Positions 1 to 64,000 of a stretch of DNA of 64,000 nt are shown piece by piece. The translations under genes were made by a program, and so were the position numbers. The notes under the pieces are model-generated. The model had not been told where the DNA came from, ran no database searches, and saw nothing but the letters and a program-made list of their open reading frames with translations. Every line of letters begins with the position of its first letter. Position 1 is the stretch's first letter. The stretch comes from an uncultured bacterium (lineage in GTDB: Bacteria; Fidelibacterota; Marinisomatia; Marinisomatales; UBA1611), in the NCBI GenBank assembly GCA_905478065.1, contig CAJQGZ010000019.1, positions 1-64,000 on the forward strand. Reading direction: 5' to 3'.

Positions 1-786
1 GCTTCAATCAGCCAAACAGTTAATCTTGCAAAGACAATAACAAAATCTAAAACAAAAGAAATAGTTCTTACTGGAGTAAACATAGGAGATTTTGGTGTAT
101 ATAATAATGAATCATTTTTTGAACTAATAAAAGAAATAGATTTACAAGTAGACATCGATAGAGTTCGAATTTCATCTATTGAGCCAAACCTACTGTCAAA
201 TGAAATAATTGAATTTTGTTTTAATTCAGAAAAATTTATGCCACATTTTCATATTCCACTGCAATCAGGGTCAGATAAAATTCTTAAATCAATGAAGAGA
301 AGATATAAAGTTGAAGACTTTAAAAGTCGTATTAATACAATTAAAAATTTAGATAGTGATGCCTGCATAGGCGTAGATGTAATTGTTGGTTACCCATCAG
401 AAACTGAAGAAGATTTTATCGAAACATATGAGTTTTTAAAAAATCAAGATGTTTCTTATTTACATGTTTTCACTTATTCTGAAAGAGAAAATACTAAAGC
501 CATAGATTTTAAACCTGCAGTACCTTTTAAAGAAAGATTTAACAGGTCTAAATTATTACGTGAGCTTTCAGATCAAAAAAAAGCTCAATTTTATAAAAAA
601 TCGATTGGGGGTATTAGGCCTTTACTTGTTGAAAATAATAAAAATGGTATCTTATTTGGATATACTGATAACTATGTAAAAATAAAGATTAATGCAGCAA
701 GTTCTATTGAAAACACTATTCAAATGGTAAATATTTTAGATTTTAGAGGAGAATACATGTTAGGTGAAATTATAGCGGCAGGTTAA
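1..786 (+). CDS. mtaB: MtaB tRNA methylthiotransferase, C-terminal part
   Basis: The reading frame is open from the first base of the window, so the gene begins off the left edge and about 261 residues are visible. The product is a radical-SAM methylthiotransferase of the MiaB/RimO family that converts t6A37 to ms2t6A37 in tRNA. The motif TGVNIGDFG (bases 70-96) is typical of MtaB rather than MiaB. It is followed by the radical-SAM segments HFHIPLQSGSD, VIVGYPSETEEDF and FTYSERENTKA. A C-terminal TRAM-like RNA-binding stretch ends the protein. The N-terminal MTTase domain and the CxxxCxxC cluster are outside the window. The stop overlaps the convergent DUF3050 gene by 4 bases. Confidence 0.93.
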   Translation, partial: ASISQTVNLAKTITKSKTKEIVLTGVNIGDFGVYNNESFFELIKEIDLQVDIDRVRISSIEPNLLSNEIIEFCFNSEKFMPHFHIPLQSGSDKILKSMKRRYKVEDFKSRINTIKNLDSDACIGVDVIVGYPSETEEDFIETYEFLKNQDVSYLHVFTYSERENTKAIDFKPAVPFKERFNRSKLLRELSDQKKAQFYKKSIGGIRPLLVENNKNGILFGYTDNYVKIKINAASSIENTIQMVNILDFRGEYMLGEIIAAG

Positions 787-1565
787 TTTTTTTCAATTTC
801 AGATAAAATTTCATTCCAAAACTTAATTCTGGATTTCATTACATCTTTACCACATTTAATGCATTCCTTCCATTTTATTTCATCATCCCCGCAAATCTCT
901 TTAATCATCTTTAATGCTAATGGTGTATGCTCATCTTCGTCTAAACCAATGTGCCTATCCAAGTAGTAGATAAATGACTTAAGGTTTGCACTAGAATTAT
1001 TATTTAAATCAGAGACTAATTCTCGAAACATATCAGGAATTATTTCCTCCCTACCCAAAGTAAAAATTGTTGCTGTTAAGTGGGGTAAACCCGATTCTAT
1101 ATATTTAAAAGTATCTAGAACAAAATTTTCAGCTGGTTTAGGTGCATTGGAAGTTATCAAAGAAGAGTGTAAACCCTTAGAATCAAGTCCTTTTAAAAAT
1201 TTTTCTATGCTTGTTGTATTTGCACCGGCTTCTTTCATAGCATGATAATATATTTCAAAATGACTTAGGTGTTGTCCATAACGATCAATATCTGATTCTT
1301 CTGCAAGGACTATTTCATTTAATAGCCTTGATAAGTTGCCATTACTTTTCGGTCTCCAAGGTATTTCTATGCAGGTAAATTCTCTTTGAAGTGATTTAAG
1401 CACTGACATAAAGTCCCACACAGCGTAAACATGATTTTGCATAAAAATGTGTAAGTGTTTTTCTGTTTTTATAGCACTATATAAAGGGTGCGTTTTTAGT
1501 GCAGTTCTTTCTTGTTGGGTTTCATCAAGAATGTTTAACAGATTGTTTTTCAGTAGTCTGAACAT
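783..1565 (-). CDS. DUF3050 family protein (heme-oxygenase-like fold)
   Basis: A 260-residue protein that matches the DUF3050 pattern: an early HPLY, then NHVYAVWDFMS, an ExxxxEESD segment in the first half, and HIGLDEDEH near residues 206-214. DUF3050 is thought to adopt the all-helical heme-oxygenase-like fold. The His/Asp/Glu residues in those helices resemble the metal ligands of heme-oxygenase-like diiron oxidases, but this is inference and no substrate is known. The start codon shares its A with the gcvP stop (TAATG), so translation is probably coupled to gcvP and the two are likely co-transcribed. The 3' end overlaps mtaB by 4 bases, leaving no space for a terminator. Confidence 0.85.
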   Translation of the reverse strand: MFRLLKNNLLNILDETQQERTALKTHPLYSAIKTEKHLHIFMQNHVYAVWDFMSVLKSLQREFTCIEIPWRPKSNGNLSRLLNEIVLAEESDIDRYGQHLSHFEIYYHAMKEAGANTTSIEKFLKGLDSKGLHSSLITSNAPKPAENFVLDTFKYIESGLPHLTATIFTLGREEIIPDMFRELVSDLNNNSSANLKSFIYYLDRHIGLDEDEHTPLALKMIKEICGDDEIKWKECIKCGKDVMKSRIKFWNEILSEIEKN

Positions 1566-4384
1566 TATTTTTTATATTCATCGATTGAAGGGCACGTACA
1601 AACAAGGTTTCTATCTCCATATGCATTATCTATTCGCCCAACAGGCGGCCAATATTTATGGTCTTTTTGATATTCTGTTGGGTATGCTGCAACACTTCTT
1701 GAATATTTATGGGCCCAAGAATCTGAAGAAATATAAAGAGCTGTATGAGGAGCATTTTTTAATGGATTATCAGACAAGTTAGCATTTTCAATGATCTCTT
1801 TTTTTATTGATATTAACGCATCGCAAAATTGATCAAGCTCATTTTTAGATTCACTTTCTGTTGGTTCAATCATCATCGTTCCAGGAACCGGCCATGACAT
1901 CGTCGGTGCATGGTAACCATAATCCATTAATCGCTTCGCAACATCTTCCTCGCTTATTCCAAATTCTTTTTTTATAGGTCTAATATCAATAATAAACTCA
2001 TGAGCATTGTATCCATCTTTTTCTCTAAATAATATTTCATAATGAGGGCTAAGTTTTTCAGCCATGTAATTAGCATTCAATATTGCAACTTTTGTTGCCT
2101 TTATTAGGCCCTTGGTATTTAGTAGGGCAATATAAGTCCAAGAGATGAGCAAAATACTGCTACTCCCAAAAGGAGCGGAAGAGACAGGGCTAATAGCATT
2201 GTTATCTTTGCTTTTTAGATAAGGATGGGTTGGTAAAAATTTAGAAAGGTGTTCTTTGCAGACAATTGGTCCCATACCAGGACCGCCACCACCATGAGGT
2301 ATGCAAAAGGTTTTGTGGAGATTAATATGCATTACATCTCCTCCGAACTCGCCAGGTTTACAAATACCTACCATCGCATTTAAGTTTGCACCATCTATAT
2401 AAACTTGCCCACCATGAAGATGAACTATTTCACATGCTTCTCTAATTTCACTTTCAAAGATACCATGCGTAGATGGATAGGTTAACATAATGCAGGATAA
2501 ATTTTTTGAGTGCAATTCTGCTTTTTCTTTGAGATTTTGTAAATCAATATTTCCATTTTCATCACATGATATTATCTCTACTGACATACCTGCCATTATT
2601 GCACTAGCGGGGTTTGTACCGTGGGCTGAATCTGGGACTAAGCAGATGTTTCGATGTTTATTACCACAACTATTGTGGTAAGCTCTTATCACAAGAAGTC
2701 CTGTGTATTCTCCTTGTGCTCCAGAATTTGGTTGTAGAGAACAGTCATCAAAACCAGTCAATTTTGATAACCAACTTTTCAAATCTTTAAATAATGTTAG
2801 ATATCCTTTAACTTGTTCCAATGGTGCAAAAGGATGGATATCACTAAACTCAGGCCATGTTACGGGGACCATTTCCGTTGTCGCATTTAATTTCATAGTG
2901 CAAGAGCCAAGAGGAATCATACTCGTATTAAGCGATAAATCCTTAGTTTCTAATTTATGAATATATCTTAACATTTCTGTTTCTGAATGGTATTTGTTAA
3001 AAACTTCATGTTCTAAATAACTAGAACCTCTTTTTAGTTGTTTAGGAAAATCATAATAAGAGGTCTCATTAGTTTTTAAAACACCAAATATTTTACAAAT
3101 TTTATCGATGTCTTTCTGATTTGTAGTTTCATCAATAGAAATACCGACGCTTCGATCTTGATACGTTCTAAAATTATAATTTTCATTATGAGCTAATTTT
3201 TCCCAATCATTACTGGGCTTAAATCGGATAGTATCAAAAAAGTTATTATAGAAGACTTTAATTCCTCCATCTTTTAGCGATGATGATAGCTGCTGACATA
3301 AATTTTTGACATTATTTGCTATAGCCCTAATATTATTAGGTCCGTGATATACAGCATACATTGATGACATAATTGCCAACAAGACTTGGGATGTGCAAAT
3401 ATTTGAAGTTGCTTTTTCTCTCCTAATATGTTGCTCTCTAGTCTGTAATGCCATTCGCAAAGCTCTGTTGCCATATTTATCGGTTGAAACACCTATTATT
3501 CTTCCTGGGATTTTTCTTTTAAATTTTTCTGTTGTTGAAAAGAAAGCCGCATGAGGACCACCAAAACCAAAAGGGACACCAAATCTTTGTGCGTTTCCAA
3601 CACAGGCATCAGCGCCAAGTTCTCCTGGCGTTTTTAATATGCTCAGTGCGAGTAGGTCGCTAGCAAGACATGTAAAAATTTTATGGTTTTTTGCATCGGC
3701 GATTAAGTTTGAGTAATCAGTAATATTCCCATCAGTGGAAGGATACTGAAGTAGCATGCCAAAAATAGAGTTATCAAAAATAAATTCAGTTTCATTATCA
3801 ATAATTAATTTTATGCCCAAAGGTTCAGCTCTAGTTTTAAGGACTTCTATTGTTTGAGGATGGCACCCAGTTGAAATTAAAAACTTATTTTTTTCTTGTG
3901 CATTTGTGGCATTATAGAACATTGCCATTGCCTCGGCAGCTGCGGTCCCTTCATCAAGGAGAGATGCATTAGAAATTGGCAAACCAGTTGAACTAGAAAC
4001 TAGGGTTTGAAAATTTAGCAATGCTTCTAAACGGCCTTGGCTTATTTCTGCTTGATATGGAGTATACTGAGTATACCAACCAGGATTTTCAAAAATATTT
4101 CTTTTAATAACGTTAGGAATAATTGTACCATAATAGCCTTGGCCTATAAAAGATTTTAAAACGGTATTTTCTTGAGCATACTTTTTTAGTTTTTTTAAAA
4201 CTTCGTTTTCTGAATAGTTAGTATTAATCAACTCCTCATTAAGTGGCGAATAAATATCTTTTGGCACTGTTTTCTCAATTAGGTCATCAATGCTTTTGAG
4301 TTTCATTGACTTAAGCATGTCTTTAATATCGGAATTGCTTGGACCGATATGTCTATTTAAAAAAGTAAATTTATTATTATCCAT
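1565..4384 (-). CDS. gcvP: Glycine dehydrogenase (decarboxylating), P protein
   Basis: A 939-residue single-chain P protein of the glycine cleavage system. It decarboxylates glycine with pyridoxal phosphate and passes the aminomethyl group to lipoyl-H protein. The N-terminus has FLNRHIGPS, the family signature. The PLP lysine lies in NLHKTF near residue 691, followed by the glycine-rich PHGGGGPGMGP. Both halves of the gene-duplicated PLP fold are present, so this is the fused type and not the two-subunit GcvPA/GcvPB type. The other cleavage-system genes (gcvT, gcvH, lpd) are not in the window. It is followed without a gap by the DUF3050 gene. The 207-base divergent spacer to the zinc-ribbon gene must hold its promoter. 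Confidence 0.97.
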   Translation of the reverse strand: MDNNKFTFLNRHIGPSNSDIKDMLKSMKLKSIDDLIEKTVPKDIYSPLNEELINTNYSENEVLKKLKKYAQENTVLKSFIGQGYYGTIIPNVIKRNIFENPGWYTQYTPYQAEISQGRLEALLNFQTLVSSSTGLPISNASLLDEGTAAAEAMAMFYNATNAQEKNKFLISTGCHPQTIEVLKTRAEPLGIKLIIDNETEFIFDNSIFGMLLQYPSTDGNITDYSNLIADAKNHKIFTCLASDLLALSILKTPGELGADACVGNAQRFGVPFGFGGPHAAFFSTTEKFKRKIPGRIIGVSTDKYGNRALRMALQTREQHIRREKATSNICTSQVLLAIMSSMYAVYHGPNNIRAIANNVKNLCQQLSSSLKDGGIKVFYNNFFDTIRFKPSNDWEKLAHNENYNFRTYQDRSVGISIDETTNQKDIDKICKIFGVLKTNETSYYDFPKQLKRGSSYLEHEVFNKYHSETEMLRYIHKLETKDLSLNTSMIPLGSCTMKLNATTEMVPVTWPEFSDIHPFAPLEQVKGYLTLFKDLKSWLSKLTGFDDCSLQPNSGAQGEYTGLLVIRAYHNSCGNKHRNICLVPDSAHGTNPASAIMAGMSVEIISCDENGNIDLQNLKEKAELHSKNLSCIMLTYPSTHGIFESEIREACEIVHLHGGQVYIDGANLNAMVGICKPGEFGGDVMHINLHKTFCIPHGGGGPGMGPIVCKEHLSKFLPTHPYLKSKDNNAISPVSSAPFGSSSILLISWTYIALLNTKGLIKATKVAILNANYMAEKLSPHYEILFREKDGYNAHEFIIDIRPIKKEFGISEEDVAKRLMDYGYHAPTMSWPVPGTMMIEPTESESKNELDQFCDALISIKKEIIENANLSDNPLKNAPHTALYISSDSWAHKYSRSVAAYPTEYQKDHKYWPPVGRIDNAYGDRNLVCTCPSIDEYKK

Positions 4385-4433
4385 AAGTTTTTTTGTTTAA
4401 TGATTAGTATTTCAAAGGGCAAATTTATATCAA

Positions 4434-4459
4434 TATATGTTTTAATTTCGAAACATATA
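4434..4459. promoter_or_regulatory. Inverted repeat in the gcvP / zinc-ribbon divergent spacer
   Basis: Two 9-base arms, TATATGTTT and AAACATATA, are perfect reverse complements separated by 8 bases. They lie about 50 bases upstream of the gcvP start and about 130 bases upstream of the zinc-ribbon gene. The placement fits an operator or the promoter-proximal part of a leader. No factor is recognised, and in AT-rich DNA such arms can arise by chance. Confidence 0.35.
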
Positions 4460-4591
4460 ATCTTGAAATTATAATTAAAAATATAGTTTTTAATTAGATA
4501 ACTTATGAAGAAGAATTATATAGAATAAACTCTCTTATTGTATCTTAATGAAAGTGTCAATGAAAAATAAAATTTTAAACAAGGGGAAAGA

Positions 4592-5293
4592 ATGCCAATA
4601 ACTAGACTTGTTGAATTACAAGATATCGATTCTCAATTAGAAGACTTGAATAGCTTATTAGGAGATTTACCTAAGATGGTTGAGGAATTGAACGAAAAAG
4701 AAAATAGTATAAAAAATAAAATTGAAGTAGATAAAATAAACTTAAAAGACATCAACCTGAATACGAGTAAGTCTGAAACTGCAAATGTAGAGATACAAAG
4801 CAAAATAGATAAACTCACTGACCAGCTATTTTTGGTTACGAACAATAAACAATATGATGCATTAACGAACGAAATTGAGCACCTAAAAGCACAAAAAGAA
4901 GAACATGAAACGCTATTAATTACGTATTTAGAAGACAAAGAAACATTAGAAGAAAATGTAAAAAATAACGAGTCTTCTTTAGAAGAATTAAAAACTGATT
5001 TAGAGTCAAGACGAAATAAATTAGATAAAGCGCTATCAGAAACATCTGAAGAAAAAAAATCTCTGGAGAACTCTCGCCAAAAACAAATTGTAGAAATTGA
5101 TGAAAAGATTATGTTTACTTATAACAAAGTAATTTCAGCCAGGTCTGGTGTTGCTGTTGTCCCTCTTTCTGGAGGTGCTTGTGGTGGTTGTGGTGCCGCA
5201 TTGCCCCCGCAAAGATCATCAGAAATTAGAGCTGGAGATTTACACAACTGTGATAGCTGTGGGCGGTTTGTCTATAGTAAAAAAATTAATTGA
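4592..5293 (+). CDS. Coiled-coil protein with C4 zinc ribbon (CT398/CdsZ-like)
   Basis: A 233-residue protein. Residues of about 25-180 form a long charged coiled coil. The C-terminus carries a zinc ribbon with two cysteine pairs, GGACGGCG and HNCDSCGR (about residues 195-224). This is the zf-RING_7 / CT398 family, whose chlamydial member binds the type III secretion and RpoN machinery. Its general role is not settled. The gene has an AAGGGGA ribosome binding site a few bases before ATG. Its stop codon lies inside the RNase P RNA P1 helix. The pairing of this family with rnpB is a recurring neighbourhood in bacteria, as I recall it. Confidence 0.88.
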   Translation: MPITRLVELQDIDSQLEDLNSLLGDLPKMVEELNEKENSIKNKIEVDKINLKDINLNTSKSETANVEIQSKIDKLTDQLFLVTNNKQYDALTNEIEHLKAQKEEHETLLITYLEDKETLEENVKNNESSLEELKTDLESRRNKLDKALSETSEEKKSLENSRQKQIVEIDEKIMFTYNKVISARSGVAVVPLSGGACGGCGAALPPQRSSEIRAGDLHNCDSCGRFVYSKKIN

Positions 5294-5649
5294 GTTAGTT
5301 GGATGATTGCTCCATCAAAAATAAATTTTAATGGAGAGGAAAGTCCGGGCACCGCAGAACATAAAGCCTTTTAACAAAAGGAATCCGTAAGGATATGGAA
5401 AGTGCAGCAGAAAATAAACCGCCTGTCAAAAGGCAAGGGTGAAAAGGTGGTGTAAGAGACCACCAGTCTTTCTTTAAATAGATTGAGCTTGTAAACCCCT
5501 TTAGGTGCAAGGTTGAATAGTTTCAAAGATGTTGTTCGCATCACTTGATGAACGGGTAAATCGCTTCAGCTTAATGGCAACATTAAGCGCAGACAAATGA
5601 TCATCTATCCCTTTTTGGGTGGACAGGACTCGGCTTATAGACTAACTCA
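5291..5649 (+). ncRNA. rnpB: RNase P RNA (bacterial type A)
   Basis: This is the catalytic RNA of RNase P, which removes tRNA 5' leaders. The universally conserved 5' block GAGGAAAGTCCGGGC (P4, from about 5336) is present. So are AGAGACCACCAG (about 5455), TGTAAACCCC, GCAAGGTTGAATAG and the 3' block ACAGGACTCGGCTTATAGAC (5624-5643) that pairs with the 5' block. The ends are set by the terminal P1 helix: TGAGTTAGT at 5291-5299 is exactly complementary to ACTAACTCA at 5641-5649. The gene sits directly between the zinc-ribbon gene and pgpH, and no separate promoter or U-tract terminator is obvious. The mature RNA is therefore probably cut from a longer transcript. Confidence 0.96.
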
Positions 5650-5675
5650 AAATTTAATTTAATGAGAGAGCATTT

Positions 5676-7991
5676 ATGGAGAAAAACAACTTACCATTTT
5701 CTTTTTTAAACAAAGAAATTCAATTTTTTCAACAAAACTTCAAACAAGTTGGAATTATTTTCCTGCTAGTGTTGTTTATTTCATTTTTATTCCCTGGTGG
5801 AGAAACTCTACAATATTCTTACAAGATAAATGATATTACTAGGGAGCCAATAATAGCGCCCTTTACTTTTCCTATTTTGAAAACATTCGAAAATTATGAA
5901 AAGGATAAAAAAGAAGAAAAAAAATCTGTTGCTTATATTTTTAACAGAAAACAAGAAGTTGTAAACAGCCAATTAACTGAATTAAATGATTTTTTTGGTT
6001 CATTAAATGATTTAAGATCGTCAAAGTGGAGATTTAATCAATCAAAGCAACTATACTATGAAAGGAAGTACCATGCTACCGCTGAGAAAGCAAAAAATGA
6101 ATTCATAGCAGATAGTGCAAGTCTAGAGATGCTTTCAAATGATTTTCAAAGTAAATACCCATTTACGGCTTTAAAAGATTCATCATGGAATAAATATTTA
6201 ACAACAAATGAAAATCCAAGAAAACTAAAAGATTGGGTTTTACATAAAAATATTGTTAGTCAAATTTGTAAAAATAGATGGTCTGAAGGTATTTATGATA
6301 TATCAATAGATAGCATAATAAGTAATAAAGTTAAGATTAATCAAGGTGATGTCCCTATTTTAGCAGAAAAACTTGATTTTAACAGTTTAGAAGTAGCGTG
6401 GATAAAAGCAAAAGAAGAGTATATAAATAAGATCTCCGGTGAAGACGTTTTTTTTGATATTGGATATGATATAATTGTTGAGCATATGAAACCGAATTTA
6501 TTATTTAATAGAAAATTAACAGTATCAAATCAAAGGCTTAATATAAAGCAAGTTCCTAGAAGTAAAGGAGTTGTTTTAGAAAACGAGTTAATTGTTGATG
6601 CAAACATTAGAATAACAGAAGGTGTCCTCCAAAAATTAAATTCACTATCTTTTTCAATCGGGCAATTGAATCAGGATAAGCCTCTAGATAATATCTGGAA
6701 CTACTTAGGTAGAATTATTCTTATATCTATAGTAATCTCTCTGTTCTTTACATTTTTGTATATGTATAGAATAGATGTCTTTTCTGATTGGAAAATGATT
6801 TTACTGATGTCTATTATAATGTTAATTCAAATGCTTCTAGCGTATTTAATTATTAATTATTTTCAATTCTCAGAACATTTAGTTCCTGTTTCTGTAGGGG
6901 CACTAACATTGACTATTTTATTTGATGCTAGAATTGGGTTTATGTCGACAGTTGCTGTATCAATTTTAGTAGGTCTAATGATGGGCCAAAATATTGATTT
7001 TGTTATTTCATCTTTGTTTATTTCAACGGTTGGGGTTTATAACATCCGTGAATTGCGTAAAAGAAGCCAGCTTTTTACAACGATGTTTGCATTGATTGGG
7101 GCCAGCATTATTGTGATAATTGCTATTGGATTATTTAAAGAACACTCCTGGGCAAAAATTATTTTTGATTTGCAAATATTAACATTAAATAGTTTTTTAG
7201 CTCCAATTGTTACTTATGGTTTAATAGGTTTAACTGAAATGGTATTTGAAGTCACCACCGATTTAACTTTAATTGAATTACTCGATTACGATAGGCCATT
7301 ATTAAAAAGAGCCCAAAGAGAAACTAATGGAACCTTTAATCATAGCATTGTCGTTGGAAATTTAGCGGAAGCTTGTGCTACCGCGATTGGAGCACATTCA
7401 TTATTATGCAGGGTTGGAGCCTATTATCATGACATAGGTAAGATGATAAAACCAGATTACTTTATTGAAAACCAATATGCTGCTGATAATAAACATGATG
7501 TATTAAAACCAACAATGAGTGCAAAAATTATTAGAAGTCATGTTAATAACGGGTTGCAACTTGCCAAAGAGTATGGTTTGCCTAAAATCGTTTCTGATTT
7601 CATTCCAATGCACCACGGCACGACTAGAGTAGAATACTTTTATAGGCAAGCAATAGAAGCTGTTGATGGAGACGAATCAAAAATTGATGAAAGCCAATTC
7701 AGGTATCCTGGTCCAAAACCAAATACTAAAGAAACGGGAATTTTAATGATATGTGAAGCTATTGAGGCGGCAGTACGTTCAATTAAAAACCCAGATATTA
7801 TGAAAATCGAAAATATGATTGATAAAATAATAAAGCAAAGAGTTGATGATGGTCAGTTAAGTGATTGTCCATTAACACTAAATGAGTTAGATAAAATTAA
7901 AGGTACTGTTGATGGCAATACAGGAATGCTTCATGTTTTAAGGGGTATTTATCACATTCGAATAGAATATCCAGATGATAAAAACCTTTAA
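5676..7991 (+). CDS. PgpH-type 7TM-HD c-di-AMP phosphodiesterase
   Basis: A 771-residue membrane protein of the 7TMR-HD family (PgpH/YqfF). There is one N-terminal membrane segment (about residues 22-40), then an extracytoplasmic 7TMR-HDED domain (about 40-340). A bundle of about seven membrane helices follows (about 342-530), and a cytosolic HD phosphohydrolase domain completes the protein. HD motif residues are visible as FNHSIVVGN, YYHDIGKM (about 583-590) and PMHHGTTRVEYFY (about 643-655). Characterised members hydrolyse cyclic di-AMP, so this protein probably controls osmolyte and wall homeostasis. It is followed by ybeY after 17 bases, a common yqfF-ybeY arrangement. A GAGAG ribosome binding site precedes ATG. 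Confidence 0.92.
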   Translation: MEKNNLPFSFLNKEIQFFQQNFKQVGIIFLLVLFISFLFPGGETLQYSYKINDITREPIIAPFTFPILKTFENYEKDKKEEKKSVAYIFNRKQEVVNSQLTELNDFFGSLNDLRSSKWRFNQSKQLYYERKYHATAEKAKNEFIADSASLEMLSNDFQSKYPFTALKDSSWNKYLTTNENPRKLKDWVLHKNIVSQICKNRWSEGIYDISIDSIISNKVKINQGDVPILAEKLDFNSLEVAWIKAKEEYINKISGEDVFFDIGYDIIVEHMKPNLLFNRKLTVSNQRLNIKQVPRSKGVVLENELIVDANIRITEGVLQKLNSLSFSIGQLNQDKPLDNIWNYLGRIILISIVISLFFTFLYMYRIDVFSDWKMILLMSIIMLIQMLLAYLIINYFQFSEHLVPVSVGALTLTILFDARIGFMSTVAVSILVGLMMGQNIDFVISSLFISTVGVYNIRELRKRSQLFTTMFALIGASIIVIIAIGLFKEHSWAKIIFDLQILTLNSFLAPIVTYGLIGLTEMVFEVTTDLTLIELLDYDRPLLKRAQRETNGTFNHSIVVGNLAEACATAIGAHSLLCRVGAYYHDIGKMIKPDYFIENQYAADNKHDVLKPTMSAKIIRSHVNNGLQLAKEYGLPKIVSDFIPMHHGTTRVEYFYRQAIEAVDGDESKIDESQFRYPGPKPNTKETGILMICEAIEAAVRSIKNPDIMKIENMIDKIIKQRVDDGQLSDCPLTLNELDKIKGTVDGNTGMLHVLRGIYHIRIEYPDDKNL

Positions 7992-8008
7992 TCATTATTA
8001 TTTATGTA

Positions 8009-8458
8009 ATGAAAAATATTAATGTCTTCACTGATCCTAATTATAATGAGCCAAGCAAAAAATTATGTATTTCAATAGTTGAAAATATTTTAGCACATCA
8101 TAGCAAGTATAATTATGATATTAATATAATTTTCACTTCAGATGTTCATTTAAGTGATTTAAAAAAACAGTTTTTTTCAACAGATCAGTGGACAGATGTA
8201 ATAGCATTCCCCTTAAACTCAGAAAATGAAAACACTATTGAAGGCGAAATATATATTAGCATTCCAACAGCAAAAGAAAATGCAGATTTATTCAATCAAC
8301 ATTATAATAAAGAACTCGCAAGGTTAATTGTACATGGAGCATTGCATTTACTAGGTCACGAAGATGATACAATAGCAAAAAAAAAAGAGATGGTTAAAAA
8401 AGAGGACTTTTTTTTGAAAAATATACTTTGGAGAAGATTATTTGAAGAACAAAAATGA
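8009..8458 (+). CDS. ybeY: Endoribonuclease / rRNA maturation factor YbeY
   Basis: A 149-residue single-strand endoribonuclease involved in 16S rRNA 3' end maturation and ribosome quality control. The metal site is HGALHLLGHED: H109 and H113 align with the first two zinc ligands of the canonical HxxxHxxxxxH. The third position (residue 119) is Asp instead of His. Bacteroidota YbeY proteins also carry Asp here, so this is probably a lineage trait and not an inactive enzyme. The 3' end overlaps mazG by 17 bases. Confidence 0.93.
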   Translation: MKNINVFTDPNYNEPSKKLCISIVENILAHHSKYNYDINIIFTSDVHLSDLKKQFFSTDQWTDVIAFPLNSENENTIEGEIYISIPTAKENADLFNQHYNKELARLIVHGALHLLGHEDDTIAKKKEMVKKEDFFLKNILWRRLFEEQK

Positions 8459-9230
8459 TAATGAGACTGATACAAAATTAGAGGAACTTGTCAAAATAGT
8501 AAAAACTCTAAGAAGTCCAAAAGGTTGTGAGTGGGATAATGTTCAGACAAGCAGTTCGTTGGTTCCTTTTTTTATTGAGGAGGTATATGAATTAATTGAA
8601 GGGATAGATAAAAAAGATAATAAAAATATTCGAGAAGAGCTTGGTGATGTTCTGCTGCACATAGTTTTTCAATCTCAGATTGCATCGGAAGAAATGAACT
8701 TTAATATCAATAATGTTATCGAGGACCTGAATATTAAACTTATTAATAGACATCCTCATATATTCAAAAATTTTGATGGTAAAATATCTTCTTCAAAGAT
8801 GAATTCTTGGGAAAAACAGAAACAAAAACAAAAAGGAAGAAATTCAAGGTTAGATGGCGTTCCTGCTATTTTACCATCTATTGTATCATCTCAAAGAATT
8901 CAGGATAAAGCATCTTCTGCTGGTTTTGATTGGGATAAGATTAGCGAAGTATGGGAAAAATTAGATGAAGAATTGATTGAGCTGAAAGAGGCGCAAAGTC
9001 TGGATAATTTTGATAATATTGAATCGGAAATAGGTGATGTTTTATTTACAATGGTTAATTTAAGTCGTTTTTTTGGTATATCAGCAGAAAATGCTCTAAG
9101 GAAGTCAAATAAAAAGTTTATAAATCGTTTTCAAAAGCTTGAAAAAAAAATAAATAAATCAAACAAAAATATAGAAGATTATTCTAAAAGAGAACTAAAT
9201 GATATTTGGGATGAAGTTAAAAAGAGCTGA
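8442..9230 (+). CDS. mazG: Nucleoside triphosphate pyrophosphohydrolase MazG
   Basis: A 262-residue house-cleaning NTP pyrophosphatase. Two tandem MazG helices-bundle domains are visible. The first has LRSPKGCEWD, IEEVYELIEGID and EELGDVLLHIVFQ, and the second has DEELIELKEA and SEIGDVLFTMVNLSRFF, giving the Glu/Asp magnesium sites. The only usable in-frame start before the first conserved residues is TTG at 8442, which lies inside ybeY; the nearby ATGs at 8455 and 8461 are in another frame. The gene ends 1 base before the convergent yjbQ stop. Confidence 0.92.
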   Translation: MKNKNDNETDTKLEELVKIVKTLRSPKGCEWDNVQTSSSLVPFFIEEVYELIEGIDKKDNKNIREELGDVLLHIVFQSQIASEEMNFNINNVIEDLNIKLINRHPHIFKNFDGKISSSKMNSWEKQKQKQKGRNSRLDGVPAILPSIVSSQRIQDKASSAGFDWDKISEVWEKLDEELIELKEAQSLDNFDNIESEIGDVLFTMVNLSRFFGISAENALRKSNKKFINRFQKLEKKINKSNKNIEDYSKRELNDIWDEVKKS

Positions 9231-9231
9231 A

Positions 9232-9651
9232 TTATTCACCGTTTATTGTAGCCTTAATAATTCTTTCACTAACGTCATTTCGGTGCTCACAAAAGTAAAC
9301 TCCTTGCCACATACCTAATTTCAGGTTTCCGCTGTTAATTGGTATAGATAAAGAGTTCCCAAGCATAGATGTTTTTAAATGCGCGGACATATCATCTTCT
9401 CCTTCGATTGTATCTATGTAATATTGATTCCCCTCAGTTACCATTTTATTAAAATGATATTCAAAATCATTTCTAACTCTATCCTCTGTATTCTCATTTA
9501 TAGTTAAAGATACTGAGGCATGTCTCATAAAAGGTTGTAATACTCCAATGTTAAAATTTTTTATTTCTGGAGGAGACTTTACTATATCATCAGTTATTAA
9601 ATGGAACGCTCTAATTTTATTATTTATAGTAATATCTTTTTGTACCCACAT
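9232..9651 (-). CDS. YjbQ / UPF0047 family protein
   Basis: A 139-residue single-domain protein of the YjbQ (UPF0047) family. Conserved segments are SLTINEN, EGEDDMSAHLKTSMLGNSLSIPI, GMWQGVYFCEHR. Family members show weak thiamine-phosphate synthase activity, and their true role is not established. The usual HTSAS segment reads HASVS here, so one conserved Thr is replaced. It lies 10 bases downstream of the GATase-like gene and looks like the last gene of the operon that starts with DUF4159, although it could be an unrelated passenger. Confidence 0.9.
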   Translation of the reverse strand: MWVQKDITINNKIRAFHLITDDIVKSPPEIKNFNIGVLQPFMRHASVSLTINENTEDRVRNDFEYHFNKMVTEGNQYYIDTIEGEDDMSAHLKTSMLGNSLSIPINSGNLKLGMWQGVYFCEHRNDVSERIIKATINGE

Positions 9652-9661
9652 ATTTTATGAA

Positions 9662-10921
9662 TTATGTCTTTTTTTCTTTTTTTCTTGCTGCTGGGAAGAG
9701 AATATTATTTAATATTAACCTGTACCCTGGCGAGTTCCTATGAAGAGATAAATCTGTAGGGGGGTCGCCAACAAAATGTTGATAATCTTCTGGATCATGG
9801 CCACCATAAAAAGTATAGGTACCTTTCCCGAAATTGCCATGAAGATATTTGGCCTGCACAGAAGAAGGATCTTCGCCTAAAATAATCACATGATTTTTAA
9901 TCATATTTTTATTAAAGCCCGTAGTTTGCCCCATAAAACCCTTGACAATAGGAACATGATTTTGAGTTAACATTGTTGGCACAGGATCGTATTTAGCTGA
10001 AAACTCAAATAAAGAAAAATAGTCGGCTTCAGCACCTCTAGTTATTGGATTGTGGCTAGGAGGATAGTCTATGTTTGAAAACTCGTAAACCATCGGGTCT
10101 GAATAGATTGAAAAATCTTTGAAAGCCAAAGTTTTAGAAAAATCTATTTTTTTGGGGAGATTTTTGTCCACAGGAGTACCATCAAATACGCTGTGAACGC
10201 CATCAATACCCTCTAATGATAGTGCGATGTCATAAGAATCAGTTGCTGAACACATAGCAAATAAAAACCCTCCATTTGATATATAGCTTTTGATTATTCT
10301 AGAGATTGTCTTCTTTTCTTCGTGGACACTAACTATACCATATTTTTCAGCTAATGATTCAAATCTATTTTTCTGTTCAATATACCATGGAGCATTATGA
10401 TAATTACGGTAGAATTTTCCATACTGGCCTGTAAAATCTTCATGATGAAGGTGAAGCCAGTCATAATTTTCTAAACCATTGTTCAAGACTTCTTCATCCC
10501 ATAATGTTTCATAATCTACTTCAGCATAAGTTAAAGCAAGGGTAACTGCATCATCCCAAGGTTGCTTATTTGGGGGAGTGTAGATAGCAATCTTGGGCGC
10601 TTTTTCTAGGATCACAATATCCATATTATTTTTTTCTATTGTAGAGTAGATATCTACAATTTCATTATTTATTTCTACATAAGAAACTCCTCTAATTTTA
10701 CATTCAGTTTTAATTGAGGCCTGGCCATCAATTAAAAAAGCTCCACCTTGAAAATTTAATAACCATTCTACATTTATATTTCTTTTTAATGCATAGAATG
10801 CTATGCCATAAGACTTTAGATGATCATTTTGAGTTTGATCCATTGGGATAAGAATTTTTTGGCAAAAAATAGTTCCCGTTATAAATAAGCATTTTATTAA
10901 ACTTTTATTAAATTTTTTCAT
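9662..10921 (-). CDS. Secreted GATase1-like protein (often mislabelled asparagine synthetase B)
   Basis: A 419-residue protein with a short N-terminal hydrophobic segment ending near FCQK, probably a signal peptide. It matches a protein family widespread in Bacteroidota and relatives that databases often call asparagine synthetase B. It has neither the Cys-2 glutaminase nor the ATP-pyrophosphatase domain of AsnB. Recognisable segments are PMDQTQNDHLKSYG, KQPWDDAVTLALTYAEV, YDWLHLHHEDFTGQYG, GGFLFAMCSATD and YTFYGGHDPEDYQH, consistent with a class I amidotransferase/ThuA-like fold. The start overlaps the upstream TPR gene by 14 bases. It shares an operon with DUF4159, which has a similar predicted fold. 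Function unknown; export to the periplasm is inferred. Confidence 0.78.
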   Translation of the reverse strand: MKKFNKSLIKCLFITGTIFCQKILIPMDQTQNDHLKSYGIAFYALKRNINVEWLLNFQGGAFLIDGQASIKTECKIRGVSYVEINNEIVDIYSTIEKNNMDIVILEKAPKIAIYTPPNKQPWDDAVTLALTYAEVDYETLWDEEVLNNGLENYDWLHLHHEDFTGQYGKFYRNYHNAPWYIEQKNRFESLAEKYGIVSVHEEKKTISRIIKSYISNGGFLFAMCSATDSYDIALSLEGIDGVHSVFDGTPVDKNLPKKIDFSKTLAFKDFSIYSDPMVYEFSNIDYPPSHNPITRGAEADYFSLFEFSAKYDPVPTMLTQNHVPIVKGFMGQTTGFNKNMIKNHVIILGEDPSSVQAKYLHGNFGKGTYTFYGGHDPEDYQHFVGDPPTDLSLHRNSPGYRLILNNILFPAARKKEKKT

Positions 10922-12767
10922 CGCTTTTAAGCTTTCTTATATGGTATCTAATTGGTTCAGAAAAAATTGAATTTGGGAATTCGTTAATTACTTTCATATA
11001 GTGTCTCATTGCTATTTGTTTATCATGATATATCTGTTCGTATATTTGTCCAGACATCACTTCACCTCTATCTGAGTAAATTGTATTTTTTAATTTTGTC
11101 AGTAAGTCTAAGGCCTCATTATATTTATCTAATTTTGTTAAAATAATTGTTCTTCTTAAGCAAAGTAACGGGAAGAGCTTTTGTTCTTCATTTTGTTTAA
11201 TTATGTATTTAAGTAATTGATTTGCTTCAGAAATTTTTCTTTGCTTTAATAATGATTCTGACTTCAAGTATTTTATAAAACCTTCCTTACTTTTTTCATC
11301 AACCTCGACATAATAAAAATTTATAATATCTCTTAACTCCATTAGATCATTGAAATATTTATTTGTTGGCATTATTGTTAAAAATATTTCATTAATCATA
11401 ATCAATGCTGTGTCTGGTCTTCCTGAAAATAGATGCGTTTCTACTAATTTATTTTTTATTTCTAATGTTTGGTGAGTATTATACATTGAATCTAAAAACG
11501 AGATTGCCGTAGTAAAGTCGCCTTTTGCTTGTAGGACATCTGCAATCCTCAGTATAGTCTGTTGCTCGAGTGTTTTTGTTAATGACTTTGATAAAGCTGA
11601 TTTATATAAAATGTAAGCTTTATCAAAGTCTTCAATTACTCTATATTGTATTTCGGCTAGACGAAACTCTGCTTCTGAAGCTAAAGAAGATTCTGGTATT
11701 GATGTTAAAACTGAATCATAAATTGAGAGACTCGAAGTCAAGTTTTCTGAAGAAATATTTGTGGACAGTTGGAATAAGTCTTCAAAGAAAATATTATCAT
11801 TATAAAAATAGGGTATTAAATCGTTGCTCTTGGTTGGAAAAATTTGATCCTCAAACGTTTTTGCTAAACCTAATAATCCTTCACCATATTGATATCCTTT
11901 TAGGTTGTTTTTCAAGGTAAACTGATATGCTTTGATTGACAACAAATATTCATTTTCTTTTCTCAAATTATTTCCAAATGATAGCCATTTTTTTGCATTA
12001 AATGGTTCGCTTTTACTTAGTTCTATCAAAGCATTAAAAGATTTTTGGAACTCACGGTGTTTAAAATAGTGGTTAGAGAGTATGGGTAAAGCAATCGAAG
12101 GTTGTCTTAGACTTGTTTCTAGTAACTTCATTTCAATAGTGTTTTTTGAATTAAAATCATCGCTCATTACTAGAATTTTTCGTGCGACTGTTGAAGATCT
12201 ACCGGGATTAGATAATAATGAAGCAAGATACTCTTCTATTGCCTTATCATATTCGTTCCTTTTTTGATAATAATTCCCTAATTCTATTGATAAAAAACTT
12301 TTATCAAAGTTATTTCTTCCTGATTCTATCAGTTGAAAAATTTCAGTACTTAAGCTATATTTATCATAAATAGAAAATAATAACCTATGGAAAGAGCGGT
12401 TATTTTTAAAAAGAACTAACCCTTCAGCCCAGGTAGCTTTAGCTTTTACAATATTTTCATTTAAAAAATAAAACTCACCTAGTTCTATCTTTAATTGAAT
12501 ATCTTTTGAGTTTTTGGATAATTGATAAATTAGAAAATTAATCCCCTCATTGTACCTTTGGCTTTTTTTATAAAGGTTCTTCAAACTGCGAATTACTTGA
12601 TAGTTGTTTGGACTTTTACTCAAGATGTCGTTGTAAACAAATATGGCTGAATCCCAGTTTTGTTGGATTTCATACATTCTTGCTGTTTTGATAGACGCGC
12701 TATATTGACCAATCAGCATGGATAAAAATAAGATTTGACTTAATATTTTAACGATTAATAATCGCAT
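10908..12767 (-). CDS. Exported TPR-repeat protein
   Basis: A 619-residue protein with a signal peptide (hydrophobic stretch ending near LIGQYSAS). Tetratricopeptide-type helical repeats run through almost its whole length, for example AIFVYNDILSKSPNN, AKATWAEGLVLF, AIEEYLASLLSNPGR and a late ALDLLTKLKN / AMRHYMKVINEFP region similar to YbgF/BamD-like repeats. No catalytic motif is visible. Its coding ends overlap both neighbours (20 bases with DUF4175, 14 bases with the GATase-like gene), so translation of the operon is tightly coupled. A scaffold role for the operon's periplasmic proteins is inference. Confidence 0.8.
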   Translation of the reverse strand: MRLLIVKILSQILFLSMLIGQYSASIKTARMYEIQQNWDSAIFVYNDILSKSPNNYQVIRSLKNLYKKSQRYNEGINFLIYQLSKNSKDIQLKIELGEFYFLNENIVKAKATWAEGLVLFKNNRSFHRLLFSIYDKYSLSTEIFQLIESGRNNFDKSFLSIELGNYYQKRNEYDKAIEEYLASLLSNPGRSSTVARKILVMSDDFNSKNTIEMKLLETSLRQPSIALPILSNHYFKHREFQKSFNALIELSKSEPFNAKKWLSFGNNLRKENEYLLSIKAYQFTLKNNLKGYQYGEGLLGLAKTFEDQIFPTKSNDLIPYFYNDNIFFEDLFQLSTNISSENLTSSLSIYDSVLTSIPESSLASEAEFRLAEIQYRVIEDFDKAYILYKSALSKSLTKTLEQQTILRIADVLQAKGDFTTAISFLDSMYNTHQTLEIKNKLVETHLFSGRPDTALIMINEIFLTIMPTNKYFNDLMELRDIINFYYVEVDEKSKEGFIKYLKSESLLKQRKISEANQLLKYIIKQNEEQKLFPLLCLRRTIILTKLDKYNEALDLLTKLKNTIYSDRGEVMSGQIYEQIYHDKQIAMRHYMKVINEFPNSIFSEPIRYHIRKLKSDEKI

Positions 12768-15700
12768 CTTGCTTAATGGTTGGTTTTATTTGGCTCAAAG
12801 AATTAAAATATCTCTTTATCATTTTTTGGTATCCTCTACTGTAACCTGAGTTTAGAGATCGATTTAAAGCTTCTAATGCAAGATTTTCGCGCTGTCCCAA
12901 GCTGAGGGATAGATTTTTTGATGATGAGTGTGTATACGTGCTATTTGCGGTGTAGGACTTTCGCTTTTCTTTGTACCCTCTTTGTGTTAATGATGTTTGA
13001 CTATCAAGCATTCTAGATAAAATTCTACGTTGCTTATCTTTAGTCTTTTTATTGTATTTTAATTTTGATAAATCAGATATAACATCGTCAACGTCATTAG
13101 AAATTCCTTTTAAATCTCCTTGCCCATTTTTTTCTCCGGATTGCATCATCTCTTTTATCAATTTTTGCAAAGATTTTTGAACATTTTTTTGCCCTTGTAA
13201 CATCGATTGTAATATCTGCTGCTTAGCAGACTCTGAAAGCTGACCCATGCCCATACCTGTTCCCTGCTGATTAAGGCTTTGTTGTTGACCTGCCATTTGC
13301 TGCATCATTTTTAAAAATTGCTCAAAACCGCTAGCAGAACCTGAAGATTGCATTTGTTGAATACTTTTAAAAAGACTTAATGCTGCAGTATTGAGTCCTT
13401 TCATTGCAAGTTCTTGATTATTAATTGCATTTCGTATGTTCCTGTTTGTTAATTCTGATTTTGTTTTTTCAATAGAGTTGTTGACTCCACCAATCGCTTT
13501 TCCAATTTCAGGGGTTATTGAAAATGTTTCTTTAGATAACTCAACCATATTCTTGGTAGTTTGCCTCAATTGATCTTGTATAAGTTGCTGTCTATATGCC
13601 ATTGTTTTTAATTGTGAAGAGTTCCTAGATAGCAGAGCTGTTTCCTCTTTTATGTCTTCTTGTACTTTTGATAAGTATAAAACATCTCGCATTATTTTTG
13701 CTAATTTTGTTGCCATTTCTGAGACTGTTTCATTTTGAAATTCTTTTTGAAGCATCGAAAGCTCATTTTGAAGATTATGTAAGTTATTTAATGATTTTTG
13801 GCTAGATGATTTTGCGCTTTTATTCTTTTGCAAGTTTGAAATAGTATTTTCTATATTGGTTTTTGCATTTTTATAATTGGCGCTAGTGCTCAATTCCTGA
13901 AGCTTATCAGCTGACGTTTTACTAAATGGTTCAATAAGCTCAGATGCAGTTTTGATTTCAGCATTTAATTTCTTTAATTCATTAAGTAGTCTAGATTCTT
14001 CTTGCGCGATTCTTTGAATATTATTTTTATCTGGAAGAGATTCAGCATCTTTAATGTCTCCATCAAGTTTACTTTTTTGTTGAGTTAACTTTTCTAACCT
14101 ATTTTTTAATTCATCTAATTTTTGTTCTGCTTTCAACCTCTTAAAAATATCAATATATCTATCAAGCTCAGATTCTATTTCTGCAATATTACTTGCCATT
14201 TTTTCTAAAGATTTTTGCAAATCTTCTAAGTCCATTTCTTCGAGCGAATTTTGGAGTTCATTTAGATCGCTCAGAATGTTTTCTGGAACGATTTCATTAA
14301 TTAAGTTTGAAAGTTCTTTGAATTTTTCTGATAAGTCAGGCATGAGAAGGTTATGTTTCTCGCTTTCTTCCATCAAGCTTTCCATTGCGTTTGAAATGCT
14401 TTTTATTCGCTCAAGTTCATCTTTTGCTTTTGAGACCATTTCTTTAATTTTCTGTTGATCTTCCCACTCTAATTCATCTTCGGTTTTTAAAACATTCAAC
14501 TCCATTTTTTCTAATTGTTCTTTTAAGTTAATTAGCTCATCTACACTATCATTGAGTTGATCTTCAATATTTTCTTCTTCACTTTCCATTTCTTTATATA
14601 AATCAGCAAGAGAAGGAACCTTAGCGATTAGTTTTTCTGATATCGTTTTTTTTGGCCCTGATATATTGTCATTATCTGTAAGTTCTAAATGGTAATGAAC
14701 TTCATCGTCTGGCATAAGCATTATTTCAGATAAATCCCAAGGCGTTTTTATATTTTGGTAATTAGTGTCTTGATCAAGATCTGGGATTATGAACATTGCG
14801 ATATAGGGTTCTACATTTAAATATTTTGGTCTAATAACTTCATAAGCTAATTGGAGTTTATCAAAACCAAAGTCGTCTTTTATTTCTAAATCAAATGGTA
14901 TTATTTGATTATTCCCTAGTGTTATTAATCGATCGGGGTTTTTTATCTTTATGGTTGGCTTAAAGTCAGATAGAATGTTTATTTTGTATTCAATTGGGTC
15001 TCTGTTTGTAATTCCTCTAGGGTCAACTATATAAACTGAAAAGTGGCCATCACTTTTTAAATTAAATCCTCCGAGTGCAGTATTTTCAAAAGTTCTTAAA
15101 TATTTTATTGAATCGTTATGTTTTATAAAACTGGATTTGAGCATTCTATTACTTAATAAGTTTATTTTCATCTCAGACCCTCTTAGAGCTTGGACTGAGG
15201 CGATGCTCCCATCAAGCGTTTCAGATGGCAGTTTTGAATAAGAGGGCGGAATTATAAGAATTTCAAATTCCTCAAATTTTGGTCTATCTGTAACAAAAAT
15301 TGTATCAGGTGTTGAGGTAACAGATTTCCAAGCTTCATAAAAATATTCTGCATTTACAATTGCCTTGTATGCATAATCTTGGAACAGCTCTGGTAATTGA
15401 AATTGATAAAAACCATTTTCATCTCTTTCAGTTTTAAGCGTAATGGTAGCTGAATCGCGTTTGCTTGTAGATATTTGTGTTGGTGTTAGACTTAAAAAAA
15501 TAGAATCTGGAGTTGAGCCCTCGGAAATAATTGTAACTGAGATTTTTTCACCTCCAAGAATATTTTGATTTTTAGTCAAGCTGTATAACTGGAAGGGTTT
15601 TGGAGCATAAAACTTTTCATTATAGTTTTTCCATCTGTAGAATGACTTCCCACTTTGTTTAGAAAATATGGATAAAGCCATAATAGATAAAAACATGATG

Positions 15701-16173
15701 ACAAACGTAATCATTTTTATGTTTAAAAGAGGCTTTTTATCTATGAGATTGCTTGGAATGTGATTTTGCATTTTTTTTGCAACTTCTCTAGTAAAATTAT
15801 TTGCGAGCTCATTAGATTGACTTTTGTTTTTTGAAGTTTCAATTTGGAATGCATTTAAAGCAGTGTCTGCATTTTTAGGAAAAATATTTTTACCAATTAT
15901 TTTTGCAAGTGTTACCGAAGTGTAGCTTTTAAAATAATTATGTTTTACTAGAAATAAAAAACCCCCAATGAAGAAAACAGTTATGGTAGACATAATAAAA
16001 ATAATTCTGATAATTATTTTTTTTGTTTCAGGGGAAAAGTAAAAAACTGATTCAAGTAATATCAGACATAGCGAAGTTGAAATAATAATTATGACAAATA
16101 AAAACAGGGCACTAAACAAATCTGTTTTGAGTTTTTCTTGTTTTAACGACTTTAAATAACTCGATATTTTCAT
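12748..16173 (-). CDS. DUF4175 family large membrane protein
   Basis: A 1141-residue protein. Two membrane helices lie near the N-terminus (about residues 20-43 and 52-75) and a third is near 155-170. A beta-rich extracytoplasmic part follows to about residue 530. A very long Glu/Lys-rich coiled coil runs from about 540 to 960. The C-terminal end is Gln/Met-rich (MMQQMAGQQQSLNQQG, then GMGMGQL). This matches DUF4175, found in Bacteroidota and relatives near DUF4159 and BatA/MoxR genes. It begins 1 base after the DUF4159 stop. Its function is unknown; the architecture suggests a membrane-anchored scaffold reaching across the periplasm. Confidence 0.85.
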   Translation of the reverse strand: MKISSYLKSLKQEKLKTDLFSALFLFVIIIISTSLCLILLESVFYFSPETKKIIIRIIFIMSTITVFFIGGFLFLVKHNYFKSYTSVTLAKIIGKNIFPKNADTALNAFQIETSKNKSQSNELANNFTREVAKKMQNHIPSNLIDKKPLLNIKMITFVIMFLSIMALSIFSKQSGKSFYRWKNYNEKFYAPKPFQLYSLTKNQNILGGEKISVTIISEGSTPDSIFLSLTPTQISTSKRDSATITLKTERDENGFYQFQLPELFQDYAYKAIVNAEYFYEAWKSVTSTPDTIFVTDRPKFEEFEILIIPPSYSKLPSETLDGSIASVQALRGSEMKINLLSNRMLKSSFIKHNDSIKYLRTFENTALGGFNLKSDGHFSVYIVDPRGITNRDPIEYKINILSDFKPTIKIKNPDRLITLGNNQIIPFDLEIKDDFGFDKLQLAYEVIRPKYLNVEPYIAMFIIPDLDQDTNYQNIKTPWDLSEIMLMPDDEVHYHLELTDNDNISGPKKTISEKLIAKVPSLADLYKEMESEEENIEDQLNDSVDELINLKEQLEKMELNVLKTEDELEWEDQQKIKEMVSKAKDELERIKSISNAMESLMEESEKHNLLMPDLSEKFKELSNLINEIVPENILSDLNELQNSLEEMDLEDLQKSLEKMASNIAEIESELDRYIDIFKRLKAEQKLDELKNRLEKLTQQKSKLDGDIKDAESLPDKNNIQRIAQEESRLLNELKKLNAEIKTASELIEPFSKTSADKLQELSTSANYKNAKTNIENTISNLQKNKSAKSSSQKSLNNLHNLQNELSMLQKEFQNETVSEMATKLAKIMRDVLYLSKVQEDIKEETALLSRNSSQLKTMAYRQQLIQDQLRQTTKNMVELSKETFSITPEIGKAIGGVNNSIEKTKSELTNRNIRNAINNQELAMKGLNTAALSLFKSIQQMQSSGSASGFEQFLKMMQQMAGQQQSLNQQGTGMGMGQLSESAKQQILQSMLQGQKNVQKSLQKLIKEMMQSGEKNGQGDLKGISNDVDDVISDLSKLKYNKKTKDKQRRILSRMLDSQTSLTQRGYKEKRKSYTANSTYTHSSSKNLSLSLGQRENLALEALNRSLNSGYSRGYQKMIKRYFNSLSQIKPTIKQDAIINR

Positions 16174-16174
16174 A

Positions 16175-16816
16175 CTATTGTGTGAGCGCGAAGTATATAA
16201 TATTTACTCCCATTTTCAATGACTCTTGTCTCACTTCCCAGGGGTTATTGTGAACAGACTCATCTTCCCAGCCATCTCCTAAATCTGTTTCGTAGGTGTA
16301 TAGAATTATTAAGGCCTCGTCTTCAAATATACCGAATGCTTGAGGAGATTTATTGTCATGTTCATGGATTTTTGGAAGCCCATTTTTAAATGTAAAATAA
16401 GATGAAAATATTGGGTGATTATGAGGGAGTTCAACGAAATCTTTATTAGGAAAGACTCTCTTTATTTCCCTCCTAAAGGATTTATCCATGCCGTAATTAT
16501 CATCAGCATGAAGGAATCCCCCGCTCGTGAGGATTGATCTTAGAGCTATTATTTCATTTTCAGAAAACTTGATATTGCCATGTCCAGTCATGTAAAGATA
16601 AGGGTAGTGTTTAGCATTATTATCTGTTAGTTTTATTTTTATTTCAGCACCTGCTTTTTTCATAGGCGTATGGGTTTTGAGATAGTCCAGTAAATTAGGC
16701 AAACTGCTTGGGTCCGAATACCAGTCCCCGCCACCGCTGTACTGAATTCTCGCAATGTTAAACTCCTGAGAATATAAAAAGCAGGTCAATATAAATGAGA
16801 TTATGCAGTGTTTCAT
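16175..16816 (-). CDS. DUF4159 domain protein, exported
   Basis: A 213-residue protein with a signal peptide (cleavage likely near LYSQE). It matches DUF4159: IARIQYSGGGDWY at the start of the mature part, YLYMTGHGNIKFSENEI, LTSGGFLHADDNYG, VELPHNHPIFSSYF, and a C-terminal NNPWEVRQESLKMGVNIIYFALTQ. DUF4159 has a GATase1-like fold without a proven activity. It is the first gene of the minus-strand operon running to 9232, so its 86-base upstream spacer should hold the operon promoter. Confidence 0.86.
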   Translation of the reverse strand: MKHCIISFILTCFLYSQEFNIARIQYSGGGDWYSDPSSLPNLLDYLKTHTPMKKAGAEIKIKLTDNNAKHYPYLYMTGHGNIKFSENEIIALRSILTSGGFLHADDNYGMDKSFRREIKRVFPNKDFVELPHNHPIFSSYFTFKNGLPKIHEHDNKSPQAFGIFEDEALIILYTYETDLGDGWEDESVHNNPWEVRQESLKMGVNIIYFALTQ

Positions 16817-16832
16817 GTCAATGTATTAATGG

Positions 16833-16850
16833 CTAAAGTTTAAGCTTTAG
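16833..16850. promoter_or_regulatory. Inverted repeat between divergent operons
   Basis: CTAAAG and CTTTAG arms flank 6 bases in the 86-base divergent spacer between the DUF4159 operon and the barrel/TPR/BamE-like gene. A TATACT box follows at 16853. This could be a shared operator, but the site is short. Confidence 0.28.
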
Positions 16851-16902
16851 AATATACTGAGTCTCTCATTGTAAAAGATATATGAATACTTAAATTGTAT
16901 CA

Positions 16903-18753
16903 ATGATAAAACAGAATATATTTAATTGTATAATATTAATTATTACTATTTCATCTTTCTTGAGTTCTCAAACTAGAACTGAGAAAGAACCAAAAAGTTA
17001 TTTTTGGGGTCTGATAAATATTCCTTACGATAATAACTATGAAAAAGTTCCTATTTATGATAGACTTTTTAGAAGCAGGGAATTTGCATCCCCTATTACT
17101 TATATGCCGATTGAAATGCGTTATGGTTTAGGAGTAACAGGGAAACTAACTGGTAGTGCTGCAACGCCCTCTGCTGGAGATTTAGACAATTGGATTTGGT
17201 TTGATAAAGAAGTGACTTCTCTAGACCAAGGTATTCAAAATATAGCAGGTACTTCTTTAGATATTGACTTCGGAATGATTAATATCCCAAACTTAATTAT
17301 GAAAACTAGCTGGATGAATATAGTGACTGGTTTTAATTATAGATCTAGTTCTATTTTTTCTCCAAAAAATATACCAGATGATTGGAAAGATGGTACCTCT
17401 TTAAGTGAAGAAACGATTCAGTTTAAACCTGATATCAAAGAATACCTTATTACAAACTCCATACAATGGCAGCCTTATAATTCATGGTATTTAAACTTAA
17501 GGTATGGTTACGGATTGGCTTTTTCAAATTTTTATTTTAACGAAGAACTAGAAACTATGAATGAATCTCCTGCGGGTAGTGGAACTTCAATGAATATTGG
17601 CTTTGGTTTTCGATATATAATTGATCCTGGTAAATCAAACCGTTTTTCAATTGGATTTGATTTGAGACATTCTTACACAAAAATAAATAAGATAGATGAC
17701 CCCCAGGATATAACCCCTGTAAATAGATTTGACATTGCGAATTATGGACTTTATTTAACTCTATCAACTTTTTATGGAGGCAAAAAAACAACCGGAGATG
17801 AAGCAAAGAGTATTTACTATAAAAAAGATTATATAATCGCAAAAAGAAAATTTTTAGAATTTATTAACTCATATCCAAATCATTCTAACAAATATAGGGC
17901 ATTAAAATTTATTGATATGTGTAATAAAAGAATACCATATCAAATTATGGAAGAAGGTCTATATTTTGATGACATCGGTGATTCTGAAAAGGCTCTTGAT
18001 AAATATATTAAAGCAAGAGCAAGAGTTGTAACTAATGATAGTCTTATTGTTAGATCTTTAAATTTTCGCATAGATGAAATAGCTAGAAAATGGATGAACT
18101 CTGCAGAATTACTGCTTGATCGGGGTTTTTATAAGGATGCGCTCAATCTTGTAAAAAAGGTTTCTCAGTTTTCAGAAGTTGATCAAAAAATATTAGATAA
18201 ATTCAATTCATATGTAATACTTGAGCAGGGACAAAAGCTACAATCAATATTGATATTTGGTAAGGCTATGACAAAATATTCAGAGGCGCTCAAGTTAAAT
18301 AGCGAATTAGAATCAAATATTAGGGCACTGCAATATCAAGCTGGAATTCAATTAGTGGAGTTAGCAGATAAAGTAAAAGATTTTGATGAAATAGTCTTAG
18401 CAGTTCAGTCATTAGAAGAAGCTGCAAAATTGACTTCTAGTATTGGGCAAAGAAACGAACAATTGCTTAAAGATTTAAAACTTAAATTAAACAAGTATAG
18501 CGAATACAAATCAAAAATGATTATCAATCATGAGATGTCAAAAGCAAGATATGTTCAAGCGATAGCACGTGCTCCACGCTTAACAATTGGTATGACTCTC
18601 CCTTTAATTGAAGAACTCCTTGGCAAACCGCATGAGAAAGTTGTTTCTGATGATTTAAATCAAAAAGAGCAACTGTGGGTATACTTTTTAAAAGATAAAA
18701 ATCTAGAACTTTCTTTTAAAGATTTTATTTTATTTAAAGTTGAAGAAAAATAG
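16903..18753 (+). CDS. Outer-membrane-like protein with TPR region and BamE-like C-terminus
   Basis: A 616-residue protein that I do not recognise as one known family. A signal peptide (to about residue 22) is followed by a beta-rich section to about residue 295 with alternating strands such as WYLNLRYGYGLAFSNFYF and MNIGFGFRYII, typical of an outer-membrane barrel. From about 305 to 550 it is helical with TPR-like repeats (ARVVTNDSLI, AMTKYSEALKLNSEL). The last 55 residues read IGMTLPLIEELLGKPHEK then QLWVYFL, which fits the BamE/SmpA/OmlA fold signature. It heads a plus-strand run with the EnvC-like gene 61 bases downstream. A role in outer-membrane assembly or sensing is inference. Confidence 0.7.
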   Translation: MIKQNIFNCIILIITISSFLSSQTRTEKEPKSYFWGLINIPYDNNYEKVPIYDRLFRSREFASPITYMPIEMRYGLGVTGKLTGSAATPSAGDLDNWIWFDKEVTSLDQGIQNIAGTSLDIDFGMINIPNLIMKTSWMNIVTGFNYRSSSIFSPKNIPDDWKDGTSLSEETIQFKPDIKEYLITNSIQWQPYNSWYLNLRYGYGLAFSNFYFNEELETMNESPAGSGTSMNIGFGFRYIIDPGKSNRFSIGFDLRHSYTKINKIDDPQDITPVNRFDIANYGLYLTLSTFYGGKKTTGDEAKSIYYKKDYIIAKRKFLEFINSYPNHSNKYRALKFIDMCNKRIPYQIMEEGLYFDDIGDSEKALDKYIKARARVVTNDSLIVRSLNFRIDEIARKWMNSAELLLDRGFYKDALNLVKKVSQFSEVDQKILDKFNSYVILEQGQKLQSILIFGKAMTKYSEALKLNSELESNIRALQYQAGIQLVELADKVKDFDEIVLAVQSLEEAAKLTSSIGQRNEQLLKDLKLKLNKYSEYKSKMIINHEMSKARYVQAIARAPRLTIGMTLPLIEELLGKPHEKVVSDDLNQKEQLWVYFLKDKNLELSFKDFILFKVEEK

Positions 18754-18814
18754 TTGCTTAAAAGAAAATAAAGTGCGTTGTAATCAGTGAATTAATCTGA
18801 CTAGCTTTCATTAG

Positions 18815-20011
18815 ATGAAAATATTAAATAAAATAATACTTCTCTGCTTTTTTATGCGTTTTCTTTATCCACAATCATCTCAAAGAGATTATAGTGAAGA
18901 ACTTAGGTATCAAAATGATGCCATAAATAAAATGAAAAAAGAAATTGAAAAACTAAGCTCAAAACTTAGGAAAGCAAATATTAATGAGACTACTACTTCA
19001 AAGAGGATTACAAATCTTGATGAGGAGTTAGCACTAGTAAATAAATTAATTCAGTCATTAAAAAAAGAAGAGAATTTTAATCGCGACAAGGTAAATAATT
19101 TAAAAAGCAGAATAAAAATTAAAGAAGATGAATTAAGCTTGCTCAGATTAAGGTATGAGCAGAGAATTATTAATACATATTTGAAAGGTCGAGTTTCAGA
19201 TTTAGAAAAAGTTTTGTCTTCAACTTCATGGCGGCAGGCGGTGTATAGAACACAATATCTTAAAATAGTTTCTTCAATTGAGCAAAAAATGACAAAAGAG
19301 ATTGAGAGCATTTTATTAGTAATAAATAAAGATAAATTAAAGCTTGAATCACTTTTAAGGCAAAGTATTGCTTTAAAAAGGGATAAGCAAAAACAAATGG
19401 CCTCACTTCGGAAAATGAGGATAAAGAGAGAAAAAGAGCTAAATAGAATCAGGCAGGACAAATCGGCATTAGCTAACTATATGCAGGAAAAATCTTCTGG
19501 CGTAAAACAACTTGAATCTATTATTAAAAAAGTATTAGAAGATAAGGCGCGGAATGAACGAGAAGCGAGGATAAGACAACAACAACAAGCGCTTAAAACT
19601 AAAGAGTTTAATTTGTTAAGAGGTCAATTGCCTTGGCCAACTGAGGGAAGAGTTATTTCAAAATTTGGTAAGCAATGGAATTCGCGATTAAAAACGACGA
19701 CAGATAATCCAGGCATTGATATAAAAGGACAACCCGGGTCATCTATTCGATCTACAATGAGTGGAGTGGTTACTACAATTACCTATATAAGAGGATATGG
19801 AACGACAATAATTATAGATCACGGTGGCGGATTTTATACTGTATATAGCCATGTAACGAATATCCAAACGCAAGTAGATAGTGAAGTTAGGTCAGGCGAT
19901 GTAATTGCATATATGGGAGATTCTGGATCAGTAAATGGGGCCAAATTACATTTTGAAGTTTGGGGAAAGGGACAAAAGCTCGACCCGGAGAAATGGCTAA
20001 CAAAAAAATAA
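18815..20011 (+). CDS. EnvC-like murein hydrolase activator (degenerate LytM/M23)
   Basis: A 398-residue exported protein with a signal peptide, a coiled coil (about residues 20-250, for example LRLRYEQRIINTYLKGR) and a C-terminal LytM/M23 domain (about 275-395). This is the architecture of EnvC, which activates cell-wall amidases at the division site. The M23 zinc ligands are incomplete: the HxGxD motif reads NPGID, so the His is Asn, and the HxH motif reads KLH, so the first His is Lys. The middle His (YSHV) remains. This supports an activator and not an active endopeptidase. holB begins 1 base after its stop. Confidence 0.86.
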   Translation: MKILNKIILLCFFMRFLYPQSSQRDYSEELRYQNDAINKMKKEIEKLSSKLRKANINETTTSKRITNLDEELALVNKLIQSLKKEENFNRDKVNNLKSRIKIKEDELSLLRLRYEQRIINTYLKGRVSDLEKVLSSTSWRQAVYRTQYLKIVSSIEQKMTKEIESILLVINKDKLKLESLLRQSIALKRDKQKQMASLRKMRIKREKELNRIRQDKSALANYMQEKSSGVKQLESIIKKVLEDKARNEREARIRQQQQALKTKEFNLLRGQLPWPTEGRVISKFGKQWNSRLKTTTDNPGIDIKGQPGSSIRSTMSGVVTTITYIRGYGTTIIIDHGGGFYTVYSHVTNIQTQVDSEVRSGDVIAYMGDSGSVNGAKLHFEVWGKGQKLDPEKWLTKK

Positions 20012-20012
20012 A

Positions 20013-21125
20013 ATGATGACAAACGATGTTTCAAGAGCTCAGTCAGCAATTTGGAATAAATTATTAAATATATCAGTTTCAAATAAAGTTGGGAGTGCAT
20101 ATTTATTCACTGGGCCAATTGGCTCAGGAAAAGAGAATCTCGCTCTAAAGTTTTCACAATTAATCAATTGTGAAAATTCTATAAAAGAAATATGTAATAA
20201 ATGTAGCTCTTGTATAAAATTTAGAACATTACAGCATGAACGATTAAATATTATTGTTCCATTGCCAACTCCGAAAAGTGTCAGTAGTGAAGGAATACTT
20301 CCAAAGGAGTATTTTGAATCTATAATCGTAAAATCGGAGGATCCCTTTTATAAGATAGCAATTCCTAAGGCGAATAGAATTTTGATTCAATCAATTAGAG
20401 ATTTGAAGAAAAAACTTTATTTTAAATATGAAAAAGATAGTGGCAGAAATGTTGTAGTTATTTTTGATTGTGAATTATTATGCTCTGGGCAAGGTGAATC
20501 AGGGAATGCTTTATTAAAGTTATTAGAAGAACCTCCAGATAGTACTACAATTATTTTAGTGACTGATCATAAAAAAATGCTATTTGAGACAATTATTTCA
20601 AGATGCCAAACTATCGATATCCCTACCTTATCAGATAAATATATTTATGACTGGCTAATTGCAAATGATAAAAGTAAGCCAGACGCTGAGTTTTTCGTGA
20701 CAATTTGCCGCGGTAATATTCATCGTGCGCGCACACTTTCCAAACAGCCAGTAGACAAATTAATTAATCAAATTGAAAAATTAACAACAACCGTAGTTAG
20801 TAAAGACTCTGAAAAATGGCGAAACTTTACATCTCATTATTCTCGTCTTTTTGTCACAAATCCTCTAGATTTTAATCATCATTTAAATCTCATTATAATA
20901 TGGATGCGTGGAGCGAATAAATTAAAACAAGGATTAAGTAGTGGTTTTGAAAATACCGGTCTGCACTCAAGAATGATTTCATTTAATAAAAAATTTCCTA
21001 AAGCAAATATTTTCGAGGTTATTTTATGTATCGAAGATGTAAAAAAACATGCACGTCAAAATTTATATATGCCACTAATTTTATTAAACATGATGTTGGA
21101 TATTCAAAAATTTGTCTATGAATGA
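20013..21125 (+). CDS. holB: DNA polymerase III delta-prime-like AAA+ subunit
   Basis: A 370-residue clamp-loader subunit. The P-loop reads GPIGSGKE, with Glu where active ATPases have Ser or Thr, as expected for delta-prime subunits that do not hydrolyse ATP. A four-cysteine zinc module (INCEN, then ICNKCSSC) follows. LLKLLEEPPDSTTIILVTD and the sensor-1 SRCQ motif are typical of the family. DnaX is less likely because of the degenerate P-loop and short length. Two adjacent ATGs (20013 and 20016) could start it. The end overlaps metG by 8 bases. Confidence 0.87.
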   Translation: MMTNDVSRAQSAIWNKLLNISVSNKVGSAYLFTGPIGSGKENLALKFSQLINCENSIKEICNKCSSCIKFRTLQHERLNIIVPLPTPKSVSSEGILPKEYFESIIVKSEDPFYKIAIPKANRILIQSIRDLKKKLYFKYEKDSGRNVVVIFDCELLCSGQGESGNALLKLLEEPPDSTTIILVTDHKKMLFETIISRCQTIDIPTLSDKYIYDWLIANDKSKPDAEFFVTICRGNIHRARTLSKQPVDKLINQIEKLTTTVVSKDSEKWRNFTSHYSRLFVTNPLDFNHHLNLIIIWMRGANKLKQGLSSGFENTGLHSRMISFNKKFPKANIFEVILCIEDVKKHARQNLYMPLILLNMMLDIQKFVYE

Positions 21126-22632
21126 ACAATTTTATATAACAACTCCAATATACTATGTAAATGATATTCCGCATATTGGTCACGCTTATACAACCATCCT
21201 TGCTGATGTTTTAAACAGATATCAAAAACAAGTTGGGAATGATTCTTTTTTTCTAACTGGCTTAGATGAGCATGGCCAAAAAGTTCAGGATGCTGCCAAG
21301 CTAAGAGGTATCGACCCTATTGATCATTGTAATGAAATGACAAAAAGATTTACCTCGCTTTGGGATAAGCTGCATATATCCAATAATGATTTTATCAGAA
21401 CGACTGAAAAAAGGCATAAGAAAGTAGTAGGGGAAATATTAAACATAGTAAATGATGCAGGTGATATTTATGTAGATGAATATGAAGGTCTCTATTCTAT
21501 ATCTGAGGAGAGGTTCATTACTGAAAAAGAAGCAGAGAGCGGACAATTTCGTGATATTAAAAAATTAAAAGAAAAAAATTACTTTTTTAAAATGAGTAAA
21601 TATCAGAATGCACTTATCAACCATATAAACACTAATCCCGAATTTATAAAACCTGAACATAGAAAAAACGAAATACTGGGCTTCCTTCAACAGCCTCTCA
21701 ATGACCTCTGTATATCAAGACCTAAGTCAAGGCTTAATTGGGGGATCGATTTACCTTTTGATAAAGACTACGTCACCTATGTTTGGTTTGATGCCTTAAT
21801 AAATTATATTACGGCAGCTGGATATAATCAAAATGATGAAATTTTTGAAAAACGCTGGCCCGCTGACATGCATTTGATAGGAAAAGACATATTAACTACT
21901 CATGCAGTGTATTGGCCAACAATTTTAATGTCAGCTGGTATTGAGCTTCCAAAAACCATTTTTGCGCATGGATGGTGGTTAATGAGAGATGAAAAAATGA
22001 GTAAGTCGACAGGAAATGTTGTAGACCCAATGGATTTAATTAAAGGTTATGGGGTTGATCCTGTTCGGTACTATTTGATGAGAGAAATGGTTTTAGGCCA
22101 GGATGCAAGTTTTACCTCAGAATCATTTATAAATAGGTATAACAGTGACTTAGCAAATGACTTTGGGAATTTGTTAAGTCGTATATCAACGTTGATAAAT
22201 AAAAACTATGAAGGTGTCATGCCAGGAGCAGCAGAGTTGTCATCAGAAGAATTAAAAATCATTAAGTTTTCATCTAGTGTTGTAAAAAACTTTGATAGTT
22301 TGATGGCGAAAATGGCAATTAATGATGCGATAGAAGAGGCTCTTCAATTTGTTCGTAAAATAAATAAATACTTTGAGCATAGTACTCCTTGGAAAGCAGT
22401 TAAGGAAGACAAAATCCTAGCAGGAACAATCCTTTATACTGGAGCGGAATCTCTAAGAATTGTATCTGTTTTATTATCTCCGATAATGCCTGAGAGGACA
22501 AAAGAGTTACTTGCTGTTTTAAATACTGGTAACTCTGATAGGTCTTGGGGTGGGCTAAAACCTGGGAAAAAACTAGGAAAACTAAGACCGTTATTCCCAA
22601 GAATAGTGGCAGACACAAACAATGTTAATTGA
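21118..22632 (+). CDS. metG: Methionyl-tRNA synthetase
   Basis: A 504-residue class I synthetase. The HIGH-like motif is in YVNDIPHIGHAYTT, and KMSKS is in DEKMSKSTGNVVDP. The cysteine zinc knuckle of many MetRS is absent: the corresponding segment (EERFITEKEAESGQF) has no Cys. There is no C-terminal EMAP-II/tRNA-binding domain, so this is the short form. I place the start at ATG 21118, which gives MNEQFYITTPIYYV, and not at the upstream TTG 21112. The end overlaps tatD by 11 bases. Confidence 0.96.
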   Translation: MNEQFYITTPIYYVNDIPHIGHAYTTILADVLNRYQKQVGNDSFFLTGLDEHGQKVQDAAKLRGIDPIDHCNEMTKRFTSLWDKLHISNNDFIRTTEKRHKKVVGEILNIVNDAGDIYVDEYEGLYSISEERFITEKEAESGQFRDIKKLKEKNYFFKMSKYQNALINHINTNPEFIKPEHRKNEILGFLQQPLNDLCISRPKSRLNWGIDLPFDKDYVTYVWFDALINYITAAGYNQNDEIFEKRWPADMHLIGKDILTTHAVYWPTILMSAGIELPKTIFAHGWWLMRDEKMSKSTGNVVDPMDLIKGYGVDPVRYYLMREMVLGQDASFTSESFINRYNSDLANDFGNLLSRISTLINKNYEGVMPGAAELSSEELKIIKFSSSVVKNFDSLMAKMAINDAIEEALQFVRKINKYFEHSTPWKAVKEDKILAGTILYTGAESLRIVSVLLSPIMPERTKELLAVLNTGNSDRSWGGLKPGKKLGKLRPLFPRIVADTNNVN

Positions 22633-23380
22633 TACACATTGTCACCTTTTTTTTGACGAACTAAAAGAAGATTTAAGCAGTGTATTAAAAAGAGCGGCTG
22701 ATTTAGGGGTAACAAAATTTATATGTGTTGGAACCAATATTGAAGATTCTAAAGAAAGTTATAATTTAGCTCTTAATTATGAAAACATCTTTTCAACTGC
22801 TGGTGTGCATCCACATGATACTGAGGAAGTGGCAGAAAATTATATCGATGAGCTTTATAAGCTATTAAAGAATGAGAAAGTATTAGCCGTCGGTGAGATA
22901 GGTTTAGATTATTTCAAAAAGCTATCGGATATCAGCATTCAAAAAAAAATATTTGCTGAACAGTTGGAGCTCGCTCAAAAAATTAATAAACCAATTGTTT
23001 TTCATAATCGAGACTCAGATGATGACATTATTAACATATTGTCAGATTTTCCAAATGTTTATGGTGTCGCACATTGTTTTTCCAGCACATATGATGTAGC
23101 AAAAAAATTAATAGACATGGGGTTTTACATTTCATTCTCTGGTAATTTGACATTTAAAAACAGCCATCTCCCTGATGTTGCAAAACGACTTCCAATTGAG
23201 CGTCTTCTAGTTGAAACAGATTCGCCTTTTCTCAGCCCCGTCCCTTATAGAGGAAAGACTAATGAACCTGGGAGAACTCGATTTGTTGCCGATTTATTAG
23301 CAAGGTTACATAATTTGAGTATAAATGAGGTTGCTCAGATAACAACGACGAATGCAAAAGCTGTTTTTAATTTTTCCTAA
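22622..23380 (+). CDS. tatD: TatD-family metal-dependent hydrolase
   Basis: A 252-residue TIM-barrel nuclease of the TatD/YcfH family. Metal ligands are visible in DTHCHLFF, GEIGLDY, IVFHNRD, VAHCFSS and ETDSPFLSP. Family members act as 3'-5' DNA exonucleases or tRNA deacylases, and the cellular role here is open. The metG-tatD-rsmA order is a common bacterial neighbourhood. The start codon lies inside the end of metG. Confidence 0.94.
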   Translation: MLIDTHCHLFFDELKEDLSSVLKRAADLGVTKFICVGTNIEDSKESYNLALNYENIFSTAGVHPHDTEEVAENYIDELYKLLKNEKVLAVGEIGLDYFKKLSDISIQKKIFAEQLELAQKINKPIVFHNRDSDDDIINILSDFPNVYGVAHCFSSTYDVAKKLIDMGFYISFSGNLTFKNSHLPDVAKRLPIERLLVETDSPFLSPVPYRGKTNEPGRTRFVADLLARLHNLSINEVAQITTTNAKAVFNFS

Positions 23381-23395
23381 CTTTTTTTTATTTTG

Positions 23396-24160
23396 ATGGA
23401 AAAATCAAAACACTCATTTAGAAAGAAGTGGGGCCAAAACTTTCTAGTTGATCCAAATATTATAAAAAAAATACATCGAACAATAAGACCAGCTAAAATT
23501 GATAATATTATTGAAATTGGCCCAGGAGATGGCGCATTAACCCAAGTCCTTCTCCCAGATGTAAAAGATATGATATCAGTGGAAGTAGATCCATTGCTTA
23601 TCGATAAATTGTATGATAATAAAAACTTAAGTTCATTAAAAATTATTCATGATGATATCTTGAAAACTAATATTAATGATTTAGATATTATTAATCCTGT
23701 GCGAGTTGTTGGCAATATTCCTTATAATATTACTTCACAAATTATTTTTTGGTTAATTGAACAATTAGATTTTTGGGAAGATGCCTTTATTATGGTTCAA
23801 AAAGAAGTAGCTCAAAGGCTGGTAGCAAAAGCATCTTCAAAAGAGTACGGTAGATTAACAGTAGTCGTTGGCGCTTATCTAGATGTTGAATATTGCTTCT
23901 CTATTCCACCAACAGTTTTTATACCTAGGCCAAAAGTAAATTCAGCATTTATTAGGTTCACAAAGAAAAAAACTGCATTAGTAGAAGATGAAAAATATGT
24001 AAAATTTAATAATGTTGTTAGAATGGCTTTTAACCAAAGAAGAAAAATGTTGAAAAATTCGCTTAAGGGCTGGGATGTCTCAGAGGTTGTAAAAGAGAAA
24101 ATTAATTTTTCTAGGAGGCCCGAGACTTTATCTATAGAAGAATTTGCAATGTTAGTTTAA
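23396..24160 (+). CDS. rsmA: 16S rRNA dimethyladenosine transferase RsmA
   Basis: A 254-residue SAM-dependent methyltransferase (KsgA) that dimethylates two adjacent adenosines of the 16S rRNA 3' hairpin. Visible motifs are KKWGQNFLVD, IEIGPGDGALTQ (SAM binding), VGNIPYNITSQI (the NIPY catalytic motif) and PRPKVNSAF. I prefer ATG at 23396 to the TTG at 23393 immediately before it. A 71-base leader with a strong Shine-Dalgarno separates it from rpsU. Confidence 0.96.
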   Translation: MEKSKHSFRKKWGQNFLVDPNIIKKIHRTIRPAKIDNIIEIGPGDGALTQVLLPDVKDMISVEVDPLLIDKLYDNKNLSSLKIIHDDILKTNINDLDIINPVRVVGNIPYNITSQIIFWLIEQLDFWEDAFIMVQKEVAQRLVAKASSKEYGRLTVVVGAYLDVEYCFSIPPTVFIPRPKVNSAFIRFTKKKTALVEDEKYVKFNNVVRMAFNQRRKMLKNSLKGWDVSEVVKEKINFSRRPETLSIEEFAMLV

Positions 24161-24226
24161 TGCTTGATTATATGATTATACACAATTAAGCTTGCCAGCA
24201 AATTTAATATGCCACACTTACACTTT

Positions 24227-24232
24227 AGGAGG
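24227..24232 (+). promoter_or_regulatory. Strong Shine-Dalgarno that sets the rpsU start
   Basis: AGGAGG lies 8 bases before GTG at 24241. An in-frame GTG at 24232 overlaps this site and therefore cannot be the start. Confidence 0.85.
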
Positions 24233-24240
24233 TGAATAAA

Positions 24241-24501
24241 GTGGTAGAAATACAAGTTAGAGATAAAGAATCTCTTGAAAGAGCCTTAAGGCGTTTTAAA
24301 AAGAAATGGGAAAGAGCGGGAATCCTAAGGGAGCTTCGTGGAAGAGCATTTTATATAAAACCTAGTGATGAAAAAAGAGAAGCTAGAAAAAAAGCTACTC
24401 GCAGAATGGCTAGAAATGCTAGAATTGATGCGTTGAGGAATAATCCAAGAGGTGCTAGACGTAGAAAAAAGCGCACAACGGATACACGTCGCAGTCGCTA
24501 A
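24241..24501 (+). CDS. rpsU: 30S ribosomal protein S21, long form
   Basis: An 86-residue S21 beginning at GTG (MVEIQVRDKESLERALRRFKKK in reading). S21 binds the 16S rRNA near the anti-Shine-Dalgarno and helps initiation. The C-terminus is longer than the roughly 60-70 residues usual for S21 and ends in a very basic tail (ARRRKKRTTDTRRSR). The perfect AGGAGG site implies high expression, and an intrinsic terminator lies 33 bases downstream. Confidence 0.95.
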   Translation: MVEIQVRDKESLERALRRFKKKWERAGILRELRGRAFYIKPSDEKREARKKATRRMARNARIDALRNNPRGARRRKKRTTDTRRSR

Positions 24502-24533
24502 ATATAATAACTCATATTAGTTATTAGATTATT

Positions 24534-24562
24534 AAGGGCTCGTTTTTTTGGGCCCTTTTTTT
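24534..24562 (+). terminator. Intrinsic terminator after rpsU
   Basis: The stem is AAGGGCTC with GGGCCCTT (8 pairs including one G-U). The loop is GTTTTTTT and a T-tract ends at 24562. It closes the 16903-24501 gene run. Confidence 0.88.
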
Positions 24563-24627
24563 ATGGAAATAGTTAATATTAATTTTCTATCTTTTAAAAA
24601 TTATAATTTTATTTATAGGAATCAACT

Positions 24628-25971
24628 ATGTTAATTCGAAGTATATCTGGAATAAGAGGTCTAGTAGACGAAGACCTAAAGAAAGAAGCAATCACTAAAT
24701 ATGCAAACGCTCTTCACGATTTTATTGACCCGGGTGTTATTTATGCAGGTAGAGATAGTCGTCCCTCTGGTGAAGAGATTACTGAAATTATGGTTGGTGA
24801 ATTAATTAAGCTCGGACGGACAGTTATTTATTGTGGCATTGTCCCTACTCCTACGGTTCAATTTATGGTTCATACCAGCGAGGCAGTAGGTGGGTTTATT
24901 ATTACTGCTAGCCATAACCCTATTGAGTGGAATGGGATAAAGTTTTTAAGAAGTGATAGTACCTTTTTTCATCAAAAAGATTGTGAAGAATTATTTCGTT
25001 TAGCTGATAGAGTTTCTTTTTCCAGAAAATATCCAGAGGAAAAAGGGATGCTATGGGAAGAAAAGAACGCAATTTATAAGCATACTATTAAATGTTCTGA
25101 ATTAGATTGTATTAATCTAGATGAAATCAGAGACAGAAAATTCAAAGTTGTAATTGATGCTGTCAATGGTGCCGGGGCTAATGCGCTTCCTGAAATGTTA
25201 AACTTATTAGGTTGTGAAGTAGTGAAGCTGGATTGCGAACCGAGTGGTATTTTTAGAAGAGGAACGGAGCCTCTGCCAGATAATTTAGGTGAACTTTCAA
25301 AACAAGTATTAGAGAATAACGCTGACATTGGTTTTGCTGTTGATCCAGATGCAGATAGGTTAGCTGTCGTAGATGAAAAAGGTCGCCCATTAGGAGAAGA
25401 GTATACTTTGGTCCTTTCTGTAGATGGCTACATTAATACCCTCGGAGTTGAAAGTGACATTTTTGTATCAAATCTTTCTACTTCAATAGCATTAGATAAG
25501 CTTGCTTTAAATAATAATTGTAAAGTTGAAAGATCTGCAGTTGGTGAGATTAATGTTGTTAATAAAATGAATGAATTAGATTCAAACTTAGGTGGCGAAG
25601 GTAATGGTGGTGTCATCTTAAGGGAATGCCATTTAGGTAGAGATTCGTTAGTAGCAGTGACAATGGTTTTGAACCGAGCGGCTCAGTCTACCTATCCGCT
25701 TAGTAAAATATATAATTCACTCCCCCAATTCGAAATAGTGAAAGATAAAGTAAGTGTCGGCGGTATTAAAAGTGATGACTTTCTATCAAAGGTAAATAAT
25801 TATTTTAAACAGGGTAAAAAAAATACAATTGATGGATTAAAAATTACTTGGGACGAAAAATGGGTTCACTTGAGGGCTTCAAATACCGAGCCTATTATAA
25901 GGATATATGCTGAAGCGCCAATAAAAAAAGAAGCTGAAGAACTTGTCTTGCAAATTAAGAGTTTGATTTAG
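24628..25971 (+). CDS. glmM: Phosphoglucosamine mutase (GlmM-type phosphohexomutase)
   Basis: A 447-residue alpha-D-phosphohexomutase. It has the phospho-serine loop ITASHNPIEWNGIK, the magnesium loop DPDADRLAVV, the sugar-binding loop GGEGNGGVI and the C-terminal phosphate loop RASNTEPIIRIY. In FCB bacteria this type is annotated GlmM, making glucosamine-1-phosphate for UDP-GlcNAc, the precursor of wall and lipid A. A phosphomannomutase or phosphoglucomutase cannot be excluded from sequence. The start is supported by a TAGGA site 7 bases before ATG. It follows the rpsU terminator, so it has its own promoter in the 65-base spacer. Confidence 0.86.
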   Translation: MLIRSISGIRGLVDEDLKKEAITKYANALHDFIDPGVIYAGRDSRPSGEEITEIMVGELIKLGRTVIYCGIVPTPTVQFMVHTSEAVGGFIITASHNPIEWNGIKFLRSDSTFFHQKDCEELFRLADRVSFSRKYPEEKGMLWEEKNAIYKHTIKCSELDCINLDEIRDRKFKVVIDAVNGAGANALPEMLNLLGCEVVKLDCEPSGIFRRGTEPLPDNLGELSKQVLENNADIGFAVDPDADRLAVVDEKGRPLGEEYTLVLSVDGYINTLGVESDIFVSNLSTSIALDKLALNNNCKVERSAVGEINVVNKMNELDSNLGGEGNGGVILRECHLGRDSLVAVTMVLNRAAQSTYPLSKIYNSLPQFEIVKDKVSVGGIKSDDFLSKVNNYFKQGKKNTIDGLKITWDEKWVHLRASNTEPIIRIYAEAPIKKEAEELVLQIKSLI

Positions 25972-26022
25972 AGTCAAATTTTAGTATTAATTGTATATAG
26001 CAAATAAATTAAAGGTTAAAAA

Positions 26023-27429
26023 ATGAATGATTCAGTATTAATTAAAAAAGGATCAGAGATAGAGCTGAAAGTTGAATCTCTAGCATTTGGTGGTATGGGA
26101 TTAGCTAAAATAGATGATTTTGTTGTCTTTGTTAAAAATGGAATTCCAGGTCAACGCGTTAATGCCTTTATTTATAAAAAGAAAAAGGGTTTTGCTGAGG
26201 CAAGAGTTACAAAAATCATTGACGAATCTCCATATGTAGCTGAATCAAAGTGTGGCCACTATTGGATTTGTAGCAAGCTTCAGAGCCTTTCTTATGATCA
26301 ACAGTTGAAAGAGAAAGAGAAACAAGTTGAGGATGCCTTTCAGCGTTTGGGTGGGTTTTCAGATTTTAAATTAGATAATATCAGGGGGGCTAAGCAAATC
26401 TATAATTACCGGAATAAAATGGAATTTACGTTTTCTCCTCATCGATGGATTCTTGAATCTGAACCTGAGGGTGTAGATAGTTCATTTGCTTTAGGTCTGC
26501 ACATACCGGGTAGGTATGATAAAATTTTAGATGTTGATGAATGTCATATTCAGCCAGAAATAGGTAATAAAATACTTTCTATTGCTAAAGACGTATGCCT
26601 TAACAATCGAGAATTAAAACCATATGACCCAAAAACAAATGTGGGTTTTCTTAGGTATTTAATGTTGAGGTTTGGAGTCAAAACCGATCAGTTAATGGTT
26701 AATATAGTTACTGCATATGATGATATAAATAAATTATCCCCATTGATTGATACATTGCTGAAAGATGTCCCAGAAATAACGTCCATGGTTAATAATGTTA
26801 ATACTCGCAAAGCAGATGTAGCATACGGTGAATTCGAAAATTTAATTTATGGTAATCAATATATTGAAGAAAAAATTGGAGAATTAAAATTTGAAATATC
26901 TGCCAATTCATTTTTCCAGACTAATTCGTATCAAGGTGAAGTTCTTTATGAGGAAATTAAAAAAGCAGCCAATCTTAAAGGGGATGAGATTGTTTATGAT
27001 CTTTATTGTGGAACTGGCAGCATTGCATTATATCTAGCACGCCATGTGAAAGAAGTTTATGGATTTGAAGTAATTAGATCTTCTCTTGAGAATGCAGAAA
27101 AAAATTCTGTTATCAATAAAATTGATAACGCTCACTTTTTAAAGGCGAATCTAGATACTTTTTTTAAGTCTAGGCAGCTACCAAGGAAGGTTCCTAAGCC
27201 AGATATTGTTATCGTTGACCCGCCGCGCGCAGGGATGCATCCAGATATGTCTGGTTATTTACATAAATTAAAAGCTGATAAAATCATTTATGTTTCTTGC
27301 AACCCAACAACTCAAGCTAGAGATGTCCAAATACTTTCCGATAACGGATATAACATTAAAAACGCAGTCATGGTAGATATGTTCCCACATACCCCACATA
27401 TTGAGATGGTTATGTTACTTTCGAAGTAA
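26023..27429 (+). CDS. rlmD: 23S rRNA (uracil-5-)-methyltransferase, RlmD family
   Basis: A 468-residue TrmA/RumA-family enzyme. An N-terminal TRAM domain (SLAFGGMGLAKIDDF) is followed by a cysteine region, then the SAM fold (VYDLYCGTGSIALYLA). The catalytic segment is VDPPRAGMHPD and VSCNPTTQARD. The iron-sulfur motif looks reduced: CGHYWICSKLQ has two Cys where C-x5-C-x2-C is usual, with a later Cys in DECHIQ. The exact uracil target (U1939 or U747) is not certain. The end overlaps the convergent LolA-like gene by 15 bases. Confidence 0.9.
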   Translation: MNDSVLIKKGSEIELKVESLAFGGMGLAKIDDFVVFVKNGIPGQRVNAFIYKKKKGFAEARVTKIIDESPYVAESKCGHYWICSKLQSLSYDQQLKEKEKQVEDAFQRLGGFSDFKLDNIRGAKQIYNYRNKMEFTFSPHRWILESEPEGVDSSFALGLHIPGRYDKILDVDECHIQPEIGNKILSIAKDVCLNNRELKPYDPKTNVGFLRYLMLRFGVKTDQLMVNIVTAYDDINKLSPLIDTLLKDVPEITSMVNNVNTRKADVAYGEFENLIYGNQYIEEKIGELKFEISANSFFQTNSYQGEVLYEEIKKAANLKGDEIVYDLYCGTGSIALYLARHVKEVYGFEVIRSSLENAEKNSVINKIDNAHFLKANLDTFFKSRQLPRKVPKPDIVIVDPPRAGMHPDMSGYLHKLKADKIIYVSCNPTTQARDVQILSDNGYNIKNAVMVDMFPHTPHIEMVMLLSK

Positions 27430-28158
27430 GGCTTTTGAAAATCTAGAATCAGGAATTTTTTTATTAAATTGGATATTATCTATTATCCATTCTGTCCCTT
27501 TACTATTTCTTTTTAACTCATCTTTATATACAAATTTTGAAGGGAACCATCGCCCTTCTATTTTTTTAATGCCCTCTAATGATGCAGTTTTAAGAAGTTT
27601 ACCACTCTTTGCATATAGTTCTTCTTTTTTGGGTAGTAGATATTCTTTATCAACCCAAGACCTTCTTTTTGGATAAGAGAGTCCTTTTACTTTTGCATCT
27701 AATATCATAATCCAGTGATCTCTACCATCTAACATAATTGATCCTTCTATAGTTGCGCCATAAAGTTCATCTATTGGGCGGTCTTCCATCATATCATTAT
27801 ATGACATATCAGATCCCATTACTGATTGTCTGAGCATATGACCAGAAATCTGGATAATTCGGTCAGTTTGAGGAGAATAAGTATACAACTTTTCTCCTAT
27901 TTTCAACATTTTTGTTCCGGCTTCTCTTGGAGGGGATAGATATTCCGTGAATGCGAGTTCAGTGCCAACTACCCAATTTTTTGATTCAATTGTTCTATTA
28001 CTTCGCCTGCCTTTAACAACCATTTTACTGGTTATTATCCTAGACTCTGCATTGAGGTTTTGATCCATTGCTTTCATTATATCATCTGCACTCATTTGAT
28101 CAGATTGAGTGAATAAAAAAGAATAGGAAAGAAAAAATAAAATCAAACCATTTTTCAT
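27415..28158 (-). CDS. LolA-like outer membrane lipoprotein-sorting protein
   Basis: A 247-residue exported protein with a signal peptide ending near LFTQS. It belongs to the LolA-like family (Pfam17131-type) found beside MacB/LolCDE-like ABC transporters. Landmarks are MSADDIMKAMDQN, FTEYLSPPREAGTKMLKIG, LYTYSPQTDRIIQISGHMLRQSVMGSDMSYNDMM and SYPKRRSWVDKEYLLPKKEELY. Such proteins may carry lipids or lipoproteins between membranes. The gene overlaps the upstream permease by 4 bases (ATGA) and is the last of a six-gene operon. Confidence 0.85.
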   Translation of the reverse strand: MKNGLILFFLSYSFLFTQSDQMSADDIMKAMDQNLNAESRIITSKMVVKGRRSNRTIESKNWVVGTELAFTEYLSPPREAGTKMLKIGEKLYTYSPQTDRIIQISGHMLRQSVMGSDMSYNDMMEDRPIDELYGATIEGSIMLDGRDHWIMILDAKVKGLSYPKRRSWVDKEYLLPKKEELYAKSGKLLKTASLEGIKKIEGRWFPSKFVYKDELKRNSKGTEWIIDNIQFNKKIPDSRFSKALLRK

Positions 28159-29609
28159 GCTTCAAGCTCCTTAAATAATTGTGACATTTCACGCTTATAA
28201 ATAGCAAGACCAGCAAGCATTGTTCCTAGTACTGTTGCTAAAACGCCAGGGATAAACCCTATATAATACAATTCTGATGTTACTTTAGCATAGAAAACAT
28301 TAGGTAATACCATTTCACTTGACATTTGATTTATAGCCTCTGAATAATCTATGCCAAACTCTTGTACGTAATAAGTAAGAGATACTCCTAAAAGTGTTCC
28401 TAATAATGTTCCTACAAATCCAATAAGTACTGCTTCAATTATCATTGATCGGTATACTTGCCCCTTAGACTCTCCTATTGCAAGGCGAAGCCCAAATTCA
28501 CCGTAGCGTCGTAAACCATTCATCAATCCCATATTCCATAAAACAACCATAACAATAACCAAAAATATTGCTGCCATGACGCTCATCGCTACATTACTAA
28601 AATCAACCATACTTGCTAGTTGGCTACTATCTCTTAGAGCAATCATTTTGGGGGTAAAGATGGCTGGGTCTTCTACAGATAAATCCTCCCACTCATCGAT
28701 ATTGTCATACATCTGATTGTCAGATAATGCATCCGTTCTTTGTTTTGGTAGCTTTCTTTTTTCAGCGTTACTGATTTTATTCCACCCTGCCATATAAGAT
28801 AGAGCATTATATGATTCTTCATTGCGAAGCATCTGTGCGATACTATCGCTATATGTTAAATTAAAATCACTTCGAATTCTTACTGCGTCTTCGTCATCAT
28901 AATAAAGAGAATTATGGTAGCCAAATATTTCTGAAGCGGCATCTTCCATATCAAGAGCTTGTCTTGCGCCAGAAATATCAACCAGTATCATTTGCCTATC
29001 TGCTTGACCTTTATTCAAATTAAATATTCCTACTACATTAAAATTATATGTAGTAAAAGCATTGTCCATCGTAGAACTAATTAGTGTTATTGCACTCCCA
29101 ATATTGACATTTAGTTGCTCAGCTAATTTTGAGCTTATTAATGCATCATCTCTATTTTTTAGAAGGTGTCCACTTATCAGATATTTTTCAAGTTCCCATA
29201 TCTCTACTTGGCGAGATTTTTCTGAAAAAAAATCAATTCCGATTCCAAAAACTGGTGCTTGTTCTTTCGTTTCGCCATTTTTATTAGGGACATCTAGTAA
29301 TCCGCCAAATGTGATTCGAGGACTCCAAAAATAATTTGGGTACATATTATAAAGAGTTCGAATTATTTTATCAGTTTCAAATAGTGCAAGATCATTAGGT
29401 AGCTGGTTGCTTTCCTTTTCATATGCTTTTGTAACCACCTTTACATGACCACTTGAAATAACAGCAGTACTTTGTAGAAAATTATTCATCGCTCCTTCCA
29501 TAAACCCTATTCCAAATATGACAAGTGTAACAGTAATAATAATTGCTAATAATGGGAAAAGACTACGAGAACGATCTCTGATTAATCCCTTTGCTAAAAA
29601 TTTTATCAT
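28155..29609 (-). CDS. FtsX-type ABC transporter permease (second)
   Basis: A 484-residue MacB/LolC-type permease. One membrane helix near residues 16-36 is followed by a large extracytoplasmic domain (about 37-340). Three C-terminal helices (about 345-475) carry the FtsX signature LWNMGLMNGLRRYGEFGLRLAIG. The extracytoplasmic part contains an extra charged stretch around KRKLPKQRTDALSDNQ. It overlaps both neighbours by 4 bases and probably forms a heterodimer with the permease encoded at 29606-30781. Confidence 0.9.
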   Translation of the reverse strand: MIKFLAKGLIRDRSRSLFPLLAIIITVTLVIFGIGFMEGAMNNFLQSTAVISSGHVKVVTKAYEKESNQLPNDLALFETDKIIRTLYNMYPNYFWSPRITFGGLLDVPNKNGETKEQAPVFGIGIDFFSEKSRQVEIWELEKYLISGHLLKNRDDALISSKLAEQLNVNIGSAITLISSTMDNAFTTYNFNVVGIFNLNKGQADRQMILVDISGARQALDMEDAASEIFGYHNSLYYDDEDAVRIRSDFNLTYSDSIAQMLRNEESYNALSYMAGWNKISNAEKRKLPKQRTDALSDNQMYDNIDEWEDLSVEDPAIFTPKMIALRDSSQLASMVDFSNVAMSVMAAIFLVIVMVVLWNMGLMNGLRRYGEFGLRLAIGESKGQVYRSMIIEAVLIGFVGTLLGTLLGVSLTYYVQEFGIDYSEAINQMSSEMVLPNVFYAKVTSELYYIGFIPGVLATVLGTMLAGLAIYKREMSQLFKELEA

Positions 29610-30781
29610 ACAGCGGCTCTCCCTCTTAGAGCATCTGTTGGTTTCATTTTTGTAATTTTCCTGGATGGTATATAGCTAACTACGAGTACGATAATTGATA
29701 TTAAAATTGTTGTTGAAATGATTAAGCTAAATGAATAAATAGGAATCAATCTTTTTGCAACTAGCATACCCATTTCTGAGTAATCCATAGGCAAAGGGAT
29801 ACCATTTTCCCCAAAGTAAAATAAAACTGGGCCAAACAAAATTAGAGTAATTATTCCTGCTAATAATGCATTTAACCCTCCTTCAAAGGTAAAAAGCCAA
29901 ACCACCCTAGATCGAGTCATTCCTAGGGCCATGAGTGTTCCTATCTCTTTCCCTCTCCGAAATATTGATAATACCTGGGCATTAAAAATCCCCATGGCAG
30001 CTAGTGCTATTAGTATTGAATACATAACCTGAGCGCCAGGCTCATCTGCTTTGATAATTGCCTCCATGTCTCTTATCATGTAGTCTACATCATGGTGAAT
30101 CCAATCCTCAATATCTTTTATCGTTTCAAGATCTTTAGCGTATGTAACGTAGGTTGCCTGATTTTTCATAGCTAGCATTGACTGTGCTTTTGAAAGAGGT
30201 ATCCATATGTGTCCAAGATCAAGTTTAAAATTTTCTGTTTCCATAATATGAACAATGGTTCCCTCATCCGCATCGTATGTCCGATCTGCATCTAACCAGC
30301 GTATTGTAAATGAATCTCCAACTTTAAGGTTTGCATTTTTTGCCATTCCGCTCCCTATAAGAACAGGAATAGTAATATCATTATGTTGATCAAGTACATT
30401 AGTAGGCATATTAACTATAGTTTGATCAGGGGTAATGCCTTTCATGACCACAGGCATTATACGGCCATTTGGATAGATAGATGCCTGACTAATAAGTACC
30501 CCGAAAGCATACTTTTGGTCTATTAATTTTTTGATTTGATTAGGGATAATTGAATGAGAATTTTCAAACGTTCGAGGATCCATTGGATCATATTCTGGGT
30601 GCCAGTATGTCCCGCCGGCAACTTCGGTTTCTATTGTTATGTTTTTTGCATATTCTCTCATGCCATCATACATGCCAGATACAAAGATAACCAAGAAAAA
30701 AGAAATTGATGTGACAAATACGTTTAAGCTAGTCCTAAGTTTTGCTCCGAAAAGATTTTTTATTGCAATATTAAAAAGCAT
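29606..30781 (-). CDS. FtsX-type ABC transporter permease (first)
   Basis: A 391-residue permease of the same fold: an N-terminal helix (about residues 17-38), a MacB-PCD-like extracytoplasmic domain, and three C-terminal helices. The FtsX signature SIFRRGKEIGTLMALGMTRS is present, with PSRKITKMKPTDALRG at the C-terminus. It follows the ATPase gene after 3 bases and overlaps the second permease by 4. No membrane-fusion protein of the MacA type is nearby, so a Lol-like or lipid-moving role is more likely than drug efflux. Confidence 0.9.
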   Translation of the reverse strand: MLFNIAIKNLFGAKLRTSLNVFVTSISFFLVIFVSGMYDGMREYAKNITIETEVAGGTYWHPEYDPMDPRTFENSHSIIPNQIKKLIDQKYAFGVLISQASIYPNGRIMPVVMKGITPDQTIVNMPTNVLDQHNDITIPVLIGSGMAKNANLKVGDSFTIRWLDADRTYDADEGTIVHIMETENFKLDLGHIWIPLSKAQSMLAMKNQATYVTYAKDLETIKDIEDWIHHDVDYMIRDMEAIIKADEPGAQVMYSILIALAAMGIFNAQVLSIFRRGKEIGTLMALGMTRSRVVWLFTFEGGLNALLAGIITLILFGPVLFYFGENGIPLPMDYSEMGMLVAKRLIPIYSFSLIISTTILISIIVLVVSYIPSRKITKMKPTDALRGRAAV

Positions 30782-30784
30782 TAT

Positions 30785-31495
30785 TTATGCAGATTTTGGG
30801 TTAGATGTTTTTTCATCATTAATAATTTTTCCATCTTCTAAATGGACAATCCTTCTAAGGTAGCCCATAATTTTTTCATCGTGTGTTGCAAACACAAAAG
30901 AGGTTGATATTTCTGAATTAAGTTTTGATAATATTTTCATAATATTGTGTGAGTTTTTGGCATCTAGATTCGCTGTTGGTTCATCTGCAAGCAATAATGC
31001 TGGTTCATGAACAATGGCTCTTGCTATCGCTGTACGTTGGCACTCTCCGCCACTCATATCAGCTGGCTTTGAGTTTATTTTATCTTTAAGTCCTACCCAT
31101 TCAACTGCTTGGGTTACTTTTTTTTCTCTTTCAGTTGATTTCATATTATTTAAAATTAAAGGGAGTTCTACATTTTCATATACTGTGTATACTGGGAGCA
31201 GGTTATAGCTTTGAAAAATAAATCCCATGTGTTTTCGTCTAATTATCGCTCTTTCATTGTGAGATGTATTATCCATTGAATTTCCAAGAACGATTACGCT
31301 ACCTTCTGTCGCTGAATCTAAACCGCCAATAATATTCAAAAGAGTTGTTTTTCCTGACCCCGATGGGCCAACCAAGCCAATAAATTCGCCTTCAGAAAGT
31401 TTTAAATCTATGTTTTGCAGTGCTGTGAAATAATTTCCTCCAACCGGAAATTGTTTAACTAAATTTTTTATGTTAATTACGTTTTTGTTTTCCAT
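30785..31495 (-). CDS. ABC transporter ATPase (LolD/MacB type)
   Basis: A 236-residue ATPase with Walker A GPSGSGKTT, Q-loop FIFQSYNLLPVYTVYENVELP, signature MSGGECQRTAIARAIV, Walker B LLLADEPTA and an H-loop ATHD. The sequence type is the LolD/MacB/FtsE group, which powers the two permeases downstream by mechanotransmission. Confidence 0.94.
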   Translation of the reverse strand: MENKNVINIKNLVKQFPVGGNYFTALQNIDLKLSEGEFIGLVGPSGSGKTTLLNIIGGLDSATEGSVIVLGNSMDNTSHNERAIIRRKHMGFIFQSYNLLPVYTVYENVELPLILNNMKSTEREKKVTQAVEWVGLKDKINSKPADMSGGECQRTAIARAIVHEPALLLADEPTANLDAKNSHNIMKILSKLNSEISTSFVFATHDEKIMGYLRRIVHLEDGKIINDEKTSNPKSA

Positions 31496-31504
31496 TAAAA
31501 CTCC

Positions 31505-32587
31505 TTAGTGATTATAGATAAACATAAATTGTATTCCTGTACCAAAATTAGATAGAGATTTAGGCAGCGATTCTGAGGGGATATCATATTGCTTTCGTTT
31601 CGGATTAATAGAAATAATAATATTTAAGCTATAAGCATCATATGTGCTACTCCAACGTAGGTATTGATATGTTTTATCTTTTTCCCAATCTATTTGAGAA
31701 ATATGCATTATTTGGTGAATCATACCAATCGGTAAGCTTGCCATGAAAGCTGAAAAAGTTTGATTCGATTTTAAATTTTTTATTTTGCTTTGGATATACA
31801 TTGATTCTGTCATAATTAAAATTCCATTAAAAAATGGCAGGGTATAGTCCGCGCCAATAGAAATCAGATTAATATTTGATGTATTAGATTTAATTATTGC
31901 ACTTTCATTCCAAAATCCAATGAAGCCGTCAAACCTATAATCGAATGCTATTCTTTGATGAGAATTTATAATGGGGCTACCTATCTGCCCAATTAGTTGT
32001 CTTGATTTTGAAGGGTCTTTATGATATGTAAATCCAAAATCGCCAAGCGAAGTAGTAAATTCACCTCTTCCTCCAAATGTAAGTGTATCCATCTTATTAT
32101 TTATTATCCATGAAGATAATCCAATGTTATTAGATGGAAACCAGCGAAGCCTAAGTGCCTCAACGCCGTTAGTTTGTCCAGTAGGGTCTTTCAAGTCAAA
32201 CGTGTCAAACCATGATAGAGGTCGGAGGATTTGTGTAGGACCAAAAACAATTTTTTGAAGTCCACAGCGTGCTTCTATTTTATCATATGAGTATCTAATC
32301 CATAAACGATGGTTATTTTCATTATTATTATAAAGTGAATCACCAACATAGTACCTTTTTAGATTGTAAGCCCATTCGAAATCAAAAAGCTTATTTGTTG
32401 AGGTTTCTTTTTTTAAAGATAGCGTAGGCAAATAACCCAATATAGATTCATGAGTATGCCAATTATTTGGGACATCATTACTTGTGAAAAAAATTGTATT
32501 GAATTGCCCTTTAAAATTTATATTTTGTGATGGTAAAAATGAATTGAGTAATAATAAAATTTTGAAGCAAAAAATTATTTTAAACAT
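31505..32587 (-). CDS. Predicted outer-membrane beta-barrel protein
   Basis: A 360-residue protein with a signal peptide (to about residue 20, FLPSQN). It consists of alternating amphipathic strands rich in aromatic residues. The segment GLQKIVFGPTQILRPLSWFD, then FDLKDPTGQTNGVEALRLR, resembles porin-like proteins encoded beside such ABC modules in FCB bacteria. The start overlaps the end of the HMA-MauE gene by 8 bases. No family name can be given with confidence. It may be the outer-membrane end of the ABC/LolA-like route. Confidence 0.7.
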   Translation of the reverse strand: MFKIIFCFKILLLLNSFLPSQNINFKGQFNTIFFTSNDVPNNWHTHESILGYLPTLSLKKETSTNKLFDFEWAYNLKRYYVGDSLYNNNENNHRLWIRYSYDKIEARCGLQKIVFGPTQILRPLSWFDTFDLKDPTGQTNGVEALRLRWFPSNNIGLSSWIINNKMDTLTFGGRGEFTTSLGDFGFTYHKDPSKSRQLIGQIGSPIINSHQRIAFDYRFDGFIGFWNESAIIKSNTSNINLISIGADYTLPFFNGILIMTESMYIQSKIKNLKSNQTFSAFMASLPIGMIHQIMHISQIDWEKDKTYQYLRWSSTYDAYSLNIIISINPKRKQYDIPSESLPKSLSNFGTGIQFMFIYNH

Positions 32588-33296
32588 ACATATTTATAAA
32601 CGAAACTATAGCCATCAAAATCATAATTCCATTTTCAATCAGGGTTGCAATTGTCATAGGAAGTTTGATAGCTGTCCCTAAACAAGCGCATTGAATTTCT
32701 TTCTTGTTTCTTAGAGTTTTTATTACCCCATACGTAGTTATGCATAGTAAAAATATTGTTATAACAATAGCGTTAAATAACTGAAATCGAAAAAGAAACA
32801 TTAATCCTAAAATTGTTTCAATAAATGGATATAGCCAGCCATAAAATGGAATCACTTTTGCTAGTGGATCGTACATAGCGAAAGAAATTGGAAAACTCTT
32901 ATAATCGAGAAACTTAAAAAAACTAAAAACAATGAAAAATAAACCCATAAAATCTAGCATAAAGTTTTCAAAAGAAGATTCAAGATTTAATAAGGTAGAA
33001 GTAATGCTGATGTAAAATAAAATAAGACCTAATGGGTAGAGTTTTTTAAGATAAGATTCTTCAGACTCAATACGGTATGCTTCATGAACTTCATAATCAT
33101 GAGCGGTGAATTTATTGGGTAATATGTTTTGAATATCTTCAATAGAAATATTTTTTTTTGCTTGGATATCTGCGGTATTGCTTTTGAATGAAACATTGAC
33201 TTCGATTATATCTGCTAAACTTCGAATCGATTTAGAAACAGTTTCTTCGCAGCTGGAACAAGTCATGCCAGAAATTTTAATTTTATAATTTTTCAT
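32580..33296 (-). CDS. HMA metal-binding domain fused to MauE/DoxX-like membrane domain
   Basis: A 238-residue fusion protein. The first 70 residues form a heavy-metal-associated domain with the metal site GMTCSSC. Residues of about 85-238 hold four to five membrane helices, and a Cys pair (ECQ-type segment IQCACLGT) followed by LPMT matches MauE-type redox membrane proteins. HMA domains usually bind Cu(I), and MauE-like proteins help disulfide or metal-centre formation. This is the first gene of the minus-strand operon down to 27415, and a link between metal handling and the ABC module is inferred from position only. Confidence 0.82.
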   Translation of the reverse strand: MKNYKIKISGMTCSSCEETVSKSIRSLADIIEVNVSFKSNTADIQAKKNISIEDIQNILPNKFTAHDYEVHEAYRIESEESYLKKLYPLGLILFYISITSTLLNLESSFENFMLDFMGLFFIVFSFFKFLDYKSFPISFAMYDPLAKVIPFYGWLYPFIETILGLMFLFRFQLFNAIVITIFLLCITTYGVIKTLRNKKEIQCACLGTAIKLPMTIATLIENGIMILMAIVSFINMYV

Positions 33297-33306
33297 TGTT
33301 TATTTT

Positions 33307-33320
33307 TTTATTATAATAAA
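33307..33320. promoter_or_regulatory. AT palindrome with TATAAT between valS and the HMA-MauE operon
   Basis: TTTATTATAATAAA is a perfect 14-base palindrome in the 91-base divergent spacer. It contains TATAAT in both orientations, so it could serve as a -10 element for either side. No convincing -35 is seen and chance is possible in AT-rich DNA. Confidence 0.28.
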
Positions 33321-33387
33321 GAACTGATTAAGTATGAGCAGAATAATTTAAATAAAGTTAATTTTATTACCTATTTAGCAATTAAAA

Positions 33388-36021
33388 ATGTCTGATACAT
33401 CATTGAATAACAAATATAATTCTTCATCTGTTGAAGATAAGTGGTACGAGCATTGGCTTGAAAAAAAATATTTCCACGCGGACTCAAGTTCAGACAAAGA
33501 GCCATACACAATAGTTATCCCTCCACCAAACGTGACTGGAATACTTACGGTTGGACATGTTTTGAATAATACTATTCAAGATGTTCTCATAAGAAAAGCT
33601 AGAATGCAAGGCAAGGAAGCGTGTTGGATTCCTGGTACAGATCATGCATCTATAGCAACAGAGACAAAAGTCATAAATATGCTTGAAGAGCAAGGAATTA
33701 GCAAAAAAGATCTTTCGAGAGAAGAATTTTTGAAGCACGCTTGGGAATGGAAAGAAAAATATGGTGGAATAATTATTGATCAGCTTAAAAAATTAGGCTG
33801 TTCTTGTGATTGGGAGAGAGAGAGATTTACGATGGATGAAGGATATTCCAATGCTGTTTTGGAAGCTTTTGTAAAACTCTATGAAAAAGATTTTATTTAT
33901 AAAGGTCATAGGCTAGTCAACTGGTGCCCAGTATCAAAGTCTGCAATTAGTGATGAGGAAGTAATTCATAAGGAAGTTGATGGCCACCTTTGGTATTTTA
34001 AATATCCAATTAAAGATGAAGATAGTTACTTAATTGTGGCAACGACTAGGCCTGAAACTATGCTTGGTGATTCTGCTGTTGCTATTAACCCAAATGATGG
34101 TAGGTATAAAGCTTTTATAGGTAAGAAAATTTTATTACCGCTAGTTGGAAGAGAAATCCCAATTATTGCTGATGATTATGTGGATCCTGAATTTGGAACT
34201 GGATGTGTGAAAATAACACCTGCTCATGATCCAAATGATTTTTTGATCGGTGAAAAACATGATTTAAAATTCATAAATATAATGAATGATGATGCTTCAA
34301 TAAATGAAAATGCGCCTCAAAAATATATAGATAAAGACAGGTTTGAAGCTCGCAAACAAATTGTAGCGGATTTAGATGAGCTAGGTCTTTTACATAAGAC
34401 AGAAAATTATAAGAATAAAATTGGTTTTTCCGAGAGAGGCAATGTGCCAATTGAATTTTATATGTCTGAGCAGTGGTTCATGAGGATGACAGAACTAGCA
34501 AAGCCAGCTATTGATGCTGTGGATGCCGGCGAAATACAATTTCATCCCGCACATTGGGTTAAAACTTATAATCACTGGATGAAAAACATCAAAGATTGGT
34601 GTATAAGTCGCCAGTTGGTTTGGGGTCATCAAATTCCCGTATGGTATCACAAAAATGACAAATCAAAAATACATGTTTCTGTAAAAGGACCTGATGACGT
34701 TGAAAATTGGGAGCAAGAAGAAGATGTATTAGATACCTGGGCAAGCTCGTGGTTATGGCCTCTAGGAGTTCATGATTGGCCAAATAATAACAAAGAATTA
34801 GATAAGTTTTTTCCAACAAATACACTTGTAACAGGTCCTGACATTATCTTTTTTTGGGTGGCTAGAATGATTATTACTGGATATGAGTTTTTAGGTGACA
34901 AACCATTTTCAGACGTGTACTTTACATCTATTTTGAGAGATGAGTCCGGAAAGAAGTTGAGCAAGTCTCTCGGGAATTCTCCTGATCCTTTTGATTTATT
35001 TGAAGAGTATGGTACTGATGCTGTAAGGTTTGGGGTTATGCTTATGGCGCCTCAGGGTCTTGACGTACTTTTTTCAAAAGATAGGCTTGAGATTGGTAGA
35101 AATTTTATGAACAAGTTATGGAATGCTTGCCGTTTTGTAGATATGAACAAACCCAGCGGTTGGAATGATAAAGAGCTGATAGCTTCTCAAAGGTTAGAAC
35201 TAGCAGATAAATGGATTCTTAACCGATTAGAAAGGGCTATAAAAAATTATAATAATCAAATTGAGCGATTTCACTTTAATGAATCTGCAAAAGTACTTTA
35301 TGATTTCATTTGGAATGACTTTTGTGATTGGTATATCGAAATAGCAAAAACTAGGTTTTACTCTGAATATAGTGACAGTAAGGTTTCTACTTATAATACT
35401 TGCGTAAAGTGCATAAGAATAATTTTGCCTCTTTTACATCCTTATACTCCGTTTATTACTGAAGAGCTTTGGTCGTACTTTAAAGATAAAGACCAACCTG
35501 ATTTAATAATCTCATCTTGGCCAGAACAAAAATCTGAATTTGACCTTGAAATTGATAATGAAATGGAAATACTTCAAGGTATAATATCATCAGTTAGAGC
35601 AATCCGAAGTCGCATGAATATTCCGCCTTCAAAAAAAATTGATTTGAAAGTTAAGTGCAGTGATAGTCAGAGCGATTTTATTGCGAATAATAGCCAATTT
35701 ATAATAACACTAGCTAAGCTTGAATCTTATGAATCTAGCGAATCTATGCAAAAGCCATCGCAATCAGCAGCTAGTGTCATTCATGGGATGGAGATTTATG
35801 TCCCCTTAGAGGGTCTAGTGGACTTAGATAAAGAAAGATCCTTACTTTTAAAGAGAAAAACAAAAATTAAAGAATTACTAATTGTCATTGAAAAAAAATT
35901 ATTGAACGATAAATTTATAGATAATGCTCCTTTAAAAGTTGTTGAAGGAGAAAAAGAAAAAGAAATTACTTTGAAAGATGAACTAGAAAAAATTAACTCT
36001 AACTTAGGCATGCTATCATGA
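33388..36021 (+). CDS. valS: Valyl-tRNA synthetase
   Basis: An 877-residue class I synthetase. PPPNVTGILTVGH is the HIGH region, with Thr in place of the first His. KKLSKSLGNSPDP is the KMSKS loop. The editing domain (TTRPETMLGDSAVAINP) and the tRNA-contact region (WCISRQLVWGHQIPVWY) are present. The C-terminal coiled-coil arm (about residues 805-875) is complete. The stop overlaps the DUF4139 start by 4 bases (ATGA). Confidence 0.97.
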   Translation: MSDTSLNNKYNSSSVEDKWYEHWLEKKYFHADSSSDKEPYTIVIPPPNVTGILTVGHVLNNTIQDVLIRKARMQGKEACWIPGTDHASIATETKVINMLEEQGISKKDLSREEFLKHAWEWKEKYGGIIIDQLKKLGCSCDWERERFTMDEGYSNAVLEAFVKLYEKDFIYKGHRLVNWCPVSKSAISDEEVIHKEVDGHLWYFKYPIKDEDSYLIVATTRPETMLGDSAVAINPNDGRYKAFIGKKILLPLVGREIPIIADDYVDPEFGTGCVKITPAHDPNDFLIGEKHDLKFINIMNDDASINENAPQKYIDKDRFEARKQIVADLDELGLLHKTENYKNKIGFSERGNVPIEFYMSEQWFMRMTELAKPAIDAVDAGEIQFHPAHWVKTYNHWMKNIKDWCISRQLVWGHQIPVWYHKNDKSKIHVSVKGPDDVENWEQEEDVLDTWASSWLWPLGVHDWPNNNKELDKFFPTNTLVTGPDIIFFWVARMIITGYEFLGDKPFSDVYFTSILRDESGKKLSKSLGNSPDPFDLFEEYGTDAVRFGVMLMAPQGLDVLFSKDRLEIGRNFMNKLWNACRFVDMNKPSGWNDKELIASQRLELADKWILNRLERAIKNYNNQIERFHFNESAKVLYDFIWNDFCDWYIEIAKTRFYSEYSDSKVSTYNTCVKCIRIILPLLHPYTPFITEELWSYFKDKDQPDLIISSWPEQKSEFDLEIDNEMEILQGIISSVRAIRSRMNIPPSKKIDLKVKCSDSQSDFIANNSQFIITLAKLESYESSESMQKPSQSAASVIHGMEIYVPLEGLVDLDKERSLLLKRKTKIKELLIVIEKKLLNDKFIDNAPLKVVEGEKEKEITLKDELEKINSNLGMLS

Positions 36022-37349
36022 AGCTATTTATTCTTATAATTATTACCAATTTTATCTGGGCGCAATCATCAAAAGAATCAACTATTACAGTATACAAAGA
36101 CGGTACTGCTTTAGTTAAGCAAGAAATAATTTGGGATGCCGTTTCAAAAGGGAAGACTAATTTGAGATATGGAGATATCCCAAAGAGTATCCACAAAGAC
36201 ACACCATTCATTAGCATCAAGAACGCTCAAGTTTTAAGTCAAAAACTTGTTGAAAAAACTTTTTCTTCCGATGAATATTTCTCGTCAAAAAAAGGTGATA
36301 TAATAACGATTAAATTAAAAAATGAAAAAGCGGTTAGTGGAATTCTTCTCGAGCTAACAAACAAAATTTTGACTATTCAGATTAAAAACAGTTTGAGGCG
36401 CTTTAACAGGAATAATATTGAATACATTGAAACCGGAGATATTGTGTCCAATCCAAATTTCTCTCCATATTTAGATTGGGAAGTAAAGAATAATAAGGCT
36501 GGAAACTTAAAAGCAAACTTAGTTTACAAGTTGAGTAATATATCTTGGAATGCGATTTATCGACTAACTACAAATGGTCAGACAAAAGGAGAATTAGTAG
36601 TTGAAGGTGTGATATCAAACAATTCGAGCAAAAACTACATAAATACAAATATAAACTTAGTAGAGGGGAAAATAAATAAAGTTAAGTCCATAAATAATAA
36701 TAATTATGGCAAAATGGAAATGTCTCGAAGCTTACCAAATAAAAACACTCCTGATGCCCTTGGAGATTATCATATTTATTCCGCGGGAAAAATTAAAAAT
36801 TTTACAGCAAAAGAGAATTTAACCGTGGGTATATATGGACCTTTGAATGTTAATTATGAAAAAAACTACGTATTTGAGAATTTTGAGAGGCAGCAAAAAG
36901 AAGAGCCGTTAAAAGTTGAGTATACTCTCTCAAATACAGAAAAAGATGGCTTGGGCATTGTTTTGCCTGCTGGTAAAGTTGACATTTACACAAGCTCTAG
37001 TAAGGGAGGATTTGAATATATTGGTTCTGACCGCCTTGGGCAAGTGCCAAAAGGGGAGTCTTCTACAATTCAGGCCGGATATGCGTTTGATATTACGGGC
37101 AAGAGGAGGGTGCTAAATTATGATAGGCAAAGAAAAAGTGAAGAAGCTGTTATTGAAGTGTCTATAAATAATACATGGTCAGAAACTGCATCTGTAAAGA
37201 TAATAGAGCATGTAAACGGAGATTGGGTTATAAAAGATCAATCACATGATTACATCAAGAAAGACGCTTCAACAATATATTTTTTAATAGATGTAAAGCC
37301 TGGTAAAAAAGAATTCATAACATACACTTATAGAAAAGAATGGAAATAG
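36018..37349 (+). CDS. DUF4139 domain protein, exported
   Basis: A 443-residue protein with a signal peptide (cleavage near FIWAQ). The C-terminal half matches DUF4139: LPAGKVDIYTSSS, RLGQVPKGESSTIQAG, then EVSINNTWSETASVKIIEHV and DVKPGKKEFITYTY. The N-terminal half (TVYKDGTALVKQEI) opens as many of these proteins do. The function of the family is unknown; a cell-surface or periplasmic role is inferred. It is translationally coupled to valS. Confidence 0.8.
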   Translation: MKLFILIIITNFIWAQSSKESTITVYKDGTALVKQEIIWDAVSKGKTNLRYGDIPKSIHKDTPFISIKNAQVLSQKLVEKTFSSDEYFSSKKGDIITIKLKNEKAVSGILLELTNKILTIQIKNSLRRFNRNNIEYIETGDIVSNPNFSPYLDWEVKNNKAGNLKANLVYKLSNISWNAIYRLTTNGQTKGELVVEGVISNNSSKNYINTNINLVEGKINKVKSINNNNYGKMEMSRSLPNKNTPDALGDYHIYSAGKIKNFTAKENLTVGIYGPLNVNYEKNYVFENFERQQKEEPLKVEYTLSNTEKDGLGIVLPAGKVDIYTSSSKGGFEYIGSDRLGQVPKGESSTIQAGYAFDITGKRRVLNYDRQRKSEEAVIEVSINNTWSETASVKIIEHVNGDWVIKDQSHDYIKKDASTIYFLIDVKPGKKEFITYTYRKEWK

Positions 37350-37388
37350 AACAGCTTTGCATAAAAGTTGTCACCTTCAATTAGGGTT

Positions 37389-39464
37389 ATGAAAAGCTTT
37401 GATATTGAAGATACAATAACAAAGTTAAATCAAATTAGCACCAAGCGTGCTGAAGTTTTACTTGACCATCAAGTTAAATCTATAAAAAATCTTTTATATT
37501 ATTTCCCGAGAAAACATTTAGATCGAACTAATATAACAAAAATAAAAGATATTGCTCCCGCTAATAAGTATAATATTGTGGGGACTGTTGAAACTCTTGG
37601 TGAAAAGCGAACAAGGTTTAAAAAAATTTATCAGGTTTTGATTTCTGATGGTACTGGTGTTATGACCTTAACTTGGTTTAATTCTTCAAAATACATAAAG
37701 AACTTAGTAAAAAAAGGAGACCTCATTGCTGTTCACGGTAAGGTAGATTGGTATAATGGGTTCTCAATTAGTCATCCTGAATTTGATATCCTCGATCAAA
37801 AAACAGACCCAGCAAGTACTGGTTCAATTATACCTATTTATCCTTTAACAAATGAATTAAAAAGAGTGGGTGTTGAACAGCGTTTAATTAGAAAACTAAT
37901 TTTACAGTCACTTGATAAAATTAGTTCGTTCAATGAAATGTATGATGCTAAGATTTTGAAATCTCACAAATTAGTAAAAATTGGAGAAGCCTTAAATCAG
38001 TTGCATTTTCCTGATGATATAAATCAATTAAAGAGTGCTATTTACAGATTAAAGTTTGATGAGCACTTTATTTTGCAGGTCTTTTTGGCCTTAGTTAAAG
38101 AAAATATTAAACGCTCAGAAGCTAGGCCGTTTAAAGATATTGGTCCTTATTTCCAGATTATTCGCGATGGTTTAAAATTTGAACTAACTAGATCGCAAAA
38201 AAAAGTCATTGCTGAAATTCATGGAGATATGAAAAAAGGACATTCTATGAATCGGCTTTTGCAAGGAGATGTTGGCTCAGGGAAAACCATTGTTGCAATA
38301 TTATCTTCTTCACTAGCTGTCGGTAATAGTGCGCAGGTTGCAATAATGGCACCAACAGAAATTTTAGCTGCTCAGCACTATAAATCATTCCAAGAAGAAT
38401 TATCGGAAGCCAGAATAATATGTTGTCTACTTGTTGGGAAAATGAAGAAAAAAGATAGAAATAAAATTATTACAAATATAGAAAATGGAAAAATTTCTGT
38501 TGTCGTGGGCACTCATGCAATTATTCAAGATGACGTAATTTTTAAAGACCTTGGTTTAGTTGTTATAGATGAGCAACATAGATTTGGGGTAGAACAAAGG
38601 AATAAACTTATTAATAAAGGATTGAACCCTCATCTGTTATCAATGACAGCCACTCCAATACCAAGGACCCTTTCTATTACATATATGGGAGATATGGATT
38701 TATCAATTATTGATGAACTTCCAAAAAATAGAATTCCAATAACTACAAAAATTATTGAACCTACTAGACTTCCTAAAGTTTATGCTTTTGCAAAAGATCA
38801 AATTGATTCTGGTCAGCAGTGTATGATCGTATACCCTTTAATTGAAGAGTCAGAGAAGAGTGACTTAGGTGCAGCAGTTGAAATGTTTGAAAAACTTCAA
38901 AAAAGTACTTTTTCAAATTATAAAGTTGGATTAATCCATGGAAAAATGAATGGTGAGGAAAAAAAAGAGGTTATGGGAAGGTTTAAGGAAAATAAAATTA
39001 ACATCATCATCGCGACAACGGTTATTGAAGTGGGAATTGATGTGCCAAATGCAACAGTAATGCTTATAGAGCATGCTGAACGGTTTGGATTAACTCAACT
39101 ACATCAATTGAGAGGCAGAGTAGGAAGAGGTATAAAAAAAAGTTATTGTATACTTGTGAATAGAGGCACAAATGAACTCTCCGCAAAAAGGTTGAAAATA
39201 ATGGAGAGTACCAATGATGGGTTTGAGATTGCTGATGAAGATTTGATTTTGAGAGGACCAGGTGACTATGTTGGTTTTAAACAAAGTGGGTTTGTAAAAT
39301 ATAAAATTGCGGATATGGTCAAGGATGGGCCCATAATTAGAACCGCTAGAATTTTAGCTAAAAGTATTATTGAGTCCGACCCCATCCTAGAAAATCATGA
39401 GAATGTTAAGGCGAGAGTAATAGACGATTATAAAAACAATCTTCATTTAGTAAAATTAAATTAA
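37389..39464 (+). CDS. recG: ATP-dependent DNA helicase RecG
   Basis: A 691-residue superfamily 2 helicase that remodels stalled forks and Holliday junctions. The N-terminal wedge/OB domain is present (FPRKHLDRTNITKI, ISDGTGVMTLTWFN). Helicase motifs follow: GDVGSGKT, the DEQH box in VIDEQHRFGV, SMTATPIPRTLS, GRVGRG. I prefer ATG 37389 to TTG 37368, because the 7 extra residues are not like the family. Confidence 0.95.
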   Translation: MKSFDIEDTITKLNQISTKRAEVLLDHQVKSIKNLLYYFPRKHLDRTNITKIKDIAPANKYNIVGTVETLGEKRTRFKKIYQVLISDGTGVMTLTWFNSSKYIKNLVKKGDLIAVHGKVDWYNGFSISHPEFDILDQKTDPASTGSIIPIYPLTNELKRVGVEQRLIRKLILQSLDKISSFNEMYDAKILKSHKLVKIGEALNQLHFPDDINQLKSAIYRLKFDEHFILQVFLALVKENIKRSEARPFKDIGPYFQIIRDGLKFELTRSQKKVIAEIHGDMKKGHSMNRLLQGDVGSGKTIVAILSSSLAVGNSAQVAIMAPTEILAAQHYKSFQEELSEARIICCLLVGKMKKKDRNKIITNIENGKISVVVGTHAIIQDDVIFKDLGLVVIDEQHRFGVEQRNKLINKGLNPHLLSMTATPIPRTLSITYMGDMDLSIIDELPKNRIPITTKIIEPTRLPKVYAFAKDQIDSGQQCMIVYPLIEESEKSDLGAAVEMFEKLQKSTFSNYKVGLIHGKMNGEEKKEVMGRFKENKINIIIATTVIEVGIDVPNATVMLIEHAERFGLTQLHQLRGRVGRGIKKSYCILVNRGTNELSAKRLKIMESTNDGFEIADEDLILRGPGDYVGFKQSGFVKYKIADMVKDGPIIRTARILAKSIIESDPILENHENVKARVIDDYKNNLHLVKLN

Positions 39465-39539
39465 GTTTTTAATGTATTTTTTGTATTAATACTATCATAT
39501 AAATTTGTCTTATTTTAAATAAACGGAATAAATATTAAA

Positions 39540-39860
39540 GTGAATAAAGAAATTTTATCAGAAAAAGAACAATTGTTTCTGTATTTAGTTGGAACTTTTC
39601 ATTCGAGCGCTAGAATAGCGTTAGGTAAAAACGAAAACCCAATGACAAAATCAATAAATATAAATGTAGAACAGGCATCTTTTTATATTAACGTTCTTGA
39701 TTTGATTCAAGAGAAAACCAAAGAAAATTTGACTGACTATGAAGAGCAGATGCTAATTAACACGATTAGCGAATTGAAATTAAATTTAATTGATGAAAAG
39801 AAAAAAAATAAAAGCCCGAATGGACAAAAACAAAATAAAGAATCAAAAAAGGAAGACTAA
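39540..39860 (+). CDS. DUF1844 family small protein
   Basis: A 106-residue protein starting at GTG. The helical region FLYLVGTFHSSARIALGK, NPMTKSINI, INVLDLIQEKTKENLTDYEE matches DUF1844. A lysine/glutamate-rich tail follows. Function unknown. It lies between recG and the DUF2723 gene, 3 bases before the latter. Confidence 0.82.
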   Translation: MNKEILSEKEQLFLYLVGTFHSSARIALGKNENPMTKSININVEQASFYINVLDLIQEKTKENLTDYEEQMLINTISELKLNLIDEKKKNKSPNGQKQNKESKKED

Positions 39861-39863
39861 GCT

Positions 39864-42803
39864 TTGTTAAAAAATGATTTTATTAAAATAAATAGATTAA
39901 TCGCACTAGTTGTTTTCTTATTAACCTTCGTTGTTTATTTTGATACTATGGCTCCAACTGTCTCCTACTGGGATTGTGGTGAGTTCATTGCAGTTTCTCA
40001 TACTTTAGGTGTGCCACATCCGCCTGGGAGTCCATTTTTTCTGCTTTTGGGTCGTATTTTTTCTATGATTCCTTTTAATGATGATGTTGCTTTCCGTGTA
40101 AATATTATTTCCCCGCTCGTAAGTGCTTTAGCAGTGATGCTTCTGTATCTTTCAATTGTTAAAGTAGTGACTCATTGGCGAGGAAAAGTAAACAGCTCGA
40201 TAGATAGTTTAATTGTTTTTGGTGGAGGTGTTTCTGGTGCCTTAGCGTTTGCATTTACTGATAGTCATTGGTTTAACGCAGTTGAAGCAGAAGTATATGC
40301 TTTTAGTACATTTTTTACCGCAATTGTTGTTTGGCTCATTCTTTTATGGAATGAAAAAGCAGATGAAAAAGGTCATGAAAGATATTTGCTTATCATTGCG
40401 TACATGATTGGTTTAGCTACAGGACTTCACTTACTAAATTTATTAGCAATACCTTTTATTACTCTAATCGTTTATTTTAGAAAATATAAAGTTGAATGGA
40501 AATCTTTTGGAATTAATGTATTAATTACTGCCGTAATTTTTTTTGTTATCCACAATGGAATTATCAAAGGCTTACCTAAGATGGCCGCTGGTTTCTTGGG
40601 CGTATGGGGAACATCATTTTTGATTGGTTCTGTTTTTGCTCTAATGATTTGGGCTGTTTTGAATAAGCAACATTTAATTAGCATTGCCGCAACATCTATG
40701 GTGTTAGTATTAATTGGCTATTCTACATACTCATTGATTTTTATTCGTTCTAATCAAGACCCCACGATTGATGAAAACGATCCAGAAACTGTCGAGGCAA
40801 TGATATCATATCTTGAAAGAGAGCAATACGGTAGTGTTGGCCAGTTCCCAAGAAGATTTAAGGGGCTTCCTCAAATGTATGAAGTTGTTGGTCCTCCATC
40901 AAATAATGGAGATTACTCATCGAGGCAAAAATCTCAATACCGGAAGACTAATGTCAGCAAGCAATGGGATTTTTTCTGGAATTATCAGATTAAGAAAATG
41001 TACAACCGTTATTTTTTGTGGCAGTTTGCTGGGCGAGGGCCAGCTAGTGAAAGTGGCGTGACTCCTATGGGCGCTAATAGTCGGGAAGATGGCGTGGATT
41101 GGTCTCAATTTGGTATGCCCTTAGCCTTGTTAATAGGTTTACTGGGAATGTTTTATCATGGAAGTAAGGATCAGCGTATGTCCTTTTCTGTGATGTCATT
41201 ATTTTTATTAACCGGCTACGCAATAATTCTATATTTAAATCAAGATGATCCTCAGCCAAGAGAAAGGGATTATTCTTATGTTGGTAGTTTCTTTGCATTT
41301 TCGATTTGGATAGGCGCTGGCGTGTCAGCGATTGGCGAATTTATTGAAAAGAAGATAGCAAATATAGATCTAAGAAAAAGAATGTTATCTATAACATTAT
41401 TGTTAATAATAATATTCATGCCTGGAGTAATGATGAGCGTTAATTATCATTCACATGATAGGTCTGGTAATTATGTAGCCTGGGATTATAGTTATAATAT
41501 TTTACAATCAGTTGGGCCCAATGGTATATTATTCACCAATGGAGATAATGACACTTTTCCTTTATGGTATCTCCAGGAGGTGGAAAACATAAGGAAAGAT
41601 GTAGCTGTGGTAAATCTTAGCCTTTTAAATACTCCTTGGTATATAAAACAGTGGAAAGAAGCAAGGTCTGCTGATACAAAGTTTATAAACCTTTCCGATA
41701 ATCAAGTCGATGCTATCACTTCTAGGTTGCAGAGGTGGGAGGAGAAGAAGGTCCAGGTACCAGTTCAAAATGACCCTAAAAATGAAAAAGGTTTTATTGA
41801 ATGGAATTTAAAACCTACTTTTGCTGGTCAGGCTCTAAGAGTTCAAGATATTATGATACTCAGAATTATTAAAGATGCAAATTGGAAGGTTCCTATTTAT
41901 TTTGCTGTTACAGTATCTCAATCAAATAGAATAGGTTTAGACTCATATTTAGATATGCAAGGCTTGACCTTCCAGCTTAAAAGTCACAAAACAAAACCTG
42001 TCGATCAAGATATGATGTATAAAAACTTAATGACTCAAATTGGCCCTAATGATTGGTCGTCAGAGTTTGATGTTTCTGGGTTTAATGATGATAAGGAAAG
42101 TGATTATATAAACTGGTCTAGAGATTATAAACCTGGATATATGTTTCGTAATCTGGGTAACGATAAAATTTATTATAATGATCAAATTATTAGACTTCTC
42201 CAGAATTACCGTAGTGCATATATGCAATTAGCAGTTACATATTATATGGATTATCAAAAAGAACAAAGAAAGAAAGTTCCAGATACTAACTTGTTAGCAG
42301 ATTTAAGCTCTAAATCTGTTGAGGTATTAGATCAAATGCGTTTTAATATTCCTGAGGAAACAATACCAATCACTTCTGCTGACCTACACTATCAAGTTGC
42401 AAGGCTTTATGGCGACTTAAATCGTAAAGATTCAATGGAAGATATTTTAGAAGACTTAATTAAGCTGGAAGGTGTTTCTCCCAGTAATAAAGTTGAGTAT
42501 GCTAATGTATATTATCGTGAACTTGATAACTCTGTAATGGCTGTTAATATATTATCTGATTTGCATAATGAATATTCTAAGATTGAGAATATTATAAAAG
42601 TTAAAGGCTTTTCTTCCATTTCAAATAGGAGTTGGAAAAGTTGGCAAAAAGCTTTTCCAGATATCATATCATCCTTGGTCTACATTTATAAATCAACAAA
42701 CCAAAACAACGAGGCTGAGGAAGTATTAGTTGATTGGATTTCGCGTTTTCCAGAGGATACAAACGCAAAAAAGTTATTAGAAGAAGTTCGCAGTCTTGAC
42801 TAG
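39864..42803 (+). CDS. DUF2723 membrane protein (GT-C glycosyltransferase-like)
   Basis: A 979-residue protein. About twelve membrane helices occupy the first half (to about residue 530), followed by a soluble C-terminal part with TPR-like helices. The signature YWDCGEFIAVSHTLGVPHPPGSP after the first helix, DSHWFNAVEAEVYAFS and QDDPQPRERDYSYVG are typical of DUF2723. That family is related to TMEM260/protein O-mannosyltransferases of the GT-C fold, so lipid-linked sugar transfer to secreted protein is likely. The start is TTG 39864, with GGAAG 8 bases upstream. A GT2 gene follows directly. Confidence 0.9.
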   Translation: MLKNDFIKINRLIALVVFLLTFVVYFDTMAPTVSYWDCGEFIAVSHTLGVPHPPGSPFFLLLGRIFSMIPFNDDVAFRVNIISPLVSALAVMLLYLSIVKVVTHWRGKVNSSIDSLIVFGGGVSGALAFAFTDSHWFNAVEAEVYAFSTFFTAIVVWLILLWNEKADEKGHERYLLIIAYMIGLATGLHLLNLLAIPFITLIVYFRKYKVEWKSFGINVLITAVIFFVIHNGIIKGLPKMAAGFLGVWGTSFLIGSVFALMIWAVLNKQHLISIAATSMVLVLIGYSTYSLIFIRSNQDPTIDENDPETVEAMISYLEREQYGSVGQFPRRFKGLPQMYEVVGPPSNNGDYSSRQKSQYRKTNVSKQWDFFWNYQIKKMYNRYFLWQFAGRGPASESGVTPMGANSREDGVDWSQFGMPLALLIGLLGMFYHGSKDQRMSFSVMSLFLLTGYAIILYLNQDDPQPRERDYSYVGSFFAFSIWIGAGVSAIGEFIEKKIANIDLRKRMLSITLLLIIIFMPGVMMSVNYHSHDRSGNYVAWDYSYNILQSVGPNGILFTNGDNDTFPLWYLQEVENIRKDVAVVNLSLLNTPWYIKQWKEARSADTKFINLSDNQVDAITSRLQRWEEKKVQVPVQNDPKNEKGFIEWNLKPTFAGQALRVQDIMILRIIKDANWKVPIYFAVTVSQSNRIGLDSYLDMQGLTFQLKSHKTKPVDQDMMYKNLMTQIGPNDWSSEFDVSGFNDDKESDYINWSRDYKPGYMFRNLGNDKIYYNDQIIRLLQNYRSAYMQLAVTYYMDYQKEQRKKVPDTNLLADLSSKSVEVLDQMRFNIPEETIPITSADLHYQVARLYGDLNRKDSMEDILEDLIKLEGVSPSNKVEYANVYYRELDNSVMAVNILSDLHNEYSKIENIIKVKGFSSISNRSWKSWQKAFPDIISSLVYIYKSTNQNNEAEEVLVDWISRFPEDTNAKKLLEEVRSLD

Positions 42804-42821
42804 TACATAATAATATCTAAA

Positions 42822-43865
42822 GTGTCTGACAACAAGTTAAACGTTAGCATTATTATACCACATTGGAACAATGTAGATATTTTATCTGATTGTTTAGAAT
42901 CAATTAGCTCAATAAAGTTATCTAATTTTGATATAATTATTGTTGACAATGCATCCAGCGACCATAGCGTTGATTGGGTTAAATCTAATTATCCCAACGT
43001 AAATCTTATAGAAAATGATAAAAACTACGGATATGCCGGTGGTTGTAATATCGGTGCAAAGCATGCTGTAGGAGATAAATTGATATTTCTTAATAATGAT
43101 ACTGTTTTAGATCCTGATTGTATACCCCATATGTTGAAGTCAATGGATGCAAATCCAAATATGGCTGTGTTACAGCCAAAAGTTTTAAATTATTTTGATA
43201 GGACGCTCCTTGATTATGCTGGGGGATCTGGTGGTCACATGGATATTTATTGTTTTCCCTTAGCACGAGGTAGGGTTTTTGCTAAACAGGAACATGACCA
43301 TGGTCAGTATGATAATCAAGAAAAGTGTTTTTGGGCATCCGGAACATGTTTAATGATTAGAAAAAAAATATTTCATCAGGCAGGTGGTTTTGATGATGTG
43401 TTTTTTGCGCACATGGAAGAAATAGATCTATGCTGGAAAGTGCAATCTATGGGTTACGAAGTATGGGCTGAGCCTAAGGCAGTTATCTATCATAAGAACG
43501 GATTAACACTACCTATGTATTCTCACAAAAAGTACTATCTTAACCATAGGAATTCACTTCTAATGTTATTTGGAAATTATTCATTTAAAAATATATTTTT
43601 AAACGGTTCAGTGAGAATTTTTCTTGAGATAATAGCTGTTTTTTATTCTCTTTTAATTTTTGACTGGAAGCATGCATCAGCAATTATAAGAGCGCTATTT
43701 TGGGTGCTCCTTCATCCTCATGTAATTATAAAAAAGAGGAGTGGTTTTAATAAAATTAGAAAAAGAGAAGATAGTGAAATCATGAAAAGTATGTTTAAGA
43801 GCTCTATCGTTTTGAAATATTATATTTTAAGAATGAAAACCTATTCAGCCATTTTATCTAAATAA
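42822..43865 (+). CDS. Family 2 glycosyltransferase
   Basis: A 347-residue GT2 enzyme of the rhamnosyltransferase/WbbL-like type. Motifs are VSIIIPHWNN, IIIVDNASSD, NYGYAGGCNIG, FLNNDTVLDPD (the DxD-like site), FWASGTCLMIRK and AHMEEIDLCWK. A C-terminal hydrophobic stretch (about residues 255-275) may anchor it to the membrane. The start is GTG. Together with DUF2723 it suggests surface glycan or protein glycosylation. The 3' end overlaps the convergent PorD-like gene by 25 bases. Confidence 0.9.
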   Translation: MSDNKLNVSIIIPHWNNVDILSDCLESISSIKLSNFDIIIVDNASSDHSVDWVKSNYPNVNLIENDKNYGYAGGCNIGAKHAVGDKLIFLNNDTVLDPDCIPHMLKSMDANPNMAVLQPKVLNYFDRTLLDYAGGSGGHMDIYCFPLARGRVFAKQEHDHGQYDNQEKCFWASGTCLMIRKKIFHQAGGFDDVFFAHMEEIDLCWKVQSMGYEVWAEPKAVIYHKNGLTLPMYSHKKYYLNHRNSLLMLFGNYSFKNIFLNGSVRIFLEIIAVFYSLLIFDWKHASAIIRALFWVLLHPHVIIKKRSGFNKIRKREDSEIMKSMFKSSIVLKYYILRMKTYSAILSK

Positions 43866-44689
43866 AATTTGTAAATATCGCTATTATCATGATCTAATTG
43901 TTTTACATCAATAAGTAAGTCTCTTCTACCAAGTTTATTAAAAGTTTCAGCTAAGTATTCAGAATGGATTTTCATAAAATATTGAGTAGATTGTTCTCGC
44001 CCAAAATCAATTGCGCTTTTTTCAAGGCCATTTAGCATATTATTAAGTTCTTTTAGACCAGCCTCAATTTTACCCTCTTGGAGTAAATCTTTCCCAATAT
44101 AATAAGCAAGTCGAGCATCTCTTAATCCTGAGTTTTTACTTATATCATCTACTAGAGCTATTCTAGAGCTCCAGCCTTTTTGGTATTCTGATGATGCTCC
44201 TCTTAATGCTATTTCTCTTGCTATTTCATATGTAGCTCCTCCGCCTCTGTATTCATAAGTATCTATAACGCCTGCTAAGATCATATGAGCATAGAAAGCT
44301 AAAAAAGCTGATAACGGTTCAAATAGCACTAAATCAAAATACAAGCTTGAGCCAGGGCTATAGTAAAACTGAGCACCATTATCAAAGTATCTTAATTCGC
44401 TTCCATTAGAAAATAAAGCTTTGCACAGGTATGTTTTTACATTGCCCTTAGATGCTGCGCCTTCAAAAACTATCTGTATATGTAAAGGAATTTTTAAATC
44501 AGAAAAATCTTTATCCCATGAAGTGTTTACAAAAAATTGTCGAACGTCATCCTTTAGGTTAATAAGGTCATATTTTTCATCACTCCTTAGTAATCTATCA
44601 TCAAACTCAATTTTAACTAAGCCAAATTGCCCGTAGGAAGCTGTAAATAATATTGGGAGGATAACTACTAAGGATAATAGTTTTGTCAT
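43841..44689 (-). CDS. DUF4835 / PorD-like exported protein
   Basis: A 282-residue protein with a signal peptide ending near ASYGQ. The segment FFVNTSWDKDF, then VLFEPLSAFLAFYAHMILAG and YEIAREIALRGASSE, then QKGWSSRIAL, follows the DUF4835 family of Bacteroidota. Some databases link that family to type IX secretion as PorD. The similarity is by pattern recognition and is moderate. If right, it suggests a T9SS-related system elsewhere in the genome. It stands alone, divergent from cca. Confidence 0.65.
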   Translation of the reverse strand: MTKLLSLVVILPILFTASYGQFGLVKIEFDDRLLRSDEKYDLINLKDDVRQFFVNTSWDKDFSDLKIPLHIQIVFEGAASKGNVKTYLCKALFSNGSELRYFDNGAQFYYSPGSSLYFDLVLFEPLSAFLAFYAHMILAGVIDTYEYRGGGATYEIAREIALRGASSEYQKGWSSRIALVDDISKNSGLRDARLAYYIGKDLLQEGKIEAGLKELNNMLNGLEKSAIDFGREQSTQYFMKIHSEYLAETFNKLGRRDLLIDVKQLDHDNSDIYKFYLDKMAE

Positions 44690-44723
44690 TGATTAAAGAT
44701 AAATTAAAGCAATTCCTCTTTAC

Positions 44724-44741
44724 AAGTAATTTATCTTACTT
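44724..44741. promoter_or_regulatory. Inverted repeat between the PorD-like gene and cca
   Basis: AAGTAA and TTACTT flank 6 bases in the 90-base divergent spacer. The arm and spacing lengths equal those of the repeat at 16833. An operator is possible; chance is also possible. Confidence 0.25.
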
Positions 44742-44779
44742 ATTTTTGTATTGGTTTGAATATGAATTAATTTTAGATA

Positions 44780-46189
44780 ATGAAAAACATTGAAAAAATT
44801 ATAAACCAATCTAAATACAAACATATTTTTGATATGGCTAAAAGAGCTGGCAAGCTTGGCATAAAAGAAAGCATAAAAGTTTATATAGTTGGTGGCGTAG
44901 TAAGGGATTTAATGCTTGGAAGGGATATCCAAGACCTTGATTTAATGGTTGAGGGTGACGGTATTTTTTTTGCAAAAAAACTAGCTAAAGAGATTGGTGT
45001 AAAAAAAGTTGTCCCTTTTGAAAAATTTGGCACTGCTTTAATACCGAATAAATTATTTCAGATTGAAATTGCTAGTTCAAGATCAGAAACGTACAGCAGT
45101 GAATCAAGAAGTCCCTCAAAGGTTAAGTTTACTAGCCTGAAAGAAGATTTAAAACGGCGAGATTTTACTATCAATGCTATGGCAATGGACACTCATCCAG
45201 AAAATTTTGGTAAAATATATGATCCATTTGGTGGACAGAATCATTTAAACGAAGGATTATTAAAAACGCCATTAGATCCAGAGAAAACTTTTTCTGATGA
45301 TCCGCTGAGGATGATGAGGGCAGCTTACTTTGCATCAAAGCTTAATTTTAAACTGGACTCTGAATGTAGGGCCGCAATTACTAACCAATCTGATAGGATA
45401 AGCATTGTTTCTTGGGAAAGAATAAGAGAGGAACTTATAAAAACGCTTTCTACATCTAAGCCTTCTGTTGGGTTAGTAATGATGCAAAAAACAGGTTTAC
45501 TTAGAACAGTATTTCCTGAAATTGATATTATGTATGATATGGATCAATCTGCAGAGTGGCACCATAAAGATATTTTTGCTCATACTTTACAAGTTGTAGA
45601 TAATGCAGCAAAATTAACAGATAAAATGGAAATTAGATTTGCTGCGCTGGTTCATGACATTGCTAAACCGGTAACAAGACGTATTGATCCTGTTAAGGGT
45701 TACACGTTTCACGGTCATGATGCAATAGGTGAAAAAATGTTAAATAAAGTATCACAAAGGCTTAGGCTTTCAAATAAATTGTCAGGTTATATAAAAAAAT
45801 TAACATTATTGCACCTTAGGCCTATAGCTCTCGTTAAATCTGAGGTTACAGATTCTGCAGTAAGGAGATTAATGGTTTCTGCTGGTGATGAGATTCAAGA
45901 TTTAATGATACTTTGCAGAGCAGATATAACAACGAAAAATCCCAAAACAGTAAAAAAATATTTAAAGAACTTTGATATTGTTGAAGATAAAATGAAAGTT
46001 GTTTTGGATAAAGATTCTGCAAAAAAATTTCAGAGCCCAATTAGAGGTAAAGATATTATGCAAATTTTTAAAATTAATGAAGGTAAGCAAGTCGGAATAT
46101 TTAAAAAAGCAGTTGAGGAGGCTATTCTTGAAGGGACAATTGAAAACACATACAATGCCGCTAAAAGATTTTTATTAGATCAAAAATAA
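44780..46189 (+). CDS. cca: CCA tRNA nucleotidyltransferase / poly(A) polymerase family
   Basis: A 469-residue class II nucleotidyltransferase with the active site YIVGGVVRDLMLGRDIQDLDL and RRDFTINAMAMD. The RNA-binding region DDPLRMMRAAYFA is followed by an HD domain (DIFAHTLQVVDNA, LVHDIAKP). In FCB bacteria proteins of this layout are annotated CCA-adding enzymes. A poly(A) polymerase or A-adding enzyme cannot be excluded. Confidence 0.92.
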   Translation: MKNIEKIINQSKYKHIFDMAKRAGKLGIKESIKVYIVGGVVRDLMLGRDIQDLDLMVEGDGIFFAKKLAKEIGVKKVVPFEKFGTALIPNKLFQIEIASSRSETYSSESRSPSKVKFTSLKEDLKRRDFTINAMAMDTHPENFGKIYDPFGGQNHLNEGLLKTPLDPEKTFSDDPLRMMRAAYFASKLNFKLDSECRAAITNQSDRISIVSWERIREELIKTLSTSKPSVGLVMMQKTGLLRTVFPEIDIMYDMDQSAEWHHKDIFAHTLQVVDNAAKLTDKMEIRFAALVHDIAKPVTRRIDPVKGYTFHGHDAIGEKMLNKVSQRLRLSNKLSGYIKKLTLLHLRPIALVKSEVTDSAVRRLMVSAGDEIQDLMILCRADITTKNPKTVKKYLKNFDIVEDKMKVVLDKDSAKKFQSPIRGKDIMQIFKINEGKQVGIFKKAVEEAILEGTIENTYNAAKRFLLDQK

Positions 46190-46225
46190 TGAGAAACTTG
46201 ACAAAGAACATTTTAAAAATCTTTT

Positions 46226-46253
46226 TTGTAACCTTAAAACAAAATCTTATAAA
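46226..46253 (+). promoter_or_regulatory. Candidate sigma70-type promoter of the ferredoxin gene
   Basis: TTGTAA (46226-46231) and TATAAA (46248-46253) are 16 bases apart and lie 61 bases before the ferredoxin start. The match is fair only. Confidence 0.4.
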
Positions 46254-46313
46254 TTAGACCAGTTGAAACTATAGAAATATTTTAAAAACATATACTTATA
46301 ATTAGGAGAAATT

Positions 46314-46616
46314 ATGACATATATTATTGCTGAACCATGTGTAAGTACTTGTGATACTGCTTGTGTCGAAGTATGCCCAGTTGATTGTATTCACGGGCCA
46401 GATGATAAAACTGGAGCAGGAGCTGAGGCGAAAGAACCTGGTTTTGACCCTGAAGGTAAGCAGCTTTACATCAATCCGGAAGAATGTATAGATTGTGGTG
46501 CTTGCGAACCAGAGTGTCCTGTTGAAGCTATTTTTGAAGAAAGTGAAATTCCTGAAGAATGGAGCAAATTCATTCCACTTAATTATGAATATTTTGGACA
46601 AGAATATTCTGGGTAA
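46314..46616 (+). CDS. Dicluster ferredoxin
   Basis: A 100-residue 7Fe/8Fe-type ferredoxin with nine cysteines at 9, 13, 17, 21, 25, 58, 61, 64 and 68. By comparison with Azotobacter FdI, Cys 21, 58, 61 and 64 hold a 4Fe-4S cluster. Cys 9, 17 and 68, perhaps with 13, hold the second cluster (3Fe or 4Fe). An acidic insertion of about 25 residues (after HGPDD) separates the two halves. The start has a clear AGGAGA site. It is a single-gene unit with its own terminator, located just before the iron-sulfur carrier mrp. Confidence 0.95.
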   Translation: MTYIIAEPCVSTCDTACVEVCPVDCIHGPDDKTGAGAEAKEPGFDPEGKQLYINPEECIDCGACEPECPVEAIFEESEIPEEWSKFIPLNYEYFGQEYSG

Positions 46617-46638
46617 TTAAATTAAATTGAAAATCATT

Positions 46639-46667
46639 AAAACGGTTGTTTCGGCAACCGTTTTTTT
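46639..46667 (+). terminator. Intrinsic terminator after ferredoxin
   Basis: AAAACGGTTG pairs perfectly with CAACCGTTTT around the loop TTTCGG, followed by a run of T. It ends only 15 bases before the mrp start codon. Confidence 0.9.
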
Positions 46668-46682
46668 ATTGAAATAAGTAGT

Positions 46683-47816
46683 ATGAATAAAAATAAAGTA
46701 AAAGAAATTCTGGCAAATATCAACTATCCTGGTTTCAATAGGGATATTGTTTCTTTTGGGATGGTGAGTGGGATTGAAATTAAATCTGATGAAGTAAAAA
46801 TAAATCTTAACATAACTTCTCAAAACGATGAAAAGAAAAAAATTCTTGTTAATGATATTGAAAAAAAATTAAGCGAGTATTTTGCTTCTGTTTATGTTGA
46901 AGTAGAAGAAAAAGCACCAAATGGTCCTCCTCCTGGAGCTCAAGCTTCTAATCCAGAACCTGTATTGCCAAATGTTAAACACGTAATAGCAATTGCAAGT
47001 GGCAAAGGAGGAGTTGGTAAATCAACAGTCGCATCTAACATTGCATGTGGCTTGTTTGAGAAAGGATATAAAGTTGGTCTTTTAGATTTGGATATTTATG
47101 GGCCTTCTCTTCCTATCACTTTGGGAATAAATGAGCAACCAGAGATGACAAATAATAAAAAACTTGTGCCTATCAATAGATTTGGTCTGAAAGTGATGAG
47201 CTTTGGTTTTATAAGTGGTAATGATACACCTGTAATATGGAGAGGGCCTTTAGTTTCAAGGATGACTGAACAATTTTTCAAAGATGTTGAATGGGGTGAA
47301 CTTGATTATTTAATTTTAGACTTACCACCAGGTACAGGAGATGTGCAGCTTACGCTCACTCAAAAATTGCGCATGTCTGGAGCTATCATTGTCACGACTC
47401 CGCAAGATATTGCATTATCAGATGTAAGAAAGGGTGCGGATATGTTTAGAAAAGTGAAAACTCCTATTTTAGGAGTTGTTGAAAATATGTCTGGTCTATT
47501 TATTAATGGTGTTATTAAGGATGCAAATGGTAATGAGGTCAATGGTGGTACAATAACAATGGATTTTGGCTCTGATTATCAAATTCAAAATAGCGGAGAA
47601 TTTGAAATTTCATTAGACCTCTTTAAAAAAGGTGGTGGCTTAGCTGAAAGCAAGCGGCTAGAAATCCCATTAATAGGGCAAATACCTATCTCCAATGATA
47701 TTGTTAGTGCCACCGATAATGGAGAACCATTGATACGTTTGAATCCTGAACATAAAGCATCCAAAATATATATGTCCATTGTTGAGAAAATGATATCAAT
47801 TTTAGATGAGGCCTAA
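46683..47816 (+). CDS. mrp: Mrp/ApbC iron-sulfur carrier ATPase, without CxxC
   Basis: A 377-residue P-loop ATPase. The N-terminal DUF59/MIP18-like domain (about residues 1-80) is followed by the deviant Walker A SGKGGVGKST (about 106-115) and LDLDIYGPSLP, then DLPPGTGDVQLTL. These proteins transfer 4Fe-4S clusters to apoproteins. The CPxC motif that bridges the cluster in classical ApbC, expected after VENMS, is absent. A stretch of about 45 residues without Cys (GLFINGVIKDANGNEV onward) stands there instead. Bacteroidota Mrp proteins also lack it. The upstream terminator raises the question of how mrp is transcribed. Confidence 0.92.
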   Translation: MNKNKVKEILANINYPGFNRDIVSFGMVSGIEIKSDEVKINLNITSQNDEKKKILVNDIEKKLSEYFASVYVEVEEKAPNGPPPGAQASNPEPVLPNVKHVIAIASGKGGVGKSTVASNIACGLFEKGYKVGLLDLDIYGPSLPITLGINEQPEMTNNKKLVPINRFGLKVMSFGFISGNDTPVIWRGPLVSRMTEQFFKDVEWGELDYLILDLPPGTGDVQLTLTQKLRMSGAIIVTTPQDIALSDVRKGADMFRKVKTPILGVVENMSGLFINGVIKDANGNEVNGGTITMDFGSDYQIQNSGEFEISLDLFKKGGGLAESKRLEIPLIGQIPISNDIVSATDNGEPLIRLNPEHKASKIYMSIVEKMISILDEA

Positions 47817-47822
47817 CAACAA

Positions 47823-47852
47823 GGAACATTCTACCTATTGTTCCAGTATAAT
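47823..47852 (+). promoter_or_regulatory. Candidate promoter and operator of the uppS-bamA-lpx operon
   Basis: TATAAT at 47847-47852 is a perfect -10 element in the 103-base spacer before uppS. An inverted repeat, GGAACA (47823-47828) and TGTTCC (47839-47844) with 10 bases between, covers the position of the -35. The -35 itself is poor, so an activator or repressor may bind here. ACCTATT (47833) and AATAGGT (47859) form a second overlapping pair. Confidence 0.42.
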
Positions 47853-47919
47853 GTTCAAAATAGGTGATGTCTTAATGTTGAAGATTTAAAACTATCTTTA
47901 TTTTTACGACAAGATTCTT

Positions 47920-48669
47920 ATGAAACCAAAAACAATAGATAAATCCGAATTAAAAATAATACCTAGGCATATTGCTATTATTATGGATGGGAATGGAAGG
48001 TGGGCAAAACAAAGAGGCCTACCTAGAATAGCTGGTCATCGCGAGGGAATAAACTCTGTTAGAGAAATAACCAAAATATGTGGAGAAATAGGCGTAAAAT
48101 ATTTAACGTTGTACACTTTTTCTACAGAAAATTGGAGTAGACCTAAAACAGAAGTCAAAGCTCTGATGACTTTGTTACTTTCCACTATAAAAAAAGAGAT
48201 AAAAGAGTTACACAAAAATGATGTTAAATTTTCTACTATAGGGGATATCTCAATTTTGCCTAAGGGAACAGTTAAAGGTATCAAAGAAGGTGAAAAGCTA
48301 ACATTTGACAACTCTGGTTTGAATTTGATTCTAGCTTTGAATTATGGGAGCAGGCAAGAAATAATCTCTGCTGTAAATAATATAGTTTTAGATATTAAAA
48401 AAGGGAGTCTAGAGAGTAACTCAATCGATGAAAATATTTTCTCTTCATATTTATATACGAATAGCTGTCCAGATCCAGACTTATTAATTCGTACTAGTGG
48501 AGAATTAAGAATAAGTAATTTCCTCTTGTGGCAGTCGGCATATACAGAGATGTATTTAACAAACACATATTGGCCCTCTTTTAGAGAAAATGAATTATTT
48601 ACAGCAATAGTTGATTTCCAAAATAGAGAACGTAGGTTTGGAAAAACTAGTGAACAGCTAGAAAATTAA
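47920..48669 (+). CDS. uppS: Undecaprenyl diphosphate synthase (isoprenyl transferase)
   Basis: A 249-residue cis-prenyltransferase that makes the C55 lipid carrier for wall and O-antigen synthesis. HIAIIMDGNGRWAKQRG contains the catalytic Asp. TLYTFSTENWSRP, ALNYGSRQEI and RTSGELRISNFLLWQ are typical. It opens the envelope operon and ends 1 base before bamA. cdsA, which usually follows uppS, is not here. Confidence 0.96.
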   Translation: MKPKTIDKSELKIIPRHIAIIMDGNGRWAKQRGLPRIAGHREGINSVREITKICGEIGVKYLTLYTFSTENWSRPKTEVKALMTLLLSTIKKEIKELHKNDVKFSTIGDISILPKGTVKGIKEGEKLTFDNSGLNLILALNYGSRQEIISAVNNIVLDIKKGSLESNSIDENIFSSYLYTNSCPDPDLLIRTSGELRISNFLLWQSAYTEMYLTNTYWPSFRENELFTAIVDFQNRERRFGKTSEQLEN

Positions 48670-48670
48670 A

Positions 48671-51079
48671 ATGAAAAAATATATAACCCTCTTTTCAATT
48701 TTTAGTGTCCTTTTCTCGCAAGGGAACCAAGAATTTTTGTTAAAAGATGTAAAAGTTGAAGGCAATATTGTTTCGACTGCAAACACAATTATTTTCACAT
48801 CTGGTCTCCGTAAGGGCTTAAAAGTATCCTCCGCAGAGTTTCCAAGAGCTATTAAAAGGTTGTGGCAACTGGGTCTGTTTGATGATGTGCAAATCAGGTA
48901 CGATGAGGAAGCAGGGAATGAAGTTAGTATTACTTTGTTAGTTTCTGAGTCTAAGGTTGTCGGCGATGTAAAATATGAGGGAAATAAGAAAATAAAAAAT
49001 AGCAAATTTAAAGAAGAGCTTGATATAGTGACCGGGCAGAGAATAAAGCCCAATTTTCTTCACGAAAAAATTAAAGACATAAAAACCCTGTATTTTGAAA
49101 AAGGATATCTTAATGTGGAGGTTAAAGCAGATTTAATTGATTCTAAAGCCATAAAGAATCTTTTTGATGGAAAAGCTAAAAATATTACAAAAGACATTGT
49201 TTTCAGTATCTCAGAGAATAAAAAAATAAAACTTAGAAATATTTATTTTAAAGGAAATGAAGTTTATTCAAATTTAAAATTAAGAATGCTAATGAAAGAG
49301 ACGAAGCAGCAAAGGTGGTATTATTTTTGGAGAACAGCGTTTGATAAAGATGACCTCGAATTAGATAAAGAGAAAATCATTGAATTTTATCACAATAAAG
49401 GCCACAGAGATTTTTCAATTTTATCAGATTCAATAATTTATGATGGTGAAAGTAAATACTTAGATGTAGTCATAAATGTTAATGAGGGGCCTAAGTATAA
49501 ATACAGAGATTTTACTTGGGAAGGGCAATCATTATATTCAGAAGACATATTGTCAAGAGCATTGGGTCTTTCCTCTGGCGACAACTATAGTGAAGAAGCT
49601 TTTTCTAGAGCAGTTTATGATAGAATGCAAGGCCTCTATATGGATAAAGGCTATATATACAGTCGTATTGAACCGGAAGTGACCCCAGTGGGAGTTGATT
49701 CGCTTGATGTCCATTTTGTTATTGCTGAAAATCATAAAGTTTATATTAGAAATATCTCTATCAAAGGAAATGATAGGACAAGGGAAAATGTAATACGAAG
49801 AATTATGCGCATTTACCCGGGGGATGTCTTTAATAAAGAGCGTTTGATGAGGACGCATCGTGAGATAATGATGTTAAATTATTTTGCAAACGTGATTCCA
49901 GATGTTGTTCCTGTTGATGATAATCAAGTTGATATAGAAGTGACAGTAGAAGAAAAATCTTCAGGCCAAGCAAATATGAATATGGGATTTAGTCAAGCTT
50001 ATGGTGTTACAGGGGGTGGAGGATTTTCACTGCCGAACTTTAGAGGAAAAGGACAGCATTTAGCATTGTCTTTTGAAGTTGGGGCTGCAAACTATAATAA
50101 TACATATTTTGGAAGTAGTTATAAACCTCAGAAAAGAGAAAGGGCAAGTATTAGTTTTACTGACCCAATGTTTAATGACACAAACAACTTATTAAGCGGT
50201 TCTTTATTTTATAGTTTTTCTGGCCGATCATCACAGTATTATGCTCCTCTAGATATGGTCACTAAAGGTGGAAGTTTTAGATGGGGGCGAAGGTTTAAAT
50301 GGCCAGATGACTATTTTAGAGGTAGTTGGTCATTTACAGCACACCAAAGAATTTATGAGGCAGACAATGAGGAGCAATTACAGTTGTATACTGGAGGTCT
50401 AAGTGAAACTGTAGGCGTAAGTATTACACAATCGCTGAGCCGTGATAGTAGAGATCATCCTGAGTTTCCAACAATTGGTTCATTGATGGCAATCAGCAGT
50501 AGTATTTCTGGAGGTCCTTTAGGCGGTAATGAAGATTTCCACAAACATGTATTAAACCTTGAATGGTATACGCCGACAGTTTGGAAATTTGTTTTAATGA
50601 GTTCAGTAAAAATTGGTGGAATTAAAACTTTAAAATCAAATGATGGTGAAAGATCCATGGTGCCTTTTAATGAGAGGTTTATTATGGGTGGTAGCGGTAT
50701 GGTTTATGGAAACCCTTTGAGAGGTTATGAAGATAATAAAATAGGACCACTTACTTCAAGTGGTGGGCCATTTGGTGGAAATGCACTGATAAAAGTAACA
50801 TCAGAGTTTCGGATTCCTTTTTCAGAAAATCCCGTTGTCTACGGAATGTTATTCGCAGAAATGGGGAATGTCTGGATTGAATCGCATTTGCAAGAGAAGT
50901 TTAACTTAGCTAGAATTGGGCCGTTAGATTTAAAACGTTCTGCTGGTGTAGGTATCAGGTTTTTTATGCCGATGATTGGAAAGCTTGGATTTGACTTTGG
51001 GTATGGCTTTGATGATGTAGATGGTGATGGGCAACCATTTGGATGGAAATCATCGATTACTATAGGACAACAATTTTAA
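48671..51079 (+). CDS. bamA: Outer membrane protein assembly factor BamA
   Basis: An 802-residue Omp85 protein. A signal peptide (to about residue 18) is followed by POTRA repeats (about 22-440, for example VKVEGNIVST, VKYEGNKKI, IYFKGNEVY, ISIKGNDRTREN), then a 16-strand barrel. GNPLRGYE matches the conserved (V)RGF/Y motif of strand loop 6. The chain ends in QQF, the C-terminal aromatic signal. It inserts barrels into the outer membrane and is followed by the chaperone skp. Confidence 0.96.
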   Translation: MKKYITLFSIFSVLFSQGNQEFLLKDVKVEGNIVSTANTIIFTSGLRKGLKVSSAEFPRAIKRLWQLGLFDDVQIRYDEEAGNEVSITLLVSESKVVGDVKYEGNKKIKNSKFKEELDIVTGQRIKPNFLHEKIKDIKTLYFEKGYLNVEVKADLIDSKAIKNLFDGKAKNITKDIVFSISENKKIKLRNIYFKGNEVYSNLKLRMLMKETKQQRWYYFWRTAFDKDDLELDKEKIIEFYHNKGHRDFSILSDSIIYDGESKYLDVVINVNEGPKYKYRDFTWEGQSLYSEDILSRALGLSSGDNYSEEAFSRAVYDRMQGLYMDKGYIYSRIEPEVTPVGVDSLDVHFVIAENHKVYIRNISIKGNDRTRENVIRRIMRIYPGDVFNKERLMRTHREIMMLNYFANVIPDVVPVDDNQVDIEVTVEEKSSGQANMNMGFSQAYGVTGGGGFSLPNFRGKGQHLALSFEVGAANYNNTYFGSSYKPQKRERASISFTDPMFNDTNNLLSGSLFYSFSGRSSQYYAPLDMVTKGGSFRWGRRFKWPDDYFRGSWSFTAHQRIYEADNEEQLQLYTGGLSETVGVSITQSLSRDSRDHPEFPTIGSLMAISSSISGGPLGGNEDFHKHVLNLEWYTPTVWKFVLMSSVKIGGIKTLKSNDGERSMVPFNERFIMGGSGMVYGNPLRGYEDNKIGPLTSSGGPFGGNALIKVTSEFRIPFSENPVVYGMLFAEMGNVWIESHLQEKFNLARIGPLDLKRSAGVGIRFFMPMIGKLGFDFGYGFDDVDGDGQPFGWKSSITIGQQF

Positions 51080-51096
51080 TAATAATTAAGGAGAAG

Positions 51097-51624
51097 ATGG
51101 CAATAATGAAAAAAATAACCATATTTTTTATGCTATTAATTGGTATGACCGCAAGTTTAAGCGCACAATTAAAAATAGGATATATTTTATCAGAAAGAAT
51201 TCGCGGTGAATATGAAGAATTTAAGGAAGCTGAGTCGCAACTACAGCTTGAATACCGTAAGGTTCAATTTGAGTTTGATCAAAGAGTCAAAAAACTCGAT
51301 AGTTTAAAACAAGACTATGAAGTAAAAAGATTAATGTCTTTAGATAAAGGTGAAAGTATCAGACAAGAAATAGAGCAGACTGAAAAACAAATACAAACAT
51401 ACCAAGCTGAAAAAGTTGGTCCGCAAGGGGAACTAATGCGGAAGCAAGCACAGATGGAATATGATATTTTGGGGAAGGTTAAAAAAGCCGTTGATAAAGT
51501 CGCTATTGATGGTGGCTATGATTACATAATTGACGCATCAGTAGGCTTACTTTATTACAAACCAAAATATGATCTTACTGATGACGTTTTGCATGAATTA
51601 AGAAAACTAGATACTTCAAAATAG
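51097..51624 (+). CDS. skp: Skp/OmpH-family periplasmic chaperone
   Basis: A 175-residue periplasmic chaperone for unfolded outer-membrane proteins. A signal peptide ending near SLSAQ is followed by IGYILSERIRGEY and a long coiled coil (about residues 45-130), then a small C-terminal beta part (YDYIIDASVGLLYYKPKYDLTDDVL). AAGGAG precedes two in-frame ATGs. 51097 has 3 bases of spacing and 51106 has 12, so the exact start is uncertain. It sits between bamA and lpxD, the classical order. Confidence 0.92.
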   Translation: MAIMKKITIFFMLLIGMTASLSAQLKIGYILSERIRGEYEEFKEAESQLQLEYRKVQFEFDQRVKKLDSLKQDYEVKRLMSLDKGESIRQEIEQTEKQIQTYQAEKVGPQGELMRKQAQMEYDILGKVKKAVDKVAIDGGYDYIIDASVGLLYYKPKYDLTDDVLHELRKLDTSK

Positions 51625-51631
51625 ATATTAA

Positions 51632-52645
51632 TTGAAGTTTAGTTTAAAGGAAATCAGCTTATCGGTTAATGGTAATATTTTTGGAGATCCTAACATAGAA
51701 ATATTTGAAGTAGCTGAAATTCAGAATGCAAAAAATGGAAGTATTTCATTTTTAGGAAATAATATGTACGCTAAATATTTAGAAACTACTGAGGCCTCTG
51801 CAACTATTGTTTCAGATGAAAGTTTATTATCTGGAAGAAATGGTATTGTTGTTGATGATCCTCAATTAGCGATTGCTAAAGTATTGTCGCTGTTTTATCC
51901 AGATGAACCTTTATCTCAAAAAATCCACTCAAAATCTCATATTTCTAATTCTTCTGAAGTAGGAATGAATGTTACAATCGAAGTGGGAGCTGTAATTGAG
52001 AGTGGTGTTAAAATAGGTGATAATTCATTTGTTGGTGCAAATTCATTTATTGGTAGAAATACTAAAATAGGTTCTGGCTGTAAGATATATCAAAATGCAG
52101 TTTTATATCACTCAACAATAATGGGAAATAATTCTATTGTTCATAGCTCTACTGTTATAGGGAGCGATGGATTTGGATTCATTCCAGGTGATGAGCAGCA
52201 CCATAAAATCCCGCAAACTGGAAGAGTTGTAATTGGTGACAATGTAGAAATAGGAGCTAATTCAGCAATTGATCGAGCAACTATAGGTGAGACAATTATT
52301 GGAGATATGAGTAAACTAGATAATTTAGTCCACATAGGTCATAATGTTCAGATTGGTAAAGCATGTTTAATAACAGCACAAGTAGGTATTGCGGGTAGCA
52401 CTAAAATTGGTGATAATTGTCAAATTGGTGGCCAGGCTGGGGTTGTCCCTCATGTTGAAATAGGACCAAATTCGATTATCGCAGCAAAATCTGGTGTTAC
52501 AAAATCACTGGCTGGTAATCAAATGTATGGTGGGTATCCAGCAAGGCCAATTAGAGAAGAGCATAAAAGAAATGCAGTACATAGAGAAGTTTTATCAATT
52601 AAAAAAAAATTAAATCATTTAATTCAAAACTCTAACAACGATTAA
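51632..52645 (+). CDS. lpxD: UDP-3-O-acylglucosamine N-acyltransferase
   Basis: A 337-residue trimeric left-handed beta-helix enzyme that adds the second acyl chain in lipid A synthesis. The N-terminal uridine-binding domain ([18 protein letters not shown]) precedes hexapeptide repeats. The catalytic His is in [14 protein letters not shown], and DGFGFIP is a family mark. The start is TTG (reading MKFSLKEI) 8 bases after the skp stop. Confidence 0.95.
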
Positions 52646-52648
52646 TAA

Positions 52649-53596
52649 ATGCATAGAAGACAAAGAACTATTCGAAGCTCAAAATCTTGCAAAGGTGTAG
52701 GTTTGCACACAGGTGTTGATAGTGTAATTACATTCCATCCTGCTCCAGAAAATTATGGAATAAGGTTTGTGAGATCGGATATTAAAGACTCTCCTGAAAT
52801 CAAAGCAGACATTGATCACGTAGTAGATATTTCAAGGGGTACTACAATAGAGCAAAATGATGTACGGATTCATACTGTTGAACATGCTTTAGCTGCTGTT
52901 AACGGTTTAAGAATTGATAATGTAATGATTGAGCTAAACAATAAAGAAACGCCAGTTATGGACGGTAGCGCAAAAGATTTTGTTGATGCTTTATCGGATG
53001 CTGGAACTGTTAAACAAGAATCAAAAAGAAAAGTCTTAGAAATTACTCGTGCTGTTAATTACACTGATTACTATAGAGATATAGACATTCATGTTATCCC
53101 AAGTGATCACTTTAGAGTTACGTTTTTAGTTGAATATCCTTTGCCAGCTCTAGGGACTCAATATGAAGCAATCTATAATATGGAAGAGGATTTTGCTGTT
53201 GAAGTAGCCCCTGCCCGTACTTTTTGTTTTCTAAGTGAAATCGAAATGTTAAAAGAACAGGGCTTAATTAAAGGTGGTGGTTTAGACAATGCGCTAGTTA
53301 TTGTAGATAAAAAAATTGATCAAATTGAAATGAACAGATTGAGAAACTTATTTGGTATAGAAGAAGCTATTGTTAATGGTTCAAATGGTTTACTCAATGG
53401 GAAGTTACTAAGATTTAAAAATGAGCCAGTCCGTCATAAAACTCTTGATTTAATTGGTGATTTAGCATTGCTTGGGGTTCCAATTATTGGCCACGTGACG
53501 GCTGCAAGAGCAGGCCATGCTAGTAATGTTGAATTTGTAAAAAAACTAAAAAAAGTTTATGCAAAAGAATTAGAAGAGTTATGGAAAGGTGATTAG
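52649..53596 (+). CDS. lpxC: UDP-3-O-acyl-N-acetylglucosamine deacetylase
   Basis: A 315-residue zinc deacetylase, the committed step of lipid A synthesis. Zinc ligands are in HTVEHALAAVNG and in VRHKTLDLIGDLALLG; the catalytic His is in RAGHASNVEF. It stands alone and ends at residue 315; in most Bacteroidota LpxC is fused to FabZ. fabZ follows as a separate gene after 3 bases, so the pair here is unfused but adjacent. Confidence 0.96.
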   Translation: MHRRQRTIRSSKSCKGVGLHTGVDSVITFHPAPENYGIRFVRSDIKDSPEIKADIDHVVDISRGTTIEQNDVRIHTVEHALAAVNGLRIDNVMIELNNKETPVMDGSAKDFVDALSDAGTVKQESKRKVLEITRAVNYTDYYRDIDIHVIPSDHFRVTFLVEYPLPALGTQYEAIYNMEEDFAVEVAPARTFCFLSEIEMLKEQGLIKGGGLDNALVIVDKKIDQIEMNRLRNLFGIEEAIVNGSNGLLNGKLLRFKNEPVRHKTLDLIGDLALLGVPIIGHVTAARAGHASNVEFVKKLKKVYAKELEELWKGD

Positions 53597-53599
53597 AAA

Positions 53600-54064
53600 A
53601 TGAGTAATGATTTAGTAAAAGATTCTTATAATATCCAAGATATAATTAAAATTTTACCTCATCGATATCCTTTTGTTTTAATTGATAGAATTGATGAAGT
53701 AAAACAAGGTGAATATGTTAACGCGATTAAAAACGTTACGATTAATGAGCCTTTTTTTCAAGGCCATTTCCCAGGTCAGCCTGTTATGCCAGGAGTTCTT
53801 TCTCTAGAATCGATGGCACAAGCTACCGCTTTTTTAATGTTACATGAATTAGATGACCCCCTTAAAAAAAATATGTTTATATCGGGTGTTGATAAAGTTC
53901 GTTATAGGCGTTTAATCATTCCTGGGGATACTCTACATATTAATATTAAACTAGTTTCAAAAAAACTCACTCTATATAAGTTTGATGGCACAATCAAAAT
54001 TAATAACCAGCTTGCGGTGCAAGCAAAAATATTTTCGAATTTAGTTGACCGCGTAGAGGTTTAG
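53600..54064 (+). CDS. fabZ: 3-hydroxyacyl-ACP dehydratase FabZ
   Basis: A 154-residue hot-dog-fold dehydratase of fatty acid elongation. It has LPHRYPFVLIDRI, the catalytic His in GHFPGQPVMPGVL and the catalytic Glu in SLESMAQA. Its last codons (GAG GTT TAG) contain the ribosome binding site of lpxA. Confidence 0.95.
   Translation: MSNDLVKDSYNIQDIIKILPHRYPFVLIDRIDEVKQGEYVNAIKNVTINEPFFQGHFPGQPVMPGVLSLESMAQATAFLMLHELDDPLKKNMFISGVDKVRYRRLIIPGDTLHINIKLVSKKLTLYKFDGTIKINNQLAVQAKIFSNLVDRVEV
54055..54060 (+). promoter_or_regulatory. Ribosome binding site that supports an ATT start for lpxA
   Basis: AGAGGT, whose GAGGT core complements the 16S rRNA tail, ends 5 bases before ATT at 54066. No ATG, GTG or TTG in frame lies at a suitable place. 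Confidence 0.6.
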
Positions 54065-54065
54065 T

Positions 54066-54839
54066 ATTTCAAATAGTATTCATTCTACGGCTATTGTAGA
54101 TGCAAACTCGCAACTTGGAAATAATGTTGTTGTAGGGGCTTATACTGTTATAGAATCAGGTGTATCTATTGGCGATGGAACATTTGTTGGAAACCATGTA
54201 ACAATATCAGAAGGGTCTAAAATAGGAACTGATTGTAAAATCTTTCATTCATCTTCAATTGGCGCGATACCACAAGATCTAAAATATGAAAATGAAAAGA
54301 CTTTTGTTTCAGTTGGCGATAGAACGATCATTAGAGAATTTGTAACGATAAATAAAGGTACTTCTGCATCTGGTAAAACATTAGTTGGTTCTGATTGTCT
54401 ATTAATGGCTTCAGTTCATATAGCTCATGATTGTACGGTTGGCAATAATGTTATTATGTCAAATTTGACAACACTTGGAGGTCACGTGAATATAGAAAAC
54501 TGGGCTATATTGAGTGGTGGAGTTTTAGTTCATCAATTTTGCAACGTGGGTGAACATGCATTTGTTGGTGCTAGTGGATTAGTAACTCAAGATGTCCCTC
54601 CTTTTATTTTAGCTGCTGGAACACCTCTAGAGTATAGTGGCATTAATAGCGTTGGATTAAAAAGAAGAGGGTTTTTGTCAGAAAACAGGAAAGAAATAAA
54701 AAATATTTACAAAACCTATTTTCGTTCAAAAAATAACCGTAGAGATAATATAAGAAAAATAGAGCAAGAATTAATAGAGTCTGAGTTAGCAAAAAAAATT
54801 ATTAAGTTTATTGAAAACAGTGACAGAGGAATCATTTAG
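54066..54839 (+). CDS. lpxA: UDP-N-acetylglucosamine O-acyltransferase, apparent ATT start
   Basis: A beta-helix acyltransferase, first enzyme of lipid A synthesis. The frame is open from a TAG at 54054 and encodes ISNSIHSTAIVDANSQLG, the normal LpxA N-terminus. IGAIPQDLKY, TINKGT, and the catalytic His in SVHIAHDCTVG follow. From ATT 54066 the protein has 257 residues, close to the usual 255-262. The first in-frame ATG (54405) would remove 113 residues of the beta-helix. The choices are a rare ATT start with a good ribosome binding site, a +1 frameshift from fabZ at GTT TAG T, or a sequence error. I favour ATT. lpxB does not follow. Confidence 0.9.
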   Translation: MSNSIHSTAIVDANSQLGNNVVVGAYTVIESGVSIGDGTFVGNHVTISEGSKIGTDCKIFHSSSIGAIPQDLKYENEKTFVSVGDRTIIREFVTINKGTSASGKTLVGSDCLLMASVHIAHDCTVGNNVIMSNLTTLGGHVNIENWAILSGGVLVHQFCNVGEHAFVGASGLVTQDVPPFILAAGTPLEYSGINSVGLKRRGFLSENRKEIKNIYKTYFRSKNNRRDNIRKIEQELIESELAKKIIKFIENSDRGII

Positions 54840-54844
54840 GATAA

Positions 54845-55528
54845 ATGAAATTTATACTTAGGCTTGGTTGTTTTTTATTAAGTCTTTCTTGTAGTCAGAG
54901 CGTAGATTTTAGATATAATAATATTGATAATGAGAATCTTCATGCTCATGCAATAAAAGTTTCAAATTCCTCTACATTATGGCTTTCTGAACAAATTAAC
55001 ACCCCAAGAACAAATAGATACAGGCTATTTGTTAAATATGGACAATCATTAATTTTGAAAGAGATAAATTACAAAAAGTGGATTTTACCAAATCTTGAGT
55101 TTGGAGTTAAACCAACAGATAATTTATTGTTATCTGGAAAGTTTTTTGGGTTGCATCTAGACAAAGATTCTCCACAAATTATTGGAGGAGGCGTTCATTA
55201 TCTTTCTGGAGAAAATAATAATTGGACTATCTCTTTTCAGAAATCAGCAATTAATGGTTTAAATGATTTTAGATTAGTCTCAACTTCATTTAACATTAAA
55301 AAGTTAATCCACCAATCATTTTTCGATATGTATGTTGATCTTGGGCTAAATTATTATATCAGTAATTCATATTATAGCTCAGTTGACCTTCCAAAAAAAA
55401 TTGAACGAGATTTAAATCATATTGGTCTTTTATTCATGACTCCATTTAACAGTTTAAATATTATAATTTCATTGAAAGTAAGTTCTGATAATCATTTAAT
55501 TCAAGCTGCTTTAATTAAAGGGTTTTAA
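54845..55528 (+). CDS. Exported beta-rich protein of unknown function
   Basis: A 227-residue protein with an N-terminal signal (FILRLGCFLLSLSCSQS). The Cys could be a lipoprotein site but the lipobox is poor. The rest is made of alternating strands (ILPNLEFGVKPTDNLLLSGKFFG, broken here; FDMYVDLGLNYYI) and ends in KGF with a C-terminal Phe, so a small outer-membrane barrel is likely. I do not recognise the family. It lies between lpxA and dxr, with gaps of 5 and 2 bases, so it is co-translated with lipid A and isoprenoid genes. Confidence 0.7.
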   Translation: MKFILRLGCFLLSLSCSQSVDFRYNNIDNENLHAHAIKVSNSSTLWLSEQINTPRTNRYRLFVKYGQSLILKEINYKKWILPNLEFGVKPTDNLLLSGKFFGLHLDKDSPQIIGGGVHYLSGENNNWTISFQKSAINGLNDFRLVSTSFNIKKLIHQSFFDMYVDLGLNYYISNSYYSSVDLPKKIERDLNHIGLLFMTPFNSLNIIISLKVSSDNHLIQAALIKGF

Positions 55529-55530
55529 TT

Positions 55531-56676
55531 TTGAAAAAAATATCAATACTTGGCTCTACCGGTTCAATTGGCGTAAATGCATTGAACGTAATTAGAAAAA
55601 TTCCAGAAAAATTCCAAGTGGTGCATCTCACAGGAAATATGAACACAGAAAGGATGATTGCTCAGGGTAAAGAATTTCTTCCCGCTTCAATAACTATGGT
55701 AGACATTCAAGCTGCTGAGATAGTTGAAAAAGCGTTAAAAGGATTAAGCATAGAAATTTATTCTGGAAGAGAGGAGTTATTAGATTTAGCCGGGGATAAG
55801 AATGTTGACCTTCTATTGAATGCATTAGTCGGAGCATCAGGAATGGAGCCTACATTGAAAGCATTAGAAAATGGTGTTGATGTCGCTCTTTCAAACAAAG
55901 AAAGCTTGGTCGTCGCTGGTGACATCATTTATAGTGCTATGAAAAAATCTGGAGCGAATTTATTTCCAGTAGATAGTGAGCATTCTGCCATATGGCAGTG
56001 CTTATTTGGGGAAGCTAAAGAAGATATTGAAAAAATAATTCTAACTGGAAGTGGTGGGCCTTTTAGAACTCGGGCTATTGACAGTTTTTCAACAGTGACT
56101 AAGTCTGATGCTTTGAATCATCCTAATTGGGAAATGGGTCAAAAAATAACAATTGATTCAGCTACAATGATGAACAAGGGTCTGGAGGTAATAGAAGCAT
56201 ATTGGTTATTTAATTTAGAGATATCTCAAATTGAAATTATAGTTCATCCTCAATCCATTATTCATTCTATGGTGCAATTTAAGGATGGCTCAATTAAAGC
56301 ACAGTTAGGTGTTCCAGATATGAAAATCCCCATACAATATGCTTTAACATACCCCAGGCACTTACCCTCAAAGTGGGAAAGATTAGATTTTAAAACAATT
56401 GGAGACTTAACTTTTGAAGCGCCAAACTTTGAAAGATTTCCATGTATTAAATTAGCTTATGATGTTTTAGAAAAAATGGGAACATCTCCAGCCGTTTTGA
56501 ATTTTGCTAATGATTATTGTGTCTACAGATTTTTAAGAGAAGAGATCAAATTTATAGATATACCTAAAATCATTGAATCGGCTCTAGGAAACCATACCTG
56601 GCTCAAAAATCCCAAATTAGAAGACATTAAGAACTTAGATTATTGGACAAAAGATTTCGTAAACAACTTTGATTAA
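55531..56676 (+). CDS. dxr: 1-deoxy-D-xylulose 5-phosphate reductoisomerase
   Basis: A 381-residue NADPH enzyme making MEP for isoprenoid synthesis, which feeds UppS. The nucleotide motif is ILGSTGSIG, and the active-site loops are SNKESLVVAG, PVDSEHSAIWQ and SATMMNKGLEVIEA. The start is TTG 55531, with AAAGGG 8 bases upstream. rseP follows after 44 bases, the conserved dxr-rseP pair. Confidence 0.96.
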   Translation: MKKISILGSTGSIGVNALNVIRKIPEKFQVVHLTGNMNTERMIAQGKEFLPASITMVDIQAAEIVEKALKGLSIEIYSGREELLDLAGDKNVDLLLNALVGASGMEPTLKALENGVDVALSNKESLVVAGDIIYSAMKKSGANLFPVDSEHSAIWQCLFGEAKEDIEKIILTGSGGPFRTRAIDSFSTVTKSDALNHPNWEMGQKITIDSATMMNKGLEVIEAYWLFNLEISQIEIIVHPQSIIHSMVQFKDGSIKAQLGVPDMKIPIQYALTYPRHLPSKWERLDFKTIGDLTFEAPNFERFPCIKLAYDVLEKMGTSPAVLNFANDYCVYRFLREEIKFIDIPKIIESALGNHTWLKNPKLEDIKNLDYWTKDFVNNFD

Positions 56677-56720
56677 TTTGTAACAATTCAATTAGATTTA
56701 TATATCAATAAACAATAATT

Positions 56721-57890
56721 ATGATATTCATTTGGTCAACCGCTCTCGTTATTGGAATTCTTGTATTCGTACATGAGTTAGGTCATTATCTAGCTGCAAG
56801 ATCAGTTGGTGTTAGAGTAGAAAAATTTTCTATTGGGTTTCCCCCAAGATTTTTCACTGTGACATCAGTAGATAACGGGTTTGACATAACATTTTTTTTC
56901 TTTCGCTTTTTTGAGGGTAGTTTAAAGTGGATGCCTATTTTTAATACAAAAATAGGGATTGAAAATCGAAAGGGTACAAATACTGAATACGTAGTTGCAC
57001 TGATACCCTTAGGTGGGTATGTGAAAATGGCTGGCTCTTTAGATGAAAGCTTTGATAATGAAGTAACTGGTTCCCCCGATGAGTTTTCTAGTAAGACAGT
57101 TCTCCAAAAAATATGGATTCTGAGTGCTGGCGTTATAATGAATATATTGACAGCATTTATAATTTTTACAGGTATTACCTTTTTTCAAGGAATTCCTGAA
57201 ATAAATGAAGATCCATTCATTGGTTCGGTTTCTCCGAACAGTCCGGCGATGAAAGCAGGTTTAAAGGCTGGTGATGAGATTTTAAGTATCAATGGTGAAG
57301 AAGTATACAAGTGGATGGATCTAGTAAAAATTCTACAACCGATTCCAAATACTTTAGTAGATATTAAAGTTCAAAGAAATGGAATCCCTAGAATATTTTC
57401 TTTTGAGACTTATAAAATCCCATTGCCAACAAAAAATGGGATAGACACTGTCGGCGGAATAGGTATTGGACAGGATTATTCATATGTAACTACAAATTTT
57501 AGTGAATCTGTATCTGCAGGGTATATAAAAACCCTCCGAAGCTTTGGTCTTATTTCATTAACATTTAAAATGTTAGCTAGCGGTCAAGCAACGATAAAAG
57601 ATCTTGGCGGTCCAATAATGATTGGACAAATCGCTGGTGAAACAGCAAAGGCAGGTTGGATTCCACTTTTAAACTTCATGGCATTGATTAGTATAAATTT
57701 GGCATTTTTAAATATACTACCGGTACCAGGATTAGATGGTGGGCATATTTTCATCATACTCATTGAAACTATTATAAGAAAGCCACTTAGCATAAAATCT
57801 AGAATGGTGATTCAACAAGTGGGGATGGTGCTTTTATTAGGTCTTATGTTTACTGTTATGTTTAATGATGTTACGAGATTGTTTAACTAG
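56721..57890 (+). CDS. rseP: Site-2 intramembrane metalloprotease RseP
   Basis: A 389-residue membrane protease. The zinc motif HELGH is at residues 18-22 in the first helix and the third ligand is in LPVPGLDGGHIF. A single PDZ domain is visible (SPNSPAMKAGLKAGDEILSINGEEV, spread over about residues 170-200), where E. coli RseP has two. It cleaves membrane anchors such as anti-sigma factors in the envelope stress response. No rseA-like anti-sigma gene is in the window. The 3' end overlaps DUF3108 by 8 bases. Confidence 0.95.
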   Translation: MIFIWSTALVIGILVFVHELGHYLAARSVGVRVEKFSIGFPPRFFTVTSVDNGFDITFFFFRFFEGSLKWMPIFNTKIGIENRKGTNTEYVVALIPLGGYVKMAGSLDESFDNEVTGSPDEFSSKTVLQKIWILSAGVIMNILTAFIIFTGITFFQGIPEINEDPFIGSVSPNSPAMKAGLKAGDEILSINGEEVYKWMDLVKILQPIPNTLVDIKVQRNGIPRIFSFETYKIPLPTKNGIDTVGGIGIGQDYSYVTTNFSESVSAGYIKTLRSFGLISLTFKMLASGQATIKDLGGPIMIGQIAGETAKAGWIPLLNFMALISINLAFLNILPVPGLDGGHIFIILIETIIRKPLSIKSRMVIQQVGMVLLLGLMFTVMFNDVTRLFN

Positions 57891-58575
57891 TTTTAGATAA
57901 TTCGAGATTTAATGACCCAAACTTCATTTTTAAAGTTATTAATAATGGGAGCTTTTCTTTTTCTGAAATCCACATAGTCATCTTGCCAGCATTTTTAAAT
58001 GAGCTTCCATCCATCTTTTGAGGCCATATTTTATTAGCGAAATAGCTACCATAAGAAGTTTTTATCTTTTCCAGATTATCAACAAAAAACTGCAAAGGCA
58101 TAATCTTTTTATTATCTACTATTTGAAGTTCATGGTTTTCTGCATAGTTTAAGTTTTTTGTTCTGAAATAATATATTAAAGAATATGGGTTGACGACTTT
58201 ATCATTATAGTAAATAGTATCCTTTTTATAAATAAACATTTTTTCATCATTTCTAAAGGAAGCCAAAGAGTTTTGCGTATATTTTCCTTGTCTTAGTTTT
58301 TTTTGTACTCTAATTGGTTCCCATGTATTTAAATCTACATCGATAATAATCTTATCATTTATCGGGAAAATAAATTTAAGAGAAGGTTTTGATTTAACAA
58401 TGAATTGAATTTTTAAGATATTTTTATTGTCAGAATTTATATATCGTTTTGAACTCAAAGATGCATTTGCAATATTTACACCACCAAAAGAAGCAGTGTA
58501 TTCTAAGACTTCATCCCATTGTTTATCTCCGAAGCATAGTGAGGACATAAGCATTATTAGAAACATTATTCTCAT
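57883..58575 (-). CDS. DUF3108 domain protein, exported
   Basis: A 230-residue protein with a signal peptide ending near LCFGD. The pattern LEYTASFGGVNIANASL, then FIFPINDKIIIDVDLNTWEPIRV, and a C-terminal KMTMWISEKEKLPLLITLKMKFGSL fits DUF3108, a LolA/LppX-like curved beta-sheet family. Its role is unknown but periplasmic lipid or glycan handling is suspected. It overlaps tsaC by 4 bases and is the last gene of the three-gene operon with the LpxL-like gene. Confidence 0.82.
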   Translation of the reverse strand: MRIMFLIMLMSSLCFGDKQWDEVLEYTASFGGVNIANASLSSKRYINSDNKNILKIQFIVKSKPSLKFIFPINDKIIIDVDLNTWEPIRVQKKLRQGKYTQNSLASFRNDEKMFIYKKDTIYYNDKVVNPYSLIYYFRTKNLNYAENHELQIVDNKKIMPLQFFVDNLEKIKTSYGSYFANKIWPQKMDGSSFKNAGKMTMWISEKEKLPLLITLKMKFGSLNLELSKTS

Positions 58576-59144
58576 CTGATGTTTTTCAAGTTTCCTTTTT
58601 CATATTTATATATTTTTGAAGCAGTGTTCATAAGTGTTCCATCTTCAATGATTAAGTCTATTTCATTTTTAAAAGAATACAGAATTTCATCAACATTAGT
58701 TTTAGGTTTTTTCCCATTTCTGTTCACACTTGTAGTTGTAATGGGGACTTTACAGCAATTTGCTAGTGAAATACAAAAAGGGTGTTTTGAAAATCGTATT
58801 CCTAATGTATTGTTTGGTCCTAATATTTTATTTTCTACTATGTTTTTTTTTACAGGAAAAATAATAGTTGTTTGCGCTTTTAAATATTGTAGTGCGTTTT
58901 TTATTTCATTGTCAGGAAGTCTTAACCAATTAGATGCTTTTTCTTTACTTTCAATTATTACACTTATAGGACCTTGGCGATTTTTAATTAAGTTTAAATT
59001 ATTAATCGCTTCCAAGTTTAGTGCATTTACCCCCAGACCATATATCGTATCAGTTGGGTAAACTAAAATCCCACCATTTAAAATTACTTCTCTTGCGGAA
59101 TCTAACGCTTTTTCATTTTCCCAATTTAGTATTTTAGTTTTCAA
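58572..59144 (-). CDS. tsaC: Threonylcarbamoyl-AMP synthase
   Basis: A 190-residue YrdC-domain protein without the Sua5 extension. It makes threonylcarbamoyl-AMP for tRNA t6A37, the substrate later modified by MtaB (gene at the left edge). ILVYPTDTIYGLGVNA, NRQGPISVIIE, LGIRFSKHPF and TTSVNRNGKKP are present. The start is TTG and overlaps the stop of the LpxL-like gene (TTGA). Confidence 0.94.
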   Translation of the reverse strand: MKTKILNWENEKALDSAREVILNGGILVYPTDTIYGLGVNALNLEAINNLNLIKNRQGPISVIIESKEKASNWLRLPDNEIKNALQYLKAQTTIIFPVKKNIVENKILGPNNTLGIRFSKHPFCISLANCCKVPITTTSVNRNGKKPKTNVDEILYSFKNEIDLIIEDGTLMNTASKIYKYEKGNLKNIR

Positions 59145-59998
59145 TTAGTCTCTTTTGTTTTCCAGCGTTTGTGGAACCAAAAATATTGTTCTGGATACTT
59201 TTTTACTAAGATTTCTAGTGCTGAAGTATAGCTCTGAGTTATTGTTTTCACAGTATTTTCTTTTGGTTCAATAGCTGTAATTTTAATTTTATATTCATTA
59301 AAATGTGTCTGTAGACAAACTCCAAATATCATTGGTGCATTTGTCCTTTGATGAAATAAAGCTGCGCCCTTATGCGTTGAAGCTGGTTCATTAAAAAAAT
59401 TAACAAATACTCCTTTTCGCTTTGCGTCTTGGTCACTAACTAATCCAAGAATCTCTTTTTGATGTAAAACATCATAAAGTATTTCAATATTTGTTTTTCT
59501 ATAAACTTGTGAAATTCCGCTTAATTTACGTTTTTCTTCAAAAAATTTATTTGCTCCTCTATTCTTTTGTTTTTGAGCGACTCCTCTAAGTGGATAATCA
59601 TTTACCCCAAACCAATGCCCTAAAATTTCCCAAACACCAAAGTGTGCAGAAATTAATATTACACCCTTATCATTTTTTAAGGCATCATTTAAAATTTTTC
59701 TTCCATCAACTTTTATTTTAAGATAATCCTGTTTTGGAGGGAAAGCCATAAATTGTATAAAATTATATGTAAAAAACTGGTAGCAATTTTTAAGGATTTG
59801 ATCAACTTCAGCAGAAGATCTACTTGGAAAAGCTATTCGAATATTATTTAAAGCAGTGTCCTTGCGTTTAGGTATATAATTATAAAGTATACTAGCAATG
59901 TTTTGGCTTATTATATAACGGCTTTTGCTAGATAACGATTTTAATATATTACCAAAAGATTTTAATATATAATATGTTAGTTTATAATAAAGACTCAA
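59141..59998 (-). CDS. LpxL/HtrB-family lipid A acyltransferase
   Basis: A 285-residue LABLAT-fold acyltransferase that adds secondary acyl chains to lipid A or a related lipid. The catalytic HX4(D/E) motif is ISAHFGVWEILGHW (HFGVWE), followed by VSDQDAKRKGVFVNFFNEPA and a C-terminal EQYFWFHKRWK. The start is TTG, with AAAGGGGAG directly upstream on the minus strand. It lies opposite the envelope operon, which supports a lipid A role. Which acyl position it serves is unknown. Confidence 0.9.
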   Translation of the reverse strand: MSLYYKLTYYILKSFGNILKSLSSKSRYIISQNIASILYNYIPKRKDTALNNIRIAFPSRSSAEVDQILKNCYQFFTYNFIQFMAFPPKQDYLKIKVDGRKILNDALKNDKGVILISAHFGVWEILGHWFGVNDYPLRGVAQKQKNRGANKFFEEKRKLSGISQVYRKTNIEILYDVLHQKEILGLVSDQDAKRKGVFVNFFNEPASTHKGAALFHQRTNAPMIFGVCLQTHFNEYKIKITAIEPKENTVKTITQSYTSALEILVKKYPEQYFWFHKRWKTKETN

Positions 59999-60074
59999 AA
60001 ACTCCCCTTTATATAATTTTTTTTAAATGAATAGTGTTAGACTAGTTGTATGATTCACAGTGAAATTTAGCCAT

Positions 60075-61481
60075 ATGAAACAAATTTTTATTTATTTTTG
60101 CATTTTTTTTAACATTTCTCATGCTAATAAAGTATATCATATTCCAATATCTGGGACCATTGATTTAGGATTACCTCCTTTTATACAACGTTCAATTGAA
60201 GAAGCAGAGAATGATAGTGCCTCAGCAATTGTGTTTGAAATTAATACGTTTGGAGGAAGGGTCGATGCCGCTACTCAAATTAAGGATGCAATACTTGATT
60301 CAAAAGTTCCAACTATTGCCTTTATTAATAAGAGAGCAATTTCTGCAGGTGCACTTATATCTTTATCTTGTGAGAGAATTTATATGACCGGTGGCGCAAC
60401 TATTGGGGCCACAACTGCAGTGGATATGCAAGGGAATAAAGCAAGTGAAAAAGTTATAAGCTATATGCGAGAAGAAATGGCTTCCACCGCTGAGAAGAGG
60501 GGAAGAAATATAATAATAGCAAGAGGTATGGTTGACGAAGAACTAGAGTTTCCAAGTAAAGTGGTAAATGAATTTGTGAAGAGTGATAATGAAATTGATA
60601 CGATTAAAACAAAAATTTATTATCTCTTGTTTAATAGCGATACGGTTATTGTAAATGATATAGAAGGAAGGAAGCAGGGTAATTTAATTACTTTAACAAC
60701 AGAGCAATCTCTTAAGTACAATATAGCAGATGCTTCTGCTGATAATTTTAATGCTGTTTTGGACTCCTTAGGTCTTTCAACTTTAAGTGTCAAAAAAACT
60801 AAAGAAAATTGGTCTGAAAGTTTTGTTAGGTTCTTAACAAACCCAGTTGTGGCTTCACTACTTACAACATTTGGGTTTTTAGGTATTTTATTTGAACTAC
60901 AAAGCCCAGGATGGGGTATCCCGGGTTCGATAGGATTAATATGTCTAATTCTTTCATTAAGCGCTTCATATATTGCAGAGTTGGCAACGATGAATGATTT
61001 ATTAGTAATTTTATTGGGGATTTTATTTTTGTTGGTAGAAGCATTTATCTTACCAGGATTTGGAATTGCAGGGGTAGCAGGGATAGGATTTATACTGTGG
61101 GGTCTTTATTTACTTTTACTGCCCGATATACCAGTAGGAGAGGATATTTTGAACCAAGCTTCTAACGGTTTAATAATAGGCATTCTTGGAGGTATAGTTG
61201 GGTTATTCTTACTGTTTAGGGCGATGACTAAAACAAAATTTTGGAGAGACTTAACTTCACCAGGGGTTCAAAAAAAAGAAGAAGGTTATGCAACTAGTTT
61301 CGGATGGGAAAAATTTATTGGGCAAGAAGCCAGGACTGAAACAGACCTACATCCATCGGGTTGGGTAGTTGTAAAAGATGAGCGATTTTTTGCTCTAAGT
61401 GAGGGTAATTTTATTAACAAAAATGAAACTGTTATTATATTATCTGTAGATGGTAACAGGATAGTTGTTCGTAAAAAATAG
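60075..61481 (+). CDS. NfeD-family membrane serine protease
   Basis: A 468-residue protein of the long NfeD type. A signal peptide is followed by a ClpP-like serine protease domain (about residues 25-225) with the nucleophile in RAISAGALISLS. Four or more membrane helices (about 255-380) and a C-terminal OB-fold domain (about 410-468, GWEKFIGQEARTETDL) complete it. Partner flotillin FloA follows after 30 bases. I choose ATG 60075 for its signal peptide; GTG 60060 would add 5 residues. Confidence 0.92.
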   Translation: MKQIFIYFCIFFNISHANKVYHIPISGTIDLGLPPFIQRSIEEAENDSASAIVFEINTFGGRVDAATQIKDAILDSKVPTIAFINKRAISAGALISLSCERIYMTGGATIGATTAVDMQGNKASEKVISYMREEMASTAEKRGRNIIIARGMVDEELEFPSKVVNEFVKSDNEIDTIKTKIYYLLFNSDTVIVNDIEGRKQGNLITLTTEQSLKYNIADASADNFNAVLDSLGLSTLSVKKTKENWSESFVRFLTNPVVASLLTTFGFLGILFELQSPGWGIPGSIGLICLILSLSASYIAELATMNDLLVILLGILFLLVEAFILPGFGIAGVAGIGFILWGLYLLLLPDIPVGEDILNQASNGLIIGILGGIVGLFLLFRAMTKTKFWRDLTSPGVQKKEEGYATSFGWEKFIGQEARTETDLHPSGWVVVKDERFFALSEGNFINKNETVIILSVDGNRIVVRKK

Positions 61482-61511
61482 AGATTTAATAATTTTTAAA
61501 AGGAGTCAAAT

Positions 61512-62531
61512 ATGCCAGTAGTTCAAGGGACATTTTTAATTGTAATTGTATTATTTTTTGTCCTTTTCTTTTATTTTGTCCCGCTTGGGATGTGGGTGCA
61601 GGCGGTTGTGTCACTAGGCCTGGGTAGAATTAGAATCGTAGATTTAATTAGAATGCGACTTAGAAAAATATCACCTAGGCTAGTTGTTGATGGTGTAATT
61701 AACACTCACAAAGCTGGTTTAGACCACATCTCCACTGATATGCTTGAAACTCATTATCTTGCGGGGGGGAATGTAGAAAATATTGTTTCTGCTATGATAG
61801 CATCAGATAAAGCAAATATACAGTTATCATTTGAAATTGCAACAGCTATTGATCTTGCGGGTAGAGATGTGAAAGCTGCTGTTGAAACGAGTGTCTACCC
61901 TAAAGTAATTAATGCCCCTGTCGATGGGTATTTAAGCGCAGTTGCAAAAGATGGAATAGAGCTGAAAGCAAGGGCCAGAGTAACTGTTCGAACGAATATA
62001 CCTGGTCTTGTTGGTGGTGCTACTGATGACACAATTATTGCTAGAGTAGGAGAAGGTATAGTTAGTGCTATTGGATCAGCGACTACATATTCAGATGTAT
62101 TAGAGAATCCAGACAGCATATCTAAATCAGTACTTAATAAGGGGTTGGATTCAGGTACCGCATTTGAAATATTATCTATTGATATTGCGGACTTAGATGT
62201 TGGTAAAAATATTGGCGCTTCACTTCAAGCAGATCAAGCAGAAGCCGATTTACGTGTTGCACAAGCAAAAGCAGAAACGCGACGTGCAATGGCAGTTGCA
62301 GAAGAACAAGAGATGCAAGCAAAAGTACAAGAAATGAAGGCAAAAGTAGTAGCGGCGGAAGCAGAAGTTCCGAAAGCAATGTCTCAAGCATTTCGAGATG
62401 GGAACATAGGCGTTCTTGATTATTATAATATGAATAATATTAAAGCCGATACTGGAATGAGAGATTCAATTGCTGATTCTTCGATTCACCCTAAAGACTC
62501 AAGAGATGATGTTGACTCTGAAGACAGATAG
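61512..62531 (+). CDS. floA: Flotillin-like protein FloA
   Basis: A 339-residue membrane microdomain scaffold (UPF0365/YqfA). An N-terminal hairpin helix (about residues 5-30) is followed by [20 protein letters not shown] and the SPFH-like region. A long alanine-rich coiled coil runs through about 240-300 ([22 protein letters not shown]). An AGGAG site precedes ATG by 6 bases. FloA with NfeD is a standard pair in Firmicutes and many didermic bacteria. Confidence 0.95.
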
Positions 62532-62558
62532 CTTTTCTTAGGATAGTGAGAAAATAGC

Positions 62559-63011
62559 ATGAGTAATTGGCTATTTTTAATGCTTTTGTATGCTTTTTTT
62601 GGGTGGTTCAAAAAAAAGCAAAGAGATAAATCTGTAGAAAAATTAGAAGGCAATGACAGCCAAAAATCAAATAGTATTGTAGATTTTGGAGAGGGTATTT
62701 TAAATGCATTAATTGGTGATGAGAAACCAGCACCAGAGTATAGTTCAATATCGAATCAAATTAAACCTGAAGAATATGACCAGCCATCCGAAGATTATTC
62801 TGACAATGAAGAGCAATCGAAAGAAGAAGATGTAAAAATTTCTACTGAACAACTACAAACTAAAAAGAATATTTGGTCGTCAACGATTAGAGTAAAAAAG
62901 TCACGTAGAAATAATGGGAATATATTAGCAGGCCTAATCGATTTAAATGATCCAGTAAAGACGGGAGTTATTTTCAAAGAAATCTTTGACAAGCCAAAGG
63001 CATTAAGGTGA
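62559..63011 (+). CDS. Small membrane-anchored protein of the nfeD-floA operon
   Basis: A 150-residue protein that I do not recognise as a named family. One N-terminal membrane helix (residues 3-17, WLFLMLLYAFFGWF) is followed by a basic stretch (KKKQRDK), then an acidic, probably disordered middle (about residues 60-105). A conserved-looking tail follows, LAGLIDLNDPVKTGVIFKEIF then DKPKALR. Tails of this LNDPV-EI-PKALR form occur in short proteins of other bacteria. It begins 28 bases after floA and is likely a third member of the microdomain operon. Confidence 0.7.
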   Translation: MSNWLFLMLLYAFFGWFKKKQRDKSVEKLEGNDSQKSNSIVDFGEGILNALIGDEKPAPEYSSISNQIKPEEYDQPSEDYSDNEEQSKEEDVKISTEQLQTKKNIWSSTIRVKKSRRNNGNILAGLIDLNDPVKTGVIFKEIFDKPKALR

Positions 63012-63025
63012 GATAGAAGATAGAA

Positions 63026-63619
63026 CTATAATAAAGTATCAAATACTTTTTTTGCTTCTTTTTCTAAACTTTCCAAATTAGAATTATTTTGGATGATATA
63101 ATCGGCCATATTTTCCTTGTCTTCTTCTGGCCACTGCAAGGAAACGCGCTTTAAAAAATCTTCTCTAGTAATGTTATTTCTTGACATTACTCTTTCTGTG
63201 CGGTGACTAATTAAAGAAGATACTACTATAACGTAATCCATGTGTGTATCAGCTCCAGACTCATATATCAGAGCAGCATCAACAACAAAACAATTATGAT
63301 TGTTTTCTATTTTAATTTTTTCAAAAGAATTATTAATTTTTTTAAAAACGTAAGGGTGAATTATGGCATTTAAAGTTTGTTGGTGAAACTCATCTTGGAA
63401 AGCAATCCTGGCTAGCTTTTGTCTGTTTATAGTTTGATTCGGGTCAATTACATCACTTCCAAATTCTTTGATTATTTCTTTTTGAGCTTCGAGGTTGTTA
63501 TTTATAATATTCTTGGATTCTTTATCGGCATCAAAAATATATGCACCCCAAGACTGTAAGAAATTACTTACTTCACTTTTTCCTGAGCCAATGCCACCTG
63601 TTAAACCAATTTTCAACAT
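63026..63619 (-). CDS. coaE: Dephospho-CoA kinase
   Basis: A 197-residue P-loop kinase, last step of coenzyme A synthesis. Walker A is GLTGGIGSGKS; WGAYIFDADKES, HPYVFKKI and the lid residues RTERVMSRNN are typical. The gene starts 1 base after the adk stop, so the two are probably coupled. It converges on the FloA operon with 14 bases between the stops. Confidence 0.95.
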   Translation of the reverse strand: MLKIGLTGGIGSGKSEVSNFLQSWGAYIFDADKESKNIINNNLEAQKEIIKEFGSDVIDPNQTINRQKLARIAFQDEFHQQTLNAIIHPYVFKKINNSFEKIKIENNHNCFVVDAALIYESGADTHMDYVIVVSSLISHRTERVMSRNNITREDFLKRVSLQWPEEDKENMADYIIQNNSNLESLEKEAKKVFDTLL

Positions 63620-63620
63620 T

Positions 63621-64000
63621 TCATTTTATTACTTTAATTATTCTCTTGGTTATGTCTTCGATAGTTCCAAGTCCATTTACTTCTTTTAAAATTTTATTTT
63701 CACGATAATATTTTATTATCGGAGCAGTTTGGTTCCAATAAACATCTTGGCGTTTCGAAATTATTTCGATGGCATCATCGCTTCGGCCAGAATCCTTACT
63801 GCGTTTAATCAATCTCTTGATTAGTTCTTTTTTTTCAGCCGTTAAACTAATTGCTACATCAATGGATTGATTTAATCTTGATAATAATAAATGTAAATCT
63901 TTTACCTGTTGTACATTTCTAGGATATCCATCTAAAATATATCCATCCTGACAAACAGAACTTTTAAGATAGTTTTCAATTATTTCGATTAAAATATTAT
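63621..64000 (-). CDS. adk: Adenylate kinase, C-terminal part
   Basis: The frame stays open to the right edge, giving about 125 C-terminal residues. DGYILDGYPRNVQQVKDL is the conserved AMP-binding region; RLIKRSKDSGRSDDA matches the LID-side RSDD motif, and the C-terminal helix follows. The LID is of the short type. The N-terminal P-loop is outside the window. Confidence 0.9.
   Translation of the reverse strand, partial: NILIEIIENYLKSSVCQDGYILDGYPRNVQQVKDLHLLLSRLNQSIDVAISLTAEKKELIKRLIKRSKDSGRSDDAIEIISKRQDVYWNQTAPIIKYYRENKILKEVNGLGTIEDITKRIIKVIK

Follow-up and report, generated by a model that had tools for sequence, protein, structure and literature searches.

The accessible part of PMC3372290 describes, in Borrelia burgdorferi B31, a CT398/FlgZ (DUF164) gene that is followed by rnpB. 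In E. coli, the mRNA-derived small RNA MalH contains a stop codon, as stated in the accessible part of PMC8081044. In the titles and abstract openings of the open-access literature, we found no description of a stop codon located in the P1 helix of RNase P RNA. RNase P is not mentioned in PMC8469502, and no 5' end of rnpB was found in the accessible part of PMC10319736.

Here we describe such a stop codon in a stretch of 64,000 nucleotides from an uncultured bacterium (called the window below, at its full length) and compare the junction across the phylum. In such an overlap, bases are both coding and paired in an essential catalytic RNA, and one stretch of DNA stands under two selections. The overlap also raises the question of how RNase P RNA acquires its 5' end without an ordinary spacer, and what the fate of the mRNA is.

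Structure of the locus

The upstream gene lies on the forward strand at positions 4592–5293 and encodes a CT398-type coiled-coil/zinc-ribbon protein of 233 amino acids (COG1579/DUF164 kind). Its translation matches the Pfam families CT398_CC (PF24481, 1.3e-13) and Zn_ribbon_9 (PF02591, 1.5e-10), both above the cut-offs, and its relatives in the PDB are CT398, MSMEG_4306 and HP0958 (4ilo, 5y05 and 3na7). The Pfam matches and the PDB relatives agree on the CT398/FlgZ layout, a coiled-coil hairpin followed by a C4 zinc ribbon.

The downstream gene is rnpB on the same strand (5291–5653). The cmscan match to RF00010 covers the complete model (1–367) with an E-value of 2.9e-86 and 267.8 bits against a gathering score of 100, and position 5291 is model position 1. 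The full-model covariance score and a P1 helix built from the 5' and 3' ends assign the RNA to class A. The 5' strand of P1 is TGAGTTAGT (5291–5299) and the 3' strand is ACTAACTCA (5641–5649); they are exact reverse complements and form nine of nine pairs in the cmscan structure line. The pairing is far beyond what chance would give, since this helix is the P1 of a family match over the full model and its pairs covary strongly among relatives.

The TGA stop codon of the zinc-ribbon gene (5291–5293) forms bases 1–3 of P1, and the observation of a stop codon inside P1 is thus confirmed. The preliminary description had stated both the position of the stop and the perfect pairing, and it was right on both; the covariance-model search for exact ends that it proposed places the RNA at 5291–5653, end to end on RF00010. 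One further P1 pair follows in register outside the model, T5290–A5650. In the minimum-energy fold of 5270–5675, positions 5283–5289 pair with 5654–5660 by seven A-U pairs beyond a 3-nt bulge, and from this fold an outward P1 extension within the last codons (5283–5290), which is A+T-rich, is a candidate.

P1 is followed after 26 nt by the start of a 7TM-HD (PgpH-like) gene (5676–7991, forward strand), with no terminator-like site found in between. The gene after rnpB varies, being 7TM-HD in the window and recJ in loci L171, L170 and L004. Long ORFs tile the 64 kb window. The genome of the window has 67 matches to the type IX secretion tail, and thus probably belongs to the FCB group.

Position of the stop codon among relatives

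We surveyed 160 loci from 159 genomes, mostly the best-scoring among the matches listed for 206 genomes of the phylum. The zinc-ribbon stop could be placed for 152 of the 160 loci; of the other eight, four have short upstream sequence and four gave no call. The stop overlaps P1 in 24 of the 152, namely the window and 23 loci of a sister order, including the chimeric-looking G210. Elsewhere it lies upstream of P1, by 0–4 nt in 19 loci, 5–20 nt in 41, 21–100 nt in 56 and more than 100 nt in 12. Short distances occur in other families, with 1–10 nt in f16, 2–15 nt in f23 and 10–11 nt in f25.

Within its own order the window is the only overlap. The preliminary description had proposed a comparison of the junction in relatives and counted a spacer at this place against its reading. 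Such a spacer is found throughout the rest of the window's order, where every other placed stop lies 1–693 nt upstream of P1, and the comparison bears out the shared stop in the sister order alone (23/23). One genome, G053, has two RNase P RNA matches (L009 and L031) with a zinc-ribbon gene before each, perhaps from a mixed assembly.

The sister order belongs to the same phylum and comprises families f26–f29 with 13 genera and 23 genomes (loci L108 and L170–L191). In all 23 loci the zinc-ribbon stop falls at −1 to +2 relative to the modelled RNA; one of these loci has only 166 nt of upstream sequence, and G210 is also counted. The zinc-ribbon proteins share 45–98 per cent identity (median 57; 21 sequences), thus the junction has stayed in place across much divergence. 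RF00010 matches at full length in the four sister-order loci scanned, as in the window. Compared with the window's order, P1 has one additional pair, and when the helices are aligned from the inside (by eye), UGA begins the helix in both orders. The stop is TGA in 20 of the 23 loci and TAA in three. In the genomes with TAA, pair 1 is A-U instead of the G-C of the others, and one row has G-U. The downstream gene starts 9–62 nt after P1 and is recJ in both of the two loci tested.

Some further features of these loci were noticed. The 5' half of G210 (L183) is that of f27 (G201), its 3' half fits f29 and its P1 pairing is incomplete, so that it looks chimeric. In f29 (L171, L172 and L174–L188) the acidic tail of the protein is mostly encoded by GAGGAGGAA, about 9–17 nt before P1. 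It is similar to a ribosome-binding sequence, 8 nt ahead of the stop, and might slow termination. Among the Glu codons of the sister order, GAG accounts for 32 of 57 in the last six positions and for 156 of 707 in the body. A general test of codon conservation near the tail gave nothing clear in this order.

Pairing beyond the modelled helix

The pairing of P1 continues outward into the coding sequence of the sister order. At −1, T-A is present in 19 of 20 unique rows. At −2, which is the third position of the final sense codon, there are 12 C-G, three A-T and one G-C, with four unpaired; the 16 paired rows compare with 10.8 in shuffles and were matched by 1 of 1000 shuffles. When the partner was slid by one to three bases, the controls at −2 gave 0, 1, 1 and 1 against 13 of 17. 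At −4, A-T occurs in eight rows and T-A in six, and six are unpaired. G201, G206 and G207 are without most pairs at −2 to −4. G210 was included in the tables of covariation and stop position and excluded from the tests of protein identity, promoters and slid partners.

Bases past the far end of the RNA covary with the final sense codon, third base included, which makes coding nucleotides part of the helix. In the sister order, covariation thus shows the stop codon and, at minimum, the final base of the codon before it as paired parts of P1.

Outward pairing is also seen in the window's order. Among 65 unique rows, positions −1 to −4 are paired in 57, 46, 47 and 42, compared with 37, 30, 37 and 30 in shuffles. 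This table excludes family f15, in which outward P1 pairing was not found; with f15 included, the values are 59, 48, 50 and 46 of 75 against about 38, 32, 37 and 33 for mispaired loci. The window itself has in-register outward pairing at −1 only. In a few f8 loci (L028, L041, L056, L061 and L064), P1 can be lengthened by 12–14 outward pairs past the Rfam boundary, which would suffice for a processing stem. In f23 (L142, L157, L158 and L159), a TAG stop 3 nt before P1 seems, by eye, to be part of the outward extension.

Since the covariation in relatives extends the helix outward past the Rfam boundary, the mature RNA of the window probably begins at 5291 or slightly earlier, by a few bases. 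The same covariation suggests that the public RF00010 model sets the P1 boundary too short for this phylum.

Origin of the overlap in the window's species

Compared with its two nearest relatives, the window lacks one G at 5284. In the blastn alignment with L085, this is the sole gap in 6693 aligned bases; with L086, the gap at 5284 is joined by one other, which lies outside genes. The codon rows place the missing G within an A-rich stretch. The placed stops of the genus mates are 1, 1, 5, 5 and 10 nt upstream of P1. For G006, whose upstream sequence spans just 65 nt, the stop was read by eye at +10 upstream of P1.

TGA forms the first bases of the RNA in 49 of the 79 loci from the window's order and in 25 of the 27 from its family, and the first 16 bases of the window's RNase P RNA contain stops in all three frames. 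The loss of one G near 5284 moved the frame from a TAA to the UGA that P1 already carried. As shown by this comparison of sequences, the overlap in the window's species would have arisen recently, by a single-base loss near 5284.

An assembly or sequencing error could give the same picture, the true sequence having a TAA before P1. The species is represented by one genome, the gap is a single base adjoining an A run, and all six genus mates, five of them placed and G006 by eye, have the stop upstream. Against this, the gap stands alone in the alignment with L085 and the window is tiled by long ORFs; the lack of any other frame-breaking gap favours a real change. The sister order shows, moreover, that a stop in P1 is viable. 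We therefore consider an error improbable.

Promoter-like elements

Fixed-distance elements are present upstream of rnpB in several families of the window's order. In f8, where the stops lie 35 to 693 nt upstream, GTAAnTT is found at −25 or −26 in 15 of 22 loci. In f15, a TATAAT-like box is at −13 in all 11 loci. In f20, of the window's class, GTAAnTT is at −14 or −15 in four of seven. Overall, GTAAnTT occurs within 70 nt in 36 of 159 loci against 8.3 in shuffled sequence. In ten f1 loci it coincides, by eye, with Val-Asn-stop or Val-Ser-stop codons. In the window's family, the overlap of GTAAnTT with Val-Asn-stop coding means that it is not independent evidence, as the coding alone could explain it. 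In f1 (L073, L070, L065 and others), the promoter-like GTAAATTA is at the same time the Val-Asn-stop codons of the zinc-ribbon gene, about −25 from P1.

For the window's order, these fixed-distance elements suggest that RNase P RNA has a promoter of its own. The RNA may then start by transcription, and a cut of the mRNA would be unneeded. In the sister order, a shared promoter element at a fixed place was not found (best place 7 of 22), and for this order an RNA processed out of a longer transcript is no less likely than an own start.

The window has a weak sigma-70-like candidate for rnpB inside the ORF (GTGATA, 17, TATAGT; 5250–5278, forward strand; 9 of 12 matches), and such sites are no commoner in this region than in shuffles. 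Two related proposals were rejected. For a promoter conserved across the genus in the terminal codons, the final 33 codons show no drop in synonymous variation, with 16 of 19 columns compared to 87 of 117 elsewhere. For TATAGT (5273–5278) as a fixed promoter, the distance to P1 varies by eye among genus mates, because TATAGT encodes Tyr-Ser.

Discussion

The safest reading of the locus is that an ORF and a catalytic RNA share bases under mutual constraint. Our best explanation as a whole, spacer shrinkage and a shared-base overlap acting as mutual constraint, with the RNA probably made from its own start in the window's order, is given a probability of about 0.68. In this explanation, the zinc-ribbon gene and rnpB are end-to-end neighbours in the phylum, with a spacer that has repeatedly shrunk to nothing. 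P1 commonly begins with UGA, and a reading frame that enters P1 would stop at the first bases of the RNA. The overlap would be recent in the window's species, through the loss of one base, whereas it is old and fixed in the sister order. The 5' end of the RNA would be at the UGA or a few bases before it, and in the window's order the promoter would probably be located within the 3' end of the zinc-ribbon gene or close to it. Most likely, the pairing acts as a mutual constraint and not as a dedicated switch. A ribosome terminating on a read-through transcript would merely delay P1 on that single molecule.

Alternatively, and in line with the preliminary description, RNase P RNA might be cut from the zinc-ribbon mRNA, by which the stop is removed, and terminating ribosomes might compete with P1 folding and couple the two products. 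In its favour, the stop of the sister order is in P1 in 23/23, a fixed promoter element was not found there, and the closely following downstream genes make 3' processing likely; the outward extension of P1 is also like a processing stem. In the window's order, however, the fixed-distance promoter-like elements suggest independent starts, and the stop lies outside P1 in many relatives, in which no selection for coupling is seen. On balance we regard this coupling as unlikely. A stronger version, in which maturation of the RNA splits the stop codon in the sister order and, independently, in the window's species, so that the production of each ribozyme leaves its host mRNA as a non-stop message, appears very unlikely. 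If it were true, zinc-ribbon translation and ribozyme production would be mutually exclusive per molecule, giving a built-in balance between an RNA enzyme and the neighbouring protein.

A stop in P1 might also simply lock both genes, with its conservation across the sister order reflecting this lock-in and no function. The overlap forbids insertions and deletions in both genes, and constraint acts on the protein tail as well as on the helix. An earlier nonsense change would free the junction, and none is present in 23 genomes with a median protein identity of 57 per cent (21 proteins). This argument is weak, because the tail itself may be needed. We hold such a frozen accident to be a serious contender, with slightly less than an even chance of being right.

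Relation to described systems

The RNA of the window is that of class A RNase P RNA (RF00010), a likeness that rests on the full-length match here and in the four sister-order loci. It differs from the family model in that P1 in many members of the phylum extends past the model ends into spacer or coding sequence. Borrelia burgdorferi B31 has the same two genes in the same order as the window (PMC3372290); the accessible part of that source notes the neighbourhood and does not mention an overlap of stop and P1. As in MalH, a functional RNA here takes in the tail of a reading frame together with the stop codon. In the accessible part of PMC8081044, however, MalH is a cleavage product of an mRNA 3' end, whereas in the window the downstream RNA is a catalytic RNA gene and the stop lies in its closing helix.
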